Shown here: positions 1-64,000 of the stretch, one piece after another
Numbering within the stretch: position 1 is the first letter of the stretch
How the letters are laid out: each line of letters opens with the position of its first letter
Virus record (IMG/VR): IMGVR_UViG_3300030329_005612
Coordinates: 1-64,000 of that record
From: a virus
Strand: one strand, 5' to 3'
Length of the DNA: 64,000 nt
Program-made: the position numbers and the translations under genes
Notes under the pieces: generated by a model
The model's input: only the letters and a program-made list of their open reading frames with translations
Told to the model about the DNA's origin: nothing
Databases searched by the model: none

Positions 1-331
1 TAAAGTACGCCAGCTTGTCATCCACGTTTCCCGGTAAAAAACCCATTCGTTGATCTGATGCTTCCACAGAAGAACGTAAATACATCATATCAGAAATACA
101 TTTCATATTAAGAAGTTGAAGCCCACAATATACCGCCAGTAAAGTTTTACTTGTCCCTGCCGGTCCATCTACAAAAACTATCTTCGTATCCCTATGTAAA
201 GCAATTTTAAAAAATTCTTTTTGCTTTTCTGTCCAATCGAATTGATTTATTTTGATTTGTCTTTTAATAGGCTCGAAGGAAGTCATTTCGTCTTGAAGTT
301 CTTCTGCCAAAGCTCGAGTTTTCTTAGCCAT
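1..331 (-). CDS. phoH: PhoH-like ATPase, N-terminal part (cut by window edge)
   Basis: The first 110 residues are visible; the rest lies left of the window. The Walker A motif GPAGTSKT is at residues 56-63, preceded by the PhoH-like WTEKQKEFF region and followed by the MMYLRSSVEASDQRMGFLPG stretch typical of phage PhoH proteins. PhoH-like P-loop ATPases are common in marine phages, and related bacterial proteins have been linked to RNA metabolism and phosphate stress; the phage role is unproven. The start is the ATG at 331. A three-repeat Pho-box-like array lies 240 bp upstream. Confidence 0.9.
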   Translation of the reverse strand, partial: MAKKTRALAEELQDEMTSFEPIKRQIKINQFDWTEKQKEFFKIALHRDTKIVFVDGPAGTSKTLLAVYCGLQLLNMKCISDMMYLRSSVEASDQRMGFLPGNVDDKLAYF

Positions 332-520
332 GTCTGTATGTATTTACACCAATTAATTAAAAAAGTGCCCCGGGATTTTTTTAGCTTTATCGCCGCAACC
401 ATAATAAAAAGAATTAAAATATTTCAAAAACCGGGGGGGGTGGTTATTGCGCTCTTTATGTTAAAAGCATTTGTTTTGTTGGGGGAGATTGAAAATACCC
501 CCCCACCTACCTAAAACACA
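332..520. other. Non-coding leader upstream of phoH
   Basis: No convincing gene is seen here. The stretch contains G/C runs (around 430 and 497) that could pair across the leader, and AT-rich sequence just before the phoH start. The 97-codon open frame on the plus strand here has no start signal and low-complexity content, and is judged spurious. Confidence 0.5.
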
Positions 521-554
521 AAAAAAAACCACCTTTTTTTTCAAAAAGGGGGTG
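521..554 (-). terminator. Terminator-like hairpin followed by T-run
   Basis: Read on the minus strand, CCTTTTT and AAAAAGG pair and are followed by nine T residues. It would end transcripts from the 605-1109 genes before phoH. Confidence 0.5.
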
Positions 555-568
555 TCAAGTCAAATTTG

Positions 569-597
569 TTAACAGTTTGTTAACAGGGTATTAACAG
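569..597 (-). promoter_or_regulatory. Three direct repeats CTGTTAA with 11-bp period (Pho-box-like)
   Basis: On the minus strand CTGTTAA occurs three times, each separated by 4 bp (TTAACAG on plus at 569, 580 and 591). The 7-bp unit with 4-bp spacer is the architecture of PhoB-type boxes (E. coli CTGTCAT-like). It faces the phoH gene. The sequence match is partial, so binding by a host PhoB-like regulator is an inference. Confidence 0.45.
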
Positions 598-604
598 AGG
601 GTTG

Positions 605-844
605 TTAGGAGTCCAGTGCCAATGCGTCCCCCTTCCATACTCGCCTGTCGTCTCTGAAGTCTAGCACTTCATCAACACTGGCCTTGCGAATGTCTTCGAA
701 CTTTATGGTTTCCCCATATCCTTCGTCTGCAGCGTTGACTCCCCACACTCCACGACAGGGAAGAATGGTTGTGATGCGGATGGGTTCACTGGTCAGAAGA
801 TTGAACCAAATCTGACCCCGTTTGATGTTTGTTGTCTTATTCAT
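605..844 (-). CDS. Hypothetical protein, 79 aa
   Basis: I do not recognise this protein. It is a globular-looking 79 aa polypeptide with a central ITTILPCRGVWGVNAADEGYG segment. Its ATG overlaps the stop of the upstream gene (ATGAATAA), so the two are probably translationally coupled and share the operator-bearing promoter near 1116. Confidence 0.7.
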   Translation of the reverse strand: MNKTTNIKRGQIWFNLLTSEPIRITTILPCRGVWGVNAADEGYGETIKFEDIRKASVDEVLDFRDDRRVWKGDALALDS

Positions 845-1109
845 TTATAAAAAATGTTTGTCCTTCGTCTTGGGAAAAAACTTCTAATGTTTCTCCGAGT
901 CGTTGAACTGTGAGAGTGTCTAATGTTGCTCCGAAGTCATCGAAAGTGTGCCAATCGGTAATCCTCCAAAGCCCTAGTCCTTCGCTTGGTATGTCAAGCC
1001 AGCCATGTTCGGTAAGGGCTTCGTCGGTGTTAAGTGCTTTTCCTGCGAAGCTGTTTTTGGTTATAGGAATTAACCTTATGTCTGTTTGGTTGTTCATTTT
1101 CATTTTCAT
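837..1109 (-). CDS. Hypothetical protein, 90 aa
   Basis: Unrecognised. The reading frame extends to 1139, but the ATG at 1109 is preferred. It lies exactly 6 nt after a TATACT -10 box, the same arrangement as four neighbouring genes, and the N-terminus MKMKMNNQ resembles theirs. The extra upstream codons would be promoter sequence. Confidence 0.75.
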   Translation of the reverse strand: MKMKMNNQTDIRLIPITKNSFAGKALNTDEALTEHGWLDIPSEGLGLWRITDWHTFDDFGATLDTLTVQRLGETLEVFSQDEGQTFFINE

Positions 1110-1115
1110 GCGATT

Positions 1116-1152
1116 AGTATAGCATAAGAGGTGGGACATCCGCTGTCCTACT
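1116..1152 (-). promoter_or_regulatory. Leaderless promoter with GGTGGGAC operator, copy 1
   Basis: The extended -10 TGCTATACT (-10 at 1116-1121) ends 6 nt before the ATG. The inverted repeat GGTGGGAC-N7-GTCCTACT (1130-1152, right arm imperfect) covers the -35 position, where no TTGACA is seen, so a regulator probably recruits or blocks polymerase here. Confidence 0.6.
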
Positions 1153-1354
1153 TGTACATATGTTCGAGTTTTTCGTGGCGTAATTCTTTATCTACTTCTG
1201 GGGAAAATAATGGACGTTCTTCCACCTTTACTACTTCGGACTTGTGCCAGTGATAGGATGCGCGAGCATCTTCTGCGTTGCGGTGTTTGCTACCGAAGCG
1301 CGTGCCCGAAGCCATTGTGATTGTGAAGTGTTTCATGTTGTTCTTAATTATCAT
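1148..1354 (-). CDS. Hypothetical protein, 68 aa (paralogue of 2100-2273)
   Basis: The motif order FT(I/V)T...G..F....DA..AR......VEE(R/K)P(L/F)F is shared with the protein at 2100-2273, so the two are small paralogues of unknown function. The start at 1354 fits a leaderless promoter; an alternative ATG at 1336 (MKHFTITM) aligns better with the paralogue. Confidence 0.7.
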   Translation of the reverse strand: MIIKNNMKHFTITMASGTRFGSKHRNAEDARASYHWHKSEVVKVEERPLFSPEVDKELRHEKLEHMYK

Positions 1355-1360
1355 GCACGT

Positions 1361-1405
1361 AGTTTAGCACAAAAAAACGCATTTGACAAGAAAAAGTTAT
1401 TCACA
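1361..1405 (-). promoter_or_regulatory. Promoter with upstream TTATTCACA box
   Basis: The -35 TTGTCA (1384-1389), 17-bp spacer and -10 TAAACT (1361-1366) end 6 nt before the ATG at 1354. TTATTCACA (1397-1405), a match to the DnaA box TTATNCACA, lies directly upstream of the -35 with an AT-rich link. Confidence 0.6.
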
Positions 1406-1439
1406 ACATGTTAATAAGTTTATGCTGTTTAAGCACAGG

Positions 1440-1506
1440 TTGGCACGGTACTTGCTAGTAAAAATGAAGGGTGTCACCCTGCTAAGTGCTTGAGGTTCAA
1501 CGACTT
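1440..1506 (+). ncRNA. Sigma54-like site plus two-hairpin element, copy 1
   Basis: TTGGCACGGTACTTGCT (1440-1456) matches the -24/-12 sigma54 consensus TTGGCACGnnnnTTGCW. About 12 bp later come hairpin AGGGT-GTC-ACCCT (1468-1480) and stem AAGT...ACTT (1484-1506) enclosing TTGA-GGT-TCAA. The second copy at 3666 keeps the plan while changing the stem bases. No gene follows on this strand, so a small RNA is possible. Confidence 0.35.
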
Positions 1507-1516
1507 AAAAATCGGC

Positions 1517-1553
1517 GGGGGGGGACCCCCCGAAATAGTACGTGTACGTACTA
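1517..1553. repeat. Palindromic intergenic module 1
   Basis: A hairpin of eight G, A, six C (1517-1531) is followed by the 18-bp inverted repeat TAGTACGTGTACGTACTA (1536-1553, 8-bp arms around GT). Plus-strand TTATTCACA (1576-1584) follows. It lies between the gene ending at 1585 and the promoter of the 1148-1354 gene. Confidence 0.85.
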
Positions 1554-1584
1554 TATTCTGAGTGTCAAGAAAAAGTTATTCACA

Positions 1585-1860
1585 CTAGATGGTGTCCTTT
1601 ACAACACTATTTGCGATTGGGCCAAGGCTTTGAGGAGTCTTGGCGAATTGAGTAGGCTCTTGAATCTCACTGACAAAAGTGACATCCACGAATGCAATCT
1701 TGCCGCTAGTGTGGGCAATCTCAACCTCAAGGCTACGACCGTCGGCCATGACCTTGCGAACAAAGGCGGTTTTGCCAGCGAACTGACCCACGTTAATCTT
1801 GACCTCTTGATTGAGGAGGAGTTGAGCTTCTGTGATGTTGTTTTCGTTTTTCATTTTCAT
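1585..1860 (-). CDS. Hypothetical protein, 91 aa, possible KOW-like domain
   Basis: The ATG at 1860 is chosen because it lies 6 nt after the -10 box; the N-terminus is MKMKNENN. The middle part (VKINVGQFAGKTAFV ... LEVEIAHTSGKIAFVDV) has the beta-rich hydrophobic spacing of KOW-type RNA-binding domains, but this is a weak visual match. Function unknown. Confidence 0.7.
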   Translation of the reverse strand: MKMKNENNITEAQLLLNQEVKINVGQFAGKTAFVRKVMADGRSLEVEIAHTSGKIAFVDVTFVSEIQEPTQFAKTPQSLGPIANSVVKDTI

Positions 1861-1866
1861 GCGTCT

Positions 1867-1903
1867 AGTATAGCACACTGGGTGGGACATCCGCAGTCCC
1901 ACC
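1867..1903 (-). promoter_or_regulatory. Leaderless promoter with GGTGGGAC operator, copy 2
   Basis: -10 TATACT (1867-1872) ends 6 nt before the ATG at 1860. The operator GGTGGGAC-N7-GTCCCACC (1881-1903) is a perfect 8-bp inverted repeat and occupies the -35 region. Confidence 0.65.
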
Positions 1904-1914
1904 AACAATTTTCT

Positions 1915-2061
1915 TTATGGTGAAGGTGGGCAACCTTTGCCTTCAAGGCGTTTTTTCTCGTACGGTGTGAGCTTGTCGTAGTTGATGTTGCTTTTGGTTG
2001 TTTTCTTGTCTTTCATCTTATCTCTTATTCTTAAAATGTTTAACCAATCTGATCTTTTCAT
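1915..2061 (-). CDS. 48-aa basic micro-protein, MKRxxWLNILRIRDK family
   Basis: Translation gives MKRSDWLNILRIRDK followed by a Lys-rich stretch and a Cys-Pro-Pro tail. The first 15 residues are nearly identical to the 34-aa protein at 4562-4666, which supports both being real. The ATG lies 6 nt after a -10 box. Function unknown. Confidence 0.65.
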   Translation of the reverse strand: MKRSDWLNILRIRDKMKDKKTTKSNINYDKLTPYEKKRLEGKGCPPSP

Positions 2062-2067
2062 GTTAGT

Positions 2068-2104
2068 ACTATATCACAGTAGGTGGGACATCCGCTGTCC
2101 TATC
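2068..2104 (-). promoter_or_regulatory. Leaderless promoter with GGTGGGAC operator, copy 3
   Basis: -10 TATAGT (2068-2073) lies 6 nt before the ATG at 2061. The left arm GGTGGGAC (2082-2089) is intact and the right arm (2097-2104, GTCCTATC) has two mismatches. Confidence 0.55.
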
Positions 2105-2273
2105 CATTAACTTCCTCAATTTTTTCTATGGTGCGAAAGAAAGGCTTTTCCTCCACGTTCCTTTGCCAGCTTTGGCCGTCTATGATACGGCGAGCGTGTG
2201 CCGCATCATGTGCGGAAATGAATACCTCACCACCATCGGTGAATGTTACTGTGAAGATGCTTTCTTTTTTCAT
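2100..2273 (-). CDS. Hypothetical protein, 57 aa (paralogue of 1148-1354)
   Basis: The ATG at 2273 (MKKESIFTVTF) is preferred over the longer frame, which runs into the promoter. Shared motifs FT(V)T, DA.HAR and VEEKPFF link it to the 1148-1354 protein. At the usual 6-nt position after its -10 box there is ATA rather than ATG, so this member uses a leader of about 30 nt. Confidence 0.7.
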   Translation of the reverse strand: MKKESIFTVTFTDGGEVFISAHDAAHARRIIDGQSWQRNVEEKPFFRTIEKIEEVNG

Positions 2274-2300
2274 GTTGTTTCTCTTACTTTCTATGCGTAT

Positions 2301-2329
2301 AATATAGCACAAAAAATGCCACTTGTCAA
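2301..2329 (-). promoter_or_regulatory. Sigma70-type promoter
   Basis: TTGACA (2324-2329), 17 bp and TATATT (2301-2306) face the 2273 gene. TTATTCACA (2348-2356) lies upstream. Confidence 0.6.
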
Positions 2330-2372
2330 CCCTATAAATTAAAAAAGTTATTCACAGGCCATTGTTAATAAC

Positions 2373-2433
2373 TAGTACGTGTACGTACTATCGGCGGGGG
2401 GGGACCCCCCTGAGATTGAGACTCAGTCTCATT
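2373..2433. repeat. Palindromic intergenic module 2
   Basis: The 18-bp inverted repeat (2373-2390) comes first, then the G8-A-C6 hairpin (to 2410), then a third element TGAGATTGAGACTCAGTC.. whose core GAGACT-C-AGTCTC is palindromic. The last element recurs identically in module 5. Confidence 0.85.
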
Positions 2434-2478
2434 ACAGTTGTAAAACAAAAGTTATTTGCCCGCTGTTAATAAGAAGAG

Positions 2479-2554
2479 TCGCCCGCCTTACTCATCACGC
2501 TGTCTTGCTACAGGTCAGACCTCACGGCGCAAGCGTAGGTTTTCAGGCTGGCGA
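2479..2554. ncRNA. Structured 76-nt element, copy 1
   Basis: The outer stem TCGCCCGCCT/AGGCTGGCGA pairs 9 of 10 positions. Inside, ACGC...GCGT and CTTG/CAAG pair, and hairpin AGGT-CAG-ACCT tops the fold. The copy at 3808-3882 keeps the single-stranded words (ACTCRTC, ACGCTGTCTTG, GCAAGCGTA, GGTTT) while both helices change by compensating substitutions. Strand and function unknown. Confidence 0.55.
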
Positions 2555-2562
2555 TTGTTATA

Positions 2563-2676
2563 CTAAATAACAACCTTTATAAATTGCCCAGCTACAAGGC
2601 CCACAATAAAGGTTATGATGCCGATGTTAATCACGAACAAGTTGTTCGTACAGTTTTGTTTTTCTTTTGTTGTCAT
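2563..2676 (-). CDS. 37-aa single-span membrane peptide
   Basis: The short polar N-terminus is followed by FVINIGIITFIVGLVAGQF, a clear transmembrane segment, and the tail FIKVVI. It lies downstream of the 2694-2999 gene with a short gap and is probably co-transcribed with it. Function unknown. Confidence 0.55.
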   Translation of the reverse strand: MTTKEKQNCTNNLFVINIGIITFIVGLVAGQFIKVVI

Positions 2677-2693
2677 AATTATCAACAAGGATT

Positions 2694-2999
2694 TTAGTTG
2701 TTAAAAATTTCACGGTCATCCACAAAGCTATTCCAGAAGGGCAAGCGGGCAAGCTCCTCTGTGCCTTGTTCGGTTACTTTGACCAGCACCAATCCGAGGC
2801 GTTGGCGACGGTGCGCGTTCATGCCCCGATTGATTTCTTTAATGTCGTAAGGGTGAAAGCTGTGGTCAGCATAAGTGAACCGTGCATGAGTTGCGCCCTC
2901 TGCTACTGCGTTGGCGTACTTTTTCCAGTTCTCTGGGCTTAATTCTGATAGTAGGTTTTCCATAATCTTGTCTTTGTTGTCGTTCTTCATTTTCATCAT
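2694..2999 (-). CDS. Hypothetical protein, 101 aa
   Basis: Unrecognised. The ATG at 2999 (MMKMKNDN) sits 6 nt after the -10 box; the longer frame would translate promoter. It contains a helical segment NLLSELSPENWKKYANAV and a basic MNAHRRQRLGLVLVKV strand. Confidence 0.7.
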   Translation of the reverse strand: MMKMKNDNKDKIMENLLSELSPENWKKYANAVAEGATHARFTYADHSFHPYDIKEINRGMNAHRRQRLGLVLVKVTEQGTEELARLPFWNSFVDDREIFNN

Positions 3000-3005
3000 G
3001 TGATT

Positions 3006-3042
3006 AGTATAGCACAGAGGGTGGGACATTTACCGTCCCACC
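3006..3042 (-). promoter_or_regulatory. Leaderless promoter with GGTGGGAC operator, copy 4
   Basis: -10 TATACT (3006-3011) is 6 nt from the ATG. The operator GGTGGGAC-N7-GTCCCACC (3020-3042) is a perfect inverted repeat with a different loop (ATTTACC), so the arms rather than the loop are conserved. Confidence 0.65.
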
Positions 3043-3054
3043 TGTTAAATTCTT

Positions 3055-3240
3055 TTATTCCATATCCTGCCAGCTATCGCCATCGTCATAGGAAACGTAT
3101 TCGCCACCGTCTTTAAGTTCAACGTAAAGCCAGCAATGACCTTCGTGGTCTTGCTCGTTGATGCTTTTAATCTCATGCACCACCCCATCAATGATTAGTG
3201 CTTCGTCGTTGTTTGTTATCTGTATGTCGTTCATAATCAT
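3055..3240 (-). CDS. Hypothetical acidic protein, 61 aa
   Basis: It starts at the ATG at 3240 (MIMNDIQI), 6 nt after the -10 box. It is acidic, with a C-terminal DGGEYVSYDDGDSW segment. Unrecognised. Confidence 0.7.
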   Translation of the reverse strand: MIMNDIQITNNDEALIIDGVVHEIKSINEQDHEGHCWLYVELKDGGEYVSYDDGDSWQDME

Positions 3241-3246
3241 GGGTAA

Positions 3247-3283
3247 ACTATAACATAGAGGGTGGGACAATAGCTGTCCTACC
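3247..3283 (-). promoter_or_regulatory. Leaderless promoter with GGTGGGAC operator, copy 5
   Basis: -10 TATAGT (3247-3252) is 6 nt from the ATG. The operator (3261-3283) has one mismatch, and its distal arm overlaps the stop codon of the upstream gene (3283-3285). Confidence 0.6.
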
Positions 3284-3588
3284 TAAAACTTTTTCGGAAT
3301 AATTCCAGCTTCTTGATCGGAAGCACTCGATACGGAAAACCCCCTCTTGATGTAGTCCATCAACCCTTGCTTGTTGATAAAATGTTGTTCAAGCTCATTA
3401 AAATCATCCTCACCCGTTCCCATGTTGTTGGCGTGCTGTAACGCCCGAAACAAGCCCACAGCTAAATTGAATGTCTCACACTCCTTCGCTGCGGCAAGGT
3501 TCTGCTTGCGCGACTGAGGGACATAACCCCAACCAATGTGTGGAAAATGGGGAACTGTGTTTTGGTAAGGTTTTTTGCCGTTCTTCAT
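3283..3588 (-). CDS. Hypothetical protein, 101 aa
   Basis: Unrecognised. It has a basic N-terminus (MKNGKKPYQN) and a helical middle (ETFNLAVGLFRALQHANN). It has its own promoter and is the first gene upstream of the operator-controlled group. Confidence 0.7.
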   Translation of the reverse strand: MKNGKKPYQNTVPHFPHIGWGYVPQSRKQNLAAAKECETFNLAVGLFRALQHANNMGTGEDDFNELEQHFINKQGLMDYIKRGFSVSSASDQEAGIIPKKF

Positions 3589-3597
3589 TATGATGAT

Positions 3598-3643
3598 AGA
3601 CTAACAGACTTCTTAAAAAAAGTCAATAATAAACTTATTCACA
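3598..3643 (-). promoter_or_regulatory. Promoter with upstream TTATTCACA box
   Basis: TTGACT (3621-3626), 17 bp and TAGTCT (3598-3603) lie 9 nt from the ATG at 3588. TTATTCACA (3635-3643) lies just upstream. Confidence 0.55.
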
Positions 3644-3665
3644 ATCAAACTTTTTTTTTCATAGG

Positions 3666-3732
3666 TTGGCACGGAACCTGCTAGGAAAAAACGAAGGTAT
3701 AACCTAGTTAAGTTACTGAACAGCAACGACTT
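3666..3732 (+). ncRNA. Sigma54-like site plus two-hairpin element, copy 2
   Basis: TTGGCACGGAACCTGCT (3666-3682) differs from sigma54 consensus at one -12 position. Hairpin AGGT-ATA-ACCT (3695-3705) and stem AAGT...ACTT (3710-3732) enclosing CTG-AA-CAG repeat the plan of the 1440 copy with different stem bases. Confidence 0.35.
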
Positions 3733-3743
3733 AGCAGGGTCGC

Positions 3744-3780
3744 GGGGGGGGACCCCCCGAAATAGTACGTGTACGTACTA
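3744..3780. repeat. Palindromic intergenic module 3
   Basis: G8-A-C6 hairpin then TAGTACGTGTACGTACTA (3763-3780), followed by TATTCTGGGTGTCAAGAAAA and a degenerate TTATTCCCA box. The flank is nearly identical to module 1, so these two are duplicated over more than 100 bp. Confidence 0.85.
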
Positions 3781-3807
3781 TATTCTGGGTGTCAAGAAAA
3801 AGTTATT

Positions 3808-3882
3808 CCCAGCCCTACTCGTCACGCTGTCTTGGCGAGGCCTTTGGCACTACGAGCCGCAAGCGTAAGGTTTCGGGCTGGG
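3808..3882. ncRNA. Structured 75-nt element, copy 2
   Basis: The outer stem CCCAGCCC/GGGCTGGG is a perfect 8 bp pairing, unlike copy 1 in sequence but equal in position. Inner ACGC/GCGT and CTTG/CAAG pairing is kept, and the apical hairpin becomes GCC-TTT-GGC. On the minus strand the internal loop reads GAAACCTT against GACGAGTA. Confidence 0.55.
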
Positions 3883-3923
3883 AAAGCTACCACTCTGGGT
3901 ATTCATTGGCATCATGCCAAGCG

Positions 3924-4118
3924 TCATCTGCTGTCGAACCCGTAGCCGTCATGTTCAGCGTAAAAACCACAGCAACCGCAACAGGGTGCATCTTCACACA
4001 TACCCTTGGACTCGGTGGGAGTGGTAGGCTCAGGCTCGTTCGCCCAAGTCGCTGGCCCCATGTCGGCGGTGAAACTCTCCTCGCAGGAGACCTGAATCAT
4101 GTCATTCATTTCATTCAT
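3924..4118 (-). CDS. Hypothetical Cys-rich acidic protein, 64 aa
   Basis: The C-terminal CEDAPCCGCCGFYAEHDG cluster (five Cys and one His) could bind metal. The N-terminus is Met-rich and acidic. A promoter TTGGCT, 17 bp, TATAGT lies upstream. Unrecognised. Confidence 0.65.
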   Translation of the reverse strand: MNEMNDMIQVSCEESFTADMGPATWANEPEPTTPTESKGMCEDAPCCGCCGFYAEHDGYGFDSR

Positions 4119-4163
4119 TGTGGTAAGACTATAACAAAAATAGAGTCAAAAGCCAAGAAAAAG

Positions 4164-4172
4164 TTATTCACA
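4164..4172 (+). promoter_or_regulatory. TTATTCACA (DnaA-box-like) site
   Basis: An exact match to TTATNCACA lies directly upstream of the promoter of the 3924-4118 gene and immediately after the stop of the next gene. Confidence 0.45.
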
Positions 4173-4419
4173 GGTTACTCCCTGCAAGAAAATTCTCCTC
4201 GCGCCAATCATCCTCCCAGCACTGCAAATGTACCTCATTAACACGCTCGCGAAAGCGCGTTTCATCAAAGCGTGGGTGCGAACCCTTCAAACGGATACAG
4301 GTGTCGGTCAGGACTTCTTCGCGAGATTCACGGTCGCTAATCTCGCCCAAGGTACAGGCGAGAAATTCAAAGTGACGGCGGGTGAAGTTGAGGCTTGCGA
4401 TTTCTTGTTTGCTTAACAT
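4168..4419 (-). CDS. Hypothetical protein, 83 aa
   Basis: The ATG at 4419 (MLSKQEIASLNF) is 6 nt after the -10 box and is preferred over the longer frame. It is rich in Arg and Glu (DRESREEVLTDTCIRLKG). Unrecognised. Confidence 0.7.
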   Translation of the reverse strand: MLSKQEIASLNFTRRHFEFLACTLGEISDRESREEVLTDTCIRLKGSHPRFDETRFRERVNEVHLQCWEDDWREENFLAGSNL

Positions 4420-4425
4420 GGGATA

Positions 4426-4454
4426 AATGTAACACACAACCGGCTGCGGGTCAA
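4426..4454 (-). promoter_or_regulatory. Leaderless sigma70-type promoter
   Basis: TTGACC (4449-4454), 17 bp and TACATT (4426-4431) lie 6 nt from the ATG at 4419. Confidence 0.6.
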
Positions 4455-4527
4455 GGGATTTTCTTAAAAAAGTTATTCCCAAAAAAGATGCAATTGTGAA
4501 TAAAAAAAGCTTGACAACTGAGGTCGC

Positions 4528-4564
4528 GGGGGGGGACCCCCTGAAATAGTACGTGTACGTACTA
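4528..4564. repeat. Palindromic intergenic module 4
   Basis: G8-A-C5 hairpin then TAGTACGTGTACGTACTA (4547-4564). The stop codon of the 34-aa gene (4562-4564) is the last three bases of the palindrome. Confidence 0.85.
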
Positions 4565-4666
4565 ATTACGCGGTCGGCGTTTGGATGTTTTTTTAGCCTT
4601 CTCGCGAGCCTTATCGCGGTCCTTGTCGCGGATGCGGAGGATGTTCAACCATTTTTCTCTTTTCAT
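4562..4666 (-). CDS. 34-aa basic micro-protein, MKRxxWLNILRIRDK family
   Basis: MKREKWLNILRIRDK is followed by alternating Lys/Arg/Asp and a basic tail. The N-terminal 15 residues match the 1915-2061 product, and each has its own near-leaderless promoter. This suggests a small RNA- or protein-binding peptide; function unknown. Confidence 0.6.
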   Translation of the reverse strand: MKREKWLNILRIRDKDRDKAREKAKKTSKRRPRN

Positions 4667-4673
4667 TAGTAAT

Positions 4674-4702
4674 AATGTAACACAGGTTGTGCTATTTGTC
4701 AA
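4674..4702 (-). promoter_or_regulatory. Near-leaderless sigma70-type promoter
   Basis: TTGACA (4697-4702), 17 bp and TACATT (4674-4679) lie 7 nt from the ATG. TTATTCACA (4721-4729) lies upstream and overlaps the stop of the next gene. Confidence 0.6.
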
Positions 4703-4724
4703 GGGGTTTTTTAAAAAAAGTTAT

Positions 4725-5015
4725 TCACATTAAACGCACGATACCACTCGTTTGGTGCGTCGGTGGACGCATGGCACACTTGACACCCACAATATCAAAT
4801 TCCTTGCGAGGAAGCCAGCCACACCATTGGTCGTGGTTATCTGAACAAGATGAACAAAACTTGCCATGCTGAGAACAGTGAAGCAACCAACTAAACCCAT
4901 TGCTCCCGACAGCGGAGACCCGTTCAGACCAATCAAATTCTGGCCCGTGTTCAGCAATCCGGTTGCGGGTGCGGCGCGAAGAGAACGTGTTCGGTTTGAT
5001 TTCGATCATCAACAT
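4725..5015 (-). CDS. Hypothetical protein, 96 aa, possible zinc-binding
   Basis: It starts at ATG 5015 (MLMIEIKP), 6 nt after the -10 box. The middle contains HCSQHGKFCSSCSDNHDQWC, a Cys/His arrangement suited to one or two zinc ions. Unrecognised. Confidence 0.7.
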   Translation of the reverse strand: MLMIEIKPNTFSSRRTRNRIAEHGPEFDWSERVSAVGSNGFSWLLHCSQHGKFCSSCSDNHDQWCGWLPRKEFDIVGVKCAMRPPTHQTSGIVRLM

Positions 5016-5021
5016 GCTATA

Positions 5022-5067
5022 AATGTAACACGCATCCACCTAATTGTCAACACTAAAGTTATTCACA
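5022..5067 (-). promoter_or_regulatory. Leaderless promoter with upstream TTATTCACA box
   Basis: TTGACA (5045-5050), 17 bp and TACATT (5022-5027). TTATTCACA (5059-5067) lies upstream and abuts module 5. Confidence 0.6.
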
Positions 5068-5068
5068 A

Positions 5069-5127
5069 TGATACGTGTACGTACTATCTTGGGGGGAGGG
5101 CCCCCCGAGATTGAGACTCAGTCTCAT
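5069..5127. repeat. Palindromic intergenic module 5
   Basis: A variant palindrome TGATACGTGTACGTACTA (5069-5086), then a GGGGGG-AGGG-CCCCCC hairpin, then the TGAGATTGAGACTCAGTCTC element identical to that in module 2. Confidence 0.8.
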
Positions 5128-5191
5128 TCTAAATGTCGGGCGGACATTATTTATTTGTTATTTATTTACTTCTTATTTATTTATTTGTTAT

Positions 5192-12571: not shown

Positions 12572-12600
12572 AGTTTAAAATAAATTAAAAAATAATGCAA
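12572..12600 (-). promoter_or_regulatory. Sigma70-type promoter
   Basis: TTGCAT (12595-12600), 17 bp and TAAACT (12572-12577), 8 nt from ATG 12563. The promoter overlaps the end of the upstream 47-aa gene region. Confidence 0.5.
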
Positions 12601-12608
12601 GCCTTTTC

Positions 12609-12752
12609 TTAAAAAAGTATCCTCATTATCATGTGATGTTTCTTACTTTCTTTCGGGCTATCATTTTTACATTCTTCATCGCCCTTTTTGCAGAATTTTC
12701 CTGCCTTGTCTCGGTTTATATTTACAGATTTGTGATTCACTTTTTGCTTCAT
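12609..12752 (-). CDS. Hypothetical basic protein, 47 aa
   Basis: MKQKVNHKSVNINRDKAGKF is followed by a Cys pair (FCKKGDEEC) and a Lys/His-rich tail. The ATG is 6 nt after a well-formed promoter, which supports it despite its size. Confidence 0.55.
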   Translation of the reverse strand: MKQKVNHKSVNINRDKAGKFCKKGDEECKNDSPKESKKHHMIMRILF

Positions 12753-12758
12753 GTGTAG

Positions 12759-12787
12759 ATATTAAAATAAATTAAAATAGAAGTCAA
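12759..12787 (-). promoter_or_regulatory. Leaderless sigma70-type promoter
   Basis: TTGACT (12782-12787), 17 bp and TAATAT (12759-12764), 6 nt from ATG 12752. Confidence 0.6.
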
Positions 12788-12823
12788 TAAAAAAAACCCT
12801 CACACCAATTACTGATGTAAGGG
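12788..12823 (-). terminator. Rho-independent terminator
   Basis: Minus-strand CCCTTACATCA pairs with TTGGTGTGAGGG, then eight T. It ends the 12947-13207 gene. Confidence 0.7.
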
Positions 12824-12946
12824 AACATTATGAAAAGATAAGAAGTGTTAAAGAAGGTCAAAATCATCAAAAACCCGTGAGCGGTTCTCCCGCCCCTCTA
12901 TTCTTCTTATGTCCGTATTATATTGCAGAATAGATTATTTGTCAAA

Positions 12947-13207
12947 TTAAAATGGCTCATTATTTATTTCTTTTAGTTCAGCAATTCCAGTGGGGATTTC
13001 TCTGTAATTATCTTTCGGCTTCCACTCCTTATTTTCGGCTAGTTGGCGAGTATTGGCGGCGAGTTCGTCCGCTGCTCTACCATGAGGCTCCTCGATAATA
13101 TATATTTGCCGCCATTCATCTAGCGTCCAGAAGCATTCATGCCATGCAGCCTCATATCTACGCGCCCATTTGAGTTGCTTTTCTGTAATTTTTTTCTTTC
13201 TTGGCAT
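12947..13207 (-). CDS. Hypothetical protein, 86 aa
   Basis: A basic, aromatic-rich N-terminus (KQLKWARRYEAAWHECFWTL) and a Glu/Asn-rich C-terminus. Unrecognised. It has a consensus promoter and a terminator of its own. Confidence 0.75.
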   Translation of the reverse strand: MPRKKKITEKQLKWARRYEAAWHECFWTLDEWRQIYIIEEPHGRAADELAANTRQLAENKEWKPKDNYREIPTGIAELKEINNEPF

Positions 13208-13213
13208 TGTATT

Positions 13214-13241
13214 ATTATATCTATAATTGATGTGATGTCAA
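13214..13241 (-). promoter_or_regulatory. Leaderless consensus promoter
   Basis: TTGACA (13236-13241), 16 bp and perfect TATAAT (13214-13219), 6 nt from ATG 13207. Confidence 0.7.
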
Positions 13242-13409
13242 GTATTATATTTAAATTCATTAAAATATATTAAAATTCATTTAAAATTGCCGCGCCTAAA
13301 TTTTGTTAAAAAACTTCTTTTAGCCCAAAAAAACGTCTTTTTACCTCTAAAACCAGCTTATTTCGCCAAAAATCATTAAAAATTTTAGTCTATATTTTCG
13401 ACTTTTTGG

Positions 13410-13475
13410 TTAGTAATCTAGTGTCTTAACATAGAGTACAACACACAATAAAATTATTAATGCTACTATTATCAT
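13410..13475 (-). CDS. 21-aa membrane peptide
   Basis: MIIVALIILLCVVLYVKTLDY is almost entirely one transmembrane span. It starts 3 bp after the stop of the 34-aa membrane peptide, so the two are probably co-expressed. Confidence 0.4.
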   Translation of the reverse strand: MIIVALIILLCVVLYVKTLDY

Positions 13476-13478
13476 ATC

Positions 13479-13583
13479 CTATCCATCAAAGTCATTATCA
13501 TCAAACCAACCGCTTTTGACAAGCCAAAAAGCTGCCCCGACCATGATGGCCGTTGTTATTATGATTTTAATTAAGTCACTCAT
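13479..13583 (-). CDS. 34-aa membrane peptide
   Basis: MSDLIKIIITTAIMVGAAFW then LVKSGWFDDNDFDG: one transmembrane span with an acidic C-terminus. It belongs to a group of tiny membrane peptides in this stretch. Confidence 0.5.
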   Translation of the reverse strand: MSDLIKIIITTAIMVGAAFWLVKSGWFDDNDFDG

Positions 13584-13810
13584 TGTATTTGACTTTTCTC
13601 TATTAGTAATTACACTATTTATTTGATTTAATTTCATTTGTTTTATGGTATATAGTATCGAATAATATCAGAATAGATTTAGTAATTTAAAATGAGTTTA
13701 AATATAAATTTTAAATACTACCCACCACTCCAACACATATTAAAAAACAACACCTTTATTTGCTATATTCCCTATATGTATTATCCCTATTAGAAAAGAA
13801 GAAGAAACAT
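13584..13810. other. AT-rich intergenic stretch
   Basis: Very AT-rich, with no gene seen. A plus-strand TTGACT lies near 13590 but has no target. Confidence 0.4.
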
Positions 13811-13837
13811 AAAAAAAGCCCCAAAAATGGGGCAATT
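13811..13837 (-). terminator. Rho-independent terminator
   Basis: Minus-strand GCCCC-ATTTTT-GGGGC followed by seven T, 17 bp after the stop of the 25-aa peptide gene. Confidence 0.8.
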
Positions 13838-13853
13838 TTAAACTAAATTAAAA

Positions 13854-13931
13854 TTAATAGTCACCAGAATCTACCCTGCGGTACTCATAAATAAACACCA
13901 CAATCATAAAAATTAAAAACGCAACAGTCAT
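13854..13931 (-). CDS. 25-aa membrane peptide
   Basis: MTVAFLIFMIVVFIYEYRRV then DSGDY: one transmembrane span with a positive then acidic tail. A strong promoter at 14001-14029 and a terminator directly downstream frame it, so the transcript appears dedicated to it. An overlapping 31-codon frame starting at 13980 (MNKTVLKH) cannot be excluded. Confidence 0.5.
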   Translation of the reverse strand: MTVAFLIFMIVVFIYEYRRVDSGDY

Positions 13932-14000
13932 ATATAATAAGACTTTCTCTGTAGATATGTTTAAGGACTGTTTTGTTCATATATTACCCCACTTTGCTAC

Positions 14001-14029
14001 ATAATAAGACACTTTCCCCCACTTGTCAA
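14001..14029 (-). promoter_or_regulatory. Sigma70-type promoter
   Basis: TTGACA (14024-14029), 17 bp and TATTAT (14001-14006). It drives the membrane-peptide transcript with a leader of about 65 nt. Confidence 0.6.
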
Positions 14030-14307
14030 GTTATTCCATTAACTGTGCCGTCTGGCCCGATTTCCAATCCACGATGCCGCTCCATGTCACGAACATCTGT
14101 GTACCAGTGTTTACTAAAGCTCGGTACAGTTTCGGGATAGTGAATGTGTTCTTCGACTGGACGGTTGCGGTTGTATTCTTTACGCACTTCTTCTTCGTCG
14201 CGCTTCTGCCACTCCAGTTCAATGAATCGGCGTATCGCTACGGCATCTCCACCTACGGCAAATTCAAGTTTTCTGTAAACTTCGTCTAGGATTTTTGTAT
14301 CATTCAT
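14026..14307 (-). CDS. Hypothetical protein, 93 aa
   Basis: A charged helical protein (FIELEWQKRDEEEVRKEYN) with a His-rich middle and Gly-rich end. Unrecognised. Its stop overlaps the downstream promoter. Confidence 0.75.
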   Translation of the reverse strand: MNDTKILDEVYRKLEFAVGGDAVAIRRFIELEWQKRDEEEVRKEYNRNRPVEEHIHYPETVPSFSKHWYTDVRDMERHRGLEIGPDGTVNGIT

Positions 14308-14325
14308 ATTAATTAATTTTTGTTA

Positions 14326-14640
14326 TTACTTTCTTTGCGTTGTTAAGATTTTGGAAATTATGCGCTTGATTGCTTTTTTGCGCCCCTTTCCTCCGCTGGT
14401 TAAATGAAAGCCCCCGCAAACATTACATCCATAAAAATTAAATATCTTGCCAGTGTCTTTGTGGAGTCGTAGTAGCCCAGCGGCAACATCCTTCATGCTA
14501 TCTAGTTTAGATTTATTTATGCAACTTCTGTATATTTCAGCCTGTCGCTCTTTACTTAACTTTAAAAAGTTAGCCCAGTTGATGCGCCCCCTTAATGGAG
14601 GGGATTGCTTATTCTCAAACCATTTTTTTAAGGTTTTCAT
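14326..14640 (-). CDS. Hypothetical protein, 104 aa, zinc-binding-like
   Basis: YGCNVCGGFHLTSGGKGRKK near the C-terminus resembles a half zinc finger (CxxC...H), with a basic tail. The N-terminus is helical and basic. Such short C2H proteins are frequent in phages; function unknown. Confidence 0.7.
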   Translation of the reverse strand: MKTLKKWFENKQSPPLRGRINWANFLKLSKERQAEIYRSCINKSKLDSMKDVAAGLLRLHKDTGKIFNFYGCNVCGGFHLTSGGKGRKKAIKRIISKILTTQRK

Positions 14641-14666
14641 TAATTCTTTCTTTTAAACTCTCTGAT

Positions 14667-14954
14667 TCATAGTTCGTAGTTTTTTAACAACTCTAGTTCT
14701 TTTTCTACCCCCTCCTCACTCAACCATCCTTTAACATCGTCGCCCCATCCGAGGGGGTCACACATTCTGCCATGCGGCCCAAATACACCAATCTCGTATA
14801 AGCCACTTGCTTTTTCCCACTCACGATTGCCGTATGAATTTCCATGCCTAACTACGGAAACACTATAACCATTCTCTAACTCCACATAGGCTTGGATTGC
14901 ATCCTTCCCATGCGTTTCAGATATGTCGTGAAACTCTAAATCTTTAAACTTCAT
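14667..14954 (-). CDS. Hypothetical protein, 95 aa
   Basis: ATG 14954 (MKFKDLEFHD) is preferred: GGGAGAAAGG lies upstream and a longer frame would overlap the neighbour. The beta-rich region (AYVELENGYSVSVVRH, GLYEIGVFGPHG) suggests a small beta-domain. Unrecognised. Confidence 0.7.
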   Translation of the reverse strand: MKFKDLEFHDISETHGKDAIQAYVELENGYSVSVVRHGNSYGNREWEKASGLYEIGVFGPHGRMCDPLGWGDDVKGWLSEEGVEKELELLKNYEL

Positions 14955-14973
14955 TTTCTTTATACCTTTCTCC

Positions 14974-15174
14974 CTAATTCTTTTTTGGAAAATAGTTCTT
15001 CTCTCCATACTTTTTGCACTCTTGCGCCCACCAATCGTTTTTCTTCTTGTTTATTTTTTCGGGGTTAGCTTCTTGGAGTGATGTGCTGTAAGGTTGGCGG
15101 TGTACGCCTATTCGTCGCGGCCCGTTTGTCTCAGTGGGGTTTGAGTGGCTGTCTATTTTTCCTTCTTGTTTCAT
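14974..15174 (-). CDS. Hypothetical protein, 66 aa
   Basis: A polar, Asn- and Lys-rich protein with low-complexity ends, ending in WWAQECKKYGEKNYFPKKN. Unrecognised. It is part of the 14.3-16.9 kb run of small co-oriented genes. Confidence 0.65.
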   Translation of the reverse strand: MKQEGKIDSHSNPTETNGPRRIGVHRQPYSTSLQEANPEKINKKKNDWWAQECKKYGEKNYFPKKN

Positions 15175-15176
15175 TT

Positions 15177-15356
15177 TTAATCCTCGTAACTATCTATTAG
15201 TTTCATTAGTGCTGCATCTACGTTTTGCTGGTTGTCTATCTTTCGAGCGAAGTCCTCGATACCCTGCTCGTCCACAGGAACCTTTACATACTCATCAAGG
15301 AAACGCTTGTAAGCGTCCCATGATTGGATAACAGTGTCAAGTAATTCTTTTTCCAT
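15177..15356 (-). CDS. Hypothetical acidic helical protein, 59 aa
   Basis: MEKELLDTVIQSWDAYKRFL is followed by charged helices. TAA is 3 nt from the next ATG. Unrecognised. Confidence 0.65.
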   Translation of the reverse strand: MEKELLDTVIQSWDAYKRFLDEYVKVPVDEQGIEDFARKIDNQQNVDAALMKLIDSYED

Positions 15357-15385
15357 CGGATATATATAATTTAAATAACATTAAA

Positions 15386-15589
15386 TTATGAATGTTTATC
15401 TAAAAGTTTTTCTAATTTTCCTGCTTCTTGGGTCAAGTCCATTGTGTCTCCATCCTCTTTGGAGATTAAAGAATAAATAATACAATCATTCAAACCCAAG
15501 CTGTCTGGCCCTTGACCAACCATCTTCCATCCCAAGTTGCTCTTGAGTCTCTTTTTCGCCCAGTCGTCTATTTTAACTTTAACAATCAC
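15386..15589 (-). CDS. Hypothetical protein, 67 aa
   Basis: An N-terminal strand MIVKVKIDDW, then a helical acidic C-terminus. It overlaps the upstream gene by ATGA-type coupling. Unrecognised. Confidence 0.7.
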   Translation of the reverse strand: MIVKVKIDDWAKKRLKSNLGWKMVGQGPDSLGLNDCIIYSLISKEDGDTMDLTQEAGKLEKLLDKHS

Positions 15590-15774
15590 CGTTCAATCTT
15601 TTCAAAGTGTTTGTCTACAATGTCGAGAATATCTTCTTTCATCTCATCATCAGTCTTAACTTCTCGACCAAGCTCTGTGTAACCAAGGTCATGACCTATG
15701 TCTCTTAACTGCACAAAGTATTTTTCAACTTCTTCGTGAATGTCTGCTTTAACGTCTAGTATCTTGTATTCCAT
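15586..15774 (-). CDS. Hypothetical acidic protein, 62 aa
   Basis: A highly charged, helical protein (VEKYFVQLRDIGHDLGY, DEMKEDILDIVDKHFEKI). AAGGA precedes the start. Unrecognised. Confidence 0.7.
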   Translation of the reverse strand: MEYKILDVKADIHEEVEKYFVQLRDIGHDLGYTELGREVKTDDEMKEDILDIVDKHFEKIER

Positions 15775-15777
15775 AAT

Positions 15778-15957
15778 TTAATCCTTCAATTCAAATGCTT
15801 CAACGGTACTTTCGTCAGGGTTCCATTGCATAGACCCTTCGTAGTCTCCAATGTTCTCCTCAATCATTTCCTCTGCCTCTACTCTACTATTGGCTTCAAC
15901 CACTTTTTCGCCATGAGCGTAGTAGGTCTTTGACCATGTTACTGCATATTTTTTCAT
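15778..15957 (-). CDS. Hypothetical acidic protein, 59 aa
   Basis: MKKYAVTWSKTYYAHGEKVV then an acidic tail. GGAGG lies 8 nt before the start. The short strand-then-helix plan resembles neighbours 15961-16134 and 1148-1354. Confidence 0.65.
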   Translation of the reverse strand: MKKYAVTWSKTYYAHGEKVVEANSRVEAEEMIEENIGDYEGSMQWNPDESTVEAFELKD

Positions 15958-15960
15958 AAT

Positions 15961-16134
15961 TTAGTCCTCCAATTTTTTAACATCAACGCACGATGCGCCA
16001 ACGATAGATAGTCCTGTTTCGTCGCATTGCTCCCCAACACCCTCTTGCATAATTGCGTGAAGCCAGTGTTCGGTTGCGCGAGAATAATTATCCTCGCCTT
16101 CTACTAGAATTTTAATGGTTGCTTGATACTTCAT
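15961..16134 (-). CDS. Hypothetical protein, 57 aa
   Basis: MKYQATIKILVEGEDNYSRA then a helix and a strand (LSIVGASCVDVKKLED), like a small beta-alpha-beta unit. Part of the coupled operon. Confidence 0.65.
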   Translation of the reverse strand: MKYQATIKILVEGEDNYSRATEHWLHAIMQEGVGEQCDETGLSIVGASCVDVKKLED

Positions 16135-16135
16135 T

Positions 16136-16309
16136 TTAACTCAATTCGTGTTGAAAGCATTCTACTTCACCACTTCCGTCTTTCATCTTTAGAATGTAAA
16201 TTTTATGCTTACCATTTCTCCCGTGCTTATCAACTATCGTGCCGTAGCCAGAGCAAACACCTTCGTCTGGGTCAGTCCAATATACTTCGTCTCCAATTTC
16301 GAGATTCAT
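16136..16309 (-). CDS. Hypothetical SH3-like small protein, 57 aa
   Basis: MNLEIGDEVYWTDPDEGVCS, GYGTIVDKHGRNGKHKIYIL and a final strand give the pattern of short beta-barrel SH3-like phage proteins. GGAGG lies 5 nt from the ATG, which follows the previous TAA directly. Confidence 0.65.
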   Translation of the reverse strand: MNLEIGDEVYWTDPDEGVCSGYGTIVDKHGRNGKHKIYILKMKDGSGEVECFQHELS

Positions 16310-16471
16310 TTAGTCCTCCCTCATTAAATCATTCATAAAGTCCTGCATCTGATGGATAGCCTCATAATTATTCATGCCATCCACATCACTTTGAACGCCT
16401 TCATCTTCTGCTACTTGCGCTCCCAAGTCTGCGAGCTTCAACACCCGCTCCATTGCTTCTCTGTTAGTCAT
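16310..16471 (-). CDS. Hypothetical acidic helical protein, 53 aa
   Basis: MTNREAMERVLKLADLGAQV then an acidic, Met-rich helix. It is joined to the next gene by TAAATG. Confidence 0.6.
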   Translation of the reverse strand: MTNREAMERVLKLADLGAQVAEDEGVQSDVDGMNNYEAIHQMQDFMNDLMRED

Positions 16472-16478
16472 AAATATT

Positions 16479-16655
16479 TTAATCATCCATTAGGCTGTCG
16501 CCTTTATAGGTTATGTTTTTTTCTATTTTGTATGTATAATTTTTGGGGTTTAGATTGTTTTGTTTTAAAAAATCTTTGGCGTCCTTAATCGTAGAGGCTT
16601 GCATTATCCCGATGGATGTTTTCTTTCCCTTTTTTTTGGCTAGAACGTATTTCAT
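16479..16655 (-). CDS. Hypothetical basic protein, 58 aa
   Basis: MKYVLAKKKGKKTSIGIMQA, TIKDAKDFLKQNNL and YTYKIEKNITYKGDS suggest a small alpha/beta protein. Its first part overlaps the end of the 16585-16749 frame by about 70 nt. Confidence 0.6.
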   Translation of the reverse strand: MKYVLAKKKGKKTSIGIMQASTIKDAKDFLKQNNLNPKNYTYKIEKNITYKGDSLMDD

Positions 16656-16749
16656 TATGCTTTCGATTCCTCTCTCTTTCTTTTAGATAATTTTTTAATG
16701 CTGCTTCTGCCTTGTAGAAGGCATGGCTAGATGTGTTGTCATGCTCCAT
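16585..16749 (-). CDS. Hypothetical charged protein, 54 aa
   Basis: MEHDNTSSHAFYKAEAALKN then a Glu/Arg/Lys-rich helix. The long out-of-frame overlap with the next gene makes its C-terminus uncertain. Confidence 0.45.
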   Translation of the reverse strand: MEHDNTSSHAFYKAEAALKNYLKERERNRKHNEIRSSQKKGKENIHRDNASLYD

Positions 16750-16869
16750 TTATTTCTTTTTCTTTTTGGAAAATCTTTCAGCTATCTCCTCACCTACAGG
16801 GCCAGAAAGGAGCAGTATAACAACTGGTATGAGGAACATCGTAAGAATATAAATAACAAGGAATGTCAT
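16750..16869 (-). CDS. 39-aa membrane peptide
   Basis: An N-terminal transmembrane span FLVIYILTMFLIPVVILLL, then GPVGEEIAERFSKKKKK, an amphipathic cationic tail. TAA joins the next ATG. The layout resembles small membrane-anchored phage peptides. Confidence 0.55.
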   Translation of the reverse strand: MTFLVIYILTMFLIPVVILLLSGPVGEEIAERFSKKKKK

Positions 16870-16884
16870 ATTTAATTAATTTAA

Positions 16885-17094
16885 TTATAGGTTAAATTCA
16901 AGTTGCTCAACAGTGTCAATGCACCCGATGGCGTCAATGTATTCAGTGTCAGTAAAAACGTCTCTAATGCGCTTCTGGAGGGCATTAATGACCTCCTGCT
17001 TCTCTCTGGTGAGGCACTCATCGGGACTCCTGTGGTCACTTTGAACGCGAAAACACATTTCAAAAGTGTGTGTGTATTTGTAGTAGTTTTTCAT
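16885..17094 (-). CDS. Hypothetical protein, 69 aa
   Basis: An aromatic N-terminus, then a helical region REKQEVINALQKRIRDVF and an acidic end. First gene after a promoter. Unrecognised. Confidence 0.65.
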   Translation of the reverse strand: MKNYYKYTHTFEMCFRVQSDHRSPDECLTREKQEVINALQKRIRDVFTDTEYIDAIGCIDTVEQLEFNL

Positions 17095-17102
17095 CTGTAT
17101 AA

Positions 17103-17131
17103 ATGCTACATTAGTTTAAAAAATAAGTCAA
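17103..17131 (-). promoter_or_regulatory. Sigma70-type promoter
   Basis: TTGACT (17126-17131), 17 bp and TAGCAT (17103-17108), 8 nt from ATG 17094. Confidence 0.6.
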
Positions 17132-17134
17132 GCA

Positions 17135-17422
17135 TTATTCAACACCAATTAATTCAACAATCTCTTTACCGTTCCAGTTGTATTCCTTGTCAAATACTTT
17201 TTTGACATTATGTTTGTGGTCTAGTTGGAGATAGTGGATGGTTCCCTGAGTTCCAACAAGACAGTCTACATCCTTGATAGCCACCCGCGCTTTTCCACCA
17301 TCATTACTCTTAATTAAGATATGGGTAGCACCATACGGTGGACGTGGAATTTTTATCCCTGCTATATTTTTGTATGGTTTTTTTTGAAAAGGCACTTTAA
17401 TTTCCTTCGTTTTGAAAGCCAC
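17135..17422 (-). CDS. Hypothetical protein, 95 aa
   Basis: A basic N-terminus (KTKEIKVPFQKKPYKN) then strands IKIPRPPYGATHILIKSNDG and GTIHYLQLDHKHNVKKVF. A small beta protein of unknown function. Confidence 0.7.
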   Translation of the reverse strand: MAFKTKEIKVPFQKKPYKNIAGIKIPRPPYGATHILIKSNDGGKARVAIKDVDCLVGTQGTIHYLQLDHKHNVKKVFDKEYNWNGKEIVELIGVE

Positions 17423-17580
17423 CTGTTTACGAACACCTTTGCTTCATCAAGAGATATTTGTGGAGAAAAATGATTTTTAAAAGACACAATTAAATACGGC
17501 AAAAAGTAATCCCCGTCATCTATTTCTGTGTGTTTTTCTTCCAGCCACTCTGACATTTCTCTGTGTGTAGGTTGGGTCAT
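17362..17580 (-). CDS. Hypothetical protein, 72 aa
   Basis: Helical (HREMSEWLEEKHTEIDDGDY, DEAKVFVNRWLSKRRKL). Its last 20 codons overlap the next gene in another frame. Unrecognised. Confidence 0.6.
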   Translation of the reverse strand: MTQPTHREMSEWLEEKHTEIDDGDYFLPYLIVSFKNHFSPQISLDEAKVFVNRWLSKRRKLKCLFKKNHTKI

Positions 17581-17611
17581 TTTAATTTAAAAAAAATAAA
17601 AAAATAAAATC

Positions 17612-17660
17612 AAAAAAAGAGAGAGTGCCAAAGTCGAAAGCAAAACTTTGACACCCTCCC
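17612..17660 (-). terminator. Rho-independent terminator
   Basis: Minus-strand GGGTGTCAAAG pairs with CTTTGGCACTC and is followed by CTCTTTTTTT. It ends the rIIB-like transcript. Confidence 0.75.
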
Positions 17661-17670
17661 TCAGTGTGGG

Positions 17671-18552
17671 CTAGTTGTTGCTAGGGTTACTTCCACCAAG
17701 CTCGTCAATGATGTCTTGCTTCGCTTGATGGTAGCCCTTTTGCCAACCAGCACCGTATGATGCGGCGGTTTCGTCAACGGAAGCTACATCGTCAACCCAC
17801 TCGCTCTCATCATAGTCTCCGTAGATACCATCATCTAGCGGACGATCAATGGTTTCGTGAATCGCCACTACTTTATACTTTGCAGTACGCAGTTTTTGGC
17901 AACTACAATCCACTGGCACACTGACCACATCACTTGGGTCAATCTCCACACGCATTAGATGTCCTCCACCAGATGCGTAACCCTTGGCGTATTCATACGA
18001 ACCCGCATGAAAACCTTGACTGCAACCAATATTGGCATCATCACAAACAGTGTTGCGCGTCATTTCCAATATCTGACCTACACTGTTATCAAAACTATTA
18101 GTGTGGAAGTCCTTAAAATCGCCCGTAACACCTTTGTAGGCAATGAAATTGCCGTCTGGAGTGATGGGCATATTCTTATGCTCCAAGAACGTATAAAGTT
18201 CGTTTACAGCACGGCGTGACGGGTTCGCCATAAGTTTACCAAGAAAGCGCACAAGAGGCTTAAAGGGTAATCCCTGCTGCATAAAATTAAGAATCTTATC
18301 AACAACAAGGTTGTGAACTATTTCACCGTCATAAAGAACCGCACCGTTTTCAACGCTAACTTTCGACTCCGCATCAGCGTAATCTTCAACCGCTTTGGAA
18401 ACGTCGAATAAACCTTCAAGACGCTCATATTCTTCGTTGTTGAGCGCATCCATCGCTTGTGTCCACGCTGGATGGTCAGCGTTCATTGTCAAAGCCTTTC
18501 CTTCGATAACGACCATTAGGCTCTTTTCTGTCAGAATGTATGGTATCTTCAT
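17671..18552 (-). CDS. rIIB: rIIB-like protein, 293 aa
   Basis: It contains the conserved block FLEHKNMPITPDGNFIAYKG, then DFHTNSFDNSVGQILEM and the Cys/His motif CSQGFHAGSYEYAKGY found in phage rIIB-like proteins. T4 rIIB is similar in length (312 aa) and acts with membrane-associated rIIA to exclude superinfecting phages. The N-terminal part (VVIEGKALTMNADHPAW) also fits. It lies one gene away from the rIIA-like gene, as in T4-like phages. The promoter is its own. Confidence 0.75.
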   Translation of the reverse strand: MKIPYILTEKSLMVVIEGKALTMNADHPAWTQAMDALNNEEYERLEGLFDVSKAVEDYADAESKVSVENGAVLYDGEIVHNLVVDKILNFMQQGLPFKPLVRFLGKLMANPSRRAVNELYTFLEHKNMPITPDGNFIAYKGVTGDFKDFHTNSFDNSVGQILEMTRNTVCDDANIGCSQGFHAGSYEYAKGYASGGGHLMRVEIDPSDVVSVPVDCSCQKLRTAKYKVVAIHETIDRPLDDGIYGDYDESEWVDDVASVDETAASYGAGWQKGYHQAKQDIIDELGGSNPSNN

Positions 18553-18561
18553 AGTGTTTAT

Positions 18562-18590
18562 ATATTAGTTGAAATTGAGATTTGAGTCAA
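18562..18590 (-). promoter_or_regulatory. Sigma70-type promoter
   Basis: TTGACT (18585-18590), 17 bp and TAATAT (18562-18567), 9 nt from the rIIB-like ATG. Confidence 0.65.
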
Positions 18591-18604
18591 GAACTTTTTT
18601 AAAT

Positions 18605-18964
18605 TTATTTAGTCTCCATTACTTTTTTGACTTTTCTTACAACTTCATCGACAACTCCAAAATTTAAACTTCCACACAGTTGACCACTCAACTCATAACC
18701 GTCCCAGTTATTCCCAAAGTGAACTCGACAAGTAGATGCGTGCTCGTAAGTTTCATTATTCCAGCTATATGTTCGTAGGGATGACTTACCCCGAATATGA
18801 ATCGTAACCCACGGAGACTTGTTTTGAACATTTTTTAATCTGACGGTAGCAGTATTCGCTCGAAAGCTACCTGTGGATGTGCGTGGAACAATATCATCCT
18901 TGTCGATTACTTTCATGTCCGCCAGTGTTACTGTTCTGCTGGATTTTTCCCAATTGATTTTCAT
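18605..18964 (-). CDS. Hypothetical protein between rIIA and rIIB, 119 aa
   Basis: A beta-rich basic protein (RTVTLADMKVIDKDD, VRLKNVQNKSPWVTIHIRG, CRVHFGNNWDGYEL). Unrecognised; its place suggests a role linked to the rII functions. Confidence 0.7.
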   Translation of the reverse strand: MKINWEKSSRTVTLADMKVIDKDDIVPRTSTGSFRANTATVRLKNVQNKSPWVTIHIRGKSSLRTYSWNNETYEHASTCRVHFGNNWDGYELSGQLCGSLNFGVVDEVVRKVKKVMETK

Positions 18965-18999
18965 AAGTTTAATTTAATTAATTTAATTATGGACGAGTT

Positions 19000-19041
19000 T
19001 TAAAAGAGGAGGCTCCCGCGAATGCACACACGAGAACCTCC
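19000..19041 (-). terminator. Terminator-like hairpin
   Basis: Minus-strand GGAGGTTCTCGTG pairs imperfectly with CGCGGGAGCCTCC, followed by TCTTTT. It lies after the rIIA-like gene. Confidence 0.6.
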
Positions 19042-19062
19042 CCAGCACCGAATGCCAGTCCA

Positions 19063-21318
19063 TTAAACATTCGGTGAATTGCAAATATCTATGATATTAA
19101 TATAGTTAACAATATCCTTTCTCATACAGGCGACATCTGAAGCCCAGTACCCCATTTGACAATGGCCCAACATACTATATCGCTCATGTACCTCTTGTGC
19201 AAGCTCTGCAAGGTCATGGTCAGGCTTGAGCGTGGAGTTAAGTTTTAAGTTAAACTGTTCAACCAAGTCTCTGCACCCATCAAGAACAGACTTATCTTGT
19301 TCATGCCTCATAAATGTTAGTTGTTCAAAAAGAGTTTTTGCTTTGCCCTTTACCAGTAGGTCTGCAAACTCTGAAGGTGTATCATAGAGCTTGGAGTTAA
19401 GCCAGCTAAAATCACTGATAACTGACATTGTGGTTTCACGATTGATATATTTCTGCTCAATGTTTTGAGTGTCAAGTTGCTCTCTAATGGCAGAAGATGC
19501 CCATTCCCAAAATGGTTGCCAATTTTTATTGGCTTTAACCTTTTTAAGAGACTTGGAATTAATTTTAAATCCATGTAAGGTGGGAAGTTCAATCTTTAAA
19601 ATCTCCTTCAACTGCTTAACGAGATTCCGCAAATTTCTAGGATGAACTTCTTCGCTATGGAATACAGCCTCCTTTACTTTTCCGCTGATGTAAAACCTGT
19701 CCAGTTCCACATAAACCCCTTCGCTATCATCTCCAAGGTCAACTTCTCCTACATTCCAAATGGAAGACCTAGCATCACTCCAATTAATCTGATTCAATTT
19801 ACCCCAATCCAAAGTAAATTCCTTGGTCGAATGACGCTTGTTTGATTGGCTCTTGCCACCCACTGAAACACTACCAGCGGTAGCATATCCAAAATCTTTC
19901 AAGGGGCGTTTGGGGAGGTCGGATAGTTTGGTCATCTCACAGTCCAACCCTTTTGCTTTAAGTTCCTTGCGAGTTTTCGCGTTATTAAATTTAATTAAAT
20001 ATACTTCCTTCTTTTGATTGATAATAAGGTCAAGAACCTTACCTAGAGAACCGCGCCTGTCAGGCATATCATTTTCTATAACAACGGTATTCCTAGAACA
20101 ATCAATTTGATGGCAACCTACTGCGCGATACCTCTTTCCGCGATAAGGTAGCTTGAATTTATGTAACTCAATATCGGGCCTTTTAGAGTTATGATTCTTG
20201 TCGTAGTCCTTTACTTGAGAGGAACAATCAATAGTTGAGCTACTAACTGAAGTTTTGTTCCAGAGCAAGCTGTCGCGTAAGATACCGCGCAACTCATAAA
20301 GATTGCTACCCACATCAAAAACACAACCCCACAACTGTTTTGCCTCGAAAAGAGTCTTACACTCATTAAACTGTTGTGTTATCTTTGAAGATAACTCTTT
20401 TTTAACCTTTTTGAGAGTATTAGTTATATTCTTTCTGGTGTAGTCGGTATATTGGAGGTTTTCGCGGGACGCAGAAATTTCCACATCACCGATATTCATG
20501 TCTAGGACAAGATTACCATGAAGAAGATTTTCAAGTTTTGCATCCTCCTCGTTTAACTCAAGATTATAGCGGTTTATGGGGTATCCTATGTTGCCCATTA
20601 CAAGGGTCGAGTCTCCCCTATCCCACCTACTCACGCTGGAGTTATCCAAATACTTCCAATTGCTACCCTCAAAAAGAACATCACAATCAGTGTATTCATA
20701 TTTTACTCCCTTGGTAACGGGACGGACTTTAAACCATTTAAATAAATTCCGCGCTTTAGTTTGAAACTCATCAACATCTTCTAGCCTTACAGGTACAGTA
20801 ATCTCAATACCATTCTTTTCAGAGGTCGGTTCTGTGCCGATTTTGCTAATCTGACCAATCTGCGAGGGGTCAATGAAGGCGTTATAGATATGTTTTGTGC
20901 CATCAATATAAGAATTAATTACAAAATTATCACCATAGGCAAAGGCAGACTTTGAACCAATACCAAGCATACCAATTTGGTCATTGGAATTACGCTTGGT
21001 AGACTCACCATAAAAAGCATAAACATCTTGAATCTCTTGGTCATTCAAGGCATCACCGTAATCACGAACCTTAAAATCAAGTTTTAAGCGTGTAGGAAGC
21101 GTAACCTCGATGGGAACGTCGCCCTTACCCGCTTGAACCTGAGCATCCACAGCATTGCATGAATACTCACGAATTACTGCTAAAATTTTATCAGAGTAAA
21201 GTTGGTCGCGGAGAATACCTAAAATGTGATGCAATCCAGAAGATTTAATTCCGAATTTGACACTGGTAGTAATGCCGCTTGACTTGACAGACTTGGTGGA
21301 TTTTACTTGTGGTTTCAT
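19063..21318 (-). CDS. rIIA: rIIA-like protein with GHKL ATPase domain, 751 aa
   Basis: The N-terminal 250 residues form a GHKL (gyrase/Hsp90-type) ATPase: IREYSCNAVDAQ at 49-60 is the N-box, and GMLGIGSKSAFAYGD at 116-130 is the glycine-rich lid. Phage rIIA-like proteins share this plan, and T4 rIIA is of similar size (725 aa). In T4, rIIA and rIIB protect the infected cell from RexAB-like exclusion. The C-terminal half is charged and unrecognised. The leader is 27 nt. Confidence 0.85.
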   Translation of the reverse strand: MKPQVKSTKSVKSSGITTSVKFGIKSSGLHHILGILRDQLYSDKILAVIREYSCNAVDAQVQAGKGDVPIEVTLPTRLKLDFKVRDYGDALNDQEIQDVYAFYGESTKRNSNDQIGMLGIGSKSAFAYGDNFVINSYIDGTKHIYNAFIDPSQIGQISKIGTEPTSEKNGIEITVPVRLEDVDEFQTKARNLFKWFKVRPVTKGVKYEYTDCDVLFEGSNWKYLDNSSVSRWDRGDSTLVMGNIGYPINRYNLELNEEDAKLENLLHGNLVLDMNIGDVEISASRENLQYTDYTRKNITNTLKKVKKELSSKITQQFNECKTLFEAKQLWGCVFDVGSNLYELRGILRDSLLWNKTSVSSSTIDCSSQVKDYDKNHNSKRPDIELHKFKLPYRGKRYRAVGCHQIDCSRNTVVIENDMPDRRGSLGKVLDLIINQKKEVYLIKFNNAKTRKELKAKGLDCEMTKLSDLPKRPLKDFGYATAGSVSVGGKSQSNKRHSTKEFTLDWGKLNQINWSDARSSIWNVGEVDLGDDSEGVYVELDRFYISGKVKEAVFHSEEVHPRNLRNLVKQLKEILKIELPTLHGFKINSKSLKKVKANKNWQPFWEWASSAIREQLDTQNIEQKYINRETTMSVISDFSWLNSKLYDTPSEFADLLVKGKAKTLFEQLTFMRHEQDKSVLDGCRDLVEQFNLKLNSTLKPDHDLAELAQEVHERYSMLGHCQMGYWASDVACMRKDIVNYINIIDICNSPNV

Positions 21319-21345
21319 AATGGACTGTTGTTAAGTTGTGAGCCT

Positions 21346-21374
21346 AGTCTACTTTAGATTAAAAAAAGTGTCAA
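21346..21374 (-). promoter_or_regulatory. Sigma70-type promoter for rIIA
   Basis: TTGACA (21369-21374), 17 bp and TAGACT (21346-21351). The -35 overlaps the 3-prime end of the upstream gene. Confidence 0.6.
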
Positions 21375-21823
21375 CAGTTTTTTTTAGCAAACGCCGCTCT
21401 TGCCGCTTCGTGTTTGGCGTAAAGCCACTCAAAGTATTCTTTTTTGCTGAATTCCCTAGTAAAACCTTTGCGTTTAGAAAAATTATACACCCACAATCTT
21501 TCTACATCTTCATCAAAAACAACGATGTACGCATCTACCCCTAGCTTCTTGGCGGTTTCAACTGCCAGCCTTCCCTGCATATCAGAGTCGTACCTCTCTA
21601 GGATTGCATCAAAATATCTAGGAGGAGGATTTTTAATGGTAGGATGATTGTCTCTCCTAGTTAATTCAATTATTGCTACATAGACTATCTGACCATCTAC
21701 TACGGAGTATTCAATCTGGTCTAAATCTTGAACGCATCTACTGTTCCACGCTTGCTTCCAGCGAATATCTCTGTAAAGAGTAGTTCTATCTTCAGTATCT
21801 TCTCTGTTATGTTGTTTCGGCAT
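21371..21823 (-). CDS. Hypothetical protein, 150 aa, possible PD-(D/E)XK fold
   Basis: DLDQIEYSVVDGQIVYVAII followed by ELTR has the Asp...Glu-x-x spacing of PD-(D/E)XK nuclease-like proteins, though the final Lys is replaced. The next helix (AVETAKKLGVDAYIVVFDED) fits the same fold. An inactive or non-nuclease member is possible. It follows the tRNA-Arg. Confidence 0.6.
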   Translation of the reverse strand: MPKQHNREDTEDRTTLYRDIRWKQAWNSRCVQDLDQIEYSVVDGQIVYVAIIELTRRDNHPTIKNPPPRYFDAILERYDSDMQGRLAVETAKKLGVDAYIVVFDEDVERLWVYNFSKRKGFTREFSKKEYFEWLYAKHEAARAAFAKKNC

Positions 21824-21836
21824 AATAAATAGTCGG

Positions 21837-21911
21837 TAGGGATGAAGGGACTCGAACCCATGACCCTCTGTTTAGAAAACAGATGCTCTATCCAAACTGA
21901 GCTACATCCCC
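21837..21911 (-). tRNA. tRNA-Arg (anticodon TCT)
   Basis: It shows a full cloverleaf: acceptor GGGGATG/CATCCCT, D-arm GCTC..GAGC, anticodon stem TCTGT-TTTCTAA-ACAGA giving UCU, and T-arm TGGGTTCGAGTCCC. CCA is not encoded. Position 1-72 is G-U. tRNA-Arg(UCU) reads AGA/AGG codons, common in AT-rich phage genes. Confidence 0.93.
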
Positions 21912-22028
21912 TTTTAACTTTTTTTTGAATTAAAAATTTTCACACAAAAAAGACAAACCCAAGTAAGTAGCCACATTACAAAAAAAAATACCAATACGCC
22001 GCCCATCGTAATCCAAGTGCCAATGTTC

Positions 22029-22421
22029 TTAATTATATTCATCCCAAATTTGGTCGTCATCACATTTCCACTCTAAAAACGTCATTATTTGGCCGAAACT
22101 CAATCGAGTTTTACATAGCCAAGGTTCAAACTCCTTTGCCTTGGTGTGGCCTTTTTTCGATGCTTTAAAAGCTGTCCAGTCTATCTCCGCAAAATCATCC
22201 TCTGCTGGCTGCTTCATGCTTCCCACTAACATCACCTTATTTCCAAGGTCATATTCTCTTGTGGAAGTCGTAACCGCAAGAATACCCGCTTTAAATTTCA
22301 CATACACAAAGTTTCCACGGGGAGTCATGCACCGCCATTCATCTTTACTGTAGCGATAGACACAGGCAAGTTTCTTACCTTTGAGTGTCTCAAAGTGTTT
22401 CTTGTCAAGAACTTGTAACAT
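22029..22421 (-). CDS. Hypothetical protein, 130 aa
   Basis: Unrecognised. It has an N-terminal beta region (ACVYRYSKDEWRCMTPRGNF), a Lys-rich middle and a Trp-rich end. It overlaps the end of the sigma factor gene and so is co-transcribed. Confidence 0.7.
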   Translation of the reverse strand: MLQVLDKKHFETLKGKKLACVYRYSKDEWRCMTPRGNFVYVKFKAGILAVTTSTREYDLGNKVMLVGSMKQPAEDDFAEIDWTAFKASKKGHTKAKEFEPWLCKTRLSFGQIMTFLEWKCDDDQIWDEYN

Positions 22422-23412
22422 GATTTTTTGTCTCCTGCTCTATAAACTTTTTTAATTTTTGTAAGGCAATCTTTTCAAGCTGTCTTATCCTTTCTCTAGT
22501 TACCCCAAGTTTCTTTCCAATTTCCTCTAGTGTCTTTTGCTCCTCATTTTTTAATCCAAAACGTGAAGAAATTATTTGGGCTTCTCTAGTTGTTAATTTA
22601 TTTAAATGTTTTTTCAAGCAATTTACCTCATCAGAAGATTGGCAAGCCTCGGCGGGAGAAGCCGCTTTAGAATCTTGAATTAGCGACTCTAGGTCTAACG
22701 AGTGGGAGGTACAATCTTCATGGCTGTAAGAATCACGAATAGCTGGAGCATTGAGAGACTGTGGATTATAATTATTATTTAATACGCTTACTGTAAATGC
22801 CCGTGATACTTTAAATTTTTGCTGAATATGCTCGTCAGAGGGGCGCACACCTGTTTTACTTTTTTGTTCTTCAATGTATTTTAAGACTTTTTTTAAAGTG
22901 TCTTGAACCCCGCACGGCAAGCGAATGAGGCGACTCTGTTTAGCGATAGTCCGCAAAATCTGCTGCTTAATCCACCACGATGAATAAGTGGAAAATTTAA
23001 CTCCCCTTTCTACATCATATTTATCTGCCGCTTTCATTAGCCCAATGACTCCTTCGCTTACCAAGTCTTCATAGTCCACTGAATTATACCACCTTCCATC
23101 AGACCCTGACCCATGAGACCTTCCTCCCCACCGAACATACTGCCCTGCAATCTTCATCACAAGACGCACGTTAGCTTCAACTAACTTATTTTTAGCTGTA
23201 TTTCGGATTTTCTTGCTACGACTTTTTAATTTCTTTCCTAGCTTTATTTCTTCCTCTCTTGTAAGGAGAGGGGGTAAGTTGTCAAACATTGGTCTGCTGG
23301 GGTCGTGGGACAGAGTAATGGTCTTTCTACTTCTGATAGCCCGTGAAATTTGAATATCGTCGCTACCTGTTGGCCGTCCCGCTCGAAAACCTTTCATAAT
23401 ACCACAGTTCAT
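22405..23412 (-). CDS. Sigma70-family RNA polymerase sigma factor, 335 aa
   Basis: Region 1.2 (LLTREEEIKLGKKL, from about residue 50), region 2 (EANVRLVMKIAGQYV, DLVSEGVIGLMKAADKYD, FSTYSSWWIKQQI, about 75-160), region 3 and region 4 (TLEEIGKKLGVTRERIRQLE, about 295-315) are all visible. It resembles host primary or stationary sigma factors rather than T4 gp55. It should redirect host RNA polymerase to phage promoters. An alternative start is the second Met (MKGFRAGRP). Confidence 0.9.
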   Translation of the reverse strand: MNCGIMKGFRAGRPTGSDDIQISRAIRSRKTITLSHDPSRPMFDNLPPLLTREEEIKLGKKLKSRSKKIRNTAKNKLVEANVRLVMKIAGQYVRWGGRSHGSGSDGRWYNSVDYEDLVSEGVIGLMKAADKYDVERGVKFSTYSSWWIKQQILRTIAKQSRLIRLPCGVQDTLKKVLKYIEEQKSKTGVRPSDEHIQQKFKVSRAFTVSVLNNNYNPQSLNAPAIRDSYSHEDCTSHSLDLESLIQDSKAASPAEACQSSDEVNCLKKHLNKLTTREAQIISSRFGLKNEEQKTLEEIGKKLGVTRERIRQLEKIALQKLKKFIEQETKNHVTSS

Positions 23413-23586
23413 TTATAATCCCCCCAGCAGGGTTCGAGTTTGTTTTTGGTAGTCCCTCAAGATTTTTGCAGAACGATAGAACTTATATTTTTCATACCTT
23501 TTTGCGCTTATCTCAAGGTTCCATAGAATATCTCGCTTGGCCATCTGGTCAAGTCGGTTTTTTGTGTCAATATCTTTTTTAGCCAT
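23413..23586 (-). CDS. Hypothetical basic protein, 57 aa
   Basis: Helical and Lys/Arg-rich (MAKKDIDTKNRLDQMAKRDI). TAA is joined directly to the sigma factor ATG, so the two are translationally coupled. Confidence 0.65.
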   Translation of the reverse strand: MAKKDIDTKNRLDQMAKRDILWNLEISAKRYEKYKFYRSAKILRDYQKQTRTLLGGL

Positions 23587-23599
23587 AATTATTTATTAT

Positions 23600-23773
23600 T
23601 TAAATGTCCCAATCATCTAACGCCATTCCTATAATAGTAGGAGTGTCGTAATCAGGGTTAGCTTTAGCAATATTAATTGCACTAAAAATTAATTCAATTT
23701 CAAGACCCCAGTGCTTTGCTGCTTCAAGACCCTGCTTGATAGCTACTACATCGTATTCTGTGTCAGCTTCCAT
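23600..23773 (-). CDS. Hypothetical acidic protein, 57 aa
   Basis: MEADTEYDVVAIKQGLEAAK and an acidic C-terminus. First gene of the sigma factor operon. Unrecognised. Confidence 0.65.
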   Translation of the reverse strand: MEADTEYDVVAIKQGLEAAKHWGLEIELIFSAINIAKANPDYDTPTIIGMALDDWDI

Positions 23774-23781
23774 GTTTCCAT

Positions 23782-23810
23782 AGAATACCCACTATTAAAA
23801 AAAAAGTCAA
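23782..23810 (-). promoter_or_regulatory. Sigma70-type promoter of the sigma-factor operon
   Basis: TTGACT (23805-23810), 17 bp and TATTCT (23782-23787), directly after the terminator of the upstream RNA. Confidence 0.65.
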
Positions 23811-23811
23811 C

Positions 23812-23842
23812 AAAAAAATGAGGGGAAGTTTCCTTCCCCTCA
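23812..23842 (-). terminator. Strong rho-independent terminator
   Basis: TGAGGGGAAG-GAAA-CTTCCCCTCA, a perfect 10-bp stem with a GAAA tetraloop, then seven T on the minus strand. Confidence 0.9.
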
Positions 23843-24210
23843 CTCACAGTGATAATAGGATTATACTATATGAGAACATAAACGAGGACTTTTTTAGGTG
23901 CTTTACTTACCCACAGTTGGAAACTGCTTGCCCTACGGCGGGGTAAAACCTCGCGCACCTTTTGGGCTGTGTACCGTTGTTGGCCACACTTTGTAACTAG
24001 GCACCCAAAGAAATAGTGGATGAGAGGATTTCTGCGATACCTCTAAAGCCAGCACCCAATACAGTTCATGTTTGCCAGCTTGCCTACCCCACAAGGCTCA
24101 TACGATTGCACTCTGCCGCTGTGGAGCAACACCTTTCCCCTTGAGATACAAGGATATTCAGTCACATCCGTTAAGTTCTCCGTCGAGAACTTAAATTTTA
24201 AAAGAACAAT
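23843..24210 (-). ncRNA. Structured non-coding RNA, about 400 nt including terminator
   Basis: A consensus promoter (TTGACT 24240-24245, 17 bp, TATAAT 24217-24222) and the perfect terminator at 23812-23842 frame about 390 nt with no credible ORF. The 5-prime end has AAGTTCTC-GACG-GAGAACTT, a perfect 8-bp hairpin. Further pairings include GGTGC/GCACC near the 3-prime end. The base composition is richer in G and C than its flanks. A stretch near the middle loosely recalls RNase P RNA CR-I (GGAAAG ... GCTCCACAG), but the other conserved RNase P regions are not seen. Identity unknown. Confidence 0.7.
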
Positions 24211-24216
24211 AGATAG

Positions 24217-24245
24217 ATTATATTCTACCTTAATATATTAGTCAA
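24217..24245 (-). promoter_or_regulatory. Consensus promoter of the 24-kb ncRNA
   Basis: TTGACT (24240-24245), 17 bp, TATAAT (24217-24222). The -35 overlaps the stop of the 24242-24460 gene. No start codon follows. Confidence 0.75.
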
Positions 24246-24460
24246 TCTTTTTCTTGTAAACATTCAATCTTTTTCACAAGAAGATTATAAAATTTTTCTA
24301 CCCTTTCGGGTTGGGCTTGCCGAATCTGACCAAGGGTTTCCGTCCATACCAGATAATTTTCAGCATTTTCATTTACATCGGCCACCTCAACCATTGCTTG
24401 GTCAAAAGGATGGTTGGCCCAAACCTTGCCCTGTTTTGTGTCTACAACCGCTCTGAACAT
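24242..24460 (-). CDS. Hypothetical protein, 72 aa
   Basis: Begins MFRAVVDTKQGKVWANHPFD and ends in a helical segment. Leaderless promoter. Unrecognised. Confidence 0.7.
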   Translation of the reverse strand: MFRAVVDTKQGKVWANHPFDQAMVEVADVNENAENYLVWTETLGQIRQAQPERVEKFYNLLVKKIECLQEKD

Positions 24461-24466
24461 GAATCT

Positions 24467-24495
24467 ATTAAACCCTACTTTAAGTTTTAAGTCAA
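24467..24495 (-). promoter_or_regulatory. Leaderless sigma70-type promoter
   Basis: TTGACT (24490-24495), 17 bp and TTTAAT (24467-24472), 6 nt from ATG 24460. Confidence 0.6.
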
Positions 24496-24502
24496 GGAAT
24501 TT

Positions 24503-24952
24503 TTATTTTGAATAATCATATTCTCCCTCATCTTCATCATCATCTTCATCATCGTCTTCGTCTTCGTAGTCCGTAAAATCCAACTCGTAGTTGGGGCCAT
24601 CATCATAAAAATCTTTACTTGCCCCAAATAATCCATACCACTCATCTTCTTCGTTCATTTCGTCGGGAGTAAACGTACAGTGATGTTGTTCTTTCCCATC
24701 TACAATAACAAGTTTCACTTCCTCTCCGGTGGACATTTTTTTTAAATGATTAAAAAGACACACATTACACAGAAATAATTCTAAATCCATTTTATTGTCT
24801 TCGTCGTGACGGGGATAAAAAAAGTAAGCAATTTTATTTGCATCATAAAGAGTAGTGTAATCGCTGCGACTATATTTTATATCACACGCATCACAGCCTA
24901 TAGTATCGCCTTTAAGCTCCTTCGGGGAAATCAGTGATACTATAACCATCAT
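24503..24952 (-). CDS. Zinc-ribbon-like protein with acidic tail, 149 aa
   Basis: CDAC near residue 19 and CNVC near residue 63 suggest a zinc ribbon. The last 30 residues are almost all Asp and Glu. ATGA overlap with the upstream gene. Such acidic tails can mimic DNA, but no function is assigned. Confidence 0.7.
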   Translation of the reverse strand: MMVIVSLISPKELKGDTIGCDACDIKYSRSDYTTLYDANKIAYFFYPRHDEDNKMDLELFLCNVCLFNHLKKMSTGEEVKLVIVDGKEQHHCTFTPDEMNEEDEWYGLFGASKDFYDDGPNYELDFTDYEDEDDDEDDDEDEGEYDYSK

Positions 24953-25257
24953 TTTATTAAATTAATTTTATCTTCATAAGAAAAAGACTTCGTAGAAGAT
25001 ACTTTTACTCTGTAACTTGTAAGGGGCGTAGAGCTTTTTACAACGTAAGACTCTGCGTCATTCTTACTCAGAAAAATCTTATCCACTTTCCCGTCCTCTA
25101 TTATGAGGTACAAGTCTTGAACGGCGTTAGTGTTCGCTACACTTAAATTATTTGGCCCATTATGATTAATTTTTGAAGGAAAAACCATAAAAGCCATTAC
25201 CAGTGTAATGCAAAAGGCTAACACAAAAAAAACCAAAGCAACTTTAAAGTTTTTCAT
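24949..25257 (-). CDS. Membrane-anchored hypothetical protein, 102 aa
   Basis: N-terminal transmembrane anchor VALVFFVLAFCITLVMAFMV, then a soluble extracytoplasmic-like part. No lipobox. Unrecognised. Confidence 0.7.
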   Translation of the reverse strand: MKNFKVALVFFVLAFCITLVMAFMVFPSKINHNGPNNLSVANTNAVQDLYLIIEDGKVDKIFLSKNDAESYVVKSSTPLTSYRVKVSSTKSFSYEDKINLIK

Positions 25258-25261
25258 TTAA

Positions 25262-25435
25262 TTATTTGGTTTGAAATTTTTCGACTTTGTTCAAAAAAGA
25301 ACGAGTAAAATTACGTTTATCTACGGGCTTTAGGGCAACCCTATTCGCCTCGTTTGAAGTGGAAAGGCAAACTTTTTCTACTTCAACTTGGCCATTAGGT
25401 TGTTCGGATATAGTTATTTGGTATTTTTTATTCAT
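25262..25435 (-). CDS. Hypothetical protein, 57 aa
   Basis: MNKKYQITISEQPNGQVEVE then a basic C-terminus. Small alpha/beta plan; unrecognised. Confidence 0.6.
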   Translation of the reverse strand: MNKKYQITISEQPNGQVEVEKVCLSTSNEANRVALKPVDKRNFTRSFLNKVEKFQTK

Positions 25436-25437
25436 AA

Positions 25438-25773
25438 TTAAAAAACTTTCTTTATAATTTTAGCTAAATCATGCCTTCCAGCATTTATTAAAACATATTC
25501 TACTAAACAGAGTTTACTATTTGCCCTGTCATCTTTGGGGAAAGCGGTGACAAAAGGGCCAAGGTTTAATTCCTCATCCCCATCGGAATCAAAAGATGGG
25601 GATTCGAGATTAATGTCATCGTGGTTTCCGTCTAAAAAATTTTCAAGAGCTTTTGTCATTGCTTCAAGAGCCATGTCGTCGTTTCGTTCAAAACAGTTTT
25701 TATCTACCTCAATGAAGGTAAACCAGTTGCCACATTCTACAATAAAAATAGAAGTGTTATCTTTTATCTCCAT
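25438..25773 (-). CDS. Hypothetical acidic protein, 111 aa
   Basis: It has an N-terminal FIVECGNWFTFIEVDKNCFE region and a repeat-free acidic middle. It overlaps the end of the bS21-like gene (25764-25773). Unrecognised. Confidence 0.7.
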   Translation of the reverse strand: MEIKDNTSIFIVECGNWFTFIEVDKNCFERNDDMALEAMTKALENFLDGNHDDINLESPSFDSDGDEELNLGPFVTAFPKDDRANSKLCLVEYVLINAGRHDLAKIIKKVF

Positions 25774-25964
25774 AGTTTATTTTCTTTCGCTTGCATCTTC
25801 GCTCGGTAGATTGCTTGCTTGCGCTGTTGATATTTCTTTTCACTGGGCTTTTCGTAAAATTGTCGCTTGCGGTAGTTCTTCAAAACCCCTTCACTATCTA
25901 TTTTCTTTTTAAACCTTTGCAAAGCTTTTTCAAGGCTCCCATTACCTACTTTAATTTTAATCAT
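25764..25964 (-). CDS. rpsU: bS21-like ribosomal protein homologue, 66 aa
   Basis: It matches bacterial S21: KVGNGSLEKALQRFKKKIDS then GVLKNYRKRQFYEKPSEKKY, with the diagnostic REFYEKP-type block and a basic C-terminus. Phage-encoded S21 is known from marine and very large phages and may enter host ribosomes to favour phage mRNAs, S21 lying near the anti-Shine-Dalgarno. That role is an inference here. Confidence 0.85.
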   Translation of the reverse strand: MIKIKVGNGSLEKALQRFKKKIDSEGVLKNYRKRQFYEKPSEKKYQQRKQAIYRAKMQAKENKLWR

Positions 25965-26001
25965 AAATTATCTTATATTGTATAGCTTGTGACCACAAAA
26001 G

Positions 26002-26268
26002 TCAAGACCATTTAAAATAACCATAAATATTCATTACAAATATAACAAGAGACATTACTGCTGTGGGGTGGGCTTTCTTATAAAAAGAATAGGCGGCAAC
26101 CATTCCATTCCCCACAGCCCAGACAAGCCAAGAACCCGCATACATATTTGCATTAAGATAATACCCCCAAATAACCAAGGTAGCCCCAATCCATCCCGCT
26201 ATCTTCCATGCTCTTTCGGCACAGTCTCCAGCTTCATTACATATCCCACGTTTCTTTATAGTCTCCAT
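26002..26268 (-). CDS. Small membrane protein, 88 aa, three spans
   Basis: ATG 26268 (METIKKRGICNE) is chosen because the upstream part of the frame overlaps the lipoprotein gene. Three hydrophobic segments (IAGWIGATLVIWGYYL, AGSWLVWAVGNGMVAAYSF, AVMSLVIFVMNIYGYF) resemble a half PnuC or SWEET-like module, but this is uncertain. Confidence 0.6.
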   Translation of the reverse strand: METIKKRGICNEAGDCAERAWKIAGWIGATLVIWGYYLNANMYAGSWLVWAVGNGMVAAYSFYKKAHPTAVMSLVIFVMNIYGYFKWS

Positions 26269-26395
26269 CTGTAATACTTTTCCGTGCCAACCCCTTAAGT
26301 TCATCATTATTAAAATAAAGTTTAAATTCTGATGAGGGTGGGGAAGAAGCACACCCCGTACTAATTAACATTACCAATAACAGTAGTTTTTTCAT
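26237..26395 (-). CDS. Lipoprotein, 52 aa
   Basis: The signal MKKLLLLVMLISTGCASSPP ends in the lipobox LISTGC, then a short polar mature part. It overlaps the following membrane-protein gene in another frame. One of several small lipoproteins in the window. Confidence 0.7.
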   Translation of the reverse strand: MKKLLLLVMLISTGCASSPPSSEFKLYFNNDELKGLARKSITDGDYKETWDM

Positions 26396-26419
26396 ATTAT
26401 TTTAAATCTACAAAGAAAT

Positions 26420-27052
26420 TCAATCTGGTATAGATATAATTTCAAAATCCTCCCTTATCATAGGTTCCCAGTCTTTCTGTCCACTCACATATGGCCACCT
26501 CTCCTCGTTGTATTTTAACCATTTAGTTAACTCTGTGTGGCTGAAACTAAAACCTCGCTCTCGATATTTCTTCAGTCTGGAAATAGCCACCTCTGGTCTC
26601 GCGTGAGAAACGTGGTAACAATTTCCTGTATAATGTAATTTTTTATTTTCAATGTCTTCAAAATAATTTTTACTATAACAGAGATTTAATTGTGAGTCAA
26701 TAGCGGCGAAATTGATTGTGTAATCAAAGTATGTAATAGTATTTATCATGTTAGGAACCGCTGGCCCACCAAGAAAAAGAAATTGCCACCTACGACCCTC
26801 CAAATCTATATACTCTCTATGCAGGGGGCCACTGGAAAACCAATCAAAATTCAAATTAGAATAACAATAATCAATTAACTTCTTCCTGTCAGCTTCGGAA
26901 GAAAGAAAAATATCAATATCTTTAGGGCTGTTTCCCAAATAAAAATCTCTCAATACCCCACCAGCAATCCAAAAATAAACCCCGCTCTTTTCCAGAGGCT
27001 CAAAATACTCCTTCTTTATAAAATTCTTTAAGCTATCTATTTTATCTTCCAT
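26420..27052 (-). CDS. Nucleotidyltransferase-fold protein, 210 aa
   Basis: FWIAGGVLRDFYLGNSPKDI followed by DIFLSS is the GG...D-x-D active-site pattern of the poly(A)/CCA-adding-type nucleotidyltransferase head domain. The remainder lacks a recognisable C-terminal domain. The ATG at 27052 is chosen; a GTG upstream lies in thyX. The substrate is unknown; tRNA or nucleotide tailing is possible. Confidence 0.75.
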   Translation of the reverse strand: MEDKIDSLKNFIKKEYFEPLEKSGVYFWIAGGVLRDFYLGNSPKDIDIFLSSEADRKKLIDYCYSNLNFDWFSSGPLHREYIDLEGRRWQFLFLGGPAVPNMINTITYFDYTINFAAIDSQLNLCYSKNYFEDIENKKLHYTGNCYHVSHARPEVAISRLKKYRERGFSFSHTELTKWLKYNEERWPYVSGQKDWEPMIREDFEIISIPD

Positions 27053-27054
27053 AT

Positions 27055-27711
27055 TTATTTCCACTCTAGTGCTTCGCTTGTGTTAGGAAATTGTTTAATA
27101 AAAACTTTTTTAATTGCTTCCGCAATGTCTCGATGTTCTTTTTGAGTATTTATGTCTGTTCTTAAGTTAATGTAATGAATCCAGCTACGAACAGTGCCGT
27201 TCATATACATAGTGGTCTGGGTATTAAGGGGAAGAACTGCCCTAGCGCATTCTTTAGCTACCCCTGCTTCAAGTAAATCTTCATAGGCTTTCATTGCTCC
27301 ACTCATGGCTCGATTAGCTATATAATATGGCAGAGCACTCTTTTCAAATGCCTCGCTGCTACTTTGTCGATTTTTTTCTGCTGGTTTACGCAGTTCAAGG
27401 TTTTCCAGTTCGGTAGCCTCGCTATATCTTTGGGAAAATTCTTGAAATGAAAAGCTCCTGTGACGCAAAATCTGTGCGGCAATTGCCCTGCTCGTCTTTA
27501 TTTCAACGCACATACTAACCAATTCAAACGGCGACCAGTGCTTGTGTTTAATTAAAAATTTAATAAGTTTCGGCGCGGTGGCCGTGTTCATTTGGTTCTT
27601 GGGGTTGGAGACTCTAGCGCAAAAAGCTATCAAATCTTCGGCTCTCATGGGGGAAATTCCCGTTGCCGTGCTAACCTTTGGGTCGGTAACTGATACTAAC
27701 GCAACATTCAT
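27055..27711 (-). CDS. thyX: Flavin-dependent thymidylate synthase ThyX
   Basis: The signature RHRSFSFQEFSQRY at residues 83-96 is the ThyX motif RHRxxSxxxxSxRY. FAD- and dUMP-binding regions (SPFELVSMCVEI, CARAVLPLNTQTTMYMNGT) are present, and the length of 218 aa is typical. It makes dTMP from dUMP with methylene-tetrahydrofolate and NADPH. It overlaps the upstream gene by ATGA. Confidence 0.96.
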   Translation of the reverse strand: MNVALVSVTDPKVSTATGISPMRAEDLIAFCARVSNPKNQMNTATAPKLIKFLIKHKHWSPFELVSMCVEIKTSRAIAAQILRHRSFSFQEFSQRYSEATELENLELRKPAEKNRQSSSEAFEKSALPYYIANRAMSGAMKAYEDLLEAGVAKECARAVLPLNTQTTMYMNGTVRSWIHYINLRTDINTQKEHRDIAEAIKKVFIKQFPNTSEALEWK

Positions 27712-28016
27712 TTTTTTCTCCTAATTCCAAGATGTTTTCTCATCCAGCAGACTTGTAGGGGTCTTTTGTTGGGAAAAAACTTCTGAGTAAGCTCTTTATA
27801 CTCGTAATCTGCTCCATGTTGTAAAAGTAAAGCTCGTTCAGCATTTGTCCACACGGGCGGTTTTTTAAGCCCCATACTCATTTTCTTTTGACAAATCTGA
27901 ACGGGGGTTTTGGTTGGAAAGAATTTTTCAGATAACTCACGCTGGTTATATTTCAAATAATTTTCTTTAAGAATTTTTACTTCAGAGTCTGTCCAAATTT
28001 GATTTTTATATTTCAT
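27708..28016 (-). CDS. Tandem Myb/SANT-like DNA-binding protein, 102 aa
   Basis: Two internal repeats of about 45 aa: WTDSEVKILKENYLKYNQRE...KTPVQICQKKMSMGL and WTNAERALLLQHGADYEYKE...KRPLQVCWMRKHLGI. Each has the Trp-led three-helix pattern of Myb-like domains. A transcription or DNA-binding role is likely. Confidence 0.7.
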   Translation of the reverse strand: MKYKNQIWTDSEVKILKENYLKYNQRELSEKFFPTKTPVQICQKKMSMGLKKPPVWTNAERALLLQHGADYEYKELTQKFFPNKRPLQVCWMRKHLGIRRKK

Positions 28017-28018
28017 AT

Positions 28019-28384
28019 TTAAGGAATATATTTTTTGGCGTGTCCCTCCTTAAGCAAGAAATCGTTTATTGATTTTCCATGATATTTGGAGGTTTTAATA
28101 TAACAGTTGAGGGTCTGTATGATTCCCAAACACCTTCCGTATTTACCTACCCCCTCAGAAGTTAACAAAAATTCGTTTTCACTTTGAAGTAAAACTTCAG
28201 CAAGTGCCTCCTTGGCCTTGAGTCCCTTCTTCTTTACTTCTTTGTCGCGAGTTCTACATTCAAATGCGTTTATATTAGCTAGACGGATACGTTTTTTTAT
28301 CCATATATTAAAGCCAAGGTCAATCATTGCATCGAGGGTATCACCATCAATGATTTTTATTAATTTAGCTTTATACTTGTACAT
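28019..28384 (-). CDS. SNase-like thermonuclease, 121 aa
   Basis: YKAKLIKIIDGDTLDAMIDL and RIRLANINAFECR are the staphylococcal-nuclease OB-fold motifs with catalytic Asp, Asp, Arg and Glu. YGRCLGII supplies the second Arg region. No signal peptide is present, so it acts in the cytoplasm, perhaps on host DNA. Confidence 0.85.
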   Translation of the reverse strand: MYKYKAKLIKIIDGDTLDAMIDLGFNIWIKKRIRLANINAFECRTRDKEVKKKGLKAKEALAEVLLQSENEFLLTSEGVGKYGRCLGIIQTLNCYIKTSKYHGKSINDFLLKEGHAKKYIP

Positions 28385-28396
28385 TACGCACCTTAT

Positions 28397-28588
28397 TTAT
28401 TCAAAATGATCTTTTATATCAGTAAAGTTTCTTTCTACTATTTGGGTGGGTTTGACTACTACCTTGGTATTGTAGAGAGTTACATATTTCTCTGCATCAC
28501 TTTTCTTTTTAAAGAAACCCAAAGTTGACCAGTGCAGATTATTCAGCTGCTGTCTAACTTCATAAAATTTATCAGTCGTGCGTGGCAT
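28397..28588 (-). CDS. Hypothetical protein, 63 aa
   Basis: A basic N-terminus (MPRTTDKFYEVRQQL) and FKKKSDAEKYVTLYNTKVVV, like a small strand-helix-strand. Unrecognised. Confidence 0.65.
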   Translation of the reverse strand: MPRTTDKFYEVRQQLNNLHWSTLGFFKKKSDAEKYVTLYNTKVVVKPTQIVERNFTDIKDHFE

Positions 28589-28648
28589 TTTGGTATATCG
28601 TCCACCTATAGGGTAAAATTTGCTGTCGTTTTAAAATCCATTTTTTTA

Positions 28649-29098
28649 TTAATTAAATGATTTGTGAATCCTAGAATTTATTTCATAGACCTTTTGTTCT
28701 AGCCAAAGAGCTTCGGTAGAGTCAGCAAAAGGTGGGCCGTCCTCCTCATTATAATGATCAAAATTAATTTCATTTTTATTTGCATCAATTGAAATAACAT
28801 CTTGACCATGACCCGTAGCGTAAGAAAGTTTATAGACAGGGGTTTTTTTAATGTGGCTTTTCAAAATGTAAATCTTCTTGTTGTGGCGTTCGCTGAGAAC
28901 CACGGCGTTAGCAATAGCTACATAAAGAGGAACATTTTTCTCACTCAATTCAGTGAGCCAATGATCCATAATTTTACGATGAGAAATTTTTAACCCTTCA
29001 TAATAAACAAAATCATTATTATTTTGAAAAGGGTTGACGGTACGCTGGTTTGCACAGCCAAACGCACTTAACATGATAATGAGTACAATATATTTCAT
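28649..29098 (-). CDS. Lipoprotein, 149 aa
   Basis: The signal MKYIVLIIMLSAFGCANQRT carries the lipobox SAFGC. The mature part is 134 aa with a helical region LTELSEKNVPLYVAIANAVV. Function unknown; the likely location is the envelope of the infected cell. Confidence 0.75.
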   Translation of the reverse strand: MKYIVLIIMLSAFGCANQRTVNPFQNNNDFVYYEGLKISHRKIMDHWLTELSEKNVPLYVAIANAVVLSERHNKKIYILKSHIKKTPVYKLSYATGHGQDVISIDANKNEINFDHYNEEDGPPFADSTEALWLEQKVYEINSRIHKSFN

Positions 29099-29118
29099 AT
29101 TTAAATTCTTTAAAATAG

Positions 29119-29289
29119 TTATTCACCTTTTAAAAATTTTTCCTGTATTTCTTCTACCATCTCCACAAGCAGCCCTATAGGGGCAGCGTCAAGACCATAA
29201 GCCCTACAATCAATCAAATACTTATGAAGCCTTTGAATTTTTTTGTAGGTATCGGTTGGTTTATTTCTTTCAAACTCGCTGGGATTCAT
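29119..29289 (-). CDS. Hypothetical protein, 56 aa
   Basis: ATG 29289 (MNPSEFERNKP) is preferred over the longer frame, which overlaps its neighbour. Helical throughout. Unrecognised. Confidence 0.6.
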   Translation of the reverse strand: MNPSEFERNKPTDTYKKIQRLHKYLIDCRAYGLDAAPIGLLVEMVEEIQEKFLKGE

Positions 29290-29518
29290 AAAGCGTAATT
29301 TTATTATTAAATTTTTTATCAATTAAATCTTGAGACTGAAGCGTTTTATAGCGTTTATTTCTATCAATTATTTCAGCGTATGCACAGTAATCACTTCCGT
29401 CGCCACTACACTTTGACTTAAAAGTGTTTGCAATGTTTTTAGCACCGCTCAAATCAGAGTTATATACAGCGTATAAAAACTCAACATAATTAGAGGTTAG
29501 GGTATTATCGTATTTCAT
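29270..29518 (-). CDS. Hypothetical protein, 82 aa
   Basis: ATG 29518 (MKYDNTLTSNYVEFL) is chosen; it overlaps the previous stop by 14 nt. Contains CSGDGSDYC. Helical; unrecognised. Confidence 0.65.
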   Translation of the reverse strand: MKYDNTLTSNYVEFLYAVYNSDLSGAKNIANTFKSKCSGDGSDYCAYAEIIDRNKRYKTLQSQDLIDKKFNNKITLYESQRV

Positions 29519-29855
29519 AAGGTAGTAGTTCGGTGACTCCTTCAGAGTATCGTTGGATAACGTATTCGACAAAGCTTTCAAACGCCTCGCGAGAATCATG
29601 ACCGTCATCATCACAGCCCCGGAGTTGTAAGTGTCCATCTTCGGTGCAACAGCCAGAAGCCTTACGGAATTTTCTCCTTACAACATTTGTTTCTTCGTCG
29701 TACTCTTCATCTGAGTCTTTAAGTAAAGAGTCTATCAATTCCCCAACTTCGGGGGATTGAATAGATGAACCATTTCGGGTTCTATCCCTATGACTAAAAA
29801 ACCAAGGGTCACTGGGCAGGTTTAAAATATTAAATTCTTCTCTGGAGAATTTCAT
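29505..29855 (-). CDS. Hypothetical acidic protein, 116 aa
   Basis: An acidic protein with CCTEDGHLQLRGCDDDGHDS in its middle, a Cys/His/Asp-rich loop that could bind metal. Unrecognised. Confidence 0.7.
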   Translation of the reverse strand: MKFSREEFNILNLPSDPWFFSHRDRTRNGSSIQSPEVGELIDSLLKDSDEEYDEETNVVRRKFRKASGCCTEDGHLQLRGCDDDGHDSREAFESFVEYVIQRYSEGVTELLPYEIR

Positions 29856-29899
29856 TTCTTAATTTTAACATCTTTATACTTTATGTCAAGTATTTCTTG

Positions 29900-30430
29900 C
29901 TAGGCACTTTCTATTTTGTTAAAACCTGTAGTGAACCCATCATGTTCCCACGTAATAGTTCTACCTGTGTCTCCATTAAACCAATAATGAGCTACTTTTA
30001 TTTCTGTTTCTTTGTATTCCCCACTACCGACTTCTTTTTCATCTAGTTTTCTGGAGACATAATAAATATCATAAATATGATCTATAATATTAGTATCATC
30101 TTTAGCTCTAACGTGCATCTCAACAAAATCTTGAGCTTCTTCAAGGGTCACGAAATGCAACTTACCTCCGTCCATCCAACCAGCGTAAGGGCTAGGGTTA
30201 TCTTCCTCAAGCGTATACTCTCTCTGATAAGCAAAGCTACCTCTGGTATTTTGGCTAAAAATCCACTCGCCTTGACCTCGTTCATAACAGTAAACCCTGT
30301 AATCCCAATTGCACCCAGTTTTTCCGACCTCACCTTCGGGGTCATGTTCTTGTTCTTCGTATTTGCAAGTAACCGTCCAAGTAGCTAATGCTCCTACGCC
30401 AGCAGTTTTAATAAAGTTTCTTCTGTTCAT
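29900..30430 (-). CDS. Tat-exported lipoprotein-like protein, 176 aa
   Basis: With the ATG at 30430 the N-terminus is MNRRNFIKTAGVGALATWTV then TC. This is a twin-arginine signal (RRNFIKTA) followed by a lipobox-like Cys. The ATG overlaps the upstream stop (ATGA). The mature part is acidic and aromatic. A Tat signal implies export of a folded protein, which is rare for phage genes. Function unknown. Confidence 0.75.
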   Translation of the reverse strand: MNRRNFIKTAGVGALATWTVTCKYEEQEHDPEGEVGKTGCNWDYRVYCYERGQGEWIFSQNTRGSFAYQREYTLEEDNPSPYAGWMDGGKLHFVTLEEAQDFVEMHVRAKDDTNIIDHIYDIYYVSRKLDEKEVGSGEYKETEIKVAHYWFNGDTGRTITWEHDGFTTGFNKIESA

Positions 30431-31002
30431 GGTTTTCGTAAAAAATCTGATGGGCGTAGCATATGAAATTCCCACTGTTGCCTTTGGGACTCGCTACCGT
30501 CGCCCTTTGCATTGTTGTCACCCTCACCGTCACCCTTTTTGCTTTGTTCATCTGCCTCTTTTTTCCTCAATCTTCCCACTACGGGGTGTCCTTTCTTTAA
30601 TTTTCCTCTTAGCTCTTCTTCTATTTGCTCGTGAAGACTTCGGCTATAAGGCACTCCAAACAAACGAGGTTCAAGGTTATCACTTTTATATCCAAAAAAT
30701 TTTAAAAGCGAACTTTCTTGTTGATCCACAGATTCTAGCAAAAAATAAATCGCGCCATCAAATTTGGTATGTTCATTAGGCTCTTTAATTACTACCCAAT
30801 GTACTAGCACCTTATCAGGCATATCCTCCTCGTGTGCTGGCCACCCCAGATACGAATGAATTGTAAACCAAAAAATAATAGTAAAAATACAAAAAACAGA
30901 AATACAAGATGCTTTATAATACCACCTTAGCTTTGATTCGGTTAGCAACCAAAAAGTCAAAGCACCAAACACCAATAATAGAATTGGTAATGCTATATTC
31001 AT
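30427..31002 (-). CDS. Membrane protein, 191 aa, two spans and charged tail
   Basis: Two N-terminal spans (LPILLLVFGALTFWLL, CISVFCIFTIIFWFTI), a soluble domain ending near residue 140, then a low-complexity Lys/Gly/Asp tail. The architecture recalls DUF3592-like membrane proteins; this is a weak match. Confidence 0.7.
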   Translation of the reverse strand: MNIALPILLLVFGALTFWLLTESKLRWYYKASCISVFCIFTIIFWFTIHSYLGWPAHEEDMPDKVLVHWVVIKEPNEHTKFDGAIYFLLESVDQQESSLLKFFGYKSDNLEPRLFGVPYSRSLHEQIEEELRGKLKKGHPVVGRLRKKEADEQSKKGDGEGDNNAKGDGSESQRQQWEFHMLRPSDFLRKP

Positions 31003-31003
31003 T

Positions 31004-31174
31004 TTACATTTGTCCGTCTATTTGCCTTTTTCCCTTGTTGTTCACGACTATTTCGCCGCACCCCTCGCACAAAACGTGAACATATTCACCTTCTTCGCAA
31101 AGGTTTTTCATATCATTTAATTCGCTTTCCACCCCAAGGGTTTCCCAAACACAATCCCAGCAAAAATCAGCCAT
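31004..31174 (-). CDS. Zinc-finger-like protein, 56 aa
   Basis: It contains FCWDCVW at residues 4-10 and LCEGCGEIV near residue 36, two CxxC pairs fit for one zinc ion. It lies just below the size that automated calling would notice. Unrecognised. Confidence 0.65.
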   Translation of the reverse strand: MADFCWDCVWETLGVESELNDMKNLCEEGEYVHVLCEGCGEIVVNNKGKRQIDGQM

Positions 31175-31436
31175 TTTGTTTTCCTTTCTTTAATTTTTGA
31201 ATATCATACCCATGATCTTTAAATTTTATTTCAGATGCCACAAGAACTGGCGTGTCTTTTATGTCTCTCAATATTTGCTCTACTTGTCCTATCGTTTCTG
31301 ATTTGGTTTCTCCAACGATAGTAATTGGGTCTTCGGTGTGAGCATAAATACTACCGTCTTCATTGTAAAAGACTTCATGGACACTATGCCAAGTAACTCC
31401 ATCCTTTTCGTGTTTTATGATTCTATTGTTCCACAT
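31167..31436 (-). CDS. Hypothetical protein, 89 aa
   Basis: WNNRIIKHEKDGVTWHSVHE then YNEDGSIYAHTEDPITIVGE is a pattern I associate with small conserved proteins of marine phages. A helix and a Lys-rich tail follow. Function unknown. Confidence 0.7.
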   Translation of the reverse strand: MWNNRIIKHEKDGVTWHSVHEVFYNEDGSIYAHTEDPITIVGETKSETIGQVEQILRDIKDTPVLVASEIKFKDHGYDIQKLKKGKQNG

Positions 31437-31452
31437 CTAACGCTTGACTAAC

Positions 31453-31662
31453 TCACTTTAATACATAAGTTTCTAAAGTGTGCAACCTGTCCCTTGCGTC
31501 CGCTAATAAAGATAGTGCTTCTTCAGCGTTTTTGTAAAAGTCCCCCGTAGAATGGTCTCCTATTCCAACCGCTTTGTCATCAAGCAAATGAAGGGTAAGT
31601 TTGGCTTTAGCTATATCTGCTTCGGCAGAACTCTTTAGCATCTCGTATAATTTCTTATTCAT
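31453..31662 (-). CDS. Hypothetical helical protein, 69 aa
   Basis: Two amphipathic helices (LKSSAEADIAKAKLTLHLLD and AEEALSLLADARDRLHTLET). It overlaps the next lipoprotein gene. Unrecognised. Confidence 0.65.
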   Translation of the reverse strand: MNKKLYEMLKSSAEADIAKAKLTLHLLDDKAVGIGDHSTGDFYKNAEEALSLLADARDRLHTLETYVLK

Positions 31663-31858
31663 ATTTTTTATTCTTCATTATCCAATGATAAAGCGTGCTA
31701 CTGCCATAGCCGTAGCCGTAGGGCAGCGGTCGATAATCTTTTGTTTGTATTTCTGGCGGTTTCCCCCAACTTTTAGGAAAAGCCTTGCCACTTGGGCTAC
31801 GGTATACTATACACCCTGTTAACACTAAAATCAACAAAATTATTGATACCTTATTCAC
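31655..31858 (-). CDS. Lipoprotein, 67 aa
   Basis: MNKVSIILLILVLTGCIVYR carries the lipobox VLTGC. The mature part is Pro/Tyr/Gly-rich (LPYGYGYGSS). Function unknown. Confidence 0.7.
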   Translation of the reverse strand: MNKVSIILLILVLTGCIVYRSPSGKAFPKSWGKPPEIQTKDYRPLPYGYGYGSSTLYHWIMKNKKYE

Positions 31859-32409
31859 AACTTAAAGCACCTCTTTTCAACATCATAACAACTCTTTAAT
31901 AATCTTGCATCAATCCCTAAGTCTTTCCTTATAGTCTCTAGGGGGTCGTCCACAAGATGACAGAAGCTACATTCTGACAAGTCCACTCCACACTGTTCTC
32001 CTGCAACAACACCCATGTTGAAAATAAATCTTTCCTCTTCTCCAAACTTGTATCCTTGAGGATAAAAGTATTTACAAATAAACATAAATAAATTTCTTCT
32101 CCATCTTTTCATTTTTTTTGATGACCCCATCGTGTATCCGATGACAAAGGCTTCGTCTTTAAGTTCGACCCCTCTCCCCAACAGGATGTGAATACAATCA
32201 TGTGTAACTAAATCAACCGCTCCACTAAAAATCTTAGAAGTGCTATAGTTAGGATTTTCGACCAACCTAATAACAAGAGGTATATCGCTCTGATCCAAAA
32301 GGTCTTCGCCAACATCTTCTGTCATCTCTTTGAGTGCAGTCCCTAATGTTTTTTTTGCGCCAGCACCGCTTAAAGAAGTGCTGCGTTTTTTTACTTTTTT
32401 TCGATTCAT
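31855..32409 (-). CDS. Hypothetical protein, 184 aa
   Basis: A basic N-terminus, then an alpha-helical part with THDCIHILLGRGVELKDEAF and Cys-rich SECSFCHLVDDP. His and Cys clusters suggest metal binding. The THDCIH...E arrangement superficially resembles COQ4-like or metalloprotein motifs. Not assigned. Confidence 0.7.
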   Translation of the reverse strand: MNRKKVKKRSTSLSGAGAKKTLGTALKEMTEDVGEDLLDQSDIPLVIRLVENPNYSTSKIFSGAVDLVTHDCIHILLGRGVELKDEAFVIGYTMGSSKKMKRWRRNLFMFICKYFYPQGYKFGEEERFIFNMGVVAGEQCGVDLSECSFCHLVDDPLETIRKDLGIDARLLKSCYDVEKRCFKL

Positions 32410-32426
32410 TTTATATCATCTTTTCT

Positions 32427-32984
32427 CTAGCTTTTTTTTGTGCTTTCCATAAGCTCCTTAACACTATCTTTGCAGAACCCCGCACCTTCTCTATTAATAA
32501 ATTCATATATAACCCCCGTTAGCTCTGAGGGTTTAGTGAATACTTGTGTTAGGTCGGGGTCTTTGCAGACAATTGGTTTTTCAGAATAAAATTCTGCATA
32601 CCCTTTTTCTTTCCACTCCTCCATGACCGCTCCTACATCTTCAACTTGGTATGCTATGTGATGGATGCCACCAATATTTCCTCTTTCTGCCACCCAATCC
32701 CCAACGATGGAACCTTCACTGCCATCGCTAACAAAAATTTCAGGGGGGGCATGATACTCTGCCTTCATGGGTGCGTCGGGAGCGTGTTGTAAAACACGAT
32801 GAGTCCAACGCATCGTGTCTGGATGCCTTGTTTCTGGTGGCTCAAGGGCTAGACAATCAGCCTTAGACCCATCATCAAATTCTATTTGAAATTCTGTACC
32901 GACAGTATATCCAAAAGCTTTCCTAAAAAAAGCGGCAGATTGATGCCTGTCCTTCACCCTGTAAGCTATGTGGTCTAATCTCAT
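32427..32984 (-). CDS. VOC/glyoxalase-family protein, 185 aa
   Basis: Two VOC modules: MRLDHIAYRVKDRHQSAAFF with the first His ligand, and GGIHHIAYQVEDVGAVMEEW with the second, ending in GVIYEFI that supplies a Glu. The spacing is close to 4-hydroxyphenylpyruvate dioxygenase and methylmalonyl-CoA epimerase relatives. The substrate is unknown. It lies next to the metabolic block. Confidence 0.8.
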   Translation of the reverse strand: MRLDHIAYRVKDRHQSAAFFRKAFGYTVGTEFQIEFDDGSKADCLALEPPETRHPDTMRWTHRVLQHAPDAPMKAEYHAPPEIFVSDGSEGSIVGDWVAERGNIGGIHHIAYQVEDVGAVMEEWKEKGYAEFYSEKPIVCKDPDLTQVFTKPSELTGVIYEFINREGAGFCKDSVKELMESTKKS

Positions 32985-32999
32985 AATATCTCAACCCCT

Positions 33000-33080
33000 T
33001 TATAGTTCAGTAAAGTTCATCAGCCAAATACCTATGGCAACTGTCACCGCCACTGTTAAGACTAATACAACTATAGCCAT
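33000..33080 (-). CDS. 26-aa membrane peptide
   Basis: MAIVVLVLTVAVTVAIGIWL then MNFTEL. The ATG follows the previous TAA directly. Same style as the tiny membrane peptides at 13.4-13.9 kb. Confidence 0.45.
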   Translation of the reverse strand: MAIVVLVLTVAVTVAIGIWLMNFTEL

Positions 33081-33281
33081 TTATTTGCCATTCTTTTTTT
33101 GTTTAATAGTGTCCCCCCTTGTAGGTGCCACGGTCTCTTCCTTTTTATCAAAGCTGTGCCACCACACAGGTATCTCTTTTAGTAAAAAATAAAAGCTTAA
33201 TCCCCATAACGACACCGCTATAGAAAATAAAGCCCATTTTACCCCTACTAAATTACTTACTATTTCTGCTTCAGTGTTCAT
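33081..33281 (-). CDS. Small membrane protein, 66 aa
   Basis: One transmembrane span (WALFSIAVSLWGLSFYFLL) and a Lys-rich cytoplasmic tail. Unrecognised. Confidence 0.65.
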   Translation of the reverse strand: MNTEAEIVSNLVGVKWALFSIAVSLWGLSFYFLLKEIPVWWHSFDKKEETVAPTRGDTIKQKKNGK

Positions 33282-33575
33282 TTACGGTGAAATTTTTTTA
33301 GTTTTTAAATTTACATATAACAACTTCACTCCCAACTTCTTTTGCACAGGTGTCAATACTCTGTTTATTTTTGTATTGGGAGTCTTGGCTGTTGATGATC
33401 TTCTGCTTAATGTTTTTACATCAAAAAACTGCATGTCTCCCGTATCAGGATTAATTGCAATAAAGTCTATTGGGCCAATGTTATTCGTCTCATTATAACA
33501 AAAATAACCTTTTTCTACATAGTGTTGCATAGCAATTAGTTTGCTAGACATTCCCTTTTGGTGGCTGTGGTGCAT
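33282..33575 (-). CDS. PD-(D/E)XK nuclease-like protein, 97 aa
   Basis: GPIDFIAINPDTGDMQFFDV then KT gives the D...D-x-K core of the PDDEXK fold as in Holliday-junction-resolvase-like and Vsr-like proteins. The N-terminal KLIAMQHYVEKGYFCY fits the preceding helix. Likely a small nuclease. Confidence 0.7.
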   Translation of the reverse strand: MHHSHQKGMSSKLIAMQHYVEKGYFCYNETNNIGPIDFIAINPDTGDMQFFDVKTLSRRSSTAKTPNTKINRVLTPVQKKLGVKLLYVNLKTKKISP

Positions 33576-33578
33576 CTA

Positions 33579-34178
33579 CTATTCTCCTAATGGATTAGTT
33601 AAAATTGCAGGGAGTTCGTTTATCTCAATAACTTCACCGTTCTTGTCGGTCTTAAATCGAAAAGCTGTCTTTTCGTCCCCTGTGGCAATAAGAGTCTTTT
33701 TTTTCATTACTATTTGTTTGTAGGGCTTAATTTTAATTAGGGTAATGGTAGCCTCAACAGGCTCTGCATCTTTTTTGCTGTAGACATGAACATTGACAAT
33801 ATTTTCACCTGCGGTTGCCCCTCGAAAGGCAACAATTTCTTCGTTAAATCCAACCACTTTACCTTCAATATCAACAGATAAACTATTATTTCTAGACTTA
33901 CCAAGGGCATCGTGATTCAGGCTGATTAAACTACCCTCTCCCCCTTCCCGATTGTTGAAGCTAACCACGTGGCCTGACGCTGCCTGAACGTACAAATCTA
34001 AATCGTCTTCACTTTCTCCAGCCCAAGTAAGAATAACTTCATACAAAGTATTTGGTGGGCGCATCTTAGTCTTCTCTTCTTCGCTCTTAAGTAAAAAAAG
34101 AATAGCCACCAACATCAACAGACAACAAAAAAGTACATCAATGAATGGCCGAAAAGAAAAAAATCTTCTTATTTTCAT
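33579..34178 (-). CDS. ExbD-like protein with DUF2135-like domain, 199 aa
   Basis: The N-terminal RPFIDVLFCCLLMLVAILFL has the conserved Asp at the start of the single span, as in ExbD/TolR. The periplasmic part is not the usual ExbD fold but contains EVILTWAGESEDDLDLYVQ, resembling DUF2135 beta-domains that often carry DxDL motifs. It overlaps the ExbB-like gene by ATGA, so a two-protein proton-driven complex is likely. Confidence 0.7.
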   Translation of the reverse strand: MKIRRFFSFRPFIDVLFCCLLMLVAILFLLKSEEEKTKMRPPNTLYEVILTWAGESEDDLDLYVQAASGHVVSFNNREGGEGSLISLNHDALGKSRNNSLSVDIEGKVVGFNEEIVAFRGATAGENIVNVHVYSKKDAEPVEATITLIKIKPYKQIVMKKKTLIATGDEKTAFRFKTDKNGEVIEINELPAILTNPLGE

Positions 34179-34648
34179 TCTTCTAATTTAAATTTCAAAA
34201 TCATAAGTTGAGCCTGTAAGGGGAGGCTAAAAACAATTCCACAAATAGTGGTATAAAAAGCAGTATTCAATCCTGTCTTAAGGCCAGCTACAATATCACT
34301 TACTTCGGTTCCTTCGTTAAGGCTCGTCGATGTAGCTACGCAGAGACCGAAAACTGTACCCAAAAGACCAAGAGAGAAAAAATGTTCAGCAGCAAACCAA
34401 CCCACATCTGAGCGTCTAAGAAGGTCAGCCTTATCATCTACTGAGGCTACAGATGAAGTTAGCTGATCGGCAAGGTAACATAGCTTCCCTACCATTGCAG
34501 ATACTGATACATACAGGGTCATGATTACAATAGTTAAATAACTAACATCGCTTTTTACCATAAGGGTAATAGCTCCTTTTGTTTCAGCAAAAAAGACCGC
34601 TGTTAGCATCACAGCATTAAGGAGGAACCATTTCGTAAAAGTGGACAT
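34175..34648 (-). CDS. MotA/TolQ/ExbB-like proton channel protein, 157 aa
   Basis: FSLGLLGTVFGLCVATSTSL and LKTGLNTAFYTTICGIVFSL are the MotA/TolQ/ExbB signature segments. About three spans are visible. It is shorter than ExbB (about 240 aa). With the ExbD-like partner it could form a proton-motive-force-driven complex in the inner membrane. Confidence 0.75.
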   Translation of the reverse strand: MSTFTKWFLLNAVMLTAVFFAETKGAITLMVKSDVSYLTIVIMTLYVSVSAMVGKLCYLADQLTSSVASVDDKADLLRRSDVGWFAAEHFFSLGLLGTVFGLCVATSTSLNEGTEVSDIVAGLKTGLNTAFYTTICGIVFSLPLQAQLMILKFKLEE

Positions 34649-34697
34649 ATTAATTATATTTAAATTAGAATAAATTTACTATTTTTTTTATTACTTT

Positions 34698-35198
34698 TCA
34701 TACTTTTAACAAGCCTTTTAGCTTATTCCAAGTATCTTCTATTTCCTCGCAATCTGTAGACACAATATAGTGGGGGATACCAACCTCGAAATCTTCAACA
34801 TGGTATTCTTTTCTTAACTCCCTTTTAGAAGTGAGCAAGACTTCTATTACCTTGTCTTGGTTGTTATTTTTAAGTTCAGCCCTTAAGTCTTCGTAGGGAT
34901 TCACGAGGCACATTACTACGTCCGTACCCTCCCTCACGGGGCGACCTTGGATACCGCCTTCTTTCCTACAATAAATCGCAACCCAATCTTCGCGCTCACC
35001 CTTTTTATTTAGATAGGTGGCTACAGCATTAGCATTCTTAATATTTTCTTCACGACCTTGTCTGCCATAATTCTTATTTGTAAACATCTCCCTAAATTCA
35101 TCACCATCAATAACAAACGGCGTATCAAGATGTTCTGCAAGCAAAGTACCTAGAGTAGTTTTGCCTGACGCTGGTTGTCCGTATAATAGATATATCAT
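34698..35198 (-). CDS. cysC: APS kinase-like protein (CysC family), 166 aa
   Basis: P-loop GQPASGKTT, then FVIDGDEFREMF, GRQGREENIKNANAVATYL and AIYCRKEGG...VREG follow the adenylylsulfate kinase order (LDGDxxR, REENIRRxxEVA, Y(R)xxR). It would convert APS to PAPS. A PAPS-dependent sulfotransferase gene lies at 56.1 kb. Other P-loop kinases of the same family remain possible. Confidence 0.75.
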   Translation of the reverse strand: MIYLLYGQPASGKTTLGTLLAEHLDTPFVIDGDEFREMFTNKNYGRQGREENIKNANAVATYLNKKGEREDWVAIYCRKEGGIQGRPVREGTDVVMCLVNPYEDLRAELKNNNQDKVIEVLLTSKRELRKEYHVEDFEVGIPHYIVSTDCEEIEDTWNKLKGLLKV

Positions 35199-35839
35199 GT
35201 AGTTTCCTTATCAAGTATATCGTAATCATATTTTTCATGATCACCCGTTACCCATTTCCAGTTCTGTTCTACGGACCACTTATGTTCATGCAATTTTCTA
35301 TCAATCACTACCTCGTCAGGCTTCACACAAAAAGAAGGGTCGTGACATCTTAATCTATTATTGGGTTGAATTGCATAATTACCATTATCTAGAAGAATAA
35401 CATGACCACATTTATGTTGGCCCGCCGCTTCAGAAAATGTTACATCAGTAATGTTAGGGTCTTCGTGCGCCCAGTCTAAGGTAAATAAATACAAACCTTC
35501 ATATTTATTTTGACGGCGGCTAACATATTTCATCTTTCTATATTGAAGGGTATCAAAAATAGTAACACTCACATAATAGCTAAATGAATCCCACAGCATT
35601 AGCTCGTCCAATTCCATGAGGGGAGAACCCTCTCTGGAACAAAAAGCGTGAATAGGTAGTCTCCAGAAAATTCCACCATCTTCCATCAAACAGTGAAAAA
35701 GAGGAACATTACTAGGTATACTAGCCACCCCAAAAATTAAACAGGGGTAATAGGTTCCATGACTATCCTCCATATTTCTTAAAAATTCCCCCCTTACAAA
35801 GCACTCTTGAGGAGGGATATTGGCATTTAAATAAGCCAT
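35195..35839 (-). CDS. Conserved hypothetical protein, 214 aa
   Basis: Aromatic-rich, beta-rich protein with several His, Cys and Trp (FHCLMEDGGIFWRLPIHAFC, HKCGHVILLDNGNYAIQPNN). It resembles conserved marine phage proteins of unknown function. It overlaps the APS kinase gene by ATGA. Confidence 0.75.
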   Translation of the reverse strand: MAYLNANIPPQECFVRGEFLRNMEDSHGTYYPCLIFGVASIPSNVPLFHCLMEDGGIFWRLPIHAFCSREGSPLMELDELMLWDSFSYYVSVTIFDTLQYRKMKYVSRRQNKYEGLYLFTLDWAHEDPNITDVTFSEAAGQHKCGHVILLDNGNYAIQPNNRLRCHDPSFCVKPDEVVIDRKLHEHKWSVEQNWKWVTGDHEKYDYDILDKETT

Positions 35840-35842
35840 AAT

Positions 35843-35875
35843 TTATCTTATAATATATTTGTTTGGAGGTAAAAG
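35843..35875 (-). promoter_or_regulatory. Sigma70-type promoter
   Basis: TTGACT with an 18-bp spacer to TATTAT, upstream of ATG 35839 and of the ExbB/ExbD/APS-kinase transcription unit. Confidence 0.5.
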
Positions 35876-35902
35876 TCAAAGATTTTTAGTGTAATTAAAA
35901 AC

Positions 35903-36187
35903 ATGCCAGCTACATACAGTACAGTGGGAACCCTACAAGGAGCGTTACACCAGAGCTTTACAACGGGGGATTTTATGCTCGTTACTGCTGGAGATTCGTC
36001 GTACCAAAGTCAAATCACAGGACTCCTAAACACTGGACTCAGCTATGACAGGGCTGAACTTACCAATCACATTGGTAGGGAATATTATAGAAAACTAAAT
36101 CAATTTGGTTTAAGCCCAACCTACAAAGACAGTCTAGACTCTGGCTTTAGACCCTTAACTTTCACTGGCTTATACACGGCTCCCTAA
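35903..36187 (+). CDS. Hypothetical protein, 94 aa, opposite orientation
   Basis: A lone rightward gene inside leftward genes. The composition is Thr/Ser/Gly/Tyr-rich, like phage virion or decoration proteins ([20 protein letters not shown]). Its stop overlaps that of guaC. A convincing promoter was not found, so expression is uncertain. Confidence 0.55.
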
Positions 36188-37344
36188 GTATTCTTCCCAA
36201 ATACTTCGTTCGATTGTTGGGTGACCCGAACAAAAGTGGCACACTTAGGCATATCCTTTAGCCTTCTTGCTCCGATATAGGTACACGCAGAACGTAGTCC
36301 GCCAAGGATACTTTCTACCGTGTTTTTGACTAGCCCTCTGTGTTCCACTCTAACTGTTTTGCCTTCTGACGAACGGTAGCTTGCAACGCCGCCGTAATGT
36401 TTCTTCATGGCTGATTCAGAACTCATACCATAGAAAGTTTTATATTTTTTGCCATCTATTTCTTCTTCTTGACCGGCGCACTCCGTATGTCCAGCGAGCA
36501 TACCACCAAGCATAACAAAATCCGCACCACCACCAAAAGCCTTGGCAACATCTCCAGCACAGGTACAACCGCCATCAGCCATAATATACCCCCCAACGCC
36601 ATGAGCGGCATCGGCACACTCAACCACCGCGCTAAATTGGGGATAACCAACACCAGTCTGAATGCGGGTAGTGCAAACAGAACCACTTCCAATACCAACC
36701 TTAACGATGTCTGCTCCGCTTAATATGATCTCTTCTGTCATTTCGCCAGTAACAACATTACCCGCAATGATAATGAGCGCGGGGTGTTCTTCCCTGACTC
36801 GTTTAATAAAATCACAAAATCTTGCAGTGTATCCATTAGCTGCATCAATACAAACGAATCTATTATGGTAAAAATTCCATTGAATGTCTCTAAGGTAATC
36901 TACATCATCATAATTATTTGGGTCATACTTGATACCAATAGAGGGACAAAGATGGTCGTAAATTCTACTTTGCCAACTCTTTGCTCCACGCTCGTACTTC
37001 CAATTTTTTGAGTTAGCTTCCCTACTTGCTTTCGTTTTGTAAACCCCGTAGCCATCCAGCTTATGTAACCACTTGTCTACATCATTGTGTTTACTAATAC
37101 AGGTAAGCATATGATGTGGAGCAAGAGTTTTTGCCATTTCAAAAGTCCCTACCGTGTCCATATTTGAGGCCACGATTGGGATGCCTTTCCAGCCATAATC
37201 TTTAGGGTTGCTACCTTCACCGCCAGCATTAGGAAAAGTAAACTCACGAACCAAATCGACTTCCTTTCGGGAGGTCAAAGTAGAACGCTTTGGGCGCATA
37301 AGAACATCCTTATAGTCCAGCTTAATGTCTGATTCAATTCTCAT
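36184..37344 (-). CDS. guaC: GMP reductase, 386 aa
   Basis: [20 protein letters not shown] with the catalytic Cys, then [46 protein letters not shown] and the [10 protein letters not shown] end match GMP reductases more closely than IMP dehydrogenases; no CBS domains are present. It converts GMP to IMP with NADPH, so it could shift purines from G toward A, in keeping with the AT-rich genome. Confidence 0.88.
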
Positions 37345-37345
37345 T

Positions 37346-37921
37346 TTATAGTGTTAAAAGTCTTTTGTATCTTAGGGCAACTCTTTGAGCATTCTTTCGG
37401 GCATAAAAAAGGCGCGACATTACAGTTCCCTCTGAAATATGCAACACCTTAGAAATTTCTCTATAATTTAAACCTTCAGACTCATATAGCAATAATATCT
37501 CTCGGTGACATGGGGACAACTTATTAAGGACTGCTTTTACCAACAATATATTTTTTGCTGATTCGTCTTTTTTCTCTATTCTATCGCTGGGCAGTTCATT
37601 CGTAGCAACATTCAGTACGTTTTCATCTACTACTACAAGCGGCGACCGTTGAATACGCCTATATTCATCGTAATATTTATTTCTAGCAATGACATTAACC
37701 CATGTTGCAAATCTGGAATTACCTTTGAAATTTTTCAGGTTCTTCCAGCATTTTATTAGGGCTTGTTGGTAAACTTCCTCGGCCACGGTTTCATTTCCTT
37801 TGGCAAAGTGTAAAATCCATTTTTTTATATACTCTTCATTACAAGAAATTAGTTCACCAAAGGCTTTTTCGTCCCCCTTCTGGGCTAGCTTAATCAGTTG
37901 TTTTTCTTCTGAGATTTTCAC
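37346..37921 (-). CDS. ECF-type sigma factor, 191 aa
   Basis: Region 2 ([39 protein letters not shown]) and region 4 ([40 protein letters not shown]) are clear, with no regions 1 or 3. It starts with GTG overlapping the upstream stop (TAGTG). It is the second sigma factor of the window. No anti-sigma factor is recognised beside it. Confidence 0.88.
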
Positions 37922-38094
37922 TATAGATTATCTATAATATATTTAAGCGTTTTAAACCTCAACATTTGTTCATAACGTATTTCCGAATTATACCTCTGAG
38001 CCGCCCAAGAACATTCACGAATTTCTTTCTCAACCAAATTTATCAATTCGACTTTGTGCTCGCGCAATAATTGGATTATCTCTCGATCTTCCAT
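37921..38094 (-). CDS. Hypothetical protein, 57 aa
   Basis: MEDREIIQLLREHKVELINL and helical charged sequence to the end. The stop overlaps the sigma factor GTG, so it may be a coupled regulator such as a small anti-sigma factor. That is only an inference from position. Confidence 0.55.
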   Translation of the reverse strand: MEDREIIQLLREHKVELINLVEKEIRECSWAAQRYNSEIRYEQMLRFKTLKYIIDNL

Positions 38095-38097
38095 GCT

Positions 38098-38298
38098 TTA
38101 AGTCAACTCCAGCGGGAGGCTAAATTCATTCGCGTACCTATAAATCTTGGACACCTTAACTGTATAAGAATCTTTTTTGTATAGTTTGTATTTTTTATCT
38201 TTAACTTTTTCGTTCCATCGAGAAGTATCTTTCAGGACGCTATCTACATATAAATCAAATTTACTTTTTTTAATTTTAGAATGTGTATTTGAATTCAT
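38098..38298 (-). CDS. Hypothetical basic protein, 66 aa
   Basis: Lys-rich (RWNEKVKDKKYKLYKKDSYT). GGAAGGAAAA lies 5 nt before the ATG; an ATG upstream makes a six-codon leader ending on ATGA. First gene of the ECF sigma operon. Confidence 0.65.
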   Translation of the reverse strand: MNSNTHSKIKKSKFDLYVDSVLKDTSRWNEKVKDKKYKLYKKDSYTVKVSKIYRYANEFSLPLELT

Positions 38299-38331
38299 CT
38301 AGGTTTTCCTTCCATGGTGGGGCGATTCTTT

Positions 38332-38359
38332 ATTATAGAGTTTTTAAAAAATTTGTCAA
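38332..38359 (-). promoter_or_regulatory. Consensus sigma70-type promoter
   Basis: TTGACA (38354-38359), 16 bp and TATAAT (38332-38337), upstream of the ECF sigma operon. Confidence 0.7.
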
Positions 38360-38368
38360 GGAGGCCAC

Positions 38369-38908
38369 TTATCTTAACTCCTCTCTCAAGAGCCTCCACC
38401 TATCACTATCAATCTCCTTTGTACCATCATTAATAGCTTTGATCATATCTACAACCTCTTCTATGGAATCGTAAATATAACGATGAGGTAGCATACCCAT
38501 CATCCAAAGAGGAGTCGCGTGTTTACCTCCTTCCATAGAAATAAAGATTGGTTTTTTCATCCTTACGGCTGTAACAAGTTCTTCCGCACTCCCCCAGCTT
38601 GCTACATCAGGCAACAAATGAGCTATGATAAAATCGCTTCTATCAACGAGGTTTAAATCATAACTACGAACAAGTTTCATTCTGTCGGAAACATCATTGA
38701 AGTAACCGTGCTTTTGGCAGTGGTCTAACGATAGGCGTGTATCTTCATCTTCTTTTACATCCTTAACAAAAGGCTTTTTATAGGGATTGAAAATTCTTAT
38801 GCCAAGCGACTCTAGTTCTCCTTCGACATACTCACGCCAATCTCTACCACTAGCATACTGCATGTGGCCCACTAGGTAGGTTCTAGTTTTAAAAAGCACA
38901 TTTTTCAT
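38369..38908 (-). CDS. Nucleoside 2-deoxyribosyltransferase-like protein, 179 aa
   Basis: TYLVGHMQYASGRDWREYVE, RIFNPYKKPF, DRSDFIIAHLLPDVASWGSA and the EEL motif follow the Ndt family order (YLAGPM, D.SD.iiA, SWGTaEE). It would exchange or hydrolyse deoxynucleoside glycosidic bonds in salvage. It overlaps the upstream gene by ATGA. Confidence 0.75.
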   Translation of the reverse strand: MKNVLFKTRTYLVGHMQYASGRDWREYVEGELESLGIRIFNPYKKPFVKDVKEDEDTRLSLDHCQKHGYFNDVSDRMKLVRSYDLNLVDRSDFIIAHLLPDVASWGSAEELVTAVRMKKPIFISMEGGKHATPLWMMGMLPHRYIYDSIEEVVDMIKAINDGTKEIDSDRWRLLREELR

Positions 38909-39084
38909 AATTTATTTTTTTGTTTGGCGTAAAGAATAATTTTTGATCTTAATTTATTAATTACAAGCTTGGTCCACGCTATATACTTTTGATCAGATTG
39001 AAGCTCGTGCTTAGGAACAGAAGTCATTTCATCTTCTATCTCATTTACTATCTTGATAATTTCATCTAGCCTCAAATAGACCAC
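38905..39084 (-). CDS. Hypothetical protein, 59 aa, GTG start
   Basis: Charged helical protein (LRLDEIIKIVNEIEDEMTSV). GTG 39084 lies 5 nt after a TACATT -10 box, and the stop forms ATGA with the next gene. Confidence 0.55.
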   Translation of the reverse strand: MVYLRLDEIIKIVNEIEDEMTSVPKHELQSDQKYIAWTKLVINKLRSKIILYAKQKNKL

Positions 39085-39089
39085 ATTAA

Positions 39090-39118
39090 AATGTAGCCCA
39101 AGGAAATAAAAAAGTCAA
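39090..39118 (-). promoter_or_regulatory. Near-leaderless sigma70-type promoter
   Basis: TTGACT (39113-39118), 17 bp and TACATT (39090-39095). Confidence 0.55.
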
Positions 39119-39133
39119 GGCTTCTAAAAAGAA

Positions 39134-40258
39134 TTAAGATTGTATTTCCAATAACTCAAGATTATCAGTGAACTTATCGAAGGGAATATCTTTATAAGTA
39201 AGAACGTGGGAAAGCTTCTGTTTATAGCTCCTGCGCTCTATAAACCTTTCATCGAGAACCCCTTCGGCCATTAGTGCGGCTACGGCAGAAATAGGGGAAG
39301 CTGTTGCTCGCTGCATGGCAGTAAAGGGATTAGAATATCCTACAATTATTTCTTTCTCAAAGCTTACGCTTCCAGCGCGTACAACCACCCTAATAATAAC
39401 GATATCCCCATATGGGGATGGGGGACATGTTTTTTCAAAGAATTTTGAAACGACATCATCTTCTAGGTTGGCTTTTTTTATCAGCCCATGCACAATATCC
39501 CTGTGTCCTTTGAATCTGAGCGTTTTATAAAAGCAATTTTTAACATCACGACGCTGCATGTCTCTAAGGGTATGGGACGCTCCACCGCTAGTACAAAATG
39601 CTTCTAGCTCTTCCCCAAGCAGTTTAATATAAATTTTTTCATGACCTGACATTCCTTCTACGGTTTTTATTTCACCATTAACAAGAACTTCACAGTCATC
39701 TTTGTACTCATTAATAAGTCCATCCATTGACCACGTTAAAAGATAATTAAGGGGTGGATTAGCATCAAAATTAGCTGGTAATCCACCTACCATCATCTCA
39801 ACTGATTCAACAGGTCGATGAAGCTCTGAGAACCCTTGTTCAGCTAAAATGTTGACCCACCCCGGCGCAAGGCCGAGGTCGGTCATGACAGGGAAGTTGG
39901 CATTCTCTGTCGCGTATTGATTTATAAACCGAGATACGTCTACACGCCCCCCTAGGTCGCAATAACGAACCCCGGAATCAATACAAAATTGAGCTAATTC
40001 TTTATTTTGATGAAAAGGAAGACTACTGATTACCACTTCAGGTCTTTCAAAGTCTGGTATGATTTCTTTATAATTTCTTTTATTGCAATCGTAAAAAATT
40101 CCATTTTTATCCTCAGGGGTAGAGTTTATAATTTTTCTAAAATCCCCCGCCGCATTCTCATTACTATCAACACCTATGACATAGTACCCTAGCCGCGACA
40201 TACAATGAGTAATGGCCAAACCCATTCTTCCTATTCCAAATACTGCAACTTTTTTCAT
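39134..40258 (-). CDS. Saccharopine-dehydrogenase-family protein, 374 aa
   Basis: An N-terminal Rossmann fold VAVFGIGRMGLAITHCMSRL, then VISSLPFHQNKELAQFC, YCDLGG and MTDLGLAPGWVNILAEQ follow the saccharopine dehydrogenase/carboxy(nor)spermidine dehydrogenase family. Both produce a secondary amine by NADPH-dependent reductive condensation. Its closeness to a SpeD-like gene favours a polyamine role over lysine metabolism, but this is inference. Confidence 0.75.
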   Translation of the reverse strand: MKKVAVFGIGRMGLAITHCMSRLGYYVIGVDSNENAAGDFRKIINSTPEDKNGIFYDCNKRNYKEIIPDFERPEVVISSLPFHQNKELAQFCIDSGVRYCDLGGRVDVSRFINQYATENANFPVMTDLGLAPGWVNILAEQGFSELHRPVESVEMMVGGLPANFDANPPLNYLLTWSMDGLINEYKDDCEVLVNGEIKTVEGMSGHEKIYIKLLGEELEAFCTSGGASHTLRDMQRRDVKNCFYKTLRFKGHRDIVHGLIKKANLEDDVVSKFFEKTCPPSPYGDIVIIRVVVRAGSVSFEKEIIVGYSNPFTAMQRATASPISAVAALMAEGVLDERFIERRSYKQKLSHVLTYKDIPFDKFTDNLELLEIQS

Positions 40259-40259
40259 T

Positions 40260-40397
40260 TTATTTTTTGCACCTCTTACGGGGGCCTCCTTGGCCGCGAT
40301 ATTTTTTCATACCTTTGCTTTTTTTACCACACCCAGCACGACTTTTTTTCTTTACTGGTTTGGTATATGTATATACTTTTTTGTGGGAAGGAGCCAT
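40260..40397 (-). CDS. Lys/Arg-rich 45-aa protein
   Basis: MAPSHKKVYTYTKPVKKKSR, then GCGKKSKGMKKYRGQGGPRK. Highly basic like a nucleic-acid-binding or DNA-compaction peptide. It sits between the SpeD-like and saccharopine-dehydrogenase-like genes, with the next ATG 2 bp after its stop. Confidence 0.55.
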   Translation of the reverse strand: MAPSHKKVYTYTKPVKKKSRAGCGKKSKGMKKYRGQGGPRKRCKK

Positions 40398-40398
40398 A

Positions 40399-40755
40399 TC
40401 AATTTTTCCAAACGCACTGAATTAAATTATCTTTAAAAAATTCTTTGGTATATCTCATTACATCCTCTGGATCAAAACTCTTGCAAGTATAGATATCTAT
40501 TGAAAAAAACTTAGGACTTCTCTTGTCCCAAGAATAAATGTGCATACCCGACTCTTTCCAGTGCATAAAGCAACACCAACCATATTCTTCCGCAAAAGAA
40601 GTTAATGGTTCTGAAACAGGCGTCATATCTAATACTTGAGAAATCTCTTTGCAATATGTTGCTTGGTCTTTTGGGCAAAAAGAATTATGTAGAGTTCCCT
40701 CTACAACCATTCTTTGCCTACAAATTTCAGGCGCTAATTCTTTCCATGTGCTCAT
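40399..40755 (-). CDS. speD: SpeD-like S-adenosylmethionine decarboxylase, 118 aa
   Basis: VVEGTLHNSF near the start and KESGMHIYSWDKRSPKFFSI followed by DIYTCKSFDP are the SpeD pattern (ESxxSIHTxPE, D.YTCG), giving a pyruvoyl enzyme that cleaves at the Ser. The His two residues before the usual Thr is shifted (GMHIYSW), so autoprocessing chemistry may differ. SpeD-like genes are known in cyanophages. The product, decarboxylated SAM, feeds spermidine synthesis. Confidence 0.7.
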   Translation of the reverse strand: MSTWKELAPEICRQRMVVEGTLHNSFCPKDQATYCKEISQVLDMTPVSEPLTSFAEEYGWCCFMHWKESGMHIYSWDKRSPKFFSIDIYTCKSFDPEDVMRYTKEFFKDNLIQCVWKN

Positions 40756-41408
40756 AATCTATTCGCGCAAAGAACGAACCAGTCTCCGTACCCCTGAGCT
40801 AATCCGTCTTTTTTTATAATGTCGGTGGCATAGTGCCACATCACCCTGTCACTAAGAAAAAGCATCTGCCCGTCTTTTAGGGCGTGTGTTAAAATAGCTT
40901 CAGAGTCTTTATTTGCATAAGCTTTTAATTCTCCTCCTTCTATATTGCTTCTCTGTATTCCCACCATAGCAATACAATCATATCCATCTTGATGAATTCC
41001 TTCCGGGGCAACTGGAGCACTTCCACCCAACTCTTCCAAAGTGATTACTCTTAATTGATGAACATCAACCTCAATTCCATCAAATAATTGATTTTCTTTT
41101 TTAAAAGCAAGACACATTTCTTCAAAACCCACACTTTTTATCGTACTCTCTTCAAGGTTTTGAAATTTTCTTACCGCTCCCCCTTGGTGAGAATTATAAT
41201 CAGAGCTTTGGGTAAACTCGCTTTCAGGAAGGTGAGTTATATCCACTTGTTCTCCTGCGCCCCAATGAGTGGTTCTCAACTCAATTTTCGAATATCTTCT
41301 TAATCTGTATTTACCGTCCTTATGATTGGTGTGAGGTAAATTGTCAAACGATGGGCGAAGGGTTTTTATCGCCTCTTCGTTTAGTTGATTAAGCTGCATC
41401 AGTCTCAT
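40752..41408 (-). CDS. 2OG-Fe(II) dioxygenase, IDO/BsmA-like, 218 aa
   Basis: GIHQDGYDCIAMVGIQRSNI, then GGELKAYANKD and LFLSDRVMWHYATDI are the H-x-D...H core of the 2OG-Fe dioxygenase family (PF10014) that includes L-isoleucine 4-hydroxylase. The substrate is likely a free amino acid or small amine. ATGA overlap with the SpeD-like gene. Confidence 0.78.
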   Translation of the reverse strand: MRLMQLNQLNEEAIKTLRPSFDNLPHTNHKDGKYRLRRYSKIELRTTHWGAGEQVDITHLPESEFTQSSDYNSHQGGAVRKFQNLEESTIKSVGFEEMCLAFKKENQLFDGIEVDVHQLRVITLEELGGSAPVAPEGIHQDGYDCIAMVGIQRSNIEGGELKAYANKDSEAILTHALKDGQMLFLSDRVMWHYATDIIKKDGLAQGYGDWFVLCANRL

Positions 41409-41884
41409 ATTTCCTCTATCCTTTTGGCCTTGTCGTCAATTACCATGTCGCAAGCTGGTTTGATATACTTTCCTTTAGAGCCGGTAGATAAATCATGAAA
41501 TTTACAACCCCATGACTCCAGCTGCTTCCAAGTGAATTCATAGTAGCATTTACCCAAAGATATAGATTTCTGAGAGCCCCCTCTGGCGGTCCAATAAACA
41601 ACATACCATCCTTCGTCATATAATTTATTTATTTTATTTATATTTTCTTGATTAGGTTCCGCAAGGTTATACTGCCTTTTACCTGAATAAAAACAAATTG
41701 TTTCATCTATATCAACTAACACAACTTTTCTATCATCAGATGAAAATTTCTTTGATTCATGAAATTCCATATTTCTTGCCAATTCATCGTACATTGCTGC
41801 CTCAGGATGTCTATAAGAACCTAACATATTTCTATCACGACAGTATTTATTTCTCCACCTTAACCATTCTGGGTAGGATGCCAT
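41405..41884 (-). CDS. HAD-superfamily phosphatase, 159 aa
   Basis: VVLVDIDETICF is the DxDxT motif, WTARGG motif II and MVIDDKAKRI the final acidic motif. Length and cap-less layout are like small C0-type HAD phosphatases or polynucleotide-kinase-type phosphatase domains. It overlaps the 2OG oxygenase gene, suggesting a shared pathway. Confidence 0.75.
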   Translation of the reverse strand: MASYPEWLRWRNKYCRDRNMLGSYRHPEAAMYDELARNMEFHESKKFSSDDRKVVLVDIDETICFYSGKRQYNLAEPNQENINKINKLYDEGWYVVYWTARGGSQKSISLGKCYYEFTWKQLESWGCKFHDLSTGSKGKYIKPACDMVIDDKAKRIEEI

Positions 41885-42042
41885 TTAGTTACCTCGTTAA
41901 AATTATGTCTAAGATTAACTTGAAGCCACTTTTCCGACTCCGCACTGTAATGGTTGCCGTGGGTTATATGCATATTTTGCCTTTCTACGCTACGATACAT
42001 AGCCATTAATATATCACATTTTACTTTTTGTTTATCTTTCAT
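41860..42042 (-). CDS. Hypothetical protein, 60 aa
   Basis: MKDKQKVKCDILMAMYRSVE then His- and Asn-rich sequence. Overlaps the HAD gene by 25 nt and the ClpP gene by ATGA. Unrecognised. Confidence 0.6.
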   Translation of the reverse strand: MKDKQKVKCDILMAMYRSVERQNMHITHGNHYSAESEKWLQVNLRHNFNEVTKWHPTQNG

Positions 42043-42815
42043 CTTTTGCGCGTGTTTTTTCTTTTCGTTTTTGATTTTGATTTAGAGGGTCTTGCTCGCT
42101 TGACTTCTGGCATCATCGCTCGAATTTCGTCTACCAGTTGAAGTTCAATTGCTTCATCAGCACTAATCCACCAGTCCTTTCTATCCCAGTTTCTTTTTAT
42201 CTTTTGCTTTGTGAGCTTTGATCGGTTTGTAAAAATTTCTAGAATACGTTCTTCAATTCTTTTTACAAATTCCACTTCATCTTCTATTTCAAATGTTTTA
42301 CCATGTGCTCCAAACGCTGCTCGGTGAATCATAACCCAAGCTTGGTGGCCAACCCACCTTATATCACCCGCTTGCAATAAAATTCCCGCCATTGAAGCAG
42401 CCATGCCTAATGTGCCCGTTGTTATTTTGTGCCCTTTGTTTCGCAGGGATTGAATAAAATCAAACAATTCAAAACCAGAAATAATTTCACCACCGGGAGA
42501 AGAAAAAATAATTTCAATATCACATTTAGGATCGAGTCTAGACCATTCGGTGAGCTTTTTCATGCAGCTACCCACAGAAGAACTGCTTACCGAACCAGAG
42601 AATCTATAAAGATGGTTTTCTTCATCTTTTGCTTGATCTTTTGCCCTGCTTTTAAAAGCTTTTTCGGTTTCTATTTCAGATTTAGAGGCTTCTGATTCAA
42701 TTTTTCTTGCTTCAGCCTCTGCTTTTCTTGCTTCAGCCTCTGCTTTTTTAACTTCGGCATACTTAACAGCAAGATCAGCTGCTAACTCTTCTGAGGTTTT
42801 ATTTTTTTCGCTCAT
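42039..42815 (-). CDS. clpP: ClpP-like serine protease with N-terminal coiled coil, 258 aa
   Basis: The first 65 residues are a coiled coil with the repeat KAEAEAR. The protease domain follows: IEIIFSSPGGEIISGFELFD (oxyanion loop), GTLGMAASMAGILL with nucleophile Ser, and WVMIHRAAFG with His. A Lys/Arg-rich tail ends the protein. In phages ClpP-like proteins often mature the prohead, but no head genes flank it here; an accessory regulatory protease is equally possible. Confidence 0.85.
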   Translation of the reverse strand: MSEKNKTSEELAADLAVKYAEVKKAEAEARKAEAEARKIESEASKSEIETEKAFKSRAKDQAKDEENHLYRFSGSVSSSSVGSCMKKLTEWSRLDPKCDIEIIFSSPGGEIISGFELFDFIQSLRNKGHKITTGTLGMAASMAGILLQAGDIRWVGHQAWVMIHRAAFGAHGKTFEIEDEVEFVKRIEERILEIFTNRSKLTKQKIKRNWDRKDWWISADEAIELQLVDEIRAMMPEVKRARPSKSKSKTKRKNTRKR

Positions 42816-42820
42816 GGTTT

Positions 42821-43018
42821 TTACCTGTCCTTAAATCTCCTTACTATCTTTACAAAAAAATTAGGTTTAGGTTCTGTGGAGTAAGGATAAAGTTTTTCTT
42901 TTTTTCTACGTTTAATTTCTTGTTTCTGATGCTTTACATGTTTTTCCCACTCCTCTCTTTCCTTCGAGCTAAGATGGGGAGGGATAGGGCTTCTTTTATA
43001 ATAGTGCTCGTTAGTCAT
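42821..43018 (-). CDS. Hypothetical basic protein, 65 aa
   Basis: ATG 43018 (MTNEHYYKRSPIPP) overlaps the upstream stop (ATGACTAA) and is preferred. A Lys/Arg/Glu-rich helix fills the middle. Unrecognised. Confidence 0.6.
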   Translation of the reverse strand: MTNEHYYKRSPIPPHLSSKEREEWEKHVKHQKQEIKRRKKEKLYPYSTEPKPNFFVKIVRRFKDR

Positions 43019-43247
43019 CTTTCTTGTCTTGCTTTCCTTTGTCTTTTGCATCTTCTTGGTTGCCTATTGCTCCCCCTACTGCTGCCCCTACTCCCGCTCC
43101 AATTAACGTTCCTTTCGTGTCTTTGCCTATAGCCTGACCAGCCAACGCTCCAATAGCTCCTCCAATGAGGGCTCCAGTGCCGGTTTTAGTAACGCAACCA
43201 GTAGTTAGTGTTAGTGCCAGTATTAATATTAATATTAGTTTTTTCAT
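43011..43247 (-). CDS. Glycine-zipper lipoprotein, 78 aa
   Basis: The signal MKKLILILILALTLTTGCVT has lipobox TTGC. The mature part repeats GALIGGAIGALAGQAIG and TLIGAGVGAAVGGAIG, the glycine-zipper pattern of outer membrane SlyB/OsmB-like lipoproteins. An envelope-acting phage lipoprotein, perhaps for superinfection exclusion. Confidence 0.8.
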   Translation of the reverse strand: MKKLILILILALTLTTGCVTKTGTGALIGGAIGALAGQAIGKDTKGTLIGAGVGAAVGGAIGNQEDAKDKGKQDKKDD

Positions 43248-43251
43248 AAAA

Positions 43252-44796
43252 TTATTTCATTCCTTGGGGAAAAGTTAGTTTATCGGCATGATTCACCGTC
43301 CAACTTACTTCATGTGTGACAGCCCTGAAAGTTCTAGCTGCACTGGGAAAACCATTTCCAGACTTCTTGACTCCTCCAAAGGCAAGATGTGATTCGGCTG
43401 CAATAGAGCCACCATTCCAGTAAATCATACCCGCTTCACACTCGTCTCTTAATACTCGTGCTTTTCTGAAATCATTAGTAAGAACTCCTACCGCTAATCC
43501 ATACTCTGTATCATTATAAATCCGAATAGCATCTTCCAAAGTATCAAAAGGAATAATGGCTACGTGAGGACCAAAAACTTCATTGCGTAAATAAGGGGCG
43601 TCACCCCCGCGCCATTCTACTTTATAAATCATGGGTGTAGAAAAGAAGGCTCCATTATCAGTAGTGTAGGTGGGGTGTAGCACTACGTCTGCTTGGGGGT
43701 CGTCTATAACCATTTGGTTGTACTGGCTAACTTTATTGAAGGCTTGTTCATTAATGAGAGGTCCATAATACATTTCTTTGTTCACAACCCACTCTTCCCA
43801 AGCTACCACTTCAGGCATTCCAGTAGACTTTGTTATTTGTATAAATGGATTGCCAGTTTTTATATCTTTACTTTTTTCAACAAACCGTGATACGAATTCA
43901 TCATATACCGTACGCTGAACTATTAACCTTCCAGAAGAAACACACCGTTGACCAGAAAGTTTATATGCGCTAGCCACAGCCGCTTCAAGTGCGAGGTCCA
44001 TTTCTACGTCATCAAAAATGATACAAGCTGACTTACTGCCCATCTCACACGATGTTGTTTTATGCCAGCTGTCTGCTGCAACCCTTCGTATGTGTTGCCC
44101 TACTTCTGCACTTCCTGTAAAACAAATATGATCTACATCATCGACGGCTAAAAGGTTTCCTGTATCTCCTTCTCCATGAACCAAATTAATAACACCAGCT
44201 GGAATACCAGCTTCTTCATAAATTTCTATAGCTAACTGAGATGACATGGGTGCATCTTCGGAGGGTTTGAGTATTACAGTGTTCCCTTCTACAAGGGCTG
44301 GCGCAGCACACCAGTACGCTCCAATAGCCAAAGGAAAATTAAACGGAGATATAATTGCTATTACACCTTTTGGCTTGCGTAGCATGTAGGCATCTTTATC
44401 TTCTATCTCAGACGCTACTGCTTCGCCGTGAGAATATCTACCTGAACCAAACGCAAATTGAGCCATATGTAAAGCTTCATTTACCTCTGCTATGGACTCG
44501 TTATAGTTTTTACCTGTCTCTAGTGAAATAACTTCTGCTAGCTCTTCTTTTCTGTTTTCAATTATTTGAGCTACCCTGTTCATGTAATCAGAGCGCACAA
44601 ATCTGCTAACTTTTTTCCACTTATGGAAAGCTTTCCTCGCAGATTTAACTGCTAAATCCACCTCGTTAGGTCCACTTAATGGGAATGCACCTAAAGGTTT
44701 TCCTGTGGATGGATTAATATTATGGTAGCTGCTTTCATCCTTGGTGTGAGGCAGGCTCCACTCTCCATTAATATAATTTTTTCCTTCCATGTTCAT
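43252..44796 (-). CDS. Aldehyde dehydrogenase, 514 aa
   Basis: A full-length ALDH: SPFNFPLAIG (substrate side), catalytic Glu251 in CEMGSK and Cys285 in SGQRCVSSGR, then EVFGPHVAIIPF. The sequence is close in feel to aminoadipate-semialdehyde dehydrogenase (Amadh/AASADH). Together with the saccharopine-dehydrogenase-like gene this suggests a lysine/pipecolate or polyamine-derived aldehyde, but the substrate is not defined. Full ALDH genes are rare in phages. Confidence 0.88.
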   Translation of the reverse strand: MNMEGKNYINGEWSLPHTKDESSYHNINPSTGKPLGAFPLSGPNEVDLAVKSARKAFHKWKKVSRFVRSDYMNRVAQIIENRKEELAEVISLETGKNYNESIAEVNEALHMAQFAFGSGRYSHGEAVASEIEDKDAYMLRKPKGVIAIISPFNFPLAIGAYWCAAPALVEGNTVILKPSEDAPMSSQLAIEIYEEAGIPAGVINLVHGEGDTGNLLAVDDVDHICFTGSAEVGQHIRRVAADSWHKTTSCEMGSKSACIIFDDVEMDLALEAAVASAYKLSGQRCVSSGRLIVQRTVYDEFVSRFVEKSKDIKTGNPFIQITKSTGMPEVVAWEEWVVNKEMYYGPLINEQAFNKVSQYNQMVIDDPQADVVLHPTYTTDNGAFFSTPMIYKVEWRGGDAPYLRNEVFGPHVAIIPFDTLEDAIRIYNDTEYGLAVGVLTNDFRKARVLRDECEAGMIYWNGGSIAAESHLAFGGVKKSGNGFPSAARTFRAVTHEVSWTVNHADKLTFPQGMK

Positions 44797-44821
44797 CTTA
44801 TTTACCTTGTTTTTGCATTAT

Positions 44822-44965
44822 TTATTTTATTAGTAGGGCAACAATCACTGCCAACCCCACCCCAAACAGAGATATACCTATCCACAATAAGCCTGACAAG
44901 GCTGTTGCTGCCACAGACCTTTGGAGGCGAATAGTATTCTGTTTTGAGCGAAGGCCGTATTCCAT
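44822..44965 (-). CDS. 47-aa membrane peptide
   Basis: A basic N-terminus (MEYGLRSKQNTIRLQRS) and one transmembrane span (LLWIGISLFGVGLAVIVALL). Unrecognised. Confidence 0.55.
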   Translation of the reverse strand: MEYGLRSKQNTIRLQRSVAATALSGLLWIGISLFGVGLAVIVALLIK

Positions 44966-45031
44966 AATCTACCAATAGGGTTAAGTCTCATATTTATGGT
45001 ATTAATTTTTATTTAATTTTCTAAATTATTA

Positions 45032-45385
45032 TCAATCTCTCCATATCCGATAGCTATCTTCGTCTTTATGGAATGTGCTACTTTCAATAATAACACAGTC
45101 TGTTAAGGCTTCTATTTGGTGGGGAACCAACCTATCAATGGTATAGCAATCCCCCTCATTTAACGGAAGAGAGACTTGTGTAGCCGTCTCGGTGTCAATG
45201 CTTCGGAGTATGCACATCCCCTCTAAAATATAAAACGTTTCATGTTTATCAGAATGATAATGCATACTAAACTTGTGGCCATTTTTTATATTGAGAATCT
45301 TGCCACAGTAATTATTTTCCTCATCATTAGCTAGCCAAAGCTCATGCCCCCATATTTTTTGAACTTTTTTGGGCTTATTTTTCAC
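45032..45385 (-). CDS. Mannose-6-phosphate isomerase type II-like cupin, 117 aa
   Basis: GKILNIKNGHKFSMHYHSDK then HETFYILEGMCILR, NEGDCYTIDRLVPHQIEAL and ESSTFH match the cupin C-terminal domain of type II PMI (ManC). The metal ligands H-x-H, E and H are present. It starts with GTG. It probably acts on a sugar phosphate, near glycosyltransferase and sugar-dehydrogenase genes. Confidence 0.78.
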   Translation of the reverse strand: MKNKPKKVQKIWGHELWLANDEENNYCGKILNIKNGHKFSMHYHSDKHETFYILEGMCILRSIDTETATQVSLPLNEGDCYTIDRLVPHQIEALTDCVIIESSTFHKDEDSYRIWRD

Positions 45386-45427
45386 AAGATATACTATAAA
45401 AAAATATATATGTATTCTAAATAATAT

Positions 45428-46498
45428 TTATAAATTAGAATAAACCTCACTCTCCTTGAAAGAATTTAAAAAATACTTACCCGTAAGCTTTTTTCTAGTA
45501 TCGCAAGTTTTTAAATACTCGTGGGTACGATAGATTAAATCCATATTGAACATTTTTTGAACAGCCTCTTCCATACAGCTAAAGTAAAAAGGGTAATCCT
45601 CCCCCAAGTACTCAATGGTGGGGGGAAGCGGGTTAACTAAAATGGGAGTAGCTCTCGCAATAGCCTCAATAATTGAATTGCTTGCGCTGCACGTGTATAC
45701 ATCTAGAAAAATAATATTTTCTGAAAAAATATCATCATACTCTTCATTACTAAGCTTGTGAAGCTCTTCTACATAACCAGTTTCCTCTGAATAATAATAG
45801 TTATGATTTACGGAGGTAGAATAGTCGTACCTTAATTCCTTTAGCCTAAGACCATGAACAAACTGATGAGGAGAACTATTGGCCTCATAAGGGAGAATTC
45901 TGGTTTTTGTATAAATGTTATTATCAACAGGAAGATAATAAATAGAATTAATTTTTCTCAACCAGTACCCTACATTAAGAAGTCTTTTCTTTGGGTTCTT
46001 TAAAAAGTTATTAAAATTAAATTGCTTTTCTGGTATTTCAGTAGGATGACAAAGTACGGACACAGGCACATTTACAAGGTTGCGGTAGAAGTCTGCGTGG
46101 TATTCTGTTAAAGTAAATAACCCTAAACAAGAATCTATACTTTTTTTAAATTCAGGCATATTAATTATTACCTCAGGAAGACCTTTAGGGCCAAACCACC
46201 ACGGGTAATTTTGAGGGTTATGGAAAAACCCCACCCAAGGTTTACGGATAGGTACTACGCCGTTGCTTTTACATTCGTCTAATCGCCAATAAAATTCATT
46301 CTCCAAAAAACCATAAAATGATATTCCACGAGAGTTGTGAAGGGGCTCTAGGGCTCCCACTGCATAATCCCAGCCACTTCTGTGGGTTGAAAAGGTAGGC
46401 TGCTCAGTCAATTGTATTTTACCATTGGGGTTGTCTCCAGAAAACGTTGTGGTATCCTGCCCCCATTCATTTACGCGTACCTTAGAAACCTTTGACAT
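45428..46498 (-). CDS. Glycosyltransferase-like protein, 356 aa
   Basis: The C-terminal half has the GT-B plan: NIIFLDVYTCSASNSIIEAI then ARATPILVNPLPPTIEYLGE, where Glu and the donor-binding loop are placed as in GT4-type enzymes. The N-terminal half (VGFFHNPQNYPWWFGPKG) is unusual. The acceptor is unknown. Related in style to the GT4 protein at 62.9 kb. Confidence 0.7.
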   Translation of the reverse strand: MSKVSKVRVNEWGQDTTTFSGDNPNGKIQLTEQPTFSTHRSGWDYAVGALEPLHNSRGISFYGFLENEFYWRLDECKSNGVVPIRKPWVGFFHNPQNYPWWFGPKGLPEVIINMPEFKKSIDSCLGLFTLTEYHADFYRNLVNVPVSVLCHPTEIPEKQFNFNNFLKNPKKRLLNVGYWLRKINSIYYLPVDNNIYTKTRILPYEANSSPHQFVHGLRLKELRYDYSTSVNHNYYYSEETGYVEELHKLSNEEYDDIFSENIIFLDVYTCSASNSIIEAIARATPILVNPLPPTIEYLGEDYPFYFSCMEEAVQKMFNMDLIYRTHEYLKTCDTRKKLTGKYFLNSFKESEVYSNL

Positions 46499-46512
46499 TA
46501 TATTTAAATTAT

Positions 46513-46794
46513 TTAAAACTCATAAAGAAGTTCATTATTAAACATTATTTTAACATAATCTACCTTGCAAGTTTGTTTAATTGTTGATTTAGCAAAATCA
46601 GTTAAGGATTGCGGGATTGCATGGTATAGATCAATTGCTTGCTGATGGCGTTGCTTACGATTGCATGAACAGCCATGGGGTAGTCCCCTCATTAAGTCTA
46701 TGAATAGACGCTGCAAGGGGTCTACGACATCACCAATGCTCTGAAGCATTGCTGTCATTCCATTGAGGTCAGAGACTATTAATTCATTCCTCAT
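46513..46794 (-). CDS. Hypothetical protein, 93 aa
   Basis: Helical, with GCSNR-like GLPHGCSCNRKQRHQQAIDL in the middle (two Cys, two His). Overlaps the next gene by ATGA. Unrecognised. Confidence 0.7.
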   Translation of the reverse strand: MRNELIVSDLNGMTAMLQSIGDVVDPLQRLFIDLMRGLPHGCSCNRKQRHQQAIDLYHAIPQSLTDFAKSTIKQTCKVDYVKIMFNNELLYEF

Positions 46795-47150
46795 AAAGTA
46801 GCAATCCTAACTATTATAAAATAGATTACCAAGCTTAACAAATAAAGTAAGCAAAAATAAACTAAACCTATAGCCAAAGAAATAAAGAAAGAATACCATA
46901 TTCCCAAACAGAATGGACAGGTAATAAGTCTAGTAATGAAGCAATCTTTCCTCACGGTGAGAAAAGAAATGTAATCACCACTATAATCTTCACGAACATA
47001 CTCCTCGTATTCATCAAGACATAACATTTTATTTAATTTAAAAAGCCTTCCATATTCTACAACAGCATTCGTTTTAAACCAGACTGTAAATATAAAAGAA
47101 ATAAATGAACTAAAAATTAATAAAAGCTCAATATTTATCACCTTAAACAT
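46791..47150 (-). CDS. Membrane protein with CPFC motif, 119 aa
   Basis: About three spans: LLLIFSSFISFIFTVWF, LGIWYSFFISLAIGLVYFCL and LYLLSLVIYFIIVR. The loop ITCPFCLGIW resembles DUF1360-like small membrane proteins. It could be thiol-linked or bind metal. Unknown function. Confidence 0.65.
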   Translation of the reverse strand: MFKVINIELLLIFSSFISFIFTVWFKTNAVVEYGRLFKLNKMLCLDEYEEYVREDYSGDYISFLTVRKDCFITRLITCPFCLGIWYSFFISLAIGLVYFCLLYLLSLVIYFIIVRIATL

Positions 47151-47237
47151 CTTAGCAATTATATAAGTTCTAATTTAATTTAACAAAATTTTTGTTGAAA
47201 AAGTGTGATAACTTTTCTCGGAACATTAGGAGACACT

Positions 47238-47262
47238 AGTACCCCCCCAAAGGGGGGATACT
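47238..47262. terminator. Perfect C6/G6 hairpin at the 3-prime end of the 47-kb RNA
   Basis: AGTA-C-CCCCCC-AAA-GGGGGG-A-TACT forms a 10-bp stem readable on either strand, without a following T-run. It could end the RNA or cap its 3-prime end. Confidence 0.5.
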
Positions 47263-47604
47263 GTATTTAGTGTGTGTATATAACTTTTCTTCGGCCCCTT
47301 TAAATTATTTAATGCGGAGGGGATTTGAAACTCCGCGACACAAAATACTGGCGATTAACTAAAATCGCGATAGCCTACCACTAAATGGCGGGAGGGACTG
47401 TGCTCAAAAACTCCGCTTACGACTATCTACCACAACACGCTGGGCATTGCCATAGTAATTAACTATGCGTCCTTGTTCTCGTGTATTTGAAACGAGAGGC
47501 TACCCTTTGATCTGGAAGTAAGCCAACTTCCCCCCTACTGCATTCGGTTTGTCTCAGGAAACTCCACTGATTACTCTCAGCGAGCTTAAAAGGAATTCCG
47601 CCTT
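47263..47604 (-). ncRNA. Structured non-coding RNA, about 365 nt
   Basis: A promoter (TTGACA 47634-47639, 17 bp, TATCAT 47611-47616) overlaps the dUTPase stop and no ORF follows. Perfect local hairpins recur on the minus strand: GGAAGT-TGGCTT-ACTTCC, CATAGT-TAATT-ACTATG, TCTCGT...ACGAGA with a TTTCAAAT loop, GCGAT...ATCGC, and GCGGAG...CTCCGC with a second TTTCAAAT loop. The word GCGGAGTTT occurs twice. A D-arm-like GCC-ATTTAGTGGTA-GGC is present, but no tRNA fold closes. It is not a recognised tmRNA. Confidence 0.65.
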
Positions 47605-47610
47605 TTGGGT

Positions 47611-47639
47611 ATGATAATACCCCTAGAAGGATTTGTCAA
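47611..47639 (-). promoter_or_regulatory. Sigma70-type promoter of the 47-kb ncRNA
   Basis: TTGACA (47634-47639), 17 bp and TATCAT (47611-47616). The TTGA overlaps the dUTPase stop codon. GGGTAT-TATC-ATACCC spans the -10. Confidence 0.65.
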
Positions 47640-48151
47640 CTATTTATGAAACCCGTACTCCCAAAACCTTTTGGCCCCCGGAAACTTTCTCCAAGCTGAT
47701 CTACTTCTTCCCACTCAATTTCTTGACACTTTTCAATTATTAATTGGGCAATTCTATCTCCTCTGTAAAAATTTATACTTTTATCACAGCCGAAGGAAGA
47801 CTTCTCAGAATTAACACTAGTTACCCACGCTTGGGAATTATATTTTTTTTCAAAAAGAGAAGAAGGTAAATTTAAGTTAATAATAATAATTTTTATCTCC
47901 CCCCGATAACCTGAATCAATAATACCTCCGAGAATATGTAAACCCTTGTTTACAGCTAGGCCGCTGCGCGGAGCGATTCTTCCATAGTATCCCTCAGGAA
48001 TTTCTATACAAAGACCAGTGGAAACACAGGCCCTTTGCATGGGGCCTAAAATAATAGGGTCTTCAGTATGCAAATCATAACCAGCGTCACCCGGTAAAGA
48101 TTTACGCGGGAGAGAGATACCCTCATGTGCTCTGGTGATATTAATTTTCAC
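47636..48151 (-). CDS. dut: dUTP diphosphatase, 171 aa
   Basis: The five dUTPase motifs are present: PGDAGYDLHT, GRIAPRSGLA, GGIIDSGYRGEIKI, RGDRIAQLII and the P-loop-like GPKGFGSTG at the end. A 25-residue insertion (SSLFEKKYNSQAWVTSVNSE) sits between motifs 3 and 4. It hydrolyses dUTP to dUMP, feeding ThyX. Confidence 0.95.
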   Translation of the reverse strand: MKINITRAHEGISLPRKSLPGDAGYDLHTEDPIILGPMQRACVSTGLCIEIPEGYYGRIAPRSGLAVNKGLHILGGIIDSGYRGEIKIIIINLNLPSSLFEKKYNSQAWVTSVNSEKSSFGCDKSINFYRGDRIAQLIIEKCQEIEWEEVDQLGESFRGPKGFGSTGFINS

Positions 48152-49008
48152 TTCTTAGTAGATTTCTTTTTTCTAGACTTCTTTTCTTTTCTGTCTACAC
48201 ATTCATTTCTAAAAATTGCAGCGGGTAATATATACCCCTCCATTCCTACGCTCAACATTTGAGAATATAGTGATTTAGTGTCCTTGGGAAAACATGTCCC
48301 CCCAAATCCCTTTTTGCCATCTGGGCCCGGAACCTGAGTGTGACTCGAGCCAATCCTTTTATCCAGACGCACTATTTCAACAACACTGTTATAATTAATT
48401 TTTTGTTTTCTACAAAATTCTTCCATCTCATTAAAGAAGGATACCTTAATCGCCAAGAAATTATTTCGTATTGCTTTTACAGTCTCTGCTTCACCCGTTG
48501 AACAAAAAACTAAATTAGCATTTTTAATTTTTCCGTTACGTTTGGCAGTAATAAACATCTTACGAACTAGTTTCTTGAGGCGCGCCCCAAGTGGGCCACT
48601 CAGCAGGAGGAGACCCACAATCCAATTTTCACAATTATAAACATCTTTTTCCCAATTTCTTTCAGTAAGAAACTCAGGCATGTAATTGACACCCAACTTT
48701 TTAGACGTTCCCACTGGTACTGTAGATCGTATAAAAATTCTAGAGTTATCAACAGGCAAAGAGTTCACTACTTCCTCTACCATAGAGGTGTCACAGCTAC
48801 CATCTTTGTCTTCGGGCGTGGGGACACAAACGAAAACCAGATCACAAACCTTGAGATCGTCGAGCTTCGTGTCAGAGGGAATACATTTCTTAGGGTCGAT
48901 GTCGTAAGTGATTACTGTATTATCTTCCACATCGGCGTAATTGTCTTTACAACCGAATAAACGAGTGGCTCCACCCACATAACCATTTCCTACTACTCCA
49001 ATAATCAT
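48148..49008 (-). CDS. Short UDP-glucose/GDP-mannose dehydrogenase-like protein, 286 aa
   Basis: The Rossmann start IIGVVGNGYVGGATRLFGCK and VPTPEDKDGSCDTSMVEEVV fit the family, and GFGGTCFPKDTKSL carries the catalytic Cys. Usual length is about 430 aa; the C-terminal UDP-binding domain is missing and replaced by a Lys-rich tail. Truncated forms with this core recur in marine phages. The substrate is uncertain. Confidence 0.75.
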   Translation of the reverse strand: MIIGVVGNGYVGGATRLFGCKDNYADVEDNTVITYDIDPKKCIPSDTKLDDLKVCDLVFVCVPTPEDKDGSCDTSMVEEVVNSLPVDNSRIFIRSTVPVGTSKKLGVNYMPEFLTERNWEKDVYNCENWIVGLLLLSGPLGARLKKLVRKMFITAKRNGKIKNANLVFCSTGEAETVKAIRNNFLAIKVSFFNEMEEFCRKQKINYNSVVEIVRLDKRIGSSHTQVPGPDGKKGFGGTCFPKDTKSLYSQMLSVGMEGYILPAAIFRNECVDRKEKKSRKKKSTKK

Positions 49009-49460
49009 GACATTTTAACTGTAATTTGTGAATCTTCAGTAAAGGCTGCGTGAATTTTAATTCTTTGCAAGTTAATGCCAAGGTCTTTACACAGTTCTAA
49101 AGAGGAGCTATCATAATGATAAATATCCCCAAAAACGATGGTGGCGATTCCATAAGCTGCAACAGATTTTAAGCAATCATTACAGGGCAAGTGAGTACAA
49201 GCCAAGAGACTGCACTCGTGAGGCTTAACATAACGCAGGGCATTTACTTCTGCGTGAACCACCCTTCGACGCCTTTCGTCTCGATTATCCCACTTAATCT
49301 CTATATTAGGAGGGGCTCCATTGTAACCAAGTGCAGCTACACTCTTGTCGTGACGCAAGACAGAACACCCTACCTGAAGATAAGGGTCTTCACTACGACA
49401 AGCAGCTACCTTGGCAAGCTCTAGAGCATACCTTTCCCATGACATCCTTTTATTTTTCAT
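49005..49460 (-). CDS. Deoxycytidylate deaminase, 151 aa
   Basis: HAEVNALRY (zinc ligand and catalytic Glu) and LPCNDCLKSVAAYGI are the cytidine/dCMP deaminase zinc motifs. The N-terminal QVGCSVLRHDKSVAALGYNG also fits. It makes dUMP for ThyX. A tRNA-Leu lies just upstream. Confidence 0.92.
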   Translation of the reverse strand: MKNKRMSWERYALELAKVAACRSEDPYLQVGCSVLRHDKSVAALGYNGAPPNIEIKWDNRDERRRRVVHAEVNALRYVKPHECSLLACTHLPCNDCLKSVAAYGIATIVFGDIYHYDSSSLELCKDLGINLQRIKIHAAFTEDSQITVKMS

Positions 49461-49465
49461 AAATT

Positions 49466-49554
49466 TGGTGGGGAAGGCGGGACTTGAACCCGCATAAGCT
49501 AATGCTCGACAGATTTTAAGTCTGTTGTGTATACCAATTCCACCACTACCCCAC
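49466..49554 (-). tRNA. tRNA-Leu (anticodon TAA) with encoded CCA
   Basis: Acceptor GTGGGGT/TTCCCCAC-type pairing, a D-arm GTGG-AATTGGTATA-CAC, anticodon stem ACAGA-CTTAAAA-TCTGT giving UAA, a long type II variable arm and T-arm GCGGGTTCAAGTCCCGC. CCA is encoded. It reads the Leu UUA codon common in AT-rich genes. Confidence 0.93.
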
Positions 49555-49803
49555 TTACGGACTTTCGACTTGTACCTTTTTATAGATTACGGTGGGACGC
49601 CCCATCTTTTGCTGCTTGGAGGTTCCTACCTTTTGAAGCTTCCCATCTGCAACTGCTTTGTTCACCTTGAGTTGAACTGATACAGGGGATAGCTTTCCCT
49701 CTAAGGAAGTGTAGACCTCTCTCACTGAAAAGGTGTTTTCAGGCCAATTCACACTAAAAGAGGGGCGACCTTTCTTACGAGGAGTGTTAGTAGTATTATT
49801 CAT
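49555..49803 (-). CDS. Hypothetical protein, 82 aa, possible winged-helix
   Basis: ATG 49803 (MNNTTNTPRKKGRPSF) is 7 nt from a consensus promoter. FSVREVYTSLEGKLSPVSVQ then LKVNKAVADGKLQKVG resembles a helix-turn-helix/winged-helix plan. It could be a regulator of the strand switch; unproven. Confidence 0.65.
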   Translation of the reverse strand: MNNTTNTPRKKGRPSFSVNWPENTFSVREVYTSLEGKLSPVSVQLKVNKAVADGKLQKVGTSKQQKMGRPTVIYKKVQVESP

Positions 49804-49810
49804 TGGGTAA

Positions 49811-49839
49811 ATTATAAAACCTTTTATTATTAATGTCAA
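49811..49839 (-). promoter_or_regulatory. Consensus promoter, leftward side of the strand switch
   Basis: TTGACA (49834-49839), 17 bp and TATAAT (49811-49816), 7 nt from ATG 49803. Confidence 0.75.
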
Positions 49840-49847
49840 ATATTATT

Positions 49848-49876
49848 TTGCATTTTTATCATTTTTGTGGGATATT
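49848..49876 (+). promoter_or_regulatory. Rightward promoter of the strand switch
   Basis: TTGCAT (49848-49853), 17 bp and GATATT (49871-49876), 7 nt from ATG 49884. It is only 8 bp from the divergent -35, so shared regulation is likely. Confidence 0.5.
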
Positions 49877-49883
49877 ATTTTAT

Positions 49884-50297
49884 ATGACTGTTTTAGAAGG
49901 CTCAGGCAAATTATTTGAATGGTTTTCGCAAAAGGATAAATTTAATTTTGATGAAGACATGGGAAAACTATTACCAAAAGCAAAAAAAGAAGAAAGGGCT
50001 GCAATTAAATGTGCTCTTGAAGAATTTGAAAAAATGGATGTTCTCAAATCTACAGATATCAACGCTGAAAGATACTGGATTTTAAACAAAAAATTTGATA
50101 CCTTTGAGCAAGACCTCAAGATTTCACCCAAAACAGGATTACTTATTTCACAATTAATTAATAATTTTTGTGAAATTCTAGAGATAGAAGATGAAGAATG
50201 CGATCCGCGCAACATCACCGAACAAGATATTAATAATCTTCTGTTGATATGTTATCGCTTCATAGACAACAAGGAAACCGACCCCTCTAAAAACTAA
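49884..50297 (+). CDS. Hypothetical protein, 137 aa
   Basis: ATG 49884 (MTVLEGSGKLFEWF) is preferred over the longer frame, which runs through the promoter. It is helical and acidic. Its last base overlaps the next ATG (TAATG). First gene of the rightward half. Unrecognised. Confidence 0.75.
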   Translation: MTVLEGSGKLFEWFSQKDKFNFDEDMGKLLPKAKKEERAAIKCALEEFEKMDVLKSTDINAERYWILNKKFDTFEQDLKISPKTGLLISQLINNFCEILEIEDEECDPRNITEQDINNLLLICYRFIDNKETDPSKN

Positions 50298-50956
50298 TGA
50301 AAACTCCATTTTTTATAGGTCTTTCGGGAATAGCTGGCTCAGGCAAGGATACCTTTTTTGAGTTTTTGAATTTAGAGTTACAAAAAAAAGACATAAAGGT
50401 TAAGCGTTACTCTTTTGCTGATCTGCTTAAAGATGAAGTGGCTCCATGGACTTTACAGCATTACAAAATTGATGCTCGGGACTGCTCTCGAGAGGACAAA
50501 GAAAAAATTAGACCATTTTTGATTTTTCACGGAACCTACAAAAGGTATACTAGCAACGGAAGACACTGGGTTAATCGTCTCAATGGGAGAATTAAGTGTG
50601 AACTAGAAGAGGATAATAATATACCTGATATTATTTGCATAACAGATATAAGATATAATCATTACCCCCTTGATGAAGTTTACTGGCTAAAAAAAGAAAA
50701 AAAAGGTGTTTTAATCCACATTAATCGCTATAAAGAGGGGAAAAAGCGCGTTGCGATGATTCCTGAAGAAGAAAAGCACACCCCCAAGGTAGAAAGAGCA
50801 GCTGATTATGTAGTGAACGTAAACACAGTAGAGAAAAGCAAAATGCCTGAAGTTATTAGTGCTAAAATTTGTCCAATATTGCGCTGGCTCCAGACCTCAA
50901 AAGAAGTAAGCGAAGGTGGCTATGAATGGCAAAAATCACTGACACAGAACTTGTAA
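50297..50956 (+). CDS. Deoxynucleoside monophosphate kinase-like protein, 219 aa
   Basis: IGLSGIAGSGKDTFFEFLNL is a P-loop of the dNMP kinase type (T4 gp1-like GxxxxGKDT). VKRYSFADLLKDEVAPWTLQ and HWVNRL follow the phage dNMP kinase pattern. It phosphorylates dNMPs, completing the ThyX/dUTPase/dCMP deaminase set. Confidence 0.82.
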   Translation: MKTPFFIGLSGIAGSGKDTFFEFLNLELQKKDIKVKRYSFADLLKDEVAPWTLQHYKIDARDCSREDKEKIRPFLIFHGTYKRYTSNGRHWVNRLNGRIKCELEEDNNIPDIICITDIRYNHYPLDEVYWLKKEKKGVLIHINRYKEGKKRVAMIPEEEKHTPKVERAADYVVNVNTVEKSKMPEVISAKICPILRWLQTSKEVSEGGYEWQKSLTQNL

Positions 50957-51516
50957 AAAATGTAAAATTAAATTCCTGCAATAGCAGCTTAAAAGAATTA
51001 ATTTACAGACACTCTGCTCTGTGTGTAGATATATGTAAGAAATATACCCCAGCCCTCCAAGCGTCCGGGGTTTCTGTTGATGACGTTTACAAAGATAAAG
51101 ATTACATTGTTTACAAATCGGCGTTAAGCTTTAATCCTAATAAAAATGTAAAATTTTCTACATGGCTGGGAAATCAAGTTAGATACTATTGCTTGAACAC
51201 TATTAACAAGAATGGAACCTTGCTATCAGTAGACACTGATCATCTTGATTATCTTTCGTCCCAAAAAGAAGATTTAAATGAAAAAAAATATGACCTAGAA
51301 ATAGAATATGTTTTTACCATCTTATCCAAACTCAAAGACACCCGCATAAAAGATGTTTTTAATTATCGTTATTTTAAAACCAATAAAAACAAAATGCCTT
51401 GGTCTGAAATTGCGCTGAAAATGGGGATAAGCACCCAAACCGCCATTAATCTCCACAAAAGAGGAATTAAAATTTTAAATAAAAAAATGAATTCCAATGA
51501 TCCTGACATTATATGA
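50926..51516 (+). CDS. Sigma-factor-like protein, 196 aa
   Basis: LKELIYRHSALCVDICKKYT, YKSALSFNPNKNVKFSTWLG and NQVRYYCLNTINKNGTLLSV resemble sigma region 2. KMPWSEIALKMGISTQTAIN then LHKRGIKIL is a region-4-like helix-turn-helix. It is divergent from both other sigma factors and may recognise late promoters. It overlaps the kinase gene. Confidence 0.7.
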   Translation: MAKITDTELVKNVKLNSCNSSLKELIYRHSALCVDICKKYTPALQASGVSVDDVYKDKDYIVYKSALSFNPNKNVKFSTWLGNQVRYYCLNTINKNGTLLSVDTDHLDYLSSQKEDLNEKKYDLEIEYVFTILSKLKDTRIKDVFNYRYFKTNKNKMPWSEIALKMGISTQTAINLHKRGIKILNKKMNSNDPDII

Positions 51517-52658
51517 GTTCTTCAAAAAATATTAGCTCTCGTCCATATTTAGTGGGAGAAGATGGCAAAAGAGAAGCAGAAAACATTCTTAATGTAGAAA
51601 AGAATCTTAAGAATAAATTTTGCAGTCGTCCTTTTGATTTTTTCGAGGCCCAAGACCTAGGAGAAGGAAAGGTTTTTGTGTGTTGCCCTACGTGGCTCAA
51701 CGTTGAGGTGGGAAAGTTAACTGAGCAGTCTGTTGATGAAGCATTCAACTCAGAAACAAACCAAGAGGTAAGAAAAAGTATTTTAGATGGTAGCTTTAAA
51801 TATTGTAATCACAAACTATGCCCAATGATTCAGAATAACTCGCTGCCCAACAAAAAGGACATAACTAATGAACGTCATGTGAAAATAATACAGAACGAGC
51901 AAACCAAAGGTCTTGCTCCCATAGAATACAATTTATGTTATGATCCTTCTTGTAATTTATCCTGTCCAAGCTGTAGGGTAAATAAAATTTATTTAACTAG
52001 TGGCCCCCAGTACGAACGGAAATTAACTATCCAACAAAAAATAATTAATGAAATATTTGGAGAACCACATAAAAATTATTGCAAAGTTAATGTAACTGGA
52101 TCAGGTGATCCTTTTGGGTCAAAAATTTTTAGGGAATTCCTGTTCAATATAGAGGGAGAAAAATATCCCAATATTGAAATATCCCTCCAGACAAATGGAG
52201 TGATGTTTACTCCAAAATACTGGAAGAAGATGAAAAAGATACACAAAAATCTTAAAACTATAATCATTTCCGTAGACGCCGCCACACAAGAAACTTATGA
52301 TATAGTAAGGCGCGGGGGGAATTGGAATTTACTTTTAAATAATTTAGATTTTATTTCTAAGTTAAAACAAAAAAATAAAATTAATTTTTTAAGGTTTGAT
52401 TTTGTTGTTCAGCGAACCAACTATAAAGAAATGGTAGACTTTGTAAAACTTTCAAAAAAATATAAAATAGATAATTGTTATTTTGGTTTAGTAAGTGATT
52501 GGGGCACATGGTCAGTAGAAGAATACAAGAAACATGCTATTTGGAAAAAAGATCACCCAGAATTTGAGGATTTTATGAAAGTTATGAGAAATCCTATATT
52601 TGATGAAGAAATAGTAAACCTTGGAAACATTACAGAATATAGAAACAATGCAAAATAA
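51513..52658 (+). CDS. Radical SAM protein, 381 aa
   Basis: CNLSCPSC at about residue 146 is the CX3CX2C cluster motif, followed by VNVTGSGDPFGSKIF (GE/GDP motif) and SVDAATQETYDIVRRGGNWN. The N-terminal CSRPFDFFEAQDLGEGKVFV has extra Cys residues that could hold an auxiliary cluster. Such proteins recur in marine phages and often lie in glycan or peptide-modification cassettes. The substrate is unknown. Confidence 0.88.
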   Translation: MSSSKNISSRPYLVGEDGKREAENILNVEKNLKNKFCSRPFDFFEAQDLGEGKVFVCCPTWLNVEVGKLTEQSVDEAFNSETNQEVRKSILDGSFKYCNHKLCPMIQNNSLPNKKDITNERHVKIIQNEQTKGLAPIEYNLCYDPSCNLSCPSCRVNKIYLTSGPQYERKLTIQQKIINEIFGEPHKNYCKVNVTGSGDPFGSKIFREFLFNIEGEKYPNIEISLQTNGVMFTPKYWKKMKKIHKNLKTIIISVDAATQETYDIVRRGGNWNLLLNNLDFISKLKQKNKINFLRFDFVVQRTNYKEMVDFVKLSKKYKIDNCYFGLVSDWGTWSVEEYKKHAIWKKDHPEFEDFMKVMRNPIFDEEIVNLGNITEYRNNAK

Positions 52659-53100
52659 AATCCATTGCCGAAGAACATTGTATACAGGAGGCACTTTTGA
52701 TTTATTTCATTTTGGTCATCAAAATTTTTTAAAACAATGCAAAAGGATTTCTGATTATGTAGTCGTGTCCCTTAATACGGATGATTTTGTAGAAAGATTC
52801 AAGGGTCATAAGCCAATTTTAAATTTTAAAGAAAGAGAACAATCTCTACATTACTGTAAGTACGTAGACAAAATAATTTTAAACGGTGCCGGTGAAGACA
52901 GTAGGTCATGCATACTTACAGTAAAGCCTACGATAATTGCCATTGGAGATGATTGGGCAAATAAAGACTACTATAAACAAATGGGGTTTGATCAACAATG
53001 GCTAGATGATAACCAAATTACCTTAGTTTATATTCCATATACGAGGGGCATAAGCTCAACAGAAATTAAAGAAAGAATCGTAAAGTCTCATGGAAAATAA
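52648..53100 (+). CDS. Cytidylyltransferase (glycerol-3-phosphate cytidylyltransferase-like), 150 aa
   Basis: TLYTGGTFDLFHFGHQNFLK carries the HxGH motif, and the end YTRGISSTEIKERI is the RxxxIST-like motif of the TagD/HldE family. It activates a phosphorylated alcohol or heptose with CTP. The start ATG at 52648 overlaps the radical SAM gene by 11 nt. Confidence 0.85.
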   Translation: MQNKIHCRRTLYTGGTFDLFHFGHQNFLKQCKRISDYVVVSLNTDDFVERFKGHKPILNFKEREQSLHYCKYVDKIILNGAGEDSRSCILTVKPTIIAIGDDWANKDYYKQMGFDQQWLDDNQITLVYIPYTRGISSTEIKERIVKSHGK

Positions 53101-54049
53101 AAAAATAGCCGTAATATTTGCGGGACAACCAAGAACTTTCAGATATACTTTTCAAAGTCATTTAAATTTTTTTAAGCTTGATGGTTATGAGTTTGATTAT
53201 TTCATACATGCATGGAGCGAGCAGTGGTATAGAACGAAAACAGGTACCGACCTAACTAGTTCTAATCCTCTTATAGAAAACATAAATGAACTTAAAGATG
53301 AATTAATAAAAATTTACAACCCCAAAGCAATCACAGTTGAATCGCAAAGGGGCTCTGAAGACTTAATAAAGGACATGCAGTCACTAATGCATTTACAAAA
53401 AGCTTGTAAATGTTACCTTACTCCGTCCGGTGCTTTTTGGGGCGAGCAGACTATTGATCGGTGGCTAAATGGAACACATGCAGGACAAGTATACTCGTGG
53501 CAGAAAGCAGCCAATTTAAAAATAGCTTATCAACAAAAAAATGACATAAACTATGATGGTGTTATAAAATTTAGGTTAGACAATATACTGGATTACCACC
53601 CCGAAGTAAAAAAACAAAAATTTTTAGATCAAATTTGTAACTATGAAAGGGGTGGCTTCATAAATAGAAACAAAAATGATGAGCACAGAACAAGAATGAG
53701 ATTCCAATGGCAAAACAAACCTTCAAAAAATTATTGGCACGTTGGAGATATGATGTTTGGGGGGCCAAGTCACATTTTTGATAAGTTAATGAAAGACATT
53801 TATATATTTCATATACGAAGCTACTGCAACATAATTGGAGATTTAAATGGCGAATGGTCTCACCTTGGGTCTTCGGAGGGGGTGTTAGGTAAAAAATTAG
53901 TTTTTGAAGAAATTAGTACAGACACTCTTCAAGTAGGTCACTTTCCATATAGAGACTACCATATAAGTTATCCTGATCAAAGCTATAAGGCTTTATGCCA
54001 AGTTCGTCAGAAAGCTGATGAAGGGCGCATTCTGAAGACGGAATTTTAA
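53090..54049 (+). CDS. Glycosyltransferase-like protein A, 319 aa
   Basis: It begins KIAVIFAGQPRTFRYTFQSH, a pattern shared with the next gene and with capsular-polysaccharide GT-A-like phage proteins. VIKFRLDNILDYHPEV holds an acidic DNxxD-like pair. WHVGDMMFGGPSHIFDKL follows. The glycan is unknown. Confidence 0.7.
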   Translation: MENKKIAVIFAGQPRTFRYTFQSHLNFFKLDGYEFDYFIHAWSEQWYRTKTGTDLTSSNPLIENINELKDELIKIYNPKAITVESQRGSEDLIKDMQSLMHLQKACKCYLTPSGAFWGEQTIDRWLNGTHAGQVYSWQKAANLKIAYQQKNDINYDGVIKFRLDNILDYHPEVKKQKFLDQICNYERGGFINRNKNDEHRTRMRFQWQNKPSKNYWHVGDMMFGGPSHIFDKLMKDIYIFHIRSYCNIIGDLNGEWSHLGSSEGVLGKKLVFEEISTDTLQVGHFPYRDYHISYPDQSYKALCQVRQKADEGRILKTEF

Positions 54050-54051
54050 AA

Positions 54052-55440
54052 ATGAAAATTGCTGTATGTATATTTGGTCAACCACGCTTCTTTAAAGAGG
54101 CAGCAGAATCTTTTAGAAAAGAATTCTTAGACATGCCTAATCACGAAGTTGATGTATTTATACATTGCTGGGATGAGGTGGGTTACACGCCAGACGATGA
54201 CATAAAAGAAACCAATGAGAAACCCGATGCCCAAAGACTCAAAGATGACATATGGAATAATTACGGTGGTAAAACTGGCAACATAAAATCTATAGAAATA
54301 GAATCGCCAGAAAAAAAGTTTTATGAAATTGCCGATAGCTTAGGAAAAGTAATCGAAACTATTAGGGATGAAAGGCTCTACGAAGATGCAGACTGGCGCA
54401 AATACATGGGTAAACTCAAATTAAAAGGGATGAATAAAAAGTTCACTGATTGCGCTGTCGTAAGAATTGCAGGTGGGAAAGTTTTAAGGTATGAAATGGG
54501 TCAATTTTATAGCATTTCTAATGTTATACAGCAGAAGGCTTTTTACGAAAAAGAAAATGATTTTAAATATGATTTAGTAGTCCGTGTTAGAACTGATTCA
54601 TTTTATATACCTTTCGAGCTCTATGGAAATAATGAAGATGAGTATTATAAAGATAAAGAAAAGTATTACTCTTTATTACACACTTATTACGATGGAATAG
54701 GCTTAATGGGGCACGGCTTAAAACTTATTTGCGGCATTGGTAATGGTTCACTGTTGCCGGGAAAGGAAAGAAAAGACACAGGTTACTTTACTGACCTTGA
54801 ACATGTAGAATTTAATAATGGTAGATTGATTAATCTAGTTAATGCTCCTTACGAAAAGGGGCCAGCTATTTTAGAAAATATATTAGACCAAAATGGCATG
54901 TTTTCATTTCCTTGGAAAATTCACCTTAAAGATTGGATACTAATGGCTGATTCAGACACAGCGAACAGAGCGTGGGGTGCTTCGTTAAGTACTTATATGG
55001 CTTTTGCTATAAATGATTTAATTAGGTTTTTGGGTAGAAAACAGGTTGGGTTTATGCCGGGTGGAGAAGTTCTAAATGGCTTGTGTGGGTTACTTGGCAA
55101 TGCGAAAATGTGCGCTGTACCAGATTATACGAAAGAACCTAATATTGACGGTCTCAAGGTAAACCGGTGGAGTGGTTTAGATTTAGAAAGAAACAAAAAA
55201 AGGACATTGAAGATTGTACACACTAATATAGAAAAAAGAAAAGATAATTTTATTGGTAAGCGCGGAGAAGGTAATTTACATGTCCCACACGGGGGAGAGG
55301 CTATGCCCCACGGCACACACAAGGAAATGGTTCGAAGGTTAATCTTATACGCAAGGTCAAATCTTGATAAAGAAAATATAATTTGCAAAATATTTTGCAA
55401 CAATAAAAAAAATGAAAACCGCAGCATTCATTCCAATTAA
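54052..55440 (+). CDS. Glycosyltransferase-like protein B, 462 aa
   Basis: MKIAVCIFGQPRFFKEAAES mirrors protein A (FxGQPRxF), so the two are diverged paralogues. LVVRVRTDSFYIPFELYG gives the acidic RxDxF element. The C-terminal 120 residues are extra. It probably adds a further sugar in the same cassette. Confidence 0.7.
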   Translation: MKIAVCIFGQPRFFKEAAESFRKEFLDMPNHEVDVFIHCWDEVGYTPDDDIKETNEKPDAQRLKDDIWNNYGGKTGNIKSIEIESPEKKFYEIADSLGKVIETIRDERLYEDADWRKYMGKLKLKGMNKKFTDCAVVRIAGGKVLRYEMGQFYSISNVIQQKAFYEKENDFKYDLVVRVRTDSFYIPFELYGNNEDEYYKDKEKYYSLLHTYYDGIGLMGHGLKLICGIGNGSLLPGKERKDTGYFTDLEHVEFNNGRLINLVNAPYEKGPAILENILDQNGMFSFPWKIHLKDWILMADSDTANRAWGASLSTYMAFAINDLIRFLGRKQVGFMPGGEVLNGLCGLLGNAKMCAVPDYTKEPNIDGLKVNRWSGLDLERNKKRTLKIVHTNIEKRKDNFIGKRGEGNLHVPHGGEAMPHGTHKEMVRRLILYARSNLDKENIICKIFCNNKKNENRSIHSN

Positions 55441-56116
55441 AAGTAACTCAGAAAGAGTGAAAGGCAAAAACTTTGTAGAGCTCTGCGGAAGAAAATTATA
55501 CGAACACATTATTCTTAATGTTAAAAAAGCAAATTGTTTTGATTCTATTTATGTAGACACTGATAGTCTAGAAGTTAAAGATTTTTGTGATAAAAAAGGT
55601 GGGATTTTCATAATTGAAAGAGAACCTCGCTTGGCTTCAAATAGTGCAAATGGCAACGACCTTTTAAATTATCATGGTAAAAAATTTCCTGCTTATGATT
55701 TATATTTTCAACTGTTTGCTACTGCCCCCTTTTTAAAGCCACAAACTATCGCAGACTGTGTTCACAAGTTATCTACTACTAATAATTTTGACTCTATATT
55801 AACTGTTGTAGAAGAATTCGGGTGGTACTGGGTAAATGGTGTCCCTGTAAATTATAGGCCCGGGGTTTTACCAAGAAGTCAAGATGCTGTGCCCGTTTTA
55901 AAAGAAACAACTGGACTCTATGGAGTAACCAAGGAAGCTTTGAATAAATATCGGTGTAGAATAGGGGCTAAACCGTTTTTTAATAAAGTTACCAAAGTGG
56001 AAGCAATTGATTTAGATACAGCAGAAGATTTTAAATTTGCTAATAGCTTTGGGCAGTGCATGGAGGCTGAAAGTAACTTACCATCCCCTTGGATATATGA
56101 CGACGAATGTGTATAA
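55412..56116 (+). CDS. CMP-sugar (acylneuraminate/Kdo-type) cytidylyltransferase, 234 aa
   Basis: AFIPIKSNSERVKGKNFVEL is the N-terminal nucleotide-binding loop (P.R..SkR...KN). LFATAPFLKPQTIADCVHKL and VEAIDLDTAEDFKFAN are typical of NeuA/KdsB-like enzymes. It activates a nonulosonic or Kdo-like sugar with CTP. It overlaps the previous gene. Confidence 0.85.
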   Translation: MKTAAFIPIKSNSERVKGKNFVELCGRKLYEHIILNVKKANCFDSIYVDTDSLEVKDFCDKKGGIFIIEREPRLASNSANGNDLLNYHGKKFPAYDLYFQLFATAPFLKPQTIADCVHKLSTTNNFDSILTVVEEFGWYWVNGVPVNYRPGVLPRSQDAVPVLKETTGLYGVTKEALNKYRCRIGAKPFFNKVTKVEAIDLDTAEDFKFANSFGQCMEAESNLPSPWIYDDECV

Positions 56117-56844
56117 TTGATAAATTAGAGTGCGCTTTCATTCCTCTGTGTAAGGTAGCGTCTAGTAGTCTACTCACTCATTTCGCAGAAGAGGTCTATG
56201 ACGATGAATATCTGAATAATTTAAAACAAAAAACAACAGCATCTACATACAGGGGGATATTGAGAAAAAAAATGCATAATGATTTTGATGTTAATTATCG
56301 TACCCCCGATAACAAACCTAGGCTTGAAAAGTATTTTTCTTTTGCTTTTGTAAGAAATCCTTGGCACCGAATAGTGTCGGCATATTTACAATTCCTGAGG
56401 TGGAAAGAAACTCAATTAAAGACGCAATCAGAAAGAAAGGATTTTGCAGGACTATCTGTTTTAAAAATGATGGAGTTAATGGATAATAATTTTTCTTTTG
56501 AGAGCTTTGTTAATTTTGTAAAAAATATAGAGAGGAATCACTCAGAGGAAGTAAATCATCATTGGCGTTCCCAAGTTGGTAGACTTTACATTGAAGGTTT
56601 ACATCCCATTGATTATAATTTTATTGGTAGGTTAGAATCAATAGATAAAGATTTTTTCTATGTCGCAGACAAGCTTAACTTAAAACACAAAACCCTTTCA
56701 AACTTTAATCATTTTGAAGAATACAACTACAAAGAATTTTATACGAATAAAAAATTGATAGATGATGTAGCAGAATATTACACTAGAGATATAGATGTGT
56801 TTAAATATGAGTTTGATAACCCATCATATATCGTCCACCCTTAG
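56107..56844 (+). CDS. Sulfotransferase-family protein, 245 aa
   Basis: FIPLCKVASSSLLTHFAEEV is the 5-prime-phosphosulfate loop of the Sulfotransfer_2 family, and FVRNPWHRIVSAYLQFLRWK the 3-prime-phosphate-binding motif. It should transfer sulfate from PAPS to a glycan. The APS kinase at 34.7 kb could supply PAPS. Overlaps the previous stop (ATGTGTATAA). Confidence 0.85.
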   Translation: MCIIDKLECAFIPLCKVASSSLLTHFAEEVYDDEYLNNLKQKTTASTYRGILRKKMHNDFDVNYRTPDNKPRLEKYFSFAFVRNPWHRIVSAYLQFLRWKETQLKTQSERKDFAGLSVLKMMELMDNNFSFESFVNFVKNIERNHSEEVNHHWRSQVGRLYIEGLHPIDYNFIGRLESIDKDFFYVADKLNLKHKTLSNFNHFEEYNYKEFYTNKKLIDDVAEYYTRDIDVFKYEFDNPSYIVHP

Positions 56845-56924
56845 GCTAATTTTCATCCCCGTTTTAAAATTCGTTTTTTTTGAATTTGAAGATCAATTAA
56901 TAATTTTTTTGGATAAAATTTTTA

Positions 56925-57260
56925 TTACAAATTGAGATATATTAAAAGCTCGGGGTAAGTAAGTTGTACTAAAATTTCTTTCGCTAAGTCTTCAGGCAAG
57001 CTGTCAACCTTAAACCCCTCTTCTTCTGCCCATGACCATTTTTTCATATTTATTTTAAAAGGATAAATTACATTAGAAGATTTGTCTTCCATAAGAACTA
57101 AAATTACCGGTCGTGAGCCTACCGAAATCAGTGCGACATTTTCGAGACCGTAAGGATAATTAGTAAAAGGTAAATCCTTCGTTTCGGCTTGGTGTTTAAT
57201 CTTTAAAACTTCTTTTGTTAACGTGGGATGCACTTTATTATTTACACCAAAAGGAAGCAA
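56925..57260 (-). CDS. Hypothetical protein, 111 aa, opposite orientation
   Basis: Leftward gene inside rightward ones. It has a GLENVALISVGSRPVILVLM hydrophobic core. No promoter is obvious. Unrecognised. Confidence 0.55.
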   Translation of the reverse strand: MLPFGVNNKVHPTLTKEVLKIKHQAETKDLPFTNYPYGLENVALISVGSRPVILVLMEDKSSNVIYPFKINMKKWSWAEEEGFKVDSLPEDLAKEILVQLTYPELLIYLNL

Positions 57261-57289
57261 ATCAGTGTAATTAATAAGACAATGAAATT

Positions 57290-57463
57290 ATGCATTATTA
57301 TAGATGTACAGACTGCGAGCCTAGCGCAAAGAATAGACTTCTCTACTCCCGTTTAGATGGAAGAGAAGACAGGGTTGTCTATAAATGTCCTCATTGTAAT
57401 AAAGAATTTAGTTTTTCACGCGATTTCCCTACTCCACATAAATGTAAAGTCAAATATGGCTAA
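57290..57463 (+). CDS. Zinc-ribbon micro-protein A, 57 aa
   Basis: MHYYRCTDCEPSAKNRLLYS then CPHCNKEFSFSRDF, with two CxxC pairs. It is a paralogue of the next gene (shared M(H/Y)YYxCxxCxPSxxNRL). Confidence 0.65.
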   Translation: MHYYRCTDCEPSAKNRLLYSRLDGREDRVVYKCPHCNKEFSFSRDFPTPHKCKVKYG

Positions 57464-57486
57464 TTTAAACCAGAAAGGAAAAAATC

Positions 57487-57684
57487 ATGTATTATTACCA
57501 ATGTCCCTACTGTTCCCCCTCCCAAGAAAACAGACTAGAGGAATCAGTACAAGAAAGAACTAAGGGAAAAATTTTCCCTAAGAAAATCAGCATAAAGTCA
57601 ATGAAATGTAAAAAATGTAAGAATCTTTTTAGCATTACTCCTGAATTTCTTAAAGAGCAAAAAAGAAAGATAAAAGATGGATAA
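57487..57684 (+). CDS. Zinc-ribbon micro-protein B, 65 aa
   Basis: MYYYQCPYCSPSQENRLEES then CKKCKNLFSITPEF. Two CxxC pairs bind one zinc; tandem duplicate of the preceding gene, with AGAAAGGAAAA upstream. Confidence 0.7.
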   Translation: MYYYQCPYCSPSQENRLEESVQERTKGKIFPKKISIKSMKCKKCKNLFSITPEFLKEQKRKIKDG

Positions 57685-57738
57685 TTTTTTATTCTTTTTT
57701 TAGAAATAGACTTAAGGCACCGCTATAATATAGCAATT

Positions 57739-58683
57739 ATGAAAACTTTTTTATCTCTTTTTATGTGTGGAATTCTCACCGTTACAACTGCGGTGGGTGA
57801 AAACAAGACCATTGCAGAGCATTTACAGAATATATCGGTTACTATTCGGGCCGAAGGACAATTTACAGCAGGAGAAGGTTCTGGGGTTATTTTTACACGA
57901 AAAGATTCACAAGGAAATTTGGTGAACTTTATTTGGACTGCCGCCCACGTCATAGATAACCTCCGTGCCGAAAGGAAGGTTTTAATTAATGGTAGTCCTA
58001 AAACCCTAGTGGAGTTTAAAGACCCAGTAGTTATTAAAGAAATTAGACAAAACGGGAGAACGGTGGGAAGACTTCAGATGGATGCAGAGGTATTAAAATA
58101 TAGCGATGCCACTGATGGTCATGACCTTGCGCTCCTTCGTATTCGTAAGCTTAATTTTGTTACAGACAGTGTAACATTCTACCTTGATAAAGAAATCCCT
58201 TCCTTGGGCACCGACCTACTTCACGTTGGCTCTCTATTGGGCCAATTAGGTGCGAATTCCATGACAGACGGAATTTACTCGCAACATGGTAGAATTATCA
58301 AAAGCCTTAATAAGCACGTGTTCGATCAGACAACTTGTGTCGCTTTTCCCGGAAGTTCTGGGGGTGGAATTTTCCTGAAGCGCGATGGTAAGGCGCGGTA
58401 TGTAGGAATGTTGGTGCGCGGAGCGGGAGAGGGTTTTAATCTTATCGTACCTATTCGCAGGATGGTTGACTATTGCAGCAAACATAAAATTATGTGGGCC
58501 CTAGATTCTAAAGTAGCAATGCCTGACGAGGAGACTCTTCAAAAGATGTCTATCGAAAATACCCCCAAGGAAAAGAAAGAAGAAGAAAAAGCTAAAAAAG
58601 AAACAGATGAAAAAGCCTTTCCACATATGATTCGTATTATTAAAATTAACCCAACTTTAATTAATAAAAGGATAAAACAATGA
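57739..58683 (+). CDS. Secreted trypsin-like serine protease, 314 aa
   Basis: The signal peptide MKTFLSLFMCGILTVTTAVG is followed by the catalytic triad: His in WTAAHVIDN, Asp in DGHDLALLRI and Ser in FPGSSGGGIF. A Lys/Glu-rich C-terminal tail follows. It should act in the periplasm or outside. The -10 TATAAT ends 9 nt before the ATG. Similar proteases occur in marine phages, role unknown. Confidence 0.88.
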   Translation: MKTFLSLFMCGILTVTTAVGENKTIAEHLQNISVTIRAEGQFTAGEGSGVIFTRKDSQGNLVNFIWTAAHVIDNLRAERKVLINGSPKTLVEFKDPVVIKEIRQNGRTVGRLQMDAEVLKYSDATDGHDLALLRIRKLNFVTDSVTFYLDKEIPSLGTDLLHVGSLLGQLGANSMTDGIYSQHGRIIKSLNKHVFDQTTCVAFPGSSGGGIFLKRDGKARYVGMLVRGAGEGFNLIVPIRRMVDYCSKHKIMWALDSKVAMPDEETLQKMSIENTPKEKKEEEKAKKETDEKAFPHMIRIIKINPTLINKRIKQ

Positions 58684-58838
58684 AAAAAGTAATTATTTGT
58701 CTATTTGTAGCTGCTTCTGTAGCTATGGTGGGATGCCGCGATGCGGCTACCTGTACCAAGTGTTCATGTAACGCTGGGTGCTGTGACTCGGGCTCTTGTG
58801 CGGTGGAAAACTGCTCGTGTGCCTGTACCAAAGGGTAA
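58680..58838 (+). CDS. Cysteine-rich lipoprotein, metallothionein-like, 52 aa
   Basis: The signal MKKVIICLFVAASVAMVGC has lipobox VAMVGC. The 33-residue mature part has CTKCSCNAGCCDSGSCAVEN then CSCAC, giving eleven Cys including the lipid-modified one. It overlaps the protease stop by ATGA. A membrane-anchored metal-binding peptide is likely; function unknown. Confidence 0.65.
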   Translation: MKKVIICLFVAASVAMVGCRDAATCTKCSCNAGCCDSGSCAVENCSCACTKG

Positions 58839-58878
58839 AAACATTTCACTTTTATTTACCAAAGTGTAAATAATTGAA

Positions 58879-59682
58879 ATGAAAATTGAGAAACAGAGCC
58901 ATGACACGTGGGAAGTAGACTTTTCTGACGAAATCCGTGACACACGCCAACCCTTTAGTGTTGCCAACGGGAAAGAAAAAGACTGTGGATGCGGAGAGGG
59001 TTGCGGCTGCGATGAGACTGAGGGGGCCGAACGCTTTGGTGGCAAAAAGCGCAGTGCTCTCAAGGATAGCGACTTCCTAGACCCAAAACGCCGCTCTTTT
59101 CCCGTCATGTCTTGTAAGGACGTAAAAGACGCGGTGAGTACGTGGGGAATGTACAAAGGCTCCATGAGTTTCGAGCAATTCAAGGAGAAGCTTACAAGAC
59201 GTGCCAAAAAATTAGGGTGCGAAACCTCTCTTCCTGCCAAATGGAAAGGTGAATCTAAGTCTGCCCACAAAACTAAAAAAGAATGGGACAAAATCGACGA
59301 AAAAGAACTCAAGCGTGATACAAAAAAAGAAAAGGTGCAACACGAAAAAGATGCCCTTAAAGACGACAAAGAAAAAATTAAAAAGCTTGAAAAAGGAAAA
59401 CCCTCTGAAAAGAAAAACATCGAAATCCACGATATTAAAAAAGACGAGCAGTACGACAAGAAAAACAAAAAAAAGTACAGCAAAGGTGAAAGCTATCGAC
59501 ATCAACAAGAGACCTTAGAACATAAAGAAGGACTACAAGATGCGTGGGAACTCGCTCGTGACAGTCGGCTTCAGAAAATTAAGCACCATCAAGATGCAAT
59601 TAAAAATCTTCAACAAGAAATCCAACAGCTAGAGAAAGATCGGCGCGAAGACCTAAAAGACGTAAAATTTGAAAAAAAGTAA
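58879..59682 (+). CDS. Head-protein-like domain with long charged coiled coil, 267 aa
   Basis: RSALKDSDFLDPKRRSFPVM, DVKDAVSTWGMYKGSMSFEQ and a helix match the DUF6582-like region found in phage prohead protease or scaffold genes. A Cys cluster (DCGCGEGCGCDE) precedes it. The C-terminal 130 residues are Lys/Glu/Asp coiled coil. Perhaps a virion-internal or scaffold-type protein. Confidence 0.65.
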   Translation: MKIEKQSHDTWEVDFSDEIRDTRQPFSVANGKEKDCGCGEGCGCDETEGAERFGGKKRSALKDSDFLDPKRRSFPVMSCKDVKDAVSTWGMYKGSMSFEQFKEKLTRRAKKLGCETSLPAKWKGESKSAHKTKKEWDKIDEKELKRDTKKEKVQHEKDALKDDKEKIKKLEKGKPSEKKNIEIHDIKKDEQYDKKNKKKYSKGESYRHQQETLEHKEGLQDAWELARDSRLQKIKHHQDAIKNLQQEIQQLEKDRREDLKDVKFEKK

Positions 59683-59688
59683 TTTCAA

Positions 59689-59901
59689 ATGCCACTCCCA
59701 TCTAAAAAAAGTAAAGAGTCTCAATCAGACTTTGTTTCTCGATGTATGAGTGACCCCGTCATGAATAAAGAATTTCCCAAAGACAAGCAGCGTGCTGCTG
59801 TATGCTACAACCAATACAAAGAAGCCAAAAAGTCCAAAGGTTCAGAAGTTAACGAAGATGATTGGTTTGAAATTTCAGAAGACCCCTTTATTCTGTATTA
59901 A
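59689..59901 (+). CDS. Conserved phage protein, 70 aa (SDFVSRCMSDP motif)
   Basis: KSKESQSDFVSRCMSDPVMN then FPKDKQRAAVCYNQY is a pattern I recognise from the ends or neighbours of phage prohead/capsid genes. Function unknown. It follows the previous gene by 6 nt. Confidence 0.7.
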   Translation: MPLPSKKSKESQSDFVSRCMSDPVMNKEFPKDKQRAAVCYNQYKEAKKSKGSEVNEDDWFEISEDPFILY

Positions 59902-60106
59902 ATAAATCCCCTCCCCCAAACACACAGTAAGAAATACTTCTATCTTGAATAAAAGATTCTTCATATAGGTAGCTTATTATATTTTTGATGTCCCTATCGT
60001 TGATTTCGTCCTGTGGGTCATAAATATATATCTTATCCAATTTCCAGCATCCTGCTGTATCGTATTCGACATCTACCACAAAACCATTTATAACGATTGA
60101 TTCCAT
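59888..60106 (-). CDS. Hypothetical protein, 72 aa (paralogue of 60457-60648)
   Basis: SIVINGFVVDVEYDTAG, IYIYDPQDEINDRDIKNIIS and YLYEESFIQDRSISYCVF align with the rightward 60457 gene. It is convergent with the 59689 gene. Function unknown. Confidence 0.65.
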   Translation of the reverse strand: MESIVINGFVVDVEYDTAGCWKLDKIYIYDPQDEINDRDIKNIISYLYEESFIQDRSISYCVFGGGDLFNTE

Positions 60107-60483
60107 GAGACAAGAGATTTTATATCAGTTAAAAGCGAATTAACTTCCGGGAACCTAATAGAACTTCTTTTAATGGTAAGGGGATAATTTAACTCAGTAT
60201 CCAAACGAATTCCCTCTTCTTTTTCCTCGGGGGTAACGTACTCATCTACACAGTCCATCAGCCCAAGTTTTTTCATGTAATAAAAATAAGGGTCTTTCAT
60301 TTCTTGCTCTACCTCCAAAAGAACTCCTAAATATAAATCTAATTTAGAAACCATCGTGATATGGCGTAACGCTAGCACATCACTCGGAGGGGTGTCTACC
60401 AACTGAGATACAATAATCAAATTCACAATATTCTTTACACTCGTGTAATTAATAATGTGAGAGCAAAGCCCACAATTCTTCAA
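60088..60483 (-). CDS. Hypothetical protein, up to 131 aa
   Basis: Helical protein ending YPLTIKRSSIRFPEVNSLLT. The longest frame starts with TTG and overlaps the divergent gene, so the true start may be the internal Met near 60354 (MVSKLDLY). Unrecognised. Confidence 0.5.
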   Translation of the reverse strand: MKNCGLCSHIINYTSVKNIVNLIIVSQLVDTPPSDVLALRHITMVSKLDLYLGVLLEVEQEMKDPYFYYMKKLGLMDCVDEYVTPEEKEEGIRLDTELNYPLTIKRSSIRFPEVNSLLTDIKSLVSWNQSL

Positions 60484-60648
60484 TTAAATGGACTTCAAGT
60501 AGAAGTTTTTAAAACAAAAATCAAAATTCACGATAGTCAGAGTGACGTTTCTGAAGACGAAGCCGAAAAAATTGTAGAATATCTTTATAGGGAGGGTTTT
60601 ATAGCCGCTAAAAGCATAGTGTGCGAGCTAATAAGGAGGGACAAATGA
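60457..60648 (+). CDS. Hypothetical protein, 63 aa (paralogue of 59888-60106)
   Basis: ILQLNGLQVEVFKTKIKIHD then EDEAEKIVEYLYREGFIAAK shares the NG..V(D/E)V and YLYxExFI motifs with the leftward paralogue. A GTG start is assumed. GGAGG at its end serves the next gene. Confidence 0.6.
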   Translation: MRAKPTILQLNGLQVEVFKTKIKIHDSQSDVSEDEAEKIVEYLYREGFIAAKSIVCELIRRDK

Positions 60649-60797
60649 AAAATAAAAACCATTGTTATAAAAGTGTGTACAGTATGTTCAATGTTGAAAT
60701 AATTAAATTATACAACGAAAAAGAAGGAAAAAATCAATTAATTTATCTTTACTGCGATAAAAAAAATCATAAGCCCACAAAATATAGAATAGTGTAA
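60645..60797 (+). CDS. Hypothetical protein, 50 aa
   Basis: MKNKNHCYKSVYSMFNVEII then a Lys-rich strand-like region. AAGGAGG lies 5 nt upstream, and the ATG overlaps the previous stop. Unrecognised. Confidence 0.6.
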   Translation: MKNKNHCYKSVYSMFNVEIIKLYNEKEGKNQLIYLYCDKKNHKPTKYRIV

Positions 60798-60817
60798 TAT
60801 ATTCTGTACTATATAGA

Positions 60818-61000
60818 ATGGAAAGAATTCTAAATTTTATAGACGAGTTGCTCGAAAAAGCAGAGCACGACGATTACCTCGAGTATCAACGAACACACAT
60901 GAAAAGTGAAAGCTTTTACACTTATAATTTAAAAGTTTTAAAAATGATAGTAAAAGAAGAATACGATGAAAAAAACAAAGAAAAAAGACCTCCAAGATAG
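60818..61000 (+). CDS. Hypothetical charged protein, 60 aa
   Basis: A helical acidic N-terminus (LNFIDELLEKAEHDDYLEYQ) and a basic C-terminus. TACTAT lies 5 nt before the ATG, so it may be leaderless. Unrecognised. Confidence 0.6.
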   Translation: MERILNFIDELLEKAEHDDYLEYQRTHMKSESFYTYNLKVLKMIVKEEYDEKNKEKRPPR

Positions 61001-61223
61001 CTTGTTTATGTCTTTTAAAAGCTTGCACTGGTGGGAAGAAGAAGTGAAAAACTACTTATATTTTTTTGACAACGCCACTAAAACTAAATATAATAAAAGA
61101 ATCTTAAAAAGAAACCAACAGGCATATGAATCCCTAGTCAACAGGGGAAATGTAGAACTAAATATTATAGAAAATATCGAAAAAGAAATTCACAAATATA
61201 ATGCCCAAAAGAAAAAAAAATAA
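60966..61223 (+). CDS. Hypothetical basic protein, 85 aa
   Basis: Lys-rich ends and a Trp-rich helix (FKSLHWWEEEVKNYLYFF). Overlaps the previous gene by 35 nt. Unrecognised. Confidence 0.6.
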   Translation: MKKTKKKDLQDSLFMSFKSLHWWEEEVKNYLYFFDNATKTKYNKRILKRNQQAYESLVNRGNVELNIIENIEKEIHKYNAQKKKK

Positions 61224-61224
61224 A

Positions 61225-61365
61225 ATGTATTTAGTTTTAGCGCGGAATAATAATTACATGCATGGAGTTTTTCCTTACTCAGAAGAAGGAAAAAAACAAG
61301 CTGAAGCCTATATAAAAAAAGCTACCCAAGAAAAAAAAGAAGAATTTTATATACAAGAAAGATAA
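61225..61365 (+). CDS. Hypothetical protein, 46 aa
   Basis: MYLVLARNNNYMHGVFPYSE then a charged helix. It follows the previous stop by one base. Unrecognised. Confidence 0.55.
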   Translation: MYLVLARNNNYMHGVFPYSEEGKKQAEAYIKKATQEKKEEFYIQER

Positions 61366-61369
61366 TACC

Positions 61370-61573
61370 ATGAGTAATATTTTTTCAACTGTTCAACCCA
61401 TTTTGATGTTAGAACTTACAGAGCCAAACGGCAACACTGTAATCGTTAACACCGAAAACATTCTTTATCAGCACGTTTCAACAGGGATCGGCACCACTAT
61501 TACTTTCATCGGAAACGAAGTACTGTCAGTAAAAGAAGAAATAACCGTGCAGTGGTTACAGGAAAACACCTAA
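61370..61573 (+). CDS. Hypothetical beta-rich protein, 67 aa
   Basis: LELTEPNGNTVIVNTENILY then TTITFIGNEVLSVKEEITVQ is like a small beta-sandwich of the kind found beside phage structural genes. Unrecognised. Confidence 0.65.
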   Translation: MSNIFSTVQPILMLELTEPNGNTVIVNTENILYQHVSTGIGTTITFIGNEVLSVKEEITVQWLQENT

Positions 61574-61633
61574 CAGAGTAATACTGTCTCAGTCTTATCG
61601 GCGTCAATGGTGTGACGCACTGGCACGCCCTGC

Positions 61634-61662
61634 ACTAAAAACCTCTTATTTTAGGGTTTTTT
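61634..61662 (+). terminator. Rho-independent terminator
   Basis: CTAAAAACCT...AGGGTTTTTTA stem-loop with terminal T-run, preceded by hairpin GCGTCA-ATGGTG-TGACGC at about 61600. Confidence 0.6.
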
Positions 61663-61693
61663 ATTGGCATCAAAGGTGCTTAATGCTATTACT

Positions 61694-62053
61694 ATGATAT
61701 TAGCAAATAGATTATTCAATGATGTATTCACCAACTGGGACAAAGTTTTTTTCGCTGGCGATTATCCTTGCTGGCACAAAAACCACAACGCTCGAAGCAA
61801 AGAATTTGAGGATTCCTATGAGTATTATGTTCCGTTGCCCGGGGTCAAGAAAGAGGATATAAAAGTTACTCTAAATGATGGAGAAGTACACCTCACTACG
61901 AAGAAAGATGAAGGTACTGCCAACTATTCTTTCCTCATCCCTGAAGATGTGAACTTAATCAAGCAGCCGTCCGCTCGCCACGAGGATGGCCTTCTGACTA
62001 TTAAATTAAATAAAAAAGAAAGGACCAAAGCCCTAGAAATAAAGATAAAATAA
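61694..62053 (+). CDS. hsp20: Hsp20/alpha-crystallin small heat shock protein, 119 aa
   Basis: YYVPLPGVKKEDIKVTLNDG then EVHLT and ARHEDGLLTIKL are the alpha-crystallin domain motifs. Lacks the usual IxI tail beyond ALEIKIK. ATG 61694 is preferred to the TTG at 61664. Small Hsps are common in cyanophages and other marine myophages and may chaperone phage proteins. Confidence 0.88.
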   Translation: MILANRLFNDVFTNWDKVFFAGDYPCWHKNHNARSKEFEDSYEYYVPLPGVKKEDIKVTLNDGEVHLTTKKDEGTANYSFLIPEDVNLIKQPSARHEDGLLTIKLNKKERTKALEIKIK

Positions 62054-62056
62054 AAT

Positions 62057-62085
62057 TTGACAAACCCTCAAAAAGAAATTACCAT
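62057..62085 (+). promoter_or_regulatory. Near-leaderless sigma70-type promoter
   Basis: TTGACA (62057-62062), 17 bp and TACCAT (62080-62085), 7 nt from ATG 62093. Confidence 0.65.
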
Positions 62086-62092
62086 ATAGCCT

Positions 62093-62380
62093 ATGACAGA
62101 AACTAATCCAAATACTAACGCCCCGAGTGTTACAACTGTTAAAACCATCTATGCACGTATTGTGCTGATGCTATTAGCAGCTAACCTTCTTTTTACTGGC
62201 TATGTGGTCAATAGCTTGTACAAGAAGCAAGAGGCACTCACTGAGGGGCAATACCAACAAAGCACGGAGGCTAGCTCCACCACTACACCGCAACCCCCTC
62301 CACAGACCGAGGCTTCCTCTGCGGAAAATAATTCTGTGCCTACTGTAAGTACCCGTAAAACTACGGAACGTTCAAAATGA
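62093..62380 (+). CDS. Single-span membrane protein, 95 aa
   Basis: One transmembrane segment (YARIVLMLLAANLLFTGYVV) and a Thr/Ser/Pro/Gln-rich extracytoplasmic tail. Possibly a spanin- or holin-like accessory, but no firm evidence. Confidence 0.7.
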   Translation: MTETNPNTNAPSVTTVKTIYARIVLMLLAANLLFTGYVVNSLYKKQEALTEGQYQQSTEASSTTTPQPPPQTEASSAENNSVPTVSTRKTTERSK

Positions 62381-62403
62381 CCAGCAGTAACTCCCTGCAC
62401 AGT

Positions 62404-62446
62404 ATCCGTCACCCCTCCTTCGGCGAGCGGGGGTGGCGGATTTTTT
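62404..62446 (+). terminator. Rho-independent terminator
   Basis: ATCCGTCACCCC pairs with GGGGTGGCGGAT and is followed by six T. Confidence 0.85.
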
Positions 62447-62447
62447 C

Positions 62448-62476
62448 TTGACAAACAATTAAAATAGTATTATAGT
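62448..62476 (+). promoter_or_regulatory. Sigma70-type promoter
   Basis: TTGACA (62448-62453), 17 bp and TATAGT (62471-62476), 9 nt from ATG 62486, immediately behind a terminator. Confidence 0.7.
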
Positions 62477-62485
62477 ATTCTTATT

Positions 62486-62767
62486 ATGAGCGACAAACAA
62501 TACTCAAGCATCGGTGCTCTATGGGCACGAGAAGCCAAAAGCAATAACCAAAAGTATCTCGCTGGTCATGTAAAGCTTGATATCGACGGAGAAGAACGGT
62601 CTGTAAAAGTTGTTGTTTTTCGAAACAACAACAAGCAATCCGACAGGTCTCCAGACTATCAAATTTACAAAGCACGCCCACCCCAAAACCAAGAGGAGGC
62701 TGCTACTGTCAGTGCCTCAACTGCCAGTCCCTCAACTGGGGACGATGAAGGGGGTGAGCTTCTCTAG
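62486..62767 (+). CDS. DUF736-like protein, 93 aa
   Basis: SIGALWAREAKSNNQKYLAG, VKLDIDGEERSVKVVVFRNN and SPDYQIYKARP follow the DUF736 pattern. The tail is acidic and Ser/Thr-rich, like single-strand-binding proteins. A role in replication is possible. It has its own promoter and terminator. Confidence 0.7.
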   Translation: MSDKQYSSIGALWAREAKSNNQKYLAGHVKLDIDGEERSVKVVVFRNNNKQSDRSPDYQIYKARPPQNQEEAATVSASTASPSTGDDEGGELL

Positions 62768-62792
62768 TTAATTAAGTAAATATACTTATCCA

Positions 62793-62821
62793 CATCGGAA
62801 GATTTTCTTCCGATTTTTTTT
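62793..62821 (+). terminator. Rho-independent terminator
   Basis: ATCGGAAGA-TTTT-CTTCCGAT followed by eight T. Confidence 0.9.
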
Positions 62822-62848
62822 GTCTTTTTAGAGAATTTATCATATACT
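62820..62848 (+). promoter_or_regulatory. Leaderless sigma70-type promoter
   Basis: TTGTCT (62820-62825), 17 bp and TATACT (62843-62848), 6 nt from ATG 62855. The same leaderless geometry as on the leftward strand. Confidence 0.65.
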
Positions 62849-62854
62849 ATAAAT

Positions 62855-63949
62855 ATGGATTTTGCCGTTAATGTTCCCCTCAATAGCGTAAGTTTTGGTC
62901 AAGTTTCTATTGCGATCTTGAAGGAGCTAAAAAAGAAAGGCCATAACCCTTCTATTTTTCCTATCTCAGAGAATGTAGACCTCTCTACGCAAGAAGATAA
63001 CAAAGATTTTACCGAATGGATAACTAGAGGCATCCAGAAAGCTAACCGTTCCCATAAAAGAGATATGCCCACCTTCAAACTTTGGCATATAAATGGTTCT
63101 CTTGGTTCTTTTAGCAAGAATCAAATTTTATTTACTTTTTATGAACTTGATCAACCCACTCCTGAAGAAGTTAATATTGTTAAAAACAATTCAAAAGTTT
63201 TATTTTCGAGCTCGGAAACTACCCAAATTTATAATTTTCTAGGGATTGATAATGTTCACACAGTCCCCCTTGGATTTGATAAAGATAACTTTCACACAAA
63301 AGAAAAAACTTACTTCAAGGATAACCGAATTACCTTTAATGTGGTGGGCAAATTTGAAAAACGAAAACATCACCAAAAGTTAATAAAAGCATGGCTAAAA
63401 AAATACGGCAACAAGGAAGGATACTTTTTACAAATTTCTGTTTTTAATCCCTTTATAAAACCAGAAGATAATCAAAAAGTTGCTACTATGCTACTTGAAA
63501 ATAAAAAATATTTTAATGTTAATTTTTATGGCTTCATGGCTAAGAATAGCTTGTATAATGATTTTTTGAATTCTGGTGACATCATTCTAGGGATGTCAGG
63601 GGGAGAAGGCTGGGGTCTTCCTGAATTTCATTCAGTTGCTATGGGAAAACACGCGGTTATCTTGAACGCTTCCGCTTACAAAGAGTGGGCAAACGAAAAG
63701 AACTCCGTACTAGTCGATCCCTGTGGTAAAATTCCCGTTTATGATAATATGTTTTTCCAAGAGGGACAACCCTATAACCAAGGAAATATTTACAACTTTG
63801 ACGAAGATGCATTTATTGAAGCTTGCGAAGAGGCCGTTAAGAGAACTAAAAGTAATAGGGTTAACAAAGAAGGCTTAAAGCTACAAGAAGATTTTACTTA
63901 CGCAAAAACAACCGATGCTATCTTAAAACATTTAGAGGATATTCAATAG
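62855..63949 (+). CDS. GT4-family glycosyltransferase, 364 aa
   Basis: GT-B fold: VGKFEKRKHHQKLIKAWLKK (donor half start), NFYGFMAKNSLYNDFLNSGD and ILGMSGGEGWGLPEFHSVAM with the conserved E-x7-E. It probably glycosylates DNA, virion or host glycan; the acceptor is unknown. It has its own promoter. Confidence 0.82.
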   Translation: MDFAVNVPLNSVSFGQVSIAILKELKKKGHNPSIFPISENVDLSTQEDNKDFTEWITRGIQKANRSHKRDMPTFKLWHINGSLGSFSKNQILFTFYELDQPTPEEVNIVKNNSKVLFSSSETTQIYNFLGIDNVHTVPLGFDKDNFHTKEKTYFKDNRITFNVVGKFEKRKHHQKLIKAWLKKYGNKEGYFLQISVFNPFIKPEDNQKVATMLLENKKYFNVNFYGFMAKNSLYNDFLNSGDIILGMSGGEGWGLPEFHSVAMGKHAVILNASAYKEWANEKNSVLVDPCGKIPVYDNMFFQEGQPYNQGNIYNFDEDAFIEACEEAVKRTKSNRVNKEGLKLQEDFTYAKTTDAILKHLEDIQ

Positions 63950-64000
63950 TGCCAATCTATATTTTTAAAAATCCCCGTACAGGAGAAACAAAAGAAGTGC
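63949..64000 (+). CDS. Conserved small phage protein, N-terminal fragment
   Basis: The GTG start overlaps the previous TAG (TAGTG). MPIYIFKNPRTGETKEV is a start I recognise from short conserved phage proteins (FmdB-like or MPIYxFxxPKTG). Cut by the window edge. Confidence 0.6.
   Translation, partial: MPIYIFKNPRTGETKEV

Follow-up and report, generated by a model that had tools for sequence, protein, structure and literature searches.

A divergent manA RNA domain in a putative stand-alone, terminated transcript of a little-known phage group

The locus and its transcription signals

The window analyzed here comprises 64,000 nucleotides (positions 1 to 64,000) of the 67.6-kb virus record IMGVR_UViG_3300030329_005612. 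Within it, a region without an evident gene is preceded by a 72-aa ORF (24242-24460, minus strand) that has no Pfam match and is followed on the same strand by two 57-aa ORFs (the first at 23600-23773, also without a Pfam match) and then by the gene for a sigma-70 family factor (22405-23412, minus strand; Pfam Sigma70_r2/r4, phrog_351). A tRNA-Arg gene is located at 21835-21911. These are the neighbors given in the initial annotation, which placed an RNA between a hypothetical gene and the sigma factor operon, close to tRNA-Arg.

The promoter-like site TTGACT-17-TATAAT (24217-24245, minus strand) matches the consensus at 11 of 12 positions with a spacing of 17, as previously described, and its -35 box overlaps the stop codon of the 72-aa ORF; Markov shuffles contain on average ~0.13 promoters of this quality per 6-kb strand, so that the site is rarer than chance. 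At the other end of the region, an intrinsic terminator (23816-23845, minus strand) consists of a stem with 6 GC pairs, a GAAA loop and a U-run (-22 kcal/mol). A GAAA-capped terminator had been reported at 23812-23842 with a 10-bp stem; the loop is as described, but the stem has 13 bp and extends from 23845 to 23816. It is one of two terminators with stems of at least 10 bp in the whole window, compared to none in 100 shuffled 6-kb stretches. Immediately 3′ of it lies another promoter-like site (9 of 12 matches). Another long terminator hairpin, with a 15-bp stem and an 8-nt loop, is found at 17621-17658 on the minus strand, just 3′ of a RIIB-like gene.

The minus-strand unit, with a predicted start near 24210, extends over ~395 nt up to the terminator, close to the ~390 nt without a protein gene that had been noted, and contains no plausible protein gene: the longest ATG-initiated ORF on the transcript has 11 aa, and the ORFs of 30-53 aa in the RNA region start with GTG or TTG and show no evident ribosome-binding site. 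The 11-codon AUG ORF (MFSYSIILLSL) ends just before the terminator stem, a position that would suit a translational attenuator, but it is very short, lacks both a Shine-Dalgarno sequence and a relative, and could easily occur by chance, so that such a mechanism appears highly improbable. The G+C content of the RNA region (0.43-0.51) exceeds that of the nearest flanks (0.32-0.40), as had been pointed out for the surroundings in general, but the neighboring genes also reach 0.45. Taken together, the promoter, the terminator, the predicted fold (z -3.8 for the whole RNA) and the absence of an ORF support the earlier view of a discrete, structured, noncoding transcription unit.

A divergent manA domain in the 5′ half

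The RNA had been annotated as unidentified, with an Rfam search named beforehand as a possible refutation. This search assigns the 5′ half (24013-24191, minus strand) to a known class, manA (RF01745), with a score of 64.7 bits, above the gathering score of 55.2 (E 3.4e-14 over the whole window), and a match that covers the entire model (positions 1-192); the earlier label is thereby refuted. The same class has been described as cis-regulatory (Weinberg et al., 2010; PMC2864571), a classification shared by the Rfam entry, and its structure is well established, with 48 significantly covarying pairs in the curated alignment of Rfam 14 (PMC7779021). No ligand or binding partner is reported in the manA papers found.

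When the manA segment is folded alone (z -3.8), the minimum-energy structure consists of P1, the closing helix, P2, P3, P4 and P5. P1 is a 10-bp hairpin with a GACG loop (24171-24194); the closing helix is formed by the 5′ strand GGAUG (24165-24169) and the 3′ strand CAUCC (24018-24022); and P5 is the hairpin AGAGG/CCUCU (24023-24044), all on the minus strand and, for P1 and P5, also supported by the Rfam alignment. The P5 loop includes GCAGAAAU, the GCAG of which could form a loop-loop pairing with CUGU in the loop of P4, one of the pairs being G-U. Among the cyanophage copies of manA, CUGU in P4 faces ACAG in P5 and AUGU faces ACAU in nearly all of the loop pairs listed; in two copies, UAUCAUU replaces ACAU, with CAU retained. 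Compared to the cyanophage sequences, both strands have changed in a compensatory manner in the closing helix (GGGAG/CUCCC to GGAUG/CAUCC) and in P5 (GUUGG/CCAAC to AGAGG/CCUCU, read in the register of the segment fold, from which the 24-sequence alignment is off by one at P5). The core elements GUGACUGAAUA, AAGGUG, ACUGUA and CAGNAAUCC, which are invariant or nearly so in that alignment (window sequence included), are all kept. Thus, the window copy shares with RF01745 the closing helix, P4, P5 and the loop-loop pairing, and differs in its far lower score than the cyanophage copies and in having one hairpin fewer within the P3 arm: the second one (consensus AAccgacuaACCAgucgg) is deleted in the Rfam alignment. 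This hairpin is a peripheral feature, and the copy exceeds the cut-off for the full model even in its absence.

GOLLD and ROOL are stand-alone structured phage RNAs often found near tRNA genes, and both are much larger than the window RNA. As the initial annotation had maintained, the RNA belongs to neither: GOLLD, ROOL, tmRNA and RNase P yielded no Rfam match at the gathering score in the window and none at E<5 in the region.

Unlike manA elements that directly precede a gene, the window copy is followed by ~167 nt and the terminator, and the next ORF lies 240 nt 3′ of the manA end, behind the 13-bp stem. This 3′ part (23846-24012, minus strand; 167 nt) has no relatives among Rfam families, in phage DNA or at a second site in its own genome. 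With a z of -1.0, it is no stabler than shuffled sequences, so that the manA half accounts for the folding stability of the whole RNA, and the original description, "full of hairpins," applies to that half and the terminator.

manA in cyanophages

A pattern scan of viral contigs yielded at least ~100 manA copies for comparison; 26 of the 29 records tested from this set pass the Rfam cut-off, at 152-197 bits. The annotated phages that match the cyanophage-type manA sequence are exclusively Prochlorococcus and Synechococcus phages and marine single-cell viruses. Of 89 listed copies, 79 have a -10 box with 5 or 6 matches at a distance of 16-39 nt 5′ of the closing helix, compared to 19 of 89 for a control stretch; the next same-strand ORF of at least 50 aa starts within 60 nt in 54 of 92 listed copies (counted by hand), and a terminator precedes the next ORF in 13 of the 92. 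By these counts, the usual form of manA is a promoter-proximal leader, mostly located directly before a gene; several copies are directly 5′ of tRNA genes. By visual inspection, the ORFs directly behind manA in several of these contigs (L009, L015, L021, L041 and others) include some that resemble T4 gp32 (single-strand DNA binding) and one that resembles a transaldolase, and the targets appear to be diverse, extending beyond mannose genes.

Two further features were observed among these and related loci. In 21 cyanophage-type loci (L014:524, L016:3494, L103:8395 and 18 others), a conserved hairpin, AGACCUAAGAUGCAACU...AGUCGGGCAGAUGGUCU, is located directly 3′ of manA, 173-185 nt past the start of the core, and occurs nowhere else among the loci examined; it has no Rfam family in the loci scanned and may represent a terminator or accessory domain of manA that has yet to be described. 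Separately, a manA-like class of ~250 nt that falls below the Rfam cut-off (best E 1.5e-6, in L136) is found in viral contigs L110, L121-L125 and L136-L141. These RNAs are closed by a ~16-bp stem, CCAAGGGAUAUCAGAG/CUCUGGUAUCCCUUGG; several have tRNA genes and Pistol or hammerhead ribozymes nearby, and two copies share one 70-kb contig.

Matches to the core pattern in bacterial genomes (L127, L130, L131, L132 and L134) look like chance matches in coding sequence. In addition to a manA-like core pattern, an element in a Dehalococcoidia chromosome (L135:4740-4980) has a T-arm-like hairpin, GCGGGUUCGAUUCCCGC, and a promoter-like site; it was rejected as manA, given that the Rfam model finds none there, that the genome has its own tmRNA and that a comparison with 196 other genomes of the class yielded no convincing relative. 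The resemblance of the 5-bp P5, abutting the closing helix, to a T-arm on an acceptor stem might evoke a tRNA- or tmRNA-like origin of manA, but this is a likeness of shape that no test supports.

A second manA copy with the same layout

The scan for other core variants revealed manA in two uncharacterized phage contigs, L154 and L156, that carry practically one sequence and accordingly count as one case of independent support. This copy scores 62.5 bits with the Rfam model, in the range of the window copy, and the two share ACAUGAACUGUA and GCAGAAAUC, which are absent from the cyanophage copies listed. The layout is also the same, with manA followed by ~120 nt, an 18-bp hairpin (-29.5 kcal/mol) and U9, and no ORF between. 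The promoter is weaker (TTGACC-15-TATAAG, identified by eye), and both signals were missed by the scans: the promoter scan did not report this site, and the terminator, which has a long loop, is visible in the fold. The 3′ parts of the two RNAs cannot be aligned and show no sequence similarity beyond that of shuffled sequences, so that only the layout is common to them; no DNA relatives of either whole RNA were found in the phage collection. A signature search for further window-type copies recovered only L154 and L156, five other matches not being manA.

The second copy also differs from that in the window in its orientation opposite to the neighboring genes. In L156, manA is flanked by opposite-strand ORFs of 195 aa (lipoprotein-like) and 210 aa. 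Of the 33 largest ORFs that do not overlap one another on this 46-kb contig, 31, both neighbors included, are encoded on the strand opposite to manA. Because no gene follows on its own strand and nearly all genes are opposite, a leader function for this manA is excluded as far as gene prediction allows.

By one protein, PhoH, the window and L156 phages appear to be more similar to one another than to known phages: the two PhoH sequences are 57% identical over 114 aa, compared to only 30-37% between L156 PhoH and the phage records listed. A nucleotidyltransferase-like protein common to both shows 29% identity. The window proteins RIIA (at most ~38% identity) and sigma factor (35-38%) are far from known phage proteins, and the search with these two proteins found no relatives in viral contigs, whereas the nearest matches of ThyX are proteins of cyanophages and marine viruses (53-57%). 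Judging from these comparisons, the lineage of the window phage, ThyX aside, is far from known phages. The window also encodes, at 36184-44796, IMP-dehydrogenase-like (phrog_9582, "dehydrogenase") and aldehyde-dehydrogenase-like metabolic proteins and a ClpP-like protease, names assigned partly by eye.

Stand-alone RNA or leader

The arrangement found in the window can be read in several ways. Under the reading we favor, with a probability of roughly 0.6, the unit is a stand-alone, terminated manA RNA of ~395 nt that would act in trans. It would be transcribed as one abundant RNA, the 5′ end of which would be formed by an independently folding manA domain, and the dedicated terminator would close the molecule before any gene. 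Instead of switching a downstream gene, this RNA would most likely bind a small molecule or a protein, of either host or phage origin. In favor of this reading are the manA match and fold with its compensatory changes, the strong terminator ahead of any ORF and the recurrence of the layout in the L156 phage, where the adjacent genes point the other way.

A decayed or displaced leader, that is, a manA cassette that has lost its gene and is simply terminated, with no present function, would fit the 3′ half, which has neither significant structure nor relatives, and the divergence of the copy (64.7 bits against 152-197 for the cyanophage copies). However, the second copy has the same layout, and the conserved core bases, the compensatory pair changes and the intact promoter and terminator indicate selection, so that loss of function appears improbable.

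A cis-acting attenuator is the more serious rival because the downstream genes of the window run in the same direction as the RNA, which makes a readthrough leader possible there, and because the last strand of manA can pair with the 5′ arm of the terminator. In this scheme, manA would be the sensor in the 5′ leader of the operon encoding the two 57-aa proteins and the sigma factor, and the terminator would be the expression platform: when manA is unfolded, its last strand, CCUCUCAUCCAC, would pair with the terminator arm GUGAGUGAGGGG, and the polymerase would read on. By eye, the two strands match as complements at all but one of 12 positions (-17.8 kcal/mol), both Rfam and the 2010 study class manA as cis-regulatory, and the minority of cyanophage-type copies with a terminator before the next ORF provides a parallel. 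However, the pairing energy is matched by 57 of 2000 and 88 of 2000 shuffles (3-4%), the pairing strands are ~165 nt apart, and the promoter-like site directly past the terminator also argues against the scheme. In L156, the corresponding pairing is not convincing (48 of 1000 shuffles match it), and there is no gene behind on the strand of the RNA. On balance, attenuation seems unlikely, and a trans-acting, stand-alone RNA is the preferred interpretation.

Implications for the manA family

The manA class itself is already known; the new part is its putative stand-alone, terminated arrangement in a little-known phage group. Because the same domain leads many different cyanophage genes, manA in the cyanophages and in the window looks like a portable 5′ module, the action of which would be independent of one particular gene. 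We tentatively suggest, at somewhat less than even odds, that manA is more than, or something other than, a riboswitch tied to one gene: it would be a portable domain able to serve at the 5′ end of any transcript, trans-acting stand-alone RNAs included, and this phage group would use it in a dedicated noncoding RNA of ~390 nt.

Since 2010, manA has been listed as cis-regulatory and as a possible riboswitch, without a ligand or mechanism. The terminated copies, of which that in L156 runs against nearly every gene on its contig, imply that the domain can persist without a gene to regulate, and stand-alone copies would shift attention beyond a metabolite alone, to a bound protein or an effect in trans. 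They also extend the manA family beyond the T4-like cyanophages, its main described setting, to a phage group far removed from them.

Follow-up and report, generated by a model that had tools for sequence, protein, structure and literature searches.

Features of the locus downstream of dut

On the minus strand of the window, by which we mean the whole analysed stretch of 64 000 nt from a phage record of 67.6 kb, the dUTPase gene dut (47636..48151; Pfam PF00692, 2.7e-32) is followed by a promoter, about 375 nt free of ORFs, a G/C hairpin and a gene for a DUF1360-like membrane protein (46791..47150). No ORF of at least 60 aa was found between the dut stop (47636) and the DUF1360-like start (47150), in good agreement with the original prediction, which had placed a long structured RNA of about 365 nt without an ORF after dUTPase, and the promoter that it had described as overlapping the dut stop codon was likewise present. 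This sigma70-type element, TTGACA-N17-TATCAT (47611..47639, minus strand), extends from the TTGACA beginning at 47639 to the TATCAT ending at 47611, with 11/12 matches and a 17-nt spacer, and its position relative to the RNA is conserved in relatives. GGGTAT-TATC-ATACCC, the hairpin that comes first in the stretch, coincides with the -10 region of the promoter, so that the RNA probably starts at about 47605, at AAAAGG. We delimit the putative structured RNA gene as 47230..47605 (minus strand), on the grounds of the missing ORF, the homologues and the covariation presented below, with approximate, sequence-inferred ends, the first some 7 nt beyond the -10 box and the second just past the G/C hairpin.

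Following the RNA in its own direction, always on the minus strand, a 5' hairpin AAAAGG-CGGAATT-CCTTTT (47587..47605), found in most family members, precedes a conserved core (47345..47476; match to covariance model R1 with 103 bits, E 3e-20) that contains a 7-bp hairpin, a CAAUGC/GUGUUG hairpin and a three-way junction with a conserved AGCACAGU loop. Next comes a strand here called the G strand, GTATTTTGTGT (47338..47348), pairing with the 3' half of the repeat R1 and the bases following it (47276-47263). Enclosed within this pairing lies the pseudoknot hairpin GCGGAG-TTTCAAATCCC-CTCCGC (47314..47336), whose loop TCCC pairs with GGGG at 47298-47295. R1 itself, CCGAAGAAAAGTTATATACACAC (47272..47294), constitutes the last ~25 nt of the RNA before the terminator-like G/C hairpin AGTATCCCCCC-TTT-GGGGGGGTACT (47238..47262), which had also been foreseen as the closing element and has a stem of 11 bp in the window copy. 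Directly after the hairpin, in A+T-rich DNA, stands a second copy of the repeat, R2, CCGAGAAAAGTTATCACAC (47203..47221), whereupon a separate promoter-like site at 47186-47158 precedes the DUF1360-like gene. On the plus strand, at 49884..50297, the window carries a gene for a protein of ~137 aa, designated WF, with a predicted winged helix and C-terminal helices.

A conserved fold in a family of phage RNAs

Homologues of the RNA were found in 28 IMG/VR contigs besides the window's own record, giving about 29 uncultured phage sequences in total. Two degenerate DNA patterns matched 18 and 27 contigs, respectively, the total of 28 including one contig (L094) missed by both. Alignment-based searches with dNMP kinase and dut gave additional loci, in five of which nhmmer located the RNA, at the same site in three and elsewhere in two, and a dut search gave a relative (L002) where dut overlaps the DUF1360-like gene with no RNA between them. 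The first RNA pattern had no match in 84 980 cellular genomes, and RNA queries against named phages produced chance-level matches only; a match in Vibrio phage Va1 was discarded as chance, with no RNA at that place, as were the 14 matches of an exact 16-mer scan (GCGGAGTTTCAAATCC), which look like chance. As judged from these searches, the RNA founds a new family whose carriers form a lineage of uncultured phages. One member (L156:3555-3895) has an RNA core close to that of the window together with a different 5' part, which suggests that these phages exchange RNA modules.

Single-sequence folding of the window copy gave an only moderately low energy (z -2.96, with 1/100 shuffles as good). Folding alone is weak evidence, and covariation across relatives is decisive. 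RNAalifold on 17 sequences yielded 41 pairs, 23 of them changed on both sides, and in the core structure of the 17-sequence alignment 91.4% of cells were paired, with both-side changes in 21/33 pairs and a covariation score of 0.530, compared to 0.216 for shuffles and at most 0.123 for slid controls. Members kept out of the training set (L149-L152 and L154-L157) were retrieved by the covariance model with E values from 1e-15 to 1e-25; apart from these and the training members, the loci searched contained no match. Applied to 31 phage records, it gave a single good match per record in the 15 that bear the RNA (up to 178 kb), two of these showing an additional marginal match, and no good match in the 16 related records without the RNA.

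The 3' part of the molecule was also conserved. An H-type pseudoknot inside an enclosing helix, formed by the G strand with R1, could be drawn in 25/25 members tested, with a mean score of 37.6 vs 16.6 in shuffles, and the loop pairs vary in compensation (CCCA/TGGG, CCCG/CGGG, GCTT/AAGC, GGCTA/TAGCC). The pairing between G strand and R1 is phage-specific (permutation p < 5e-5); base pairing between the 5' region and either repeat copy gave no phage-specific signal. A closing helix AGCTC/GGGC proposed by RNAalifold was rejected, since one member (L096) is unable to form it and the GGG strand suits the covarying pseudoknot better. The conserved fold, as predicted from these comparisons, consists of the 5' hairpin, hairpin arms, a three-way junction and the 3' H-type pseudoknot within a long helix.

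That the RNA would contain tRNA-mimicking parts, as had been proposed, is refuted at the level of sequence comparison. The two hairpins with the same TTTCAAAT loop, the repeated word GYGGAGTTT and the hairpin GCC-ATTTAGTGGTA-GGC on which the proposal rested are all present in the window, so that words resembling a D-arm and a T-loop do occur in this copy, and ARAGORN identified a tRNA-Leu gene 2 kb away. Apart from this gene and a tRNA-Arg, both elsewhere in the window, no tRNA or tmRNA was detected by ARAGORN, and none at the RNA locus. Moreover, the 'D-arm' is one arm of the conserved three-way junction with a loop that differs per phage (CCC-TATAT-GGG, CCT-GTAAAA-AGG etc.), and the second TTTCAAAT loop is the pseudoknot loop, reading ATGTCCCA in most relatives and TTTCAAAT in common only to the window and its nearest relative (L154); loops thus vary in the relatives while the stems are kept and most of them covary. 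Mimicry of tRNA or tmRNA, like the decay of a former tRNA cluster, is accordingly a most improbable account of this RNA.

No match at gathering score was obtained for the window RNA among the 4227 families of Rfam 15, including GOLLD, ROOL, manA, tmRNA, RNase P, 6S and introns; scores in a permissive scan (E up to 10) all lay far below gathering, and the RNA of five homologous loci gave no match at E up to 1. The assignment to tmRNA or to a cluster of degenerate tRNAs that the original prediction had listed as counting against it was thus not seen at the locus. Its statement that the RNA differs from a second one at 24 kb also held, as the latter is manA (RF01745, 64.7 bits; window 24013-24191, minus strand) and the dut-side RNA matches no Rfam family.

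A unit with its own promoter and changing neighbours

Across 25 relatives, a TTGAC[AT]-N17-TANNNT box lies ~25-33 nt ahead of the first conserved RNA box in most members, scoring at least 10/12 in 8/25 compared to 2% of shuffles. A hairpin comparable to the G/C hairpin of the window was found in 25/25 members, and in most of them a T-rich stretch comes next; only 4 T in 9 are present in the window copy, where termination is doubtful because a U tract is lacking. In many phages the unit from promoter to R2 lies between the 3' side of WF and the 5' side of dNMP kinase; in others, the window among them, it is flanked by dut and the DUF1360-like gene. Promoter, terminator, fold and a position independent of neighbours, as expected for a free-standing structured RNA gene, were thereby all found on the sequence evidence, with the terminator of the window copy being imperfect, and the RNA appears to be a dedicated non-coding gene that travels as a unit.

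This arrangement bears directly upon the possibility of a cis-acting leader or riboswitch for the downstream gene. In the window, the RNA does precede the DUF1360-like gene and shares its strand, and phages are known to carry cis-regulatory RNAs such as manA. However, a leader should be tied to one fixed downstream gene on its own strand, and the genes downstream of the RNA differ among phages and are on the opposite strand in several. In about half of the cases the hairpin and a separate promoter-like site stand between the RNA and the next gene, and R2 does not compete for the G strand (see below). We consider such a cis-acting role improbable.

The R1/R2 repeat, the WF protein and a second RNA

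Within a phage the two repeat copies are far more alike than copies from different phages are (28.4 vs 18.0; permutation p < 5e-5, n=25), and in most members a base of R1, at a constant position, is missing from R2. That R2 could take the place of R1 in pairing with the G strand was ruled out, as its pairing with that strand is not phage-specific (p 0.26), and a role of R2 as a genome-wide operator was ruled out because no further copies of R2 were found in 10-64 kb of the same phages. A simple target-site duplication was also set aside as the origin of the pair, since independent decay would not hold the copies alike in each phage. With R1 and R2 coupled, no pairing of R2 with the G strand and no third copy, the likeliest explanation, as read from these alignments, would therefore be a shared, diverging partner outside the RNA. 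Repeats of another kind at the left end of the window are a separate matter from R2. About nine copies of AAGAAAAAGTTATTCACA, on the plus strand at 1388-5070 and on the minus strand at 9437, lie among short ORFs; they contain a DnaA-box-like TTATTCACA, and at least one copy stands immediately upstream of a minus-strand sigma70-like promoter. The G+C content of window 1-12000 is higher (~0.42-0.47) than that of most of the remainder (~0.33-0.41).

A mobile or catalytic RNA resembling an intron or a guide RNA, with the repeat as the mark of its insertion or target site, could account for the unit being found at different sites and for the resemblance of R1 in the RNA to the adjacent R2 in DNA. 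Against this stand the absence of any intron or other Rfam match, the lack of a nuclease, transposase or reverse transcriptase among the neighbouring window genes checked, and two features of the repeats: they bracket the hairpin alone instead of the element, and the sequences of R1 and R2 consistently differ by a one-base gap. We hold this alternative to be very improbable.

WF, a protein of ~140 aa in a 31-sequence alignment, gave an AlphaFold winged-helix model with pLDDT 90, for which the fold matches to winged helices were all weak, with no Foldseek E at or below 0.001. It reached neither Pfam cut-offs nor any PHROGs family, and none of the named phages carries it. In all loci with sufficient flanking sequence (29/29), WF lies in the vicinity of the RNA, the loci outside this count being short pieces, and it also occurs in phages without the first RNA. 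This co-occurrence is not proof of an interaction, because the linkage may be mere synteny.

In the WF phages devoid of the first RNA, the site 3' of WF holds a different non-coding region. One class of these, in 28 contigs (L167-L194, e.g. L168:2780-3300 and L190:1640-2150), is a second, unrelated structured RNA with the signature GGCCCGUAAAAAGRC ... GUUAUUUCGGG, having both-side changes in 29/49 predicted pairs and no match in Rfam. WF lies 63-822 nt upstream of it on the same strand in 27/28, and the two RNAs never occurred together in the sequence pieces examined. This second RNA has an R1/R2 pair of its own, with repeat AAAGGATAAGCAGTCA and variants, that co-varies in the same manner (41.0 vs 30.7, p < 5e-5). 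Unexpected as it was, this second RNA class is the strongest hint that WF, both RNAs and the repeats are one system. Many of its copies begin with a boxA-like GTTCTTTGTTA. Yet another type of non-coding region on the 3' side of WF, the third (L018:5606-5990), with the direct repeat TTTTAAAGGGAAGT / TTTTAAGGGAAGT, matched none of the RNA models and patterns used.

Considering these features jointly, the main rival to an RNA acting in trans is an origin module, in which WF would be a replication initiator, R1 and R2 its DNA sites, the A+T-rich stretch the DNA that opens, and the RNA a primer or copy-control element. The DNA after R2 is indeed A+T-rich (50-84%), the predicted fold of WF is a winged helix, and the cumulative GC skew of the window has its minimum at 48-50 kb, at a distance of 1-2.5 kb from the RNA, at a divergent gene junction and beside the tRNA-Leu gene, with a skew sign change near the RNA also in two other phages (G017, G018). 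The skew is, however, confounded with gene direction and gives little signal in G020 and G022; furthermore, there are only two repeats, with R1 inside a structured RNA, the RNA-R1-R2 unit is apart from WF in several phages, and one would not expect a primer to have a terminator-like hairpin ahead of the putative opening site. We regard this role as unlikely. Plasmid modules such as ColE1 RNA II and rep-CIS-ori combine a structured transcript near the origin with an initiator-like gene and a terminator close by, and the layout here, near a candidate origin, is loosely similar to theirs; the likeness seen is one of layout.

A probable trans-acting RNA and its relation to known systems

The best explanation as a whole, to which we assign a probability of about 0.5, is that of a free-standing RNA gene of the phage, most likely expressed early and acting in trans by protein binding. 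Host RNA polymerase would make the RNA early in infection, the transcript would be released at the G/C hairpin, and it would act in trans as a folded, protein-binding RNA. Its likeliest partner would be the neighbouring winged-helix protein WF, or else a host nucleic-acid enzyme, with the RNA word R1 and the DNA word R2 possibly being two sites for one diverging protein. More tentatively, one may imagine a two-part system of WF together with either of two unrelated, interchangeable RNAs at one locus, each with a fast-evolving R1 word copied downstream as R2, constituting a new RNA-dependent control of early transcription or replication.

By kind, the first RNA joins the orphan structured RNAs of phages, such as GOLLD and ROOL, and belongs to no Rfam family. 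GOLLD is a large, elaborately folded phage RNA, often near tRNAs and with a universally conserved 3' region (PMC12286853), exceeding 800 nt in many members, whereas the RNA described here has no Rfam match, other neighbours, a promoter of its own and the R1/R2 pair. ROOL is a structured RNA of phages and prophages that contains several pseudoknots and for which no protein partner is known (PMC12286853); the first RNA, again without Rfam match, occurs together with WF at every locus able to show it. The manA and wcaG motifs are structured RNAs from T4-like cyanophages and from marine metagenomes (PMC2864571) and are thought to sit in 5' UTRs, unlike the first RNA, which matches neither family and seems to form a separate transcription unit. 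In the open-licence papers searched we found no description of the RNA, its linkage to WF, the R1/R2 pair or the swap with the second RNA, although an earlier account elsewhere is possible.

Large structured phage RNAs without known function, such as GOLLD and ROOL, are a standing puzzle, to which a smaller and strongly covarying family is now added. This family offers a candidate protein partner next door in the form of WF, a natural experiment in sister phages having an unrelated second RNA at the same site and, with the co-varying R1/R2 repeat, a direct handle for a partner search.
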